DNA from: a virus
Reading direction: 5' to 3' (one strand)
Virus record (IMG/VR): IMGVR_UViG_3300003937_000012
Coordinates: 1 to 33,290 of that record
DNA length: 33,290 nucleotides
Position 1 is the stretch's first letter; each line of letters begins with the position of its first letter. The notes under the pieces are model-generated. The model did not search any database. It worked only from the letters and a program-made list of their open reading frames with translations, and was not told the origin of the DNA. Positions 1 through 33,290 of this stretch are shown here, piece by piece. The translations under genes and the position numbers were made by a program.

Positions 1-2119
1 CGTGAGAATTTAAAACAATACTTGGTCCGCTGGCAAACGCAGGTGCGTCGGTCTGATCAAGTACCATGTATCCATAAGGATTATTTAACCAAGTATCTGA
101 TATCTTAGAATATGGTCCTAGATCAATATGGCTATTATCGCCTAGTCCTATATTACCTGTATTTGTAATATTATTACCTTGTGTATCTAATTCGCCACCT
201 AGTTGTGGTGTAGTATCATTTACAATATTTGTACTTCCTGTAATTGTAAGATTACCTTCGGCGTCAGTAGCCGTTGTAACAGATCCTGCTCCAACAAACT
301 TAACTGACTCTCCACTATTAATTGTGCGTATAGTTGAATCATCTGCGGCAATTTGTAATACGTTTGTAAGGTTTACTTGTAAACTACCTGCGCCGTCATC
401 TCTTAAAATTGTACTACCTAAATGAATACTTGAACCATCTAAGTATAAATCTCTAAATTTGTGTGTTGCACTTCCTAAATCGTAAGCAATATTTGTATCT
501 GGAATTAAGTGTGATGTTACAGCACCGTCAAGCATTACATCTTTACTATTGATAGTTGCGCCAGCTGTCGTAACAGCAAGAGTAGTATCACCAATCATTG
601 TTAGTTTAGCTTGAGTAGTTGTTGCACCTTCATATTTAAATTGAATGTCTGGAGCACCACCGTTACCTATTTGTGAATCTGAAATTGTATTTGCACCAGT
701 CAGATCATAAATTTCTGAACCTGTTGTTTCAGAAGTAACAGATGTTATTGAACCATCACTTACGGCAACAACTACTGTAAATGTAGGATGATTTCCAGAT
801 ACTCCAGTAGCTACTGTTACACCAGTATATGTTCCTGGTGTACGAGTACCACTAGCCCCCCATTGTAACCCAGGGGTATATTCTGTCATTGTAGAGCCTA
901 CTACAAATCCATCGCCACCGTGTAAAGCTAAATGTCCACCACCTACATGAATACGTGCTGGTTGATGAGTAACTGGATTATTAGTAGCATCTATAGTTAT
1001 ATAAGCACGTTCTAAATATGTAGTTGCATACGGCGGATTAGTTACAGTTGTTCCTCCGCTTTCGCCTTGGGCCCTAAAGGCACCTACTTGTGTAGAATGA
1101 TGCCAAATGTTTGAATAATACTGCCCGTCAAGAACTGTACCGTCTACATTAGGATTTTCTTGTCCTATATATAATCTACGTTTTCCGTCCCCAGTAACAA
1201 GAGATGTTATATTATTAGACCACCCACCTGCAGGATCAGTACTATGCCCAGCACTTATAATAACATTGCCGTCGCCACCTTGGATAGTATCTCCTGCAAA
1301 AGCACCAATTAATACGTTGTTAGTTCCATCTGTTATACTATCGCCAGCTTTGTGACCAATAACAGTATTTTGATTTCCGCTTGTAACAGTTTTTCCTGCA
1401 TCTTTTCCAATAAAAATATTACTATGAGCATTGTTTAATGTACCCGTTGTAGTATATCCTAACATTATACTATCTGCAAAATTAGGAGCATTAAATTTTA
1501 CATCTGTTAAATCATTTATCTTTTTGGCTCCTGCGTATTCACCAGTAGCAACTCCTCCTGATGTATATGCAGTAAATCCAGTACCATCAAGTGGTACTGA
1601 AAGAACATCGTCTTGATACAATGCTAGTGTATTTGAAGTTATTACATCAGCATAGTATTCATTACCATTAAGCTGAGTCATTCCAACTACATCTACAATA
1701 GTAACTGGAGTTCCTTCTGTAAAATCATGAACTGTATTTGTTGTAATAACTACTGGAGAAGTTTGGGTCGCCAAAGTTATTACTCTACTAACCCCACCCA
1801 TTAATGACGCAAGAGTTATACTACCAGAATGATTTCTAGTAATAGTCATATTTCCGCCAGCATGTAGCTCAATATCTTGATCAACACTATGAACATCTGT
1901 CAATCTTAAAGTTGTAGTTCCTACAGGAACTTCTAAGTTATAATTAACGTCTATTTTAAATGAATCTGTGGCCGCTGAAGCACCCGTCCAAGCCACTCCT
2001 GCACCTCTACTGATGCTCAAAGTATCAGTTACGGCGTCAGCCTCAATAGTATGCTCTAGTGTTGTACCGTCTGTAGAGTACAACTTGATGAATCTAAAAA
2101 AATCGTAAAATGCTGTCAT
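1..2119 (-). CDS. Tail fibre / virion structural protein, 3' end outside window
   Basis: Open reading frame of about 706 codons, read from ATG at 2119-2117 without a stop to the window edge; the C-terminus is missing. An AGGGA ribosome-binding site lies about 9 nt upstream, behind a late-promoter-like AATAAATA. The protein is rich in Thr, Gly, Asn and Ser. Around residues 230-290 it has repeats of the type NxxIGxxAG (for example NIFIGKDAG, NTVIGHKAG, NVLIGAFAG), which resemble the left-handed beta-roll repeats of YadA-type heads and phage fibres. Near residues 530-600 it carries YDLGSATHKFRDLYLDG and ADDSTIRTI segments also found in the plus-strand fibre genes at 16068 and 16848. A fibre or baseplate-peripheral role is inferred from composition and repeats; receptor and exact position in the virion are unknown. 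It is the only large minus-strand gene here. Confidence 0.75.
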   Translation of the reverse strand, partial: MTAFYDFFRFIKLYSTDGTTLEHTIEADAVTDTLSISRGAGVAWTGASAATDSFKIDVNYNLEVPVGTTTLRLTDVHSVDQDIELHAGGNMTITRNHSGSITLASLMGGVSRVITLATQTSPVVITTNTVHDFTEGTPVTIVDVVGMTQLNGNEYYADVITSNTLALYQDDVLSVPLDGTGFTAYTSGGVATGEYAGAKKINDLTDVKFNAPNFADSIMLGYTTTGTLNNAHSNIFIGKDAGKTVTSGNQNTVIGHKAGDSITDGTNNVLIGAFAGDTIQGGDGNVIISAGHSTDPAGGWSNNITSLVTGDGKRRLYIGQENPNVDGTVLDGQYYSNIWHHSTQVGAFRAQGESGGTTVTNPPYATTYLERAYITIDATNNPVTHQPARIHVGGGHLALHGGDGFVVGSTMTEYTPGLQWGASGTRTPGTYTGVTVATGVSGNHPTFTVVVAVSDGSITSVTSETTGSEIYDLTGANTISDSQIGNGGAPDIQFKYEGATTTQAKLTMIGDTTLAVTTAGATINSKDVMLDGAVTSHLIPDTNIAYDLGSATHKFRDLYLDGSSIHLGSTILRDDGAGSLQVNLTNVLQIAADDSTIRTINSGESVKFVGAGSVTTATDAEGNLTITGSTNIVNDTTPQLGGELDTQGNNITNTGNIGLGDNSHIDLGPYSKISDTWLNNPYGYMVLDQTDAPAFASGPSIVLNSH

Positions 2120-2144
2120 TCGTATTTGTCCCTATCGTTATACA

Positions 2145-2152
2145 TATTTATT
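2145..2152 (-). promoter_or_regulatory. T4-like late promoter candidate (AATAAATA) for the minus-strand fibre gene
   Basis: Reads AATAAATA on the minus strand, 25 nt before the ATG at 2119, leaving room for a leader with an AGGGA site. It differs by one base from the T4 late consensus TATAAATA. Several other structural genes in the window have the same kind of element, which supports the call. Confidence 0.5.
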
Positions 2153-2163
2153 AAATATTGTTC

Positions 2164-2754
2164 ATGCTTGTAATTGGGAACGGAGAGAGTAGAAAAGATA
2201 TTGACATCAACAAATGTGGTGGCATAAAGGTTGGTTGTAACGCAATTTTCAGAGACTTTTATGTAAATCATTTAATTTGTTGTGATCGCCGTATGGTTGA
2301 AGAAGCACAAAAGGAACGAAACTATGGTGCTATCTATACTAGACCTGATTGGAGGGATCAATTTAAATTATGTGGGCTAGTTCCACAACTTCCTTATAAG
2401 GGTGATACAAAACTTGATGATCCATGGCATTGGGGTAGTGGGCCTTATGCAGTATTATTAGGAGCATCAATAACTACTAACTTTAGTGGTGATCTGAATA
2501 TATCGTTGCTTGGATTTGATTTAGAAGCAGACAGTAACACCGTTAATAATATATACAAAGGAACAGAAAATTACAACGATGCAGATTCGAGCCCAGTAGA
2601 TCCTAGTTATTGGATTTACCAAATTGATAAAGTATTTGAAAATTTTCCGCAAATTAATTTTATCTATTATAATAATAAGCCGTGGCCAACAGAACACAAG
2701 AATGTATGTAATAAAATGTTAATTGAATTTGAGATAGACAATGAGACCACCTGA
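2164..2754 (+). CDS. Putative Rossmann-like glycan enzyme (GNG-S motif; DUF115/GT42-like)
   Basis: About 196 aa. The N-terminus is a beta strand followed by a GNGES loop (MLVIGNGESRKDI), then VGCNAIFRDF and a hydrophobic strand ending CCDRRM. The second half has GSGPYAVLLGASI and ISLLGFDLEAD, then a Tyr/Asn-rich loop. This order resembles the DUF115/MAF and GT42 sialyltransferase-like folds, in which a GNG-S loop binds the nucleotide sugar; I recognise the architecture only, so substrate and activity are open. An in-frame stop at 2152-2154 leaves TTG 2158 or ATG 2164 as start; I chose ATG because neither has a visible Shine-Dalgarno site and the ATG begins directly at the first strand. The 3' end overlaps the following oxygenase gene by 14 nt, so the two are probably translationally coupled. 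A role in modifying host or phage surface glycans is inferred from the nearby glycosyltransferase at 4615. Confidence 0.6.
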   Translation: MLVIGNGESRKDIDINKCGGIKVGCNAIFRDFYVNHLICCDRRMVEEAQKERNYGAIYTRPDWRDQFKLCGLVPQLPYKGDTKLDDPWHWGSGPYAVLLGASITTNFSGDLNISLLGFDLEADSNTVNNIYKGTENYNDADSSPVDPSYWIYQIDKVFENFPQINFIYYNNKPWPTEHKNVCNKMLIEFEIDNETT

Positions 2755-3388
2755 ACCACAACATTTCGCTATGTTTCCGACACTAGTAAGTAGTTGGAAT
2801 ATTAAAGGACATCCTTGCGAAAAAACTGTTATAGATATGATAGAAACTTGGGAACAAGTTGGTCAGCATAGATTAGTAAAGGGTGGCGAGAGTAGTTACT
2901 TAACAGGCAACGAACAATTTTTAAGTGACAAACGGGTAGTGGATTTATGGAAAACACTTCAGTCTTGTTGCGATACATATTGTGAAGAAGCAGGTATTGA
3001 TTACACTCTTATATCAACTAGTTGGTTTAATAAAATGTCAGAAGGTGCAACTGTAGGAGCTCACAGACATGAACGAAGTGTTATTAGTGGAGCATATTAT
3101 CCTTATATTGCTGACGGTAGTAACCCTTTAGTACTCGAGAGTCCTATACAACAATTACGTATGAATGACTGTATTATAAAAAATACAAACTTTAGTACGT
3201 ATGACCAAAGTGTACCTATCCACTCAGGGATATTAGTTATATTTCCTAGTTGGTTAAAACATTACGTTGATCCTAATCCTAGTGAAAAAAGATATGTAAT
3301 AAGTTTTAATACGATTCGACATGCTGATAAAGGATATGTGCGAACAGTAAAAGATTATAGAATGGAGGACCAAAATGGGACTAGGTAA
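2741..3388 (+). CDS. Putative 2OG-Fe(II) oxygenase (2OG-FeII_Oxy_5 type)
   Basis: 215 aa. It has the pattern of the small phage 2-oxoglutarate/Fe(II) oxygenase-like family (TIGR02466 / 2OG-FeII_Oxy_5): an FPT start motif, SWFN, then AHRHERSVISGAYYPY with H108 and H110 as candidate iron ligands, a late GILVIFPSWLKH with H174 as distal ligand, and R184 in KRYVISFN as candidate 2-oxoglutarate anchor. The iron site is read from motif spacing, not proven. Members are common in marine T4-like phages but their substrates are mostly unknown. It overlaps both neighbours (14 nt each side) and is followed at once by a second gene of the same family, so it sits in a translationally coupled run. Confidence 0.72.
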   Translation: MRPPEPQHFAMFPTLVSSWNIKGHPCEKTVIDMIETWEQVGQHRLVKGGESSYLTGNEQFLSDKRVVDLWKTLQSCCDTYCEEAGIDYTLISTSWFNKMSEGATVGAHRHERSVISGAYYPYIADGSNPLVLESPIQQLRMNDCIIKNTNFSTYDQSVPIHSGILVIFPSWLKHYVDPNPSEKRYVISFNTIRHADKGYVRTVKDYRMEDQNGTR

Positions 3389-4064
3389 TATTATTAGGGC
3401 CGAATTGCCGCTAGGGCCGTTTGACAAAGCTGATTTTAATTTATTTCCAACATTAGTACAAGTACATTGTTTCGACAATCATCCTGCTAATGATGATATT
3501 GTGAACTTTATAGAAAATTGTAAAAATATGTCAGACTGGCCAAAAGATGTAGGACACGGTAGCACAAGTGCTATGCATTATGATCCAGTAGAGAAAGCTC
3601 ATGGAAGTACAAATTGTTTAGACTTACCTGAGTTTGAAAAGTTAAAACGCGATATTGAAAACCGATTAGTTGATTATACTAGAACTGTTGGAATAGCCGG
3701 AGTTGAACTTACAAAAAGTTGGTTTAATATTCAAGAAGCTGAAGGTTTTGTTGCTGAACATCGACATGATCTTAGTATTGTAAGTGGAGCGTACTATCCG
3801 TATGTTGACGAAGGTAGTGCTCCTATTGTTTTTAGAAATCCAATTTCAGGACCAAAAATAGCTGAAAGACCTGAACGTAATACAGAATTTAGTACAGACG
3901 GAATGGAATTTAATCCAAGATCTGGTATGCTTGTTTTATTTCCAAGTTGGTTATACCATCGTTCTTATTATAATAAAACAAAGAAACGAATAACGGTTAG
4001 TTTTAATACAAGGCATCTAGAAGTATGCTATCATGATTTGGAGAATCCGCACCAATTTAAATAG
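3375..4064 (+). CDS. Putative 2OG-Fe(II) oxygenase (2OG-FeII_Oxy_5 type), paralogue of preceding gene
   Basis: 229 aa. Same layout as the gene at 2741: FPTLV near residue 24, KSWFN, EHRHDLSIVSGAYYPY with H129/H131/D132 in the first ligand region, LFPSWLYH with H195, and KRITVSFN with R205. Similarity in SGAYYPY, FPSWL and SFN shows that the two are tandem paralogues that have diverged in the N-terminal half. The start is supported by GGAGG about 7 nt upstream, lying inside the end of the previous gene. The gene ends directly before a strong sigma70 promoter. Substrate unknown; protein or nucleotide hydroxylation are both possible. Confidence 0.72.
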   Translation: MGLGNIIRAELPLGPFDKADFNLFPTLVQVHCFDNHPANDDIVNFIENCKNMSDWPKDVGHGSTSAMHYDPVEKAHGSTNCLDLPEFEKLKRDIENRLVDYTRTVGIAGVELTKSWFNIQEAEGFVAEHRHDLSIVSGAYYPYVDEGSAPIVFRNPISGPKIAERPERNTEFSTDGMEFNPRSGMLVLFPSWLYHRSYYNKTKKRITVSFNTRHLEVCYHDLENPHQFK

Positions 4065-4093
4065 TTGACAAGTAATACAAAAGACTATATAAT
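4065..4093 (+). promoter_or_regulatory. Sigma70-type promoter, TTGACA-N17-TATAAT
   Basis: TTGACA at 4065-4070 and TATAAT at 4088-4093 with exactly 17 nt between them: a perfect consensus host-type promoter. The predicted start of transcription is near 4100. It should drive the QueD-like gene and probably the glycosyltransferase early in infection. Confidence 0.88.
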
Positions 4094-4101
4094 ACAAACA
4101 T

Positions 4102-4152
4102 GAGGACTTAAAAAATCGTCGACCCTCTTTAAATACTCCGCCGATTAATTAA
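4102..4152 (+). promoter_or_regulatory. Structured mRNA leader / possible pseudoknot before the QueD-like gene
   Basis: The leader starts close to the predicted transcript 5' end. GAGG (4102-4105) can pair with CCTC (4124-4127). TTAAAAAATCG (4108-4118) can pair with CGATTAATTAA (4142-4152) in 9 of 11 positions, with two A-A mismatches in the middle. The two helices interleave, giving an H-type pseudoknot, and the second ends just before the GGAG site at 4155-4158. This geometry is like that of small translational riboswitches such as preQ1-I, and the gene downstream is a pterin/7-deazaguanine-type enzyme. It does not match the preQ1-I consensus closely, so ligand binding is speculation. Confidence 0.45.
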
Positions 4153-4163
4153 AAGGAGAAAAA

Positions 4164-4610
4164 ATGAAGTACAAAAGTACAAAAACATACGGTAACGAAA
4201 GAGGATTAAGTTGTACCTTCCGCCAAGCAAAAGCAACTCACAGCCATTGTTCATTATTACATGGATATAGTTTAGGATTTCGATTCGAATTCGAAGCTAT
4301 TGAACTTGATGATAAAAATTGGGTTTATGACTTTGGCAATTGTAAATGGATCAAACAATATTTAGAAGATAACTTTGATCATAAATTTGCAGTTGACAAA
4401 AATGATCCTAATGTGGAAGACTTTATGGCATTAGATAAAAAAGGACTTGCAAAAGTAGTTTTAATGGACGGTGTTGGTTGTGAGAAGTTTGCTGAACATG
4501 TCTTTAAGTATGTAGCACCATTAGTTGAAGAAGATACAGGTGGTCGTGTAAGACTTTCACTTGTTGAAGTCTTTGAACACGGTAGTAATAGTGCGATAGT
4601 GGAAAATTAG
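4164..4610 (+). CDS. QueD-like 6-carboxy/6-pyruvoyl-tetrahydropterin synthase family protein
   Basis: 148 aa, normal length for the family. QueD makes 6-carboxy-tetrahydropterin from dihydroneopterin triphosphate on the route to preQ0 and queuosine; PTPS relatives make pyruvoyl-tetrahydropterin. Matches: FRQAKATHSHCSLLHGY (H26, H28, C29, H33), a VYDFG strand, NFDHKFA (D72, H73) in the place of the family LDH motif, VGCEKFAEHVF in the place of PTxExLA, and a VEVFEHGSNSA C-terminus with E138. The usual HGH zinc pair reads HGY here; a subgroup of bacterial homologues has SHC...HGY, so this may be normal for the subgroup. GGAG precedes the start. The gene has its own promoter and structured leader. 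A role in 7-deazaguanine metabolism (tRNA or phage DNA) is inferred; no queC/queE/queF or transglycosylase is in the window. Confidence 0.8.
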   Translation: MKYKSTKTYGNERGLSCTFRQAKATHSHCSLLHGYSLGFRFEFEAIELDDKNWVYDFGNCKWIKQYLEDNFDHKFAVDKNDPNVEDFMALDKKGLAKVVLMDGVGCEKFAEHVFKYVAPLVEEDTGGRVRLSLVEVFEHGSNSAIVEN

Positions 4611-4614
4611 ATAC

Positions 4615-5316
4615 GTGGCCAATTACGTTGTATGCCTTAAACATGGCGACAAATATAGTGCAGAATATGTTAATGTTTTACATAACATGCTCTCTCGAAA
4701 TTTAACTATTCCTTTTAATTTTGCTTGTTTTACAGAAAACGGTGCAGGCATAAAACCCGGTATAGAAATTCATCCACTACCTGCAATTCCAAATATTAGT
4801 GGTTGGTGGTATAAACCAATGTTTTTCAATCCAGGACTGGCTATAAAAGGAACAATTCTTTACATAGACTTAGATGTTATTATTTTTGATAATATCGATA
4901 AGTTGTTTACATATAAACCCGGCGAATTTTGTGTTATACGAGATTTTAATAGATGCGTCCAATCTAATTGGGATAGAATGAATTCAAGTATTATTCGATT
5001 TAATACAGGACAGCATAAGCAAGTATATGAACGTTTTATGGAAGATCCAAAATATCATGCGGCAAGATATCATGGAGATCAAGATTGGCTATATGCTAAT
5101 GTAAAAACAGATTTTAACTTTTGGCCTGACGAATGGATCCAAAGTTATAAATGGGAGATGCGGGGTAAACCTGAAATGTCTAGAATAACTGGAAAACGGA
5201 ATTTTGCTACACCGGGCGAACCCAAAATACTGCCCGAAACAAGTATTGCAGTATTTCATGGTGATCCAAATCCAAAAGATTCAATAGATCCTTGGTGTAA
5301 AGAAAATTGGTATTAA
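4615..5316 (+). CDS. Putative glycosyltransferase, GT8/GT-A type with DLD motif
   Basis: 233 aa. Starts with GTG four bases after the stop of the QueD-like gene, with only a weak GGA upstream. A GT-A-type fold is suggested by the early strand ANYVVCLKHG, the metal-binding DLD motif in ILYIDLDVIIFDN (D85, D87), a central SSIIRFNTG segment, the GDQDWLY motif that in GT8-like enzymes follows the acceptor site, and a C-terminal FHGDPNPKD with a His likely to help bind the metal or diphosphate. Such enzymes transfer a sugar from a nucleotide donor; the acceptor here is unknown (host glycan, phage DNA base or virion protein). It is probably cotranscribed with the QueD-like gene. Confidence 0.72.
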   Translation: MANYVVCLKHGDKYSAEYVNVLHNMLSRNLTIPFNFACFTENGAGIKPGIEIHPLPAIPNISGWWYKPMFFNPGLAIKGTILYIDLDVIIFDNIDKLFTYKPGEFCVIRDFNRCVQSNWDRMNSSIIRFNTGQHKQVYERFMEDPKYHAARYHGDQDWLYANVKTDFNFWPDEWIQSYKWEMRGKPEMSRITGKRNFATPGEPKILPETSIAVFHGDPNPKDSIDPWCKENWY

Positions 5317-5322
5317 CTTTGG

Positions 5323-5351
5323 TTGACATATAAACTAAACTATGCTATATT
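5323..5351 (+). promoter_or_regulatory. Sigma70-type promoter, TTGACA-N17-TATATT
   Basis: TTGACA at 5323-5328 and TATATT at 5346-5351, with 17 nt between. The predicted start of transcription (about 5358) falls on or next to the first ATG of the glucosaminidase gene, so its mRNA would have little or no leader. Confidence 0.78.
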
Positions 5352-5358
5352 ATAGTAT

Positions 5359-6018
5359 ATGAAAAAAATGTTTAAAAATAATAAACTAAACTATGTTATC
5401 TGGTTCTTAGCAGTACTTGTATTAAGTATTGTTTCTTTTGGCGTGGGCACTTTCAAACCAAACTATTTTATTCTTAATAAAATAACAGAACGTATAGAAT
5501 TAGAACAATCTAAGACAGCAATTAAATTAGGGTTACACGAACCTGAATTCGTTTATAATAGTAAAAAGACATTTACTGAAGCAGTACGACAATGTGTTCA
5601 ATATTTAAACTTTACAACACCACATAGTTTACGAATTCCATCTTTACTTGTAGAAGCTCAAGCAGGACTAGAATCAGGTTGGGGTACTAGCCGATTTGCA
5701 ATAGAAGGTAATGCGTTATTTGGCGTTAGAACATGGAATCCTAAATTACCTCAAATGAAACCTAAAGATAATCCAAACGCAATATGGGGTGTTAAAGTAT
5801 ATAAATCTAAATGTCAGTCAATTGAAGATTATATAGACTTATTGAATACACATTCAGCATACGAAGAATTTAGAATTTTAAGAGAAGAAATGATGGAAGA
5901 TAGATCATACGATTTTAATGCGTTAGTTGATACATTAGATTTATTTTCAACAAACCCAGATTATACTAATTTATTAAAATCTACAATTAAACAACTACAA
6001 GTGAAAGTAAAGCTATGA
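5359..6018 (+). CDS. Membrane-anchored Bax-like glucosaminidase (putative lysis or peptidoglycan enzyme)
   Basis: 219 aa. An N-terminal hydrophobic segment (about residues 12-32) preceded by Lys/Asn is a signal anchor. The rest matches the Bax/glucosaminidase (GH73-like) domain: LRIPSLLVEAQAGLESGWGTSRFA with E105 as the likely catalytic acid, then EGNALFGVRTW and a C-terminal SIEDYIDLLNTHSAYEEFR. These enzymes cut the glycan backbone of peptidoglycan between GlcNAc and its neighbour. A single N-terminal anchor is the arrangement of signal-anchor-release endolysins, so this may be the phage lysin; remodelling of the wall during infection is the alternative. No Shine-Dalgarno site precedes ATG 5359 or the second ATG at 5368, and the promoter position predicts a leaderless mRNA. 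Its stop overlaps the next start (ATGA). Confidence 0.78.
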   Translation: MKKMFKNNKLNYVIWFLAVLVLSIVSFGVGTFKPNYFILNKITERIELEQSKTAIKLGLHEPEFVYNSKKTFTEAVRQCVQYLNFTTPHSLRIPSLLVEAQAGLESGWGTSRFAIEGNALFGVRTWNPKLPQMKPKDNPNAIWGVKVYKSKCQSIEDYIDLLNTHSAYEEFRILREEMMEDRSYDFNALVDTLDLFSTNPDYTNLLKSTIKQLQVKVKL

Positions 6019-6626
6019 CATTAAAATCTACAACGTGGTTTCCGACAGTCATTTATGCAGGACTAAATGAAAACGTTGATCGTAAGTTTCTTAAAGAAAC
6101 TGCATTATATTGGCAATCGGTAGAGCCTGCACCAACATATTCTATGAATAGTAATGACGGTGGATGGCATAGTAGAAGTATTGAAATTATTGATGCTGTT
6201 GAAGATAAACTTAAGGATGGCATAGTAGCTTTTAAAAACGAGCTCGATAATTCCATTGAAGAAGTAAGAAAAGAAATAGGATTTCCAGAATTAAAATTTC
6301 AAAATTTTTGGATTAATATAAACGGCTATGGTGCGTCACACAAATTTCATAATCATCCAGACTCACTACTATCTGGAGTTTTTTACATTGATATTCCAAA
6401 TGATAATACTAGTAATATAGAATTTCAAAGGAATGATGATGCTGAATATTATATTCCACCAAATTTAGAAAGTTATAATCATATAACATGTATAGAAGCA
6501 ACATATAAACCTCAGACAGGATTAATGCTTATATTTCCTAGCTGGACTAGACACGGAGTTACAACAAATAAAGGCAATGGAAATAGAATTGCAGTATCCT
6601 TCAATTATGGAGTTAATAGAAGATAA
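6015..6626 (+). CDS. Putative 2OG-Fe(II) oxygenase (TIGR02466/2OG-FeII_Oxy_5 type)
   Basis: 203 aa. Third member of this family in the window and the closest to the classical TIGR02466 pattern: WFPTVIY near the start, FWININGYG, KFHNHPDSLLSGVFYID with H112/H114 as candidate ligands, a middle region of acidic and aromatic residues, GLMLIFPSWTRH with H180, and NRIAVSFNYG with R191. The start overlaps the glucosaminidase stop in an ATGA arrangement, so the two are translationally coupled. Substrate unknown. Confidence 0.78.
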   Translation: MTLKSTTWFPTVIYAGLNENVDRKFLKETALYWQSVEPAPTYSMNSNDGGWHSRSIEIIDAVEDKLKDGIVAFKNELDNSIEEVRKEIGFPELKFQNFWININGYGASHKFHNHPDSLLSGVFYIDIPNDNTSNIEFQRNDDAEYYIPPNLESYNHITCIEATYKPQTGLMLIFPSWTRHGVTTNKGNGNRIAVSFNYGVNRR

Positions 6627-6634
6627 GTAGATAT

Positions 6635-6889
6635 ATGAAAAATTTCTTAAAATGGCATAAAGGCAGAATAACTTGGTTTAAAGAAAAAACTGGTATTTCT
6701 GATTATGGTCTATTATGGTATACATTTGTTAAAGGTGTAATAATAGGTATAATAATTATGCTAATAATTGGTTGTGAAAAACAGCCAAAACCTACATTAG
6801 GTGCCGCAGGCAAAATAATTGACTGTATGTTTAAACCTAATGATGCATGGTGCATAGAACAGAGAGAAAAACAAAAAAATGCGGATTAA
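6635..6889 (+). CDS. Small membrane protein with lipobox-like Cys (unknown; possible spanin-like)
   Basis: 84 aa. A basic N-terminal stretch (residues 1-25) is followed by one transmembrane segment that ends in LIIGC at about residue 47, then a short polar tail (EKQPKPT...) with two more Cys. LIIGC followed by Glu resembles a lipobox, but the basic segment in front is much longer than in a normal lipoprotein signal, so processing is uncertain. It lies two genes behind the membrane-anchored glucosaminidase, which makes a lysis role such as a spanin-like protein thinkable. I do not recognise the family. Confidence 0.55.
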   Translation: MKNFLKWHKGRITWFKEKTGISDYGLLWYTFVKGVIIGIIIMLIIGCEKQPKPTLGAAGKIIDCMFKPNDAWCIEQREKQKNAD

Positions 6890-6905
6890 TTCATCAGGAT
6901 TGTTT

Positions 6906-7073
6906 ATGGCTAATGTTCTTCGATCTGTAGGAACTTTATCCACAGAAACTCTAAAAAAGGTAAAATCGATAGCAAAAGTAAAATTGGATAAACATCGATT
7001 ACAAGAAAAGCTACCTTTTGAACTAAAACGCACACCTAAGGACCTAGGCAACAAAGTCGATTTTATAGCCTAA
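6906..7073 (+). CDS. Small basic protein, unknown
   Basis: 55 aa from ATG 6906, which has AGGA six bases upstream. An in-frame ATG at 6879 would add nine residues and overlap the previous gene by 11 nt, with only an AGAGAG-like site; I prefer 6906. The product is strongly basic (LKKVKSIAKVKLDKHR and a second Lys/Arg cluster in FELKRTPKDLGNK) without Cys or a transmembrane segment. Nucleic-acid binding is possible but not shown. It ends just before a late promoter. Confidence 0.5.
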   Translation: MANVLRSVGTLSTETLKKVKSIAKVKLDKHRLQEKLPFELKRTPKDLGNKVDFIA

Positions 7074-7085
7074 GGGTTTATTCTA

Positions 7086-7093
7086 TATAAATA
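7086..7093 (+). promoter_or_regulatory. T4-like late promoter TATAAATA
   Basis: Perfect TATAAATA, 34 nt before the ATG of the gene at 7128, with AAAGGAG in between. Matches the T4 late promoter recognised by the gp55-type sigma factor. Confidence 0.72.
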
Positions 7094-7127
7094 TACATAC
7101 GACATAATTTAAAGGAGACAACCGACT

Positions 7128-7394
7128 ATGATTAATTGGTTTAAAAAACTGTTTTCAAATAAAACTGAAGACGCCCCAGAAGTTGAGCAATCAGCTATTC
7201 GACATTGGTCAGAAAAGACTATGGGTTCAACAGTAAAAAAGGTTACAGCGAAAGCCAAAAAAGCGTTTACTAAAACTGAACTTTCTAAAATGACTAAAAA
7301 AGATTTAGAAACTTTAGGAAGAAAGCACGGTATTGAGCTAGATAGACGACTTGTTAAGTCTAAACTTGTGTCGCAATTGCATAAAAAACTATAG
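7128..7394 (+). CDS. Small basic protein with SAP/HeH-like C-terminal helix pair
   Basis: 88 aa. An N-terminal amphipathic segment (MINWFKKLFSN) and an acidic stretch are followed by a Lys-rich linker. The C-terminal 35 residues, LSKMTKKDLETLGRKHG followed by LDRRLVKSKLVSQL, have the two-helix pattern of SAP/HeH/Rho-N-like nucleic-acid-binding motifs. A DNA- or RNA-binding role late in infection is inferred. It has a good AAAGGAG site and its own late promoter, and is followed 11 nt later by another small late gene. Confidence 0.62.
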   Translation: MINWFKKLFSNKTEDAPEVEQSAIRHWSEKTMGSTVKKVTAKAKKAFTKTELSKMTKKDLETLGRKHGIELDRRLVKSKLVSQLHKKL

Positions 7395-7405
7395 GAGTAA
7401 TTATT

Positions 7406-7570
7406 ATGATTGATTGGATCAAAGAAAGATTCGCAGAACGCACATCTTGGAACGGCATCATTATTGGTGGAGCCGCATTAATTGTTATTCTAGGTATCAT
7501 GCCATTATCTTCAGTTATTATCTGGGGTGCATTGGCTTGGGGTGCTTATAATATTTGGAAATCTGAATAA
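7406..7570 (+). CDS. Small two-helix membrane protein, unknown
   Basis: 54 aa. ATG at 7406 with GGAG upstream; ends TAA 7568-7570. A polar start (MIDWIKERFAERTSWNG) is followed by two hydrophobic stretches (IIIGGAALIVILGIMPL and SVIIWGALAWGAYNIW) that form one long or two short membrane helices. Its N-terminus resembles that of the preceding 88-aa protein (MINWFKKLF), which suggests both start with a membrane-surface helix. Small proteins starting like this are common in tailed phages but have no assigned role that I know. Confidence 0.65.
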   Translation: MIDWIKERFAERTSWNGIIIGGAALIVILGIMPLSSVIIWGALAWGAYNIWKSE

Positions 7571-7581
7571 TCTAGATTACC

Positions 7582-7627
7582 GATAGTTTGATCGATGTTA
7601 CATTTTGCTAATATCGATCATACTATC
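7582..7627. terminator. Stem-loop between convergent genes (possible bidirectional terminator)
   Basis: 15-nt arms GATAGTTTGATCGAT (7582-7596) and ATCGATCATACTATC (7613-7627) are complementary except for one T-T position, around a 16-nt loop. It lies between the stop of the plus-strand gene at 7570 and the last codons of the minus-strand gene, so it can form in both transcripts. There is no clear run of T after either arm, which makes classical Rho-independent termination uncertain; 3'-end stabilisation is the alternative. Confidence 0.5.
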
Positions 7628-7885
7628 AACTCTTAAATTTAATCTTTTTCGTTGTTCAACACCACGCTTTTGGGCAAAGCGTTTAGGATTGCATTTTGGA
7701 CAAACATGCGTATAATCATCGCTTAATCTCTTAGGATCGATCCGGCCTTTATCTCGTATAAATTCTTCTTTACAATTATCACACTTAAATACTACTATAG
7801 TCTTTTTGCGTTTATAAGGATGATGGTCGCCTTTTACACCCTTACGCATAAAGTATTGGATAGTCTGTTCTGTTCGTATAAACAT
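7598..7885 (-). CDS. Zinc-ribbon protein, conserved phage hypothetical
   Basis: 95 aa. Two CxxC pairs (C35/C38 in FKCDNCKEEF and C62/C65 in HVCPKCNPKRF) form a probable zinc ribbon with a 23-residue spacer. The rest is very basic, with KRKK before the first pair and RFAQKRGVEQRKR after the second. Similar proteins occur in T4-like marine phages without a known function; nucleic-acid binding is likely. It is a lone minus-strand gene between plus-strand operons. A perfect TATAAATA lies only 5 nt before the ATG, so transcription would begin on the start codon itself unless a later ATG (7849) is used; neither start has a Shine-Dalgarno site. Confidence 0.68.
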   Translation of the reverse strand: MFIRTEQTIQYFMRKGVKGDHHPYKRKKTIVVFKCDNCKEEFIRDKGRIDPKRLSDDYTHVCPKCNPKRFAQKRGVEQRKRLNLRVDSMIDISKM

Positions 7886-7890
7886 ATAAC

Positions 7891-7898
7891 TATTTATA
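7891..7898 (-). promoter_or_regulatory. T4-like late promoter TATAAATA (minus strand)
   Basis: Minus-strand TATAAATA followed by GTTAT and then the ATG at 7885. With the T4 spacing the transcript would start at the A of the ATG. Confidence 0.62.
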
Positions 7899-7923
7899 AT
7901 TACATTAGGATTCTAGACTATTT

Positions 7924-7931
7924 GATAAATA
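7924..7931 (+). promoter_or_regulatory. T4-like late promoter GATAAATA
   Basis: GATAAATA 25 nt before the ATG of the Fe-S carrier gene, with an AGGAG site between. It probably also serves the giant structural gene that follows by 3 nt. Confidence 0.65.
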
Positions 7932-7956
7932 TAACTAACAAAGGAATTAGGAGCCA

Positions 7957-8283
7957 ATGACAGATATCGTAACATTAACACCGTCGGCTAAAGAGCATAT
8001 GAATAAAATGCTTTTAGACAATAATAACACCGTTGTACGCCTTTCTATGAAGGGTGGAGGATGTGCAGGAATGCAATATGATTGGAGTTTATCAGACGAG
8101 GTTGAAGAGAAAGATGAAGTTATTGAATTAGATCATGGAAATTTTTGTATAGATGCAATGAGTCAAATGTATTTGATAGGTACTACAATTAATTATAAAA
8201 AAGAAATTTTTGGATCATTTTTTGATATTGAAAACCCAGCAACTACATCAAGTTGTGGTTGCGGTGAATCGGTAGGATTTTAA
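7957..8283 (+). CDS. A-type iron-sulfur carrier (HesB/IscA/ErpA family)
   Basis: 108 aa, full family length. A-type carriers hold an Fe-S cluster and pass it to apo-enzymes. The three ligands are present: C36 in KGGGCAGMQY, and C100 and C102 in the C-terminal SCGCGES. The family start (LTPSAKEHM) and the FFDIENP strand also fit. It is placed in a late operon: GATAAATA and AGGAG upstream, and the giant fibre gene 3 nt downstream. Such genes are known auxiliary genes of marine T4-like phages. Why it should be expressed with structural genes is not clear; supply of clusters to a late enzyme is one possibility. Confidence 0.9.
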   Translation: MTDIVTLTPSAKEHMNKMLLDNNNTVVRLSMKGGGCAGMQYDWSLSDEVEEKDEVIELDHGNFCIDAMSQMYLIGTTINYKKEIFGSFFDIENPATTSSCGCGESVGF

Positions 8284-16067
<7,784 letters not shown>

Positions 16068-16068
<1 letters not shown>

Positions 16069-16823
16069 TGGCACAGCAAAATATTAACATAGGTAGTAGT
16101 GCAAACAAGGGTGACGGAGATCCGATTCGCACAGCCTTTACTAAAGTTAATGCTAACTTTACAGAACTATTTGCAAGACATGACGGCTCAATAGCTCATG
16201 TTACAGATATTAAAGGTTCTGTATTTGGTGATGACTCTACTGTATTAGTTGATGGATTAAACGGCAAAGTTAATTTAGACGGAACTGTAAAAGGAAATAT
16301 TATTCCTGACACTGATGTTACTTACGACATAGGGTCTAGTACAAAAAGATTTAAAGATTTATACCTTAGTGGAAACACTATTCATTTAGGAACTTCTACA
16401 TTAAGCGTAGATGCTAATGGTAACTTTCAATTAAGTGGCGGACTTAAATCAAACAATCCAATAGTTGGTGATGATTCAACATTACTAGTTGATACTGCTA
16501 ATAGTTCTATTCCTTATACAGTATTAAGCGGCAACCCTACTACTGTAGCAGGATATGGAATTACTGATGCATTTGACGGAGCATATGGCTCATTAACAGG
16601 TGCACCAACTATACCAACAAACAATAATACATTAACAAATGGTGCTGGATATATTACTACAAGTTCAACAGACGCTTTAACTAATAAATCAGGTAACGTA
16701 TCAATGTTTACAAATGACAGTAATTACTTAACTGCTGAAACAATTACGTTAACAACATTAAAAACAGAAGTAGCGGCAAGTACTGATTTTGCTGACTTCC
16801 AGACAAGAGTAGCGGCACTATAA
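16068..16823 (+). CDS. Fibre-type structural protein with shared N-terminal docking module
   Basis: 251 aa. Begins MAQQNINIGSSANKGDGDPI and continues with AFTKVNANFTELFA, closely matching the N-terminus of the giant protein (NINIG...GDSIRESF...NENFTELYA). Residues 80-115 (TYDIGSSTKRFKDLYLSG and IHLGTSTL) match the minus-strand fibre at the left edge. The C-terminal part has tail-fibre features such as YGSLTGAPTIPT and NDSNYLT. The start codon overlaps the stop of the giant gene (TAATG), so it is translated by coupling. Likely a fibre or adaptor attached at the same virion site as its larger neighbour. Confidence 0.72.
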
Positions 16824-16826
16824 ATA
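16819..16826 (+). promoter_or_regulatory. T4-like late promoter TATAAATA
   Basis: Perfect TATAAATA overlapping the stop codon of the 251-aa gene, 22 nt before the next ATG at 16848, with AGGA between. Confidence 0.68.
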
Positions 16827-16847
16827 TGTGTAACATAGGAAACAACA

Positions 16848-19055
16848 ATGGCAAATAGAATACCACTAATAGTTGATACATTAGATAGCAACAAATTAAA
16901 GGAATTACCAGTAGGCGATAACCTTGATTTAGGTGGTGCTGGAATTACGAATGCCGGAACTGTAAATGCTACTGATATTCGAATTAATAATGTATCATTT
17001 AATAATCCGTTCAGTGGTGATTATAACGACTTAACAAATAAGCCAATTATTCCGACACTTCCGACAGCGTTAAGCCAACTTGCTAATGATATAGGATACT
17101 TAACTCCTGGTACTACTACAACATCAATTACTGAAGGTAATAATTTATATTATACTGTAGCTAGAGTTGATGCAAGAGTAAATGCACAAACAGGTGCAAG
17201 TTTAGATCTAAGTCAAAAATTAGTAAGTGATTTAAAAGATGTTGCGGCTGTTACAGCAGGCGATGATGGAAAAGTTTTATACTATGATCATCCATCTACT
17301 TCTTGGAAGTGGAAAACAGATGCTGGTGGTGTAACAAAATTAACACAATTAAGTGACATAGATGCAGTTACAGAAACTGATAACAATAAAATTTTATATT
17401 ATGATCATGCTACTACATCATTTAAATGGAAAGTAGATACAAGTTCATTTACATTTAGTATAGGTGCTGATGATTCAACATTAAGAACTATTAGTTCAAA
17501 TGAATCAATTAAGTTTAACGGCGGAACAGGTATTACAACAACTAGTGATGCTGAAGGCAACCTTACATTTACTATTGGTGATTTAACTCATTTACAAGAT
17601 GTAAGTACAGCAGGTGCAACTAACGGACAAGGCTTAGTATATAATTCAGGTGCTGGAACATGGGGACCAGGAAATATTGCAAGTGGAATTAGTGATATTA
17701 ATGATCTTGGTGATGTTGATACAGTTTCAACAACACCTGTTAATGATTACGTACTAAGTTGGAAAACTTCAACATCAAAATGGGAACCTAGAGTATTAAA
17801 TAATGTTGATGCGGCAACTGTTACTGCGGCACCAGATGCTAGTAATACTACTCAGTTTGTAACTTTTGTTGCGGCAAGTGATAGTAATGGGCAGGCATTA
17901 AGTACTGAGACTGGATTTACTTATAATCCATCAACAACTGTACTTTCTGCACCGACTGTAGCGGCAACTACATTTCAAGCTACAAACATTAATGTTTCAG
18001 GAGCAATTGCAAACGGAGTAAACGAAGTTTCATTTGCTGGCGATTTAAGAACATTAAGTTGGAGTTCAATATCATCAGGCGAAGTAAACGAATTTTCATT
18101 TAAGACAATTTCAGTTTCAGGACAAACAGATGTAGTAGCTGACACTAAAACAGATACTTTAACACTTGTCGCTGGTACTAATATGACCATTACTACAAGT
18201 AATGATGAAATTACATTTAATGCTTCAGGCGGCGGCGGAACACCTGGTGGTGCTGATACACAAGTACAATTTAACGATTCAAGTACATTTGGTGGCGATG
18301 CAGGTTTAGTATATAACAAAACTACTGATACACTAACAGGTGTAAACATTACAGCTACAGGAACTATTGAAGCTGATATTATAAAAACATCAGGAACAGG
18401 TGTACCAACATTTACAAGTGCAAGTAATATACTTTTTGATGCGGCAAATGCCGTTGTAATACAAAAGTCACCTTTACGTTTAGGATCATTTGATACTAAT
18501 GGAATTGCAGGATTAGTTGGACAAGATGGTGATATAATTTACAATAGTTCAGAACAACAATTAGTATTCTGGAACGGAAGTATTTGGGCATCAACAAATG
18601 ATAGCTTTTCATTTACTGTTGGTGCTGATGATTCAACATTAAGAACTATTACAAAAGACGAAGGCATTAAATTTATTGGTGGAAGTGGAATTGATACAAC
18701 TAGTGACGCTGAAGGCAATATTACAATTGCTTCCGGTGGACCAACTATAACATATACTGTAACTGCTAATGGTACAACTGGATATAGATTTGCAGGACCT
18801 GGACAATCTCCAACAAAAGATAATCCCGACTTTACATTATATAAAGGATTTACATACATCTTTATTAATGATGCCGGAGGAAGTCACCCATTTGCTATTA
18901 GAGTTAGTAACGGTGGTGCTGACTTTACAGAAGGTGTAACAGGATCACAAACAGGAACACAAACATTTGTACCACAGCATGAGACTAGCGACTCGGCATT
19001 AGTTTATCAATGTACAAGTCATGCAGGTATGCTTGGTAACTTAACAATAGTATAA
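16848..19055 (+). CDS. Fibre protein with C-terminal cupredoxin-like domain
   Basis: 735 aa. Starts MANRIPLIVDTLDSNKLKEL, then fibre motifs (DYNDLTNKPIIPTLP near 60; LYYDH repeats near 145 and 185; DINDLGDVD near 285). A segment GADDSTLRTI followed by TTSDAEGN occurs twice (from about residues 206 and 592), and the related element ADDSTIRTI occurs in the minus-strand fibre at the left edge. The last about 105 residues form a separate beta domain: TVTANGTTGYRFAGPG, GFTYIFIND, GGSHPFAIRV, and YQCTSHAGM near the end. H680, C722, H725 and M728 are spaced like the four ligands of type 1 copper proteins (the C-x2-H-x2-M spacing equals that of amicyanin). Copper binding is inferred. It has its own late promoter and precedes the two protease genes by only 10 nt. 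Confidence 0.75.
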   Translation: MANRIPLIVDTLDSNKLKELPVGDNLDLGGAGITNAGTVNATDIRINNVSFNNPFSGDYNDLTNKPIIPTLPTALSQLANDIGYLTPGTTTTSITEGNNLYYTVARVDARVNAQTGASLDLSQKLVSDLKDVAAVTAGDDGKVLYYDHPSTSWKWKTDAGGVTKLTQLSDIDAVTETDNNKILYYDHATTSFKWKVDTSSFTFSIGADDSTLRTISSNESIKFNGGTGITTTSDAEGNLTFTIGDLTHLQDVSTAGATNGQGLVYNSGAGTWGPGNIASGISDINDLGDVDTVSTTPVNDYVLSWKTSTSKWEPRVLNNVDAATVTAAPDASNTTQFVTFVAASDSNGQALSTETGFTYNPSTTVLSAPTVAATTFQATNINVSGAIANGVNEVSFAGDLRTLSWSSISSGEVNEFSFKTISVSGQTDVVADTKTDTLTLVAGTNMTITTSNDEITFNASGGGGTPGGADTQVQFNDSSTFGGDAGLVYNKTTDTLTGVNITATGTIEADIIKTSGTGVPTFTSASNILFDAANAVVIQKSPLRLGSFDTNGIAGLVGQDGDIIYNSSEQQLVFWNGSIWASTNDSFSFTVGADDSTLRTITKDEGIKFIGGSGIDTTSDAEGNITIASGGPTITYTVTANGTTGYRFAGPGQSPTKDNPDFTLYKGFTYIFINDAGGSHPFAIRVSNGGADFTEGVTGSQTGTQTFVPQHETSDSALVYQCTSHAGMLGNLTIV
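17463..17493 (+). repeat. 31-bp perfect direct repeat (second copy at 18621-18651)
   Basis: The two 31-bp copies are identical and encode the GADDSTLRTI segment of the 735-aa fibre. A second nearly identical stretch follows each copy (TTSDAEGN region near 17540 and 18703). This indicates a recent internal duplication or conversion. Confidence 0.8.
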
Positions 19056-19065
19056 AGGAGAAGCT

Positions 19066-20586
19066 ATGAGTGAAAAACATTATGTAGTTTCTTTACACAA
19101 AGGGATTGACAAAGAAGAAGTTATCAATGCTCTTAATCGTGATACAAGTGCTGACTCTAGTGTTGATAGTAATATAATTCCAGATAGAAAAGTAGATAAC
19201 GTAAACACAAGACCTTCTAGTAAACGTATTTTTGAAATATCCTTAACAGACGAAGAAGCTAAAAAACTTAAAGCAGATCCTAGAGTTGGAGATGTTAACA
19301 CTCCTCTTGTATGGTCTGATGATTGGTTAGATTACGAACAAAGTGCAAATTGGACTAGAGAAGTTGCTAGTGACGATTTAACAAGAGGTAATTGGGGATT
19401 ATTAAGACAAATTTCTGAAACAAATGATTGGGGACTTAATACTACAAATGATCTTAGTGCTGGAACAACTTATGACTACCATTTAGACGGCACAGGTGTA
19501 GACTATATTCATCAAGAAGGTAGTAAATTTAGATATACACATGAGCAATGGCAAGACAGAAACGGCGTAAGTCGTTTAGTACCATTTCAGTGGAATACAC
19601 TTCCTAACTGTAGTGCTATTCCTACTATTGATTATACTAATGTATCAGGTGCAAGTGGTCATGCAACACATTGTTGCGGAACAGCCGTAGGAAAAGATTA
19701 TGGCTGGGCTAAAAATTCTGCAATTTATAATATACCTTATAACAGTTTAGATCAAGCATATTGGTTTGATGCAATAAAAGAATTTCATAAAGCTAAAGCA
19801 GTTGACCCAGTTACTGGATTTAAACGTCCTACAGTAGTAAGTGCAAGTTGGGGGTCAAAGGGTGTATTTAGTAGCATAACTGATATTCAATTTAGAGGTG
19901 CTAGTGTTGGTTCAGTTAAGGCGGCACAGTATGGTATGACTGGCGATTCTAGTAGTAGATTTAATACTGCTGGTTATGGCCTATCAGCTGAAGTTGAAGA
20001 AATGCAAGATGAAGGTATACATTATTTTAAAAGTGCAGGAAATCAAAGACAAAAACTTTGCTTTTCTGGAGATATAGATTATGATAATCATATTATTCGA
20101 AGTGTTGCTACAGGAAGTATTACCGCAGGTGATCCAGTATATTATAATAGGGGGGCAGGTAATATAGGTCCTGATACTATTGTAGTAGGTAACTTAGATA
20201 GTGCATTATACAATAATATAGAAGCTACAAATGAAGGTAGTGATAAAGGTCCTAGAGTTGATGTATGGGCGGCAGGAACAGATATTGTAAGTGCTTATAG
20301 TACAAGCGATACAGCAACTTATCAATATGATGGAACATCTATGTCTACACCACAAGTAGCAGGAATGAGTTGTTTATTATTACAATTAAATCCAGGATGG
20401 ACTCCTACACAATTACGTAAGTGGTGGCATAATAATTCAATTAAAGATTTAATGCATCAAGGATCAACAGATGAAAATACTCCAGGTACTTTTTTTGCAA
20501 ATGATAGAAGCTTAATGAATGGTACAAATAGAATAGCTTATTTTCCTTTTGCGGCTAATAGAGCATTAACAATGAGGAGCGACTAA
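19066..20586 (+). CDS. Subtilisin-like (S8) protease homologue with Asp-to-Glu change in the triad
   Basis: 506 aa. An N-terminal domain of about 85 residues (YVVSLHKGIDKEEV...) resembles an I9-like propeptide or virion-docking domain. The S8 domain follows: the oxyanion Asn is in SAGN (N326), the catalytic Ser in DGTSMSTPQ (S425) and the His in GHATHCCG (H199). At the catalytic Asp position, aligned residue by residue with the next gene, there is Glu151 (YIHQEGSK in place of VIQDDGVD), and the usual D-S/T-G context is lost. It may be inactive, altered in activity, or act as a binding protein. GGAG precedes the ATG; the stop overlaps the next start. Its place among fibre genes suggests a virion component. 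Confidence 0.8.
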   Translation: MSEKHYVVSLHKGIDKEEVINALNRDTSADSSVDSNIIPDRKVDNVNTRPSSKRIFEISLTDEEAKKLKADPRVGDVNTPLVWSDDWLDYEQSANWTREVASDDLTRGNWGLLRQISETNDWGLNTTNDLSAGTTYDYHLDGTGVDYIHQEGSKFRYTHEQWQDRNGVSRLVPFQWNTLPNCSAIPTIDYTNVSGASGHATHCCGTAVGKDYGWAKNSAIYNIPYNSLDQAYWFDAIKEFHKAKAVDPVTGFKRPTVVSASWGSKGVFSSITDIQFRGASVGSVKAAQYGMTGDSSSRFNTAGYGLSAEVEEMQDEGIHYFKSAGNQRQKLCFSGDIDYDNHIIRSVATGSITAGDPVYYNRGAGNIGPDTIVVGNLDSALYNNIEATNEGSDKGPRVDVWAAGTDIVSAYSTSDTATYQYDGTSMSTPQVAGMSCLLLQLNPGWTPTQLRKWWHNNSIKDLMHQGSTDENTPGTFFANDRSLMNGTNRIAYFPFAANRALTMRSD

Positions 20587-22223
20587 TGGCTGACGAAAAA
20601 CTTTATATTGTCGTTACTAAAAAAGGAATTAATATTGACGAAGTAGAAGCTGAATTAGAAAGAGATACTGATGGTGATGCATCAGCTAGTGCTCACGTTC
20701 CAGATAGAACTGTTGACGTAGCGTATGCTAGGAAATTTAATAATAGAATTACCCATTATATGTTAACAGATGCCGAAGCGGCTGAATTATCAAAAGATTC
20801 AAGGATACACACAGTATCAGCTAAAGCTAATCCTGAAACAGAACAATTATATGCAATACAAAATGGCAAATTTGACAGGTCAACTACTAATAGTCAAGAT
20901 GCAGTTAATTGGGGATTAAAAAGACATATTCTTAAAGAATATGATTCAGCGGCGGCAAGTAATTCATACACAGGAGATTATAACTATTCACTAGATGGTA
21001 CTGGCGTTGATATTGTTATACAAGATGATGGTGTTGATCCTACAGGACATCCAGAATGGAGAGATGCCGCAGGTAATTCAAGATTTATACAACTAGACTG
21101 GAATACAATTATTCCAGGTTGTATGCCTGCAACTCATTATTCCAACTCTTATTCAGATGGTAATAATGCAGGACAACACGGAAGCCACGTAGCAGGAATT
21201 GCCGCAGGTTATGACTACGGTTGGGCCAAAGGTGCAAAAATTTATTCTGTAAGAAAATTTGGTGGATCAAGTGCAATAAACAGCGATGATGTTTTTGACT
21301 GTATAAGAGTTTGGCATGAAAATAAACCTATTGATCCTAACACAGGATTTAAACGTCCTACTATTGTAAATCAAAGTTGGGGTAGTAGTTGGTATTATAA
21401 AAATTCTTTATTTGGTAGTGCTCAAATACAAACACTATTTTACCAAGGTGTCGATCAAAGTATTACTCCAATAGTATGGAGTAGTGGAGGATTTCTACAA
21501 TATGGAACTACGGCTAGTAGACATCCAATGGTGAATACTGTACACGATACTGAACAAGAACAATTAACAGATGCAGGAGTAATTTGTGTTAAAGCGGCCG
21601 GCAATGGTTATCATCCATGTGCAGGAGAAAATGCTCCTTATTATAGCGGAATTTATAATAGTTATTATACTTTAGATGAAGTATGGGCAGGTGTTGTACC
21701 CATTGGGGACCCTATATATTATAATCGACCTAGTTCACCACATAGTAACGATACTATATTTGTAGCAAACATGGATAACAGTACATATATAAATGAGGAA
21801 TTTATAACACAATCTAGTGAAAGAGGTCCTAGAATAGATGTAATAGCGGCTGGATCTGAAATTTCAAGTGCAACTAGTCAAGTAAGTGGGTATGGTACTA
21901 AACAACTTTATCCAGGAAGTTCTACACACTATATGGCACGAATAGGCGGAACTTCAATGGCGTCACCTCAAATTTGTGGAATAGGTGCATTATGGTTACA
22001 AGCGAATCCGGGCGGAACTGCACAACAATTCAAAGATTTCCTTGCAATTCACGGCACAGCAACCACTTACAATTCAGGCACAGATACTGATTTTGAGGCA
22101 TCTAATAGTATTCCAAGACGTTATGGTGCTCCTAACAGAGTACTGCATTGGCCGTATAATAGTCCTAATCCATTAAAATATTCGGGCACTAGTGGAAGCA
22201 GTACTCCTGGAATAAATACATAA
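20586..22223 (+). CDS. Subtilisin-like (S8) serine protease, complete Asp/His/Ser triad
   Basis: 545 aa. Paralogue of the preceding gene, sharing the N-terminal domain (YIVVTKKGINIDEV, then VPDRTVD), LDGTGVD, DYGWAK, GFKRPT and GPR-x-DV. Here all catalytic positions are present: D147 in IQDDGVD, H198 in QHGSHVAG, N340 in KAAGN and S457 in GGTSMASPQ. S8 proteases cut peptide bonds in exposed proteins; in a late fibre cluster the likely targets are host surface proteins or the fibres themselves (maturation). No signal peptide is visible, consistent with delivery on the virion rather than secretion. GAGGAG precedes a TAATG overlap with the previous gene. An insertion near residues 290-330 is absent from the paralogue. 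Confidence 0.86.
   Translation: MADEKLYIVVTKKGINIDEVEAELERDTDGDASASAHVPDRTVDVAYARKFNNRITHYMLTDAEAAELSKDSRIHTVSAKANPETEQLYAIQNGKFDRSTTNSQDAVNWGLKRHILKEYDSAAASNSYTGDYNYSLDGTGVDIVIQDDGVDPTGHPEWRDAAGNSRFIQLDWNTIIPGCMPATHYSNSYSDGNNAGQHGSHVAGIAAGYDYGWAKGAKIYSVRKFGGSSAINSDDVFDCIRVWHENKPIDPNTGFKRPTIVNQSWGSSWYYKNSLFGSAQIQTLFYQGVDQSITPIVWSSGGFLQYGTTASRHPMVNTVHDTEQEQLTDAGVICVKAAGNGYHPCAGENAPYYSGIYNSYYTLDEVWAGVVPIGDPIYYNRPSSPHSNDTIFVANMDNSTYINEEFITQSSERGPRIDVIAAGSEISSATSQVSGYGTKQLYPGSSTHYMARIGGTSMASPQICGIGALWLQANPGGTAQQFKDFLAIHGTATTYNSGTDTDFEASNSIPRRYGAPNRVLHWPYNSPNPLKYSGTSGSSTPGINT
22211..22218 (+). promoter_or_regulatory. Possible late promoter AATAAATA
   Basis: AATAAATA within the last codons of the protease gene, 19 bases ahead of the next ATG (22237). 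It deviates from TATAAATA in the first base, so it is weaker evidence than the other elements. Confidence 0.35.
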
Positions 22224-22236
22224 GAAGAGAGATAAA

Positions 22237-22941
22237 ATGACTGTACAAACTATAAACATTGGAACATTAGCAAATGACGGTAGTGGAGATGATCTACGAG
22301 AAGCGTTTATTAAAACTAATCAAAATTTTGCTGATTTAGATTTACGTTCACCTGAAAATACAACTGTTACAAATTTAGGAAATGTTGGCGAAGGTCTGTA
22401 CTATCAAAAAGCAGGTGCAGAATTACAATTTAAAAAACTTGTTCAAGGCGCTAATATTACATTAACAAGTTCAACTAACGGTGTTACTATTAATGCATTA
22501 GGTGGACTTCAACAACTTAATGTTGTTTCTGATTCAGGAAGTATACAGTTAGCTGACGGACAAACATTAAATATTCAAGGCGGAACTGGCGCTAATACTT
22601 CATTAAGTGGTAATGTATTAACAGTTAACACTAACACTGAATTATCAACAGATACATCACCAGTATTAAGTGCGAGCTTAGATGCTGGCGGAAATAATTT
22701 AACTAATGGTGGAACAATAACAGCAAGTACATTTAACGGTACTTTTAACGGTAACGTTACTGGATTAGTACACGGTCTTGATATTAGATTAATGGCTCCA
22801 AATACTGCGGGATTTAATTTTGGAGAGTTTAGCGGAACAGTAACAAGTTTAATTGATTGGTTAATTGCACAAATAGATATTGACTTTGGTAGTTACTTAG
22901 TACCAGACTCAAGAGGATTTGATGCAGGAACAATAGTTTAG
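22237..22941 (+). CDS. Fibre-type structural protein with shared docking module
   Basis: 234 aa. Third protein that begins with the docking-like module: QTINIGTLANDGSGDDLREA, then FIKTNQNFADL. It continues with short beta repeats (NITLTSSTNGVTINALGG, NLTNGGTITASTFNG) typical of fibre shafts, and ends with LIDWLIAQIDIDFG, which may be a short trimerisation or contact helix. It follows the protease gene by 13 nt with a purine-rich AAGAAGAGAG leader. Likely a small fibre or adaptor on the baseplate or tail. Confidence 0.7.
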   Translation: MTVQTINIGTLANDGSGDDLREAFIKTNQNFADLDLRSPENTTVTNLGNVGEGLYYQKAGAELQFKKLVQGANITLTSSTNGVTINALGGLQQLNVVSDSGSIQLADGQTLNIQGGTGANTSLSGNVLTVNTNTELSTDTSPVLSASLDAGGNNLTNGGTITASTFNGTFNGNVTGLVHGLDIRLMAPNTAGFNFGEFSGTVTSLIDWLIAQIDIDFGSYLVPDSRGFDAGTIV

Positions 22942-22951
22942 AGGAATAAAA

Positions 22952-23827
22952 ATGGCAACACTAACAATTACATCAAACGGTTTACCTAATCCGGCGGCAT
23001 TTGGAAATGCTTTTGGAAATAATGTATTCACGCCCAACAACAATACAGTTCAAGCACAAACTTATAATTTTTCTATTAAGTATAGAGGCGGAGAAAACAC
23101 TACCAATGAACAAGCAACTGTTCCATTAACACCGATGGGGATTGCTAATAACGGAGTAGTATTATACAGTCCATCATGTGGTCCAACTATTGTACCTCCA
23201 GGATTAGATCCAACATCAGATGCAACTGGTCCAGGATTTGAATATAACGGTGTACAATTTAGATCAAACTACGGTGCAGATGATGCCGGTGGATGGCCTG
23301 AAACAAACGGACAATATCATTATAACTCTGCTATGTTTATGTTTTTACCAACAGGTTCAGCAGAAGCAAATGCGGCGTGGAGTACGGCAATGTTAACTGG
23401 TTCGACACCAACACCAACTTATTATACTGCAACTGATTTTAGTGGAGACAAGTTTAGACACACAGATGGACATAGTAAAATTATAGGTTATTGTTTTGAC
23501 GGCTATCCTATTTATGGACCATATGGTTATTCAGATCCAACAAATGTACTTTCGTCAGTAATTAGAATGACTAGCTCATATCAATATTATTCAACAGAAC
23601 CTACAGGACGTGGTTATACATACGCAGAAAAAGCCGCGGGTACTTTTATTAATGACCATGAATATCAAGTAAGTACTGGAACATTAGATCAGCATAACGG
23701 AAGATATTCGAAAACGCCTGACTATCCAAACGGTACGTGGGCATATCACTTATCAGTTGATGCAAGTTTACAGCCTGTTTATCCATATATCTTTGGAAAT
23801 TCTACTAAGGAACAACGAAGCATTTAG
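22952..23827 (+). CDS. YHYH-domain protein
   Basis: 291 aa. Carries the hallmarks of the YHYH domain: GQYHYNS (residues 120-126), GHSKIIGYCFDGYPIYGPYGY (173-193), LDQHNGRY (245-252), WAYHLSVD (263-270) and YPYIFG at the end. YHYH proteins occur in marine bacteria and in phages of the T4-like group; their biochemical role is not established to my knowledge, though the many conserved His, Tyr and Asp suggest a metal or carbohydrate site. The N-terminus (TSNGLPNPAAFGNAFGNN) has no signal peptide. GAGGA lies 6 nt before the ATG, and the gene is 10 nt behind a fibre gene, so it is probably a virion protein. Confidence 0.85.
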   Translation: MATLTITSNGLPNPAAFGNAFGNNVFTPNNNTVQAQTYNFSIKYRGGENTTNEQATVPLTPMGIANNGVVLYSPSCGPTIVPPGLDPTSDATGPGFEYNGVQFRSNYGADDAGGWPETNGQYHYNSAMFMFLPTGSAEANAAWSTAMLTGSTPTPTYYTATDFSGDKFRHTDGHSKIIGYCFDGYPIYGPYGYSDPTNVLSSVIRMTSSYQYYSTEPTGRGYTYAEKAAGTFINDHEYQVSTGTLDQHNGRYSKTPDYPNGTWAYHLSVDASLQPVYPYIFGNSTKEQRSI

Positions 23828-23854
23828 TACGCAGACCAACTATGCATTATATCC

Positions 23855-23862
23855 GATAAATA
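23855..23862 (+). promoter_or_regulatory. T4-like late promoter GATAAATA
   Basis: GATAAATA 25 nt before the ATG at 23888, with AAAGGGA between; located in one of the few intergenic gaps of the late block. Confidence 0.68.
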
Positions 23863-23887
23863 CTGTAAGTAAAGGGATATAAGCAAT

Positions 23888-26800
23888 ATGTTACCACAAT
23901 GGACTCAATTATCAGGATATACCCTAGCAACGCTAGAAGAAAGAGTAACGACCTCTTTAACGTTACCGTTAGCACCCTCAAGTGCTGATCTTGGGTCGTT
24001 ATTTGTACCCGATACTACAGCATTAAGTAGTGCACCTTTTCCTACATTAGAAAACACATCAGATTTAAGTATAACTAAAACTTGGTCGCAAGAGCCTAAC
24101 GGATATACATATCCTGTAGCTGTTAGAGTTCCATCTATTCCAGAATTATCAACTAAAAAAGTTCCAGCAGTTATCCTTTTACATGGAAGTGGAAGTAACG
24201 GTACTGATACTTTAGATTCATGGAAAAATTATTTAGGAGATCATATTATAATTGCTCCAACAGGATATTTAAATGAATGGAACATTGCAAATGAAACTTC
24301 TAAAGCACCTGATATGGAAATGCTTAGAGATTTAATTACTGCATTAAAAGGGTACAATAATGTTGACCAATCAAAAATAAAATTTATTGGAATTAGTAAT
24401 GGTGCTTCGTTAGTTAATAGAGCTTTTATTGAAATCGATGACACAGATATTCATTCATATGTAACTATTATGTCACAAATGTTTGATCCACAATATAGAA
24501 ATAATACATTTTATTTTCCGACAACACAAACGGGAGTAACAGCAAATGATTATAATACAGCGTCTGTACCATTTAGAGATAAAAGAATACTAACAATTCA
24601 CGGAGCTCTAGATACTACAGTTCCATACGCTGGCGGTACAGCTATGGGTGTAAACTTTTTATCTGCACAAGAATCTGCATTTGCATTAGCAAAGAGTCAA
24701 GGATATACGGGTAATATAATTCCAGATGGTAGTGGTGTATTTTATGGTACTAACGATACATATTATTATAGCTATTTAGGTGGACAGGTAACACATTATA
24801 AAACAGGTAATACACATACAGTAGAAACTTATCAACAAGAAATAGTACGTAGCTTTATGACGTATGTATATTCAACTGCTCCTGACATATATCTAACGCA
24901 AGGATCTTCAACAGTATTAGCTCTTAATACTAGTATTATAACTTTAATAAGTGGTACATTACCTCCTGGATTACGATTAGAAGATAATAAACTAATAGGA
25001 ACACCATTTGAAGTACAACGTAGTACAGAATACGAATTTGTATTACGTGCTACAAATAGTACAGGTATTCAAGATAGAACATTTAAAATTATAATTAATG
25101 GCCCAGATGTTCCAACATGGACAACTCCAGAAGGTAAATTAAAAATTGGAAAGAATAATGCGTTTTATATCATTGATAGTAGCATTGTTGATTTTCAACT
25201 TGAAGCAATTGATCCTGACTTGCCAGCTGGTGATAACTTAGAATTTTATATTGCAGACGGAGATGGTACATTACCACCAGGTATTAGATTAACAAGTACA
25301 GGAAGACTAATAGGAATTGTTGATCCTATTTTAGCATTAGATTTAAGGTCTGGTAGTGGGTTTTATGATACTACACAATTTGACGGATATCCTTTCGACT
25401 TTGGTTTAAAAAGTGCTAATGGTTATGAAAGTTATTATTACGATACACAGGGATATGATACAGCTATTGAAACACGAAGTCCTAAAAAACTTAATAGATT
25501 TTTTGAATTTGAAGTAAGTGTTAGCGATGGCGATACTATTACTAAAAGAAAATTTGTAATCTTTTTAGTTGGCGACGATTTCCTACGTGCTGATAATACT
25601 ATTATGCAAATTGGTACAGGAATATTTACAGCTGATAATACATTCCTTAGAACTCCAGTTTGGTTAACCCCAGCTGACATTGGTTATAAACGTGCAAATA
25701 ATTATGTAACTATTTTCTTAGATGTATTTGACCCAAATACTATTATTGGTGCTTTAACATACGAATTACAACAATATAACGATGATGGTTCTGCTAGTGT
25801 ATTGCCTCCAGGAATGACATTAGATCCTATAACAGGAGAAATTGCAGGACGAGTTCCATATCAACCAGCAGTTACAAAAGAATATAAATTTACACTTAAA
25901 GCAAGACGCTTTACCGGTTCAAATGTTTTACTGGCTGAAAAGGCAAAAACATTTACAGTTAAAATCTTAGGTGAAGTAGAAAGTAGTATAGAATGGTCAA
26001 CTGCTCCTAGTTTAGGATCAATTAATGCTAATTTTGTTAGTACATTTAGTGTTACTGCAAAACTACTAGACCAATCAATAGTTAGTAAAGTATTATACAG
26101 ACTTACTAGCGGTACATTGCCTCCAGGATTAACTTTAAATTATAATGGTGAACTTATCGGAAAAGTTAATCAATTTAAAATGACAAATACTACTACAGGA
26201 TTAATTACTTATGGATTGTCAACTATTGATAAAAACTTATTTTCATTAGATGGATCTACAACTACTATAGATAGAAAATTTAAATTTACAATTGAGGCAC
26301 GTGATCGTTTTGGATTTAGTGCAGTTTCAAGAGAATTTGATATTACAGTTAAAGATCCAGATAATATAACGTATAGTAATTTATTTGTTAAACCTTTCTT
26401 AAAACAAGCACAGCGAACACTTTATAGTAACTTTATAGGTGATCCAAATATATTTACACCAGCAAGTATTTATAGACCTAATGATCCAGAGTTTGGATTA
26501 CAAAAAAATATTAAAATGCTAATATATGCTGGAATTGAAACTAAAGATATTAGAGAATATGTTGCAAGATCAAGAATGGGGCATAGTAGAAAAAGATTTA
26601 AACTTGGAAATCTTAAAACAGCAGTAGCTAAAAAGACAGGGACAAATGATATTGAATATGAAGTAATTTACGTAGAAGTACATGACCCATATGATATAAA
26701 TGAAAAAATGTTTGATCGTGAAACGTTTGATAAAGTATATGAAGATCGTCCTAAGACTGTCAGAGCAAAACATATTATTACTAATTCAGAAAAAATTACA

Positions 26801-27427
26801 GTTGATAGTGTTGAGTTTGAAACAATGGATGATGTTACTAAAGAAGGAGCCGGTGTAGCAGTATTTGAAATACTAAATTCTCAAGGACAACGAATCCAAG
26901 TTGTAGCACTAGGTAACGATCTTGAAGTTATTACTAGAACCGGAACAGTCATTTATGATGCAAACGGGGTTATTCAGGTAGAACTAAAAAATGGTAATAC
27001 TATAAGTGCCCAAAAAATTGCTACAACTACAAGTGATCCGTTTAGATGGAGACCTAAAAATACACCAATTAAAGTTGACAGTAATGCTGTTAAAATTAGT
27101 GATAATAATGATCAAACTCGGTATATTAATAATATTACAAATATGCGAAATCAGTTATCATCGATTGGAAAGACTGAAGGGAATTTTCTTCCATTATGGA
27201 TGGCTACTGCCCAAACTAATGCAGTACAGGAATTAGGTTTTGTTACAGCTATACCATTATGCTACTGTAAAGCAGGTACTAGTGCTAAAGTATTACTAAA
27301 TATCACTACTAACGGGTTCAATTTTAAGGTATTAGACTTTGAGATTGATAGATACATAATAGATACTACTACAGATAACAGCGCCGAGCAGTATATTCCG
27401 TTCGGTAACTATGCCTTTAATGTTTAA
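23888..27427 (+). CDS. Structural protein with embedded alpha/beta-hydrolase (esterase/depolymerase-like) and Ig-like repeats
   Basis: 1179 aa. Residues about 1-30 are a short structural start (WTQLSGYTLATLEERV). Residues about 70-330 form an alpha/beta-hydrolase of the LpqC/PHB-depolymerase/feruloyl-esterase type: oxyanion loop LLHGSGSNG (97-105), nucleophile elbow GISNGAS (S170), acid in HGALDTTVP (D242), and His in GNTHTVETY (H310). Then come four putative Ig (He_PIG-like) repeats with LPPG-x-x-L...G motifs at residues 358, 462, 639 and 744. The C-terminal 350 residues (KPFLKQAQRTLYSNF, YVARSRMGHSRKRF, FLPLWM) resemble the C-terminal parts of large structural proteins of marine T4-like phages, from memory. 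No signal peptide is visible. The hydrolase may cleave ester bonds in host surface polymer or O-acetyl groups; substrate unknown. It has its own late promoter. Confidence 0.85.
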   Translation: MLPQWTQLSGYTLATLEERVTTSLTLPLAPSSADLGSLFVPDTTALSSAPFPTLENTSDLSITKTWSQEPNGYTYPVAVRVPSIPELSTKKVPAVILLHGSGSNGTDTLDSWKNYLGDHIIIAPTGYLNEWNIANETSKAPDMEMLRDLITALKGYNNVDQSKIKFIGISNGASLVNRAFIEIDDTDIHSYVTIMSQMFDPQYRNNTFYFPTTQTGVTANDYNTASVPFRDKRILTIHGALDTTVPYAGGTAMGVNFLSAQESAFALAKSQGYTGNIIPDGSGVFYGTNDTYYYSYLGGQVTHYKTGNTHTVETYQQEIVRSFMTYVYSTAPDIYLTQGSSTVLALNTSIITLISGTLPPGLRLEDNKLIGTPFEVQRSTEYEFVLRATNSTGIQDRTFKIIINGPDVPTWTTPEGKLKIGKNNAFYIIDSSIVDFQLEAIDPDLPAGDNLEFYIADGDGTLPPGIRLTSTGRLIGIVDPILALDLRSGSGFYDTTQFDGYPFDFGLKSANGYESYYYDTQGYDTAIETRSPKKLNRFFEFEVSVSDGDTITKRKFVIFLVGDDFLRADNTIMQIGTGIFTADNTFLRTPVWLTPADIGYKRANNYVTIFLDVFDPNTIIGALTYELQQYNDDGSASVLPPGMTLDPITGEIAGRVPYQPAVTKEYKFTLKARRFTGSNVLLAEKAKTFTVKILGEVESSIEWSTAPSLGSINANFVSTFSVTAKLLDQSIVSKVLYRLTSGTLPPGLTLNYNGELIGKVNQFKMTNTTTGLITYGLSTIDKNLFSLDGSTTTIDRKFKFTIEARDRFGFSAVSREFDITVKDPDNITYSNLFVKPFLKQAQRTLYSNFIGDPNIFTPASIYRPNDPEFGLQKNIKMLIYAGIETKDIREYVARSRMGHSRKRFKLGNLKTAVAKKTGTNDIEYEVIYVEVHDPYDINEKMFDRETFDKVYEDRPKTVRAKHIITNSEKITVDSVEFETMDDVTKEGAGVAVFEILNSQGQRIQVVALGNDLEVITRTGTVIYDANGVIQVELKNGNTISAQKIATTTSDPFRWRPKNTPIKVDSNAVKISDNNDQTRYINNITNMRNQLSSIGKTEGNFLPLWMATAQTNAVQELGFVTAIPLCYCKAGTSAKVLLNITTNGFNFKVLDFEIDRYIIDTTTDNSAEQYIPFGNYAFNV

Positions 27428-27431
27428 AGGC

Positions 27432-27439
27432 GATAAATA
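27432..27439 (+). promoter_or_regulatory. T4-like late promoter GATAAATA
   Basis: GATAAATA 22 nt before the ATG at 27462, with GAGGA in between. Confidence 0.68.
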
Positions 27440-27461
27440 TACATACTAGAGAGGAATAATA

Positions 27462-28028
27462 ATGGCCAGTAATATTGACAACACAAGCATTGACTCTACA
27501 TATCCTATTGCAGGACAGGATAATGATAGTCAAGGATTTCGTAATAATTTTAGCACAATAAAGAACAACTTTACTGCGGCTAAAAGTGAGATTGAAACTC
27601 TACAAACAAGTACGGCTAAACTTAATGCAAATAATGACTTTCTAGGAAACGAAGTTACAGGTGCTAATTTAACAGCTAATACAGAAAAAGTATATGCTGG
27701 TGGAACAGTAGTTGCTCCCCAAAATATTAGTTTTACAAATGGTAATTATCAAACATTTACAATTGGTGGTAATATTACACTAACTTTTACAGATTGGCCA
27801 GATACAGGCAAAGTTGGTAAAATTAGATTAATGTTGTTAGATACGCTAGGTGATAGTACTGCTCGAACAGTTACATGGGCTACTGCTGGTGGCGGAGTAA
27901 TTAAGTATGATGCTAGTTTTCCTTCACCGTTTGTTGTAGGAAGTAATGTAAATCCTATGGTGCTTGATTTTTGGACTACTGACGGCGGCACTACAGTATA
28001 TGGTCATTACGTTAGTACTTTTACTTGA
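27462..28028 (+). CDS. Small virion structural protein with related docking module
   Basis: 188 aa. The N-terminus (DSTYPIAGQDNDSQGFRNNF, then STIKNNFTAAKSEIETL) follows the same plan as the NINIG module of three other genes: a Gly/Asp/Asn loop, an amphipathic helix with xFRxNFxTIKNNF, then a coiled-coil-like stretch. The rest is beta-rich (NGNYQTFTIGGNITLTFTDW, WATAGGGVIKYD) and ends YGHYVSTFT. Short proteins of this kind are found near baseplate and fibre genes in marine T4-like phages. Probably a baseplate-peripheral or fibre-base protein. It closes the late structural block. Confidence 0.68.
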   Translation: MASNIDNTSIDSTYPIAGQDNDSQGFRNNFSTIKNNFTAAKSEIETLQTSTAKLNANNDFLGNEVTGANLTANTEKVYAGGTVVAPQNISFTNGNYQTFTIGGNITLTFTDWPDTGKVGKIRLMLLDTLGDSTARTVTWATAGGGVIKYDASFPSPFVVGSNVNPMVLDFWTTDGGTTVYGHYVSTFT

Positions 28029-28038
28029 TAGGTAATAA

Positions 28039-28266
28039 ATGAATCATCCATTTGCAGATAATTTGTCACAGAAATCTGATTTAGAAATTGATGAAGCACT
28101 TTCCGAATTAACAAAGAAATTTTTTCAAACTAGAAACCCCGAAGCTCAAAATCAAATATCATTATTGATCGACACTTATAAATTAGAACTTAGTGAACGC
28201 CAAGTTAAAGCAAGATTGGACGATTCGAACAATAAAGATCTTGACAATCTAATTAATATCAGTTAA
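28039..28266 (+). CDS. Conserved small phage protein, unknown
   Basis: 75 aa. All-helical composition: MNHPFADNLSQKSDLEIDEAL, then a central KKFFQTRNPEAQNQ and LLIDTYKLELSERQ. The overall sequence is familiar from T4-like marine phages, where it sits near structural genes, but I know of no function. It follows the 188-aa structural gene by 10 nt with GGTAAT as a weak site, so it is probably in the same late transcript. Confidence 0.6.
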   Translation: MNHPFADNLSQKSDLEIDEALSELTKKFFQTRNPEAQNQISLLIDTYKLELSERQVKARLDDSNNKDLDNLINIS

Positions 28267-28275
28267 AATATATAA

Positions 28276-28800
28276 ATGCTTATGAAAACAGACTCCCTAG
28301 GAATACCACGATTCTCAAACAAAGACCTTATTGATATGATCTATACAGGTCATGCTGAAAAGTGTTATGTAGTATTGTGCGATCCTAGTGACGATATAGA
28401 CCAATTTAATAAAGTATCGCAAGAACAAGGTCTTCCTACTCTTACAAAGTATATTCCAATAGATGTAGAACAAAAAGATTTTGATGAAGCATTACAATCA
28501 GACTGGTTTATGCCTGAAAAATATAAAAAATTAGATATCTATAATTATATTTTAGATAAATGTCCAGACGAGCCAAAAGAAATGGCAAGAGTTTGTGAAG
28601 AAATGCATGAGTATGAAAAAAGAGGATTATTCAATTTATTAAGATTTCTTGTATATTTGATAGATGTTATGAGAGAAAATAACATGGTATGGGGTGTAGG
28701 ACGTGGATCTAGTGTAGCAAGTTATGTATTATACTTGATTGGTGTGCATAAGATTAACTCGATCCAGTATCAGCTATCCTGGCAAGAGTTCATGAGATAA
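28276..28800 (+). CDS. Orphan fragment resembling the palm region of C-family DNA polymerases (DnaE-like)
   Basis: 174 aa. The last about 40 residues, WGVGRGSSVASYVLYLIG followed by INSIQYQLSWQEFMR, strongly resemble the RGS-type motif of bacterial DNA polymerase III alpha (GRGSaagSlvayll-I) and the start of the segment that leads to the catalytic PD-x-DxD. The protein ends just before those aspartates would come, so it lacks the full active site. The N-terminal part (MIYTGHAEKCYVVLCDPSDD) is not obviously polymerase-like. An accessory role in replication, nucleotide or DNA-end binding, or an adopted new function are all possible. Start: ATG 28276 (a second ATG at 28282), no clear Shine-Dalgarno site. 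There is no sign that the next gene continues the polymerase domain. Confidence 0.65.
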   Translation: MLMKTDSLGIPRFSNKDLIDMIYTGHAEKCYVVLCDPSDDIDQFNKVSQEQGLPTLTKYIPIDVEQKDFDEALQSDWFMPEKYKKLDIYNYILDKCPDEPKEMARVCEEMHEYEKRGLFNLLRFLVYLIDVMRENNMVWGVGRGSSVASYVLYLIGVHKINSIQYQLSWQEFMR

Positions 28801-28803
28801 ATA
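28796..28803 (+). promoter_or_regulatory. T4-like late promoter GATAAATA
   Basis: GATAAATA overlapping the stop codon of the DnaE-like gene, 22 nt before the ATG at 28826, with AGGAG between. Confidence 0.66.
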
Positions 28804-28825
28804 CGTACATAATAGGAGAAGTATA

Positions 28826-29227
28826 ATGGCAAATAGTCAAACAGGTCGCAAACAACACGTATCAATGCAAGGTAAAGTTGTTGATATGGATTTATTGCGT
28901 CAAAAAAATGAATTAACACCAGCAGTAGGTAATGTTCGTGTTAATGCTCGCGGCGATGAATTAGGCCCGGGCGGCAAGATTGTTAAAAAACGTGAAGAAG
29001 TTATGGGTGATTATTATAGAGACCATCCACAAGCGGTTCCAAATGAAGAAGCTGGTGTCGGTGTTGCAGAAATGCAAAAAGAACCAACAGTAGTACCTAA
29101 AAAAGTTTCAAAGCCTAAAAAGGCAGAACCTAAGGTTGCACCTAAGGTAGAAGCTAAGGTTGAAGAAGCAAAAGATGAGGATTGGCTTGAAGATAGCGAT
29201 GGTAACTTTGTGAAAAAGGGTGACTAA
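28826..29227 (+). CDS. Conserved phage protein with disordered Lys/Pro/Ala tail
   Basis: 133 aa. The N-terminal half (MANSQTGRKQHVSMQGKVVD, then LTPAVGNVRVNARGDELGPGGKI) is compact and looks conserved; the C-terminal half is a low-complexity run of Lys, Pro, Ala, Val and Glu ending in an acidic tail EDWLEDSDGNFVKKGD. It resembles proteins encoded near structural or assembly genes in T4-like marine phages, with no known role. The late promoter and an AGGAG site point to late expression, and the co-chaperonin gene follows 3 nt later. Confidence 0.62.
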   Translation: MANSQTGRKQHVSMQGKVVDMDLLRQKNELTPAVGNVRVNARGDELGPGGKIVKKREEVMGDYYRDHPQAVPNEEAGVGVAEMQKEPTVVPKKVSKPKKAEPKVAPKVEAKVEEAKDEDWLEDSDGNFVKKGD

Positions 29228-29230
29228 CAA

Positions 29231-29635
29231 ATGGATCCAAACAACTACGATATGGCCTCCCAACTTGGCGGGCCAAGTAAGTCTATTGCAGTTTTTAAAG
29301 GTAATATAAGACCGTTACATGATCGAGTTATTGTTCAAGAAATGAACTTTGGTGAGATGAAAACTAAAGCTGGACTTATTATTATGTCAGATGATGGTAA
29401 AAATCATGGCATTAAGCCTAGATGGGGTAAGATTTATGCTATAGGGCATGAAAATAAAGAAGAGTATAAAGTAGGTGACTGGCTTCTTATAGAACACGGA
29501 AGGTGGACTAGAGGGTACAATGTTGAGTTACCTAATGAAGATGAAGTTGTTATTCTGCGTACTGTAGATACCGATGGTATTTTAGCGTGGCAACATGAAG
29601 AACCCGATTCAGGATGGATTGGGGATATAACATAA
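29231..29635 (+). CDS. GroES-like co-chaperonin (gp31-type)
   Basis: 134 aa. The GroES signature IRPLHDRVIVQ (residues 26-36) is followed by a mobile-loop region (EMKTKAGLIIMSDDGKNHG), then RWGKIYAIGHEN and YKVGDWLLIEHG, as in GroES. T4 gp31 replaces GroES on the host GroEL so that the major capsid protein can fold; the same role is likely here. It is longer than GroES (about 97 aa) because of an N-terminal extension of about 24 residues and a C-terminal tail ending DSGWIGDIT. An AAGGG site lies upstream. The gene follows a late gene directly, which fits need during capsid assembly. Confidence 0.85.
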   Translation: MDPNNYDMASQLGGPSKSIAVFKGNIRPLHDRVIVQEMNFGEMKTKAGLIIMSDDGKNHGIKPRWGKIYAIGHENKEEYKVGDWLLIEHGRWTRGYNVELPNEDEVVILRTVDTDGILAWQHEEPDSGWIGDIT

Positions 29636-29657
29636 ATTAGTTACTAAGGAGGTTAAG

Positions 29658-30065
29658 TTGGACATTGACTTAAAGCGGTATGAAGAATTTGTAGAAAAAG
29701 TTACGTCAGTTGAAAGTAATGTTTCTGGAGCATTCTTCGGAAGAGTGCAAGAACTAGAACAAACAGCAGGTGTTAATATTCCATTATTATTAACAGCATC
29801 AATTGGCTTATCAAGTGAAGGAGGTGAGTTTAGTGAAATTGTTAAAAAATGTTTGTTTCAAGGTAAACCGCTTGACGATGAAACTGTATTTCATCTTAAA
29901 CGAGAATTGGGTGATATTATGTGGTACTGGACTAATGCTTGTAGGTCTCTTGGCCTTGATCCTAATTCAGTAATTGCAGAAAATGTTAAGAAATTAAAAG
30001 ACAGATATCCAGGAGGAGAATTTGACGTCTATCACTCAGAAAATAGGAAGTCCGGCGACTTATAA
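29658..30065 (+). CDS. MazG-like nucleotide pyrophosphohydrolase
   Basis: 135 aa from a TTG start with AAGGAGG five bases upstream. The MazG/dUTPase-like metal-binding residues are visible: E54-x2-E57 in SSEGGEFSE, and E83-x2-D86 in RELGDIMWYW, followed by the family ending AENVKKLKDRYPGG. Members cleave NTPs or dNTPs to monophosphates. MazG genes are common in marine phages, where nucleotide recycling or alteration of stress signalling has been proposed. The end overlaps the next gene by 44 nt in another frame. Confidence 0.85.
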   Translation: MDIDLKRYEEFVEKVTSVESNVSGAFFGRVQELEQTAGVNIPLLLTASIGLSSEGGEFSEIVKKCLFQGKPLDDETVFHLKRELGDIMWYWTNACRSLGLDPNSVIAENVKKLKDRYPGGEFDVYHSENRKSGDL

Positions 30066-30903
30066 TATAGCTCAAGACATATATGTTTTAGACGATATTG
30101 TTCCAAGTTGGTTGCACAAAGAAGCAGTAAAAACTATTCCACATCTTGCATTAGGATTTGGCCACAGAGGTCTTGGTCCATATCAAGGATATCAATTTTG
30201 GAGTGACCAATGGGGAGATACTGATGCTAATAAAGACTTAGACGAAGCTCCTTGGGAATTAACAGCTATATGGAAAGTACTAAACGAAAATAGAAAAAGA
30301 ATTTCTTCAGCTGTTGGAAATATTCAATTAAATCAAATACAAGTAAATTTAACAACTAAAAAACATGCCGGTGGGTTACACGTTGATATTCAAGAAGACG
30401 CACCTGCATATACAATGGTCTATATGTTACAAGGTGATAGTGGTATGGATTTTTGGTCTAATAATCCTGAACATTTAAATCCTAAAATAGCAGAATTATC
30501 AGATGGAGTAACTAAAGGTACAGTTACAGAAGCTGAAGTACACGCTGAAATAGAAAAAACAAGAGAGATAGCATACAAAAATAATAGTTTACGGACAAAA
30601 GACGGAACTTGGTATGCTGATGACTTTGCTAATCATCCAGGTAAAATGGATTCTTTTAAATGTCATACAGTTGATTGGAAAGATGGACGTATGGTTATAT
30701 TCCCTAGCAAGTTTATCCATCAAGGGTTACCAGTAAAAGATATAAGCCCACGTGTAACTATAGGGTTTATTTTTAGTGGTGAAGCTACACCATTTGCAAG
30801 ACACCGTAAGATTATTCATTCTATTTTTAATCAAGATAATATAGATAATTGGGGTGTATCAACACAACCTGAATGGGGCGGCACGACTGTAGATATGGAA
30901 TGA
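30022..30903 (+). CDS. Putative 2OG-Fe(II) oxygenase (HxD...H type) with insertion
   Basis: 293 aa from TTG 30022, chosen because AGGAGG lies five bases upstream inside the mazG-like gene. A classical HxD...H facial triad is visible: H120-V-D122 in GGLHVDIQ, H233 in FPSKFIHQG, and R244 in ISPRVTIGF as the 2-oxoglutarate anchor. Other marks are LGFGHRGLG (44-52), IQVNLTT (106-112) and YMLQGDSGMDFWS. Compared with the tandem paralogue at 30900, about 65 extra residues (148-215), rich in charge, lie between the two halves of the site. Substrate unknown. The stop overlaps the next start (ATGA). Confidence 0.78.
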   Translation: MTSITQKIGSPATYNIAQDIYVLDDIVPSWLHKEAVKTIPHLALGFGHRGLGPYQGYQFWSDQWGDTDANKDLDEAPWELTAIWKVLNENRKRISSAVGNIQLNQIQVNLTTKKHAGGLHVDIQEDAPAYTMVYMLQGDSGMDFWSNNPEHLNPKIAELSDGVTKGTVTEAEVHAEIEKTREIAYKNNSLRTKDGTWYADDFANHPGKMDSFKCHTVDWKDGRMVIFPSKFIHQGLPVKDISPRVTIGFIFSGEATPFARHRKIIHSIFNQDNIDNWGVSTQPEWGGTTVDME

Positions 30904-31505
30904 TAGATAAAGATAACATTATAGTGCTTGATGAGTTAATACCGGATTGGTTGGCAGATCAAATTGAAGCTGTAATACCTCACATGCCTTTAAGATTTGG
31001 ACATCGAGGATTAGGGTATGATGAAGGTTATAATACCTTTAGTGAACAATGGACACGAGATGTACAACACGGTGCTACTATTAGTCATACAAATTTTTTA
31101 GCTGATATGCCTTGGGAACTTAAAGCACTTTGGACTGTAGTTCATCACAAAAAAGTAAAACTTTTTAAAAACACTCAAGACGATTTACAGTTAAATCAAG
31201 TACAAATTAATTTAACTACAGAAGAACATTATGGCGGACTACATACTGATGCTCCTGAGGATTCAGTTCAAATGACCACGCCCGGATGGATTCCCTCACA
31301 CACTATGGTATACTTTTTACAAGGTGATACTGGTATGGAATTTTGGTCAGATCGTAACGATGGTCCAACCCATATAGTTGATTGGAAGAAAGGTCGATGT
31401 GTAGTATTTCCAAGTAGCTACCTTCATAAAGGATTACCACCTAAAGACATAAGCCCACGAGCTACAATTGGATTTATATTTAATGGATTACCTCCGCAAA
31501 AATAA
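30900..31505 (+). CDS. Putative 2OG-Fe(II) oxygenase (HxD...H type), paralogue
   Basis: 201 aa from ATG 30900, which forms an ATGA overlap with the previous stop; an upstream ATG at 30873 would add nine residues that do not align with the paralogue. The triad is H115-T-D117 (GGLHTDAP), H176 (PSSYLHKG) and R187 (ISPRATIGF). It shares RFGHRGLG, LNQVQINLTT, YFLQGDTGMEFWS and PPKDISPR with its neighbour, so the pair arose by tandem duplication. The gene ends just before the sigma70 promoter of the denV operon. Confidence 0.78.
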   Translation: MIDKDNIIVLDELIPDWLADQIEAVIPHMPLRFGHRGLGYDEGYNTFSEQWTRDVQHGATISHTNFLADMPWELKALWTVVHHKKVKLFKNTQDDLQLNQVQINLTTEEHYGGLHTDAPEDSVQMTTPGWIPSHTMVYFLQGDTGMEFWSDRNDGPTHIVDWKKGRCVVFPSSYLHKGLPPKDISPRATIGFIFNGLPPQK

Positions 31506-31508
31506 TAC

Positions 31509-31537
31509 TTGACTTATCTTACATTTTAGTCTATAAT
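31509..31537 (+). promoter_or_regulatory. Sigma70-type promoter, TTGACT-N17-TATAAT
   Basis: TTGACT at 31509-31514 and TATAAT at 31532-31537 with a 17-nt spacer. The predicted transcript begins near 31544, directly before AAGGAG and the GTG start at 31559. It should drive the small membrane protein, denV and the clamp loader as an early operon. Confidence 0.85.
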
Positions 31538-31558
31538 ATACTAAAATAAGGAGAGTAT

Positions 31559-31726
31559 GTGAAATTACCAGTACAACGTATGAGCATTGGCACCGTTGGT
31601 GCTACAGGTATTACATTAATGATCTTACATATTACAGGACATTTAGTAGGATGGGCTTGGCCATTGTTATATATTTTTATAATTTTGGTAGCCGCCGGTC
31701 AAGAAGGAACTCAAAAACGTGACTAG
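31559..31726 (+). CDS. Small membrane protein, unknown
   Basis: 55 aa from GTG 31559, with AAGGAG six bases or so upstream; the ATG one base pair earlier in another frame is followed at once by a stop. After a short basic start (KLPVQRMSIG) there is a hydrophobic run with His residues (ITLMILHITGHLVGWAWPLL, then YIFIILVAAG) and a charged tail. It is the first gene of an early operon, and its end overlaps denV by 8 nt. Early small membrane proteins of phages often act on host membrane processes, but nothing specific can be said. Confidence 0.68.
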   Translation: MKLPVQRMSIGTVGATGITLMILHITGHLVGWAWPLLYIFIILVAAGQEGTQKRD

Positions 31727-32150
31727 AATTAATTTAGTACCTATTAGTGAATTAGCTGATCAACATCTTGTTGCTGAATATAGAGAAATTTTTATGGTTG
31801 GGTCGTCATTACAACGCTCATTAAAATCTCCTAATTGGCGTAAGACTAAAAATTCGTTGCCAAAAGATTTTACTCTTAATAAAGGCCATGTAAAATTCTT
31901 TTACAATAAAGGCAAATATCTATATAATAGATACTTAGATCTTGTTGAAGAAATGAAAAGTAGAGGTATGAGTCCTGATCCTGATCGTATATTTAAAAGA
32001 GAACAGTGGCCAGATGATTTATTTCAAGATTGGTCGCCAACTGATAGAGATTTATTAATTATAAGAGAACGAATTAAAGTAAAAATACAACAAAAACCAA
32101 ACTGGTATAGATGGAGTCAAAATGAAAGAGCTGTGGGTAGAAAAGTATAG
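31719..32150 (+). CDS. denV: Endonuclease V-type pyrimidine-dimer DNA glycosylase/AP lyase
   Basis: 143 aa (T4 DenV is 138). The N-terminus MTRINLVPISELADQHL and AEYREI is nearly the same as in T4 DenV: T2, whose amino group attacks the damaged site, R3, the E23 catalytic residue, and the Q15/H16/R22 DNA contacts. The GHVKFFYNKGKYL and C-terminal QQKPNWYRW segments also match. It removes UV-induced cyclobutane dimers and nicks the strand. The start is GTG. It overlaps the small membrane gene by 8 nt and the clamp-loader gene by 29 nt, so the three are one translational unit under a sigma70 promoter. The residues after E23 (IFMVGSS) differ from T4. Confidence 0.93.
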   Translation: MTRINLVPISELADQHLVAEYREIFMVGSSLQRSLKSPNWRKTKNSLPKDFTLNKGHVKFFYNKGKYLYNRYLDLVEEMKSRGMSPDPDRIFKREQWPDDLFQDWSPTDRDLLIIRERIKVKIQQKPNWYRWSQNERAVGRKV

Positions 32151-33039
32151 ACCAAAAACTATAGATGGTTATGTCTTTCGAGATGAACATCAAAAAGCAC
32201 AAGTTAAGAATTGGATTAAAGAAAAAACAATTCCACACTTATTGTTTAGTGGTAACGCAGGTATAGGTAAAACAACACTTGCAAAATTATTGTTTAACGA
32301 ACTTGATCTCAATGACTTAGACATCCTTGAAATTAATGCAAGTAGAACAAATAGTGTAGAAGATGTTCGTGATAAAATTGTAAACTTTGTACAAATGATA
32401 CCGTTTGGAGATTTTAAAGTTGTATTACTTGATGAGGCCGATTATCTTAGTCCAAATGCTCAAGCGGCACTACGTGGAGTTATGGAGGAATATCACACCA
32501 CTTCAAGGTTTATTCTTACTTGTAATTACCCCAATCGTGTTATTCCTGCTTTGCACAGTCGTTGTCAAGGGTTTCATATTGCTAGAATAGACCAAACAGA
32601 GTTTACGGCTCGTGTAGCTGAAATTCTTATTACGGAAGGTATTACTCCAGACTTAGACACACTTGATACGTATGTAAAAGCAACGTATCCTGACTTACGT
32701 AAATGTATTAATATGGTTCAAATGAATAGTGCTGATGGTACTCTTTTAGCCGCAAATGAAATGGACAAGGGTGATGCTGATTGGAAGTTAGATATGGTTC
32801 AATTATTTAAAGCAGGAAAAATAACTGAAGCTAGAAAACTAGTTTGTGGATCTGCAAAAGCAGAAGAAATGGAAGATGTATATCGTTGGATGTACGATAA
32901 TATAGAAATGTTTGGTGATGAAGATAAACAAGACAAAGCGGTTATCATTATTAAACAAGGATTAGTTGATCATACATTGGTCGTTGATCCAGAAATTAAT
33001 CTAGCCGCAACAATGATAAAACTTAACAATTTAACTTAG
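32122..33039 (+). CDS. 44: Sliding-clamp loader large subunit (T4 gp44-like AAA+ ATPase)
   Basis: 305 aa (T4 gp44 is 319). gp44 with gp62 opens the gp45 clamp and loads it on primer-template DNA. Visible motifs: the clamp-loader start LWVEKYRPKTIDGYV, Walker A GNAGIGKTT (44-52), Walker B VVLLDEAD (100-107), sensor 1 ILTCNYPNR (131-139), and the SRC arginine-finger motif (146-148). The C-terminal half is the collar domain. GGAG seven bases upstream of the ATG lies inside denV. Co-transcription with denV joins replication and repair; in T4 the neighbours of 44 are genes 45, 62 and regA, not denV. Confidence 0.94.
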   Translation: MKELWVEKYRPKTIDGYVFRDEHQKAQVKNWIKEKTIPHLLFSGNAGIGKTTLAKLLFNELDLNDLDILEINASRTNSVEDVRDKIVNFVQMIPFGDFKVVLLDEADYLSPNAQAALRGVMEEYHTTSRFILTCNYPNRVIPALHSRCQGFHIARIDQTEFTARVAEILITEGITPDLDTLDTYVKATYPDLRKCINMVQMNSADGTLLAANEMDKGDADWKLDMVQLFKAGKITEARKLVCGSAKAEEMEDVYRWMYDNIEMFGDEDKQDKAVIIIKQGLVDHTLVVDPEINLAATMIKLNNLT

Positions 33040-33047
33040 GAATAATT

Positions 33048-33290
33048 ATGTCTGAGAACCGTTATACAGCAGAAAGACAAGAAGAAATTGTAAATAAGTT
33101 TAGAAACCTTTTAAAGGAAGCGGACAACTTTCCAAGAGAAAAAGATCCGAATGACTTTAGAATGTTTTGGACTGGCCTGAGAGGTGAAGGGTCCAGTATG
33201 TTAGGTCTTACTATGCATTTGACGGAATCGCTGACTAATGCTAAACAAGTAATTGACCAACTTGTAGAAGAAAAGGAACAGAGTAGCAAG
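33048..33290 (+). CDS. Unrecognised gene, 3' end outside window
   Basis: Open to the window edge, 81 codons. ATG 33048 with AGGA 7 nt upstream, 8 nt behind the clamp-loader stop. The visible part is helical and charged (MSENRYTAERQEEIVNKFRN, then FPREKDPNDFRMFW and a long helix MHLTESLTNAKQVIDQL). Position suggests gp62, the clamp-loader small subunit, but the sequence does not resemble the start of T4 gp62, so I leave it unassigned. Confidence 0.6.
   Translation, partial: MSENRYTAERQEEIVNKFRNLLKEADNFPREKDPNDFRMFWTGLRGEGSSMLGLTMHLTESLTNAKQVIDQLVEEKEQSSK

Follow-up and report, generated by a model that had tools for sequence, protein, structure and literature searches.

An RNA leader at the 5′ end of viral queD mRNA is a phage cis-regulatory element and likely represents an undescribed riboswitch class that controls queD translation. 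The window considered here is an entire viral record of 33,290 bases (IMG/VR IMGVR_UViG_3300003937_000012) that encodes T4-like tail fibre, baseplate, and clamp-loader genes. Within it, the leader (4102 to 4146) is an H-type pseudoknot located between a promoter and a QueD-like gene (window coordinates):

4065 to 4070, + strand: −35 hexamer TTGACA, read from the sequence
4088 to 4093, + strand: −10 hexamer TATAAT, after a 17-nt spacer, giving a perfect sigma70 promoter with an expected transcript start near 4100
4102 to 4105, + strand: P1 5′ strand GAGG, partner of 4124 to 4127, covarying among homologues
4106 to 4113, + strand: L1, with conserved N-C-U (4106 to 4108) and a variable remainder
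4114 to 4118, + strand: P2 5′ strand AAUCG, partner of 4142 to 4146, supported by covariation
4119 to 4121, + strand: U-C-R, with U4119 opposite C4141 (mismatch) and the pairs C4120-G4140 and G4121-C4139
4123, + strand: C just 5′ of P1′, read from the sequence
4124 to 4127, + strand: P1 3′ strand (P1′) CCUC, covarying with the P1 5′ strand
4128 to 4138, + strand: L3, U-NN-AAAUA-Y-UC, an A-rich crossing loop that holds the CUC of the anti-Shine-Dalgarno
4136 to 4139, + strand: anti-Shine-Dalgarno CUCC, paired with GGAG 4155 to 4158 in the nested MFE structure, which excludes the G4121-C4139 pair
4139 to 4141, + strand: Y-G-C, with C4139 and G4140 partnering G4121 and C4120, and C4141 mismatched
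4142 to 4146, + strand: P2 3′ strand (P2′) CGAUU, supported by covariation
4155 to 4158, + strand: Shine-Dalgarno (SD) GGAG, read from the sequence
4164 to 4610, + strand: queD-like gene, 148 amino acids (phrog_2389, E = 6e-39; PF01242 PTPS, E = 6e-16)

A preliminary description of this stretch had listed the perfect sigma70 promoter, the GAGG/CCTC complementarity, the SD, and the QueD-like gene, and all of these lie where it placed them; the queD ATG is at 4164. It had also drawn a 9-of-11 helix between 4108 to 4118 and 4142 to 4152. That complementarity exists, but only the inner five pairs (4114 to 4118 with 4142 to 4146) are conserved; the outer pairs are not kept in homologues and were dropped. 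P2 extends the opposite way, across the U4119·C4141 mismatch to C4120-G4140 and G4121-C4139. The layout of the family is P1 (4 bp), L1, P2 5′ strand (5 nt), U-C-R, N, C, P1′, U-NN-AAAHA-Y-UC, Y-G-C, and P2′ (5 nt).

Homologous leaders were collected by protein and DNA searches. The same core precedes every homologous QueD gene that is at least 73% identical and has upstream DNA (L002 to L013 and L015 to L017; protein search). A DNA pattern scan of IMG/VR returned at least 120 loci; two further scans used alternative P1 sequences, and another used alternative L3 sequences (at least 120 loci). After removal of chance matches (L184 and five TGTT/AGCA coding matches), the pooled scans comprise more than 350 viral loci, a few contigs being counted twice. 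Promoter-like sigma70 pairs (at least 10/12, within 60 nt 5′ of P1) were detected for 119 of 196 distinct leaders, compared to 4 of 196 in a reversed control. The −10 hexamer most often ends 7 to 10 nt ahead of P1, which usually puts the RNA at the 5′ end of the message. In a large subgroup (L389 to L508, the MTYYSTKTYG group), the RNA lies a few bases 3′ of an upstream gene with no obvious promoter of its own and therefore can also act within an operon.

Both helices vary across these loci. P1 occurs as GAGG/CCUC, GUGG/CCAC, GUCG/CGAC, and GCGG/CCGC; it is complementary in all 191 distinct queD-preceding cores chosen without any P1 requirement, and its closing pair is G-C in 137 of 137 distinct leaders. 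More than 60 strand combinations were found for P2 (e.g., GGCAU/AUGCC, GACAA/UUGUC, GACUU/AAGUC, and GGUGU/ACACU, with AAUCG/CGAUU in the window). Across 79 diverse rows, 90.1% of P2 cells are paired (62.6% when shuffled), 162 cells are altered on both sides (49.9 when shuffled), and every slid register shows far lower pairing than the true one. Pairing at the five P2 positions is 89% in the 137 distinct leaders, versus 54% for shuffled rows. Beyond the constant U·C mismatch, P2 extends through C-G and then an R-Y pair, which is A-U or G-C in 96 of 96 distinct cores, and in all 120 loci listed, with both positions free; in the 137-leader set, scans with the pair fixed contributed half of the R-Y counts. 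A 110-row QueD tree implies at least 26 changes of P1 type and at least 14 of R-Y, with nine and eight phylogenetically independent supported pairs, respectively, all of them compensated. Homologous leaders lacking compensatory changes, which the preliminary description named as evidence against a pseudoknot, are not what this set contains: both helices change by compensation. Because P1 and the inner five P2 pairs are preserved in this way, the structure stands well above chance.

The unpaired positions are conserved as well. N-C-U follows the P1 5′ strand in 93 of 93 distinct leaders from a scan that left those positions free. AAATA (or AAAHA), TC, GC, and the C before P1′ were fixed in the scan patterns, so their invariance is imposed except at protein-found loci; a scan with relaxed L3 detected AAACA and AAAAA variants. 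Taken together, comparison of the homologues shows an H-type knot, as judged from sequence, with conserved unpaired N-C-U, the mismatch, the C before P1′, and AAAHA.

Three expression platforms recur downstream, and in each the strand that sequesters the SD or the AUG overlaps P2. In the first, P2′ continues into GUCAU-C...G-AUG or CAUUG...CAAUG, with the base after CAU covarying with the base before AUG (C-G in 70, U-A in 11, other in 3); in its GUCAUC...GAUG form, the overlap with P2 can be as small as one base pair. In the second, P2′ ACACU continues into ACUCC, the complement of the SD GGAGU. In the third, represented by the window, CUCC at the end of L3 complements GGAG and uses the Y of R-Y. 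Given this overlap in all three, pseudoknot formation would turn translation on. In the absence of ligand, the SD or AUG would be held by the P2-overlapping strand (in the window, CUCC 4136 to 4139 with GGAG 4155 to 4158); a ligand-stabilized pseudoknot would remove that strand and expose the ribosome site. The features by which a riboswitch is recognized, a conserved and structured leader ahead of a metabolic gene and a mutually exclusive expression platform, are both found here, with weak energy support. In nested folding without the knot, the mean unpaired probability is 0.45 for the SD and 0.26 for the AUG, rising to 0.79 and 0.46, respectively, with P2′ occupied. Compared with shuffled linkers, the AUG is less accessible (0.27 versus 0.37) and the SD slightly more so (0.47 versus 0.38). 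These folding models give weak to modest backing for sequestration of the ribosome site, and the result for the SD renders the ON sign uncertain. We lean toward ON, by a narrow preference.

An OFF switch is a possible but not a favored outcome: with ligand bound, P2 would stack against the adjacent start-codon hairpin or leave too little room at the ribosome site, and translation would be blocked. Every known preQ1 class represses (PMC11625349), and in the GUCAUC/GAUG platform P2′ directly adjoins the start-codon helix and could stack on it. However, the sequestering strands of ACUCC/GGAGU and of CUCC/GGAG (window) share at least 3 nt with P2′ or use the Y of R-Y, which makes the knot and sequestration mutually exclusive. 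Two other candidates for control were ruled out. P1′ (CCUC) does not serve as the anti-SD, because GUGG/CCAC leaders retain GGAG or GGAGG SDs. A leader peptide starting at GUG or AUG in P2′ was rejected because AAGUC, ACACU, and CGUU leaders offer no start codon and the distance to queD does not keep the frame.

In keeping with the linked pterin/deazaguanine gene pointed out in the preliminary description, the downstream gene is queD/PTPS in every case with a readable open reading frame (ORF). In the first set, all 260 readable downstream ORFs among the matches listed are QueD/PTPS homologues (phmmer against the window protein); in the second, a QueD homologue follows in 117 of the 120 matches listed, and in the remaining three the ORF, with the same leader start, ends at the contig edge. 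Two QueD subfamilies are represented, a window-like HGY type and canonical HGH enzymes. Catalytic Cys29, Asp72, His73, and Glu138 are invariant in the QueD family, and in the window-like HGY type Gln21 and Tyr35 replace the zinc-binding histidines of canonical QueD/PTPS (FRQ...HC...HGY versus H...C...HGH), residue equivalences that we take from E. coli QueD. The metal site of the HGY type may have been rebuilt or lost. Canonical HGH-type proteins are 21 to 31% identical to the window protein. In L213 and L425, the RNA lies upstream of a second canonical subfamily (STGHRV..KC.HLHGHN); at least two QueD lineages that look unrelated have thus acquired it.

Distribution of the RNA appears, from these scans, to be confined to phages. 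The GAGG form was absent from 84,980 bacterial and archaeal species scanned, and the GUGG form matched once, in L386, a 5.5-kb contig of a metagenome-assembled genome (MAG). This contig is binned as a Bacteroidetes MAG and carries the RNA (2509 to 2552, minus strand) with a phage-type queD. Its QueD start agrees with phage versions, and it is probably a binned phage contig. In 27 large contigs (up to 518 kb), the leader occurs in one copy apiece (26 by pattern, the last by model), with no matches to a reversed-pattern control; neither second copies nor other regulated genes were detected in these 27 genomes. Among cultured phages, three leader queries run against 50,697 phage records retrieved no true match, and a model search of six cultured-phage relatives did not find the RNA. 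In the cultured phages with the nearest QueD, queD lies mostly inside or near que genes, without the RNA.

These patterns also bear on a protein-based alternative, an autogenous translational operator, with the pseudoknot as the binding site through which the QueD-like protein, or some other phage protein, would control its own mRNA. The model for such control is T4 gene 32, whose mRNA carries a pseudoknot bound by its own product, gp32; like the leader, it is a pseudoknot at the 5′ end of a T4-like phage mRNA that acts on translation. T4-like viruses are a group with known pseudoknot operators, T4-like capsid genes were detected in 9 of 28 records, and the presence of one element per genome, always preceding the same gene family, is what an operator would predict. 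In contrast to the gene 32 operator, the leader serves an enzyme gene and is spread across divergent QueD proteins. The same core and unpaired bases precede both the HGY type and the distant HGH type, so QueD proteins that have diverged widely would all need to have kept one binding surface. Moreover, phages with closely similar QueD in que operons lack the RNA. We therefore consider an operator rather unlikely.

The size and pseudoknot layout of the leader had been likened to preQ1 riboswitches in the preliminary description, with no clear match to a known class and with a new class or a protein-bound leader as options; Rfam bears out the lack of a match. Scanned across the whole window, no Rfam family reached its gathering score, and the preQ1 models also stayed below theirs in 20 homologues. 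Permissive scans confined to short stretches of the leader gave no preQ1-I (RF00522) match up to E = 10, and preQ1-III and tetrahydrofolate (THF) riboswitches gave no covariance match. The best subthreshold match in the window was preQ1-II (RF01054; 15.6 bits, E = 7.1, against a gathering score of 47), and it rests on the SD and AUG. preQ1-II shares a translational leader, a pseudoknot, and a conserved SD, but it has an HLout fold with four helices and is nearly twice as large.

The resemblance to preQ1-I goes further. In preQ1-I, an H-type knot, G-C closes P1, L3 is A-rich, and the P1 5′ strand is followed by a U that reads N9 (PMC11625349, PMC10639078); UC or AC precedes the P1 3′ strand, and the C reads the ligand (PMC11625349). 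The phage leader has the same order (P1-L1-P2-L2-P1′-L3-P2′), supported by covariation of both helices, with a short G-C-closed P1, an A-rich third loop, and a linked deazaguanine gene, and several preQ1-I members likewise act on translation (PMC11625349, PMC10639078). A C before CCNC is present, preceded by A, C, or U; it was fixed in the scan patterns but also occurs in the protein-found L002 to L017. By analogy, C4123 would be the equivalent of the ligand-reading C of preQ1-I (PMC11625349). These shared features (topology, closing pair, C before P1′, loop, and gene) could mark a diverged preQ1-I member rather than a new class, which we regard as improbable given the Rfam results and the following differences. 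L1 of the phage RNA starts with N-C-U (A, U, or C, then invariant C-U) instead of U; L2 is only 1 to 2 nt; P2 comprises 5 bp, the U·C mismatch, and two extra pairs, versus ~4 bp in preQ1-I; and P2′ lacks the SD. The leader is also apparently phage-only, predicted to be ON, and without a covariance-model match. By sequence comparison, then, it would work like preQ1-I yet fails membership in that class. A constitutive 5′ structure (an mRNA stabilizer or ribosome standby site) or a DNA-level protein site, without sensing, fits the position of the RNA at the extreme 5′ end of most transcripts but is very improbable, since compensatory pairs would be needless for a DNA site, as would linkage exclusive to one enzyme family and conserved unpaired bases for a stabilizer.

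To return to the riboswitch interpretation, the ligand pocket would be made up of the conserved unpaired bases and would take up a guanine-like molecule from the FolE-QueD-QueE route, with a 7-deazaguanine (e.g., CDG, ADG, or preQ0) or a pterin as candidate ligands. FolE is encoded in 16 of 27 large contigs and a QueE-like protein in 15 of 23; both genes are sited away from leader-queD in the same genomes. The folE neighbors in two examined genomes include a phosphoribosyltransferase, and Synechococcus phage BUCT-ZZ01 encodes QueE, guanine phosphoribosyltransferase, QueD, and FolE together. For QueC, leader-bearing genomes yielded only weak QueC-like PP-loop matches, and a search of these genomes for TGT/DpdA found no TGT. 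Together, folE, the queE-like gene, the phosphoribosyltransferase, weak or absent queC, and no TGT suggest that DNA is modified by way of a deazaguanine nucleotide and not by base exchange. In phage 9g, FolE, QueD, and QueE are functional: they complement E. coli and act in DNA modification (PMC6884629). Phage que clusters (folE, queD, queE, and queC) comprise the same enzyme set but carry queD inside an operon without this leader, and that report makes no mention of riboswitches (PMC6884629). Given the pathway genes and the phage 9g precedent, a guanine-like intermediate is the natural guess for the ligand. A bolder version, possible rather than likely, is a phage-only riboswitch that senses an intermediate read by no known riboswitch (e.g., CDG, ADG, CPH4, or a deazaguanine nucleotide) and switches queD ON.

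Riboswitch classes restricted to viruses are few, if there are any, and in the open-licence literature we found no description of such an RNA. The leader is tied to phage guanine-modification genes, which shield DNA from restriction. If it is a riboswitch, its aptamer would be a small and well-constrained orphan, known from hundreds of natural variants and joined to three natural expression platforms, and would add a second evolutionary solution, near preQ1-I in size, for reading a guanine-like molecule. Its ligand would reveal a metabolite that phages monitor while remodeling host nucleotide metabolism. Under the phage-only ON version, the virus would make modified guanine for DNA only with the supply line running.

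Several features of gene neighborhoods were also recorded. In L510 (3844 to 7114), L511 (3897 to 7203), and L379, folE adjoins the queE-like gene, with a phosphoribosyltransferase gene nearby. In the window, three paralogous 2OG-Fe(II) oxygenases (PF13759; 2741 to 3388, 3375 to 4064, and 6015 to 6626) flank queD, and a glycosyltransferase-like gene (4615 to 5316) lies directly 3′ of it. Further downstream, an IscA/Fe-S assembly-like protein (PF01521; 7957 to 8283) is encoded directly ahead of a tail fibre gene of 2593 amino acids (8287 to 16068).
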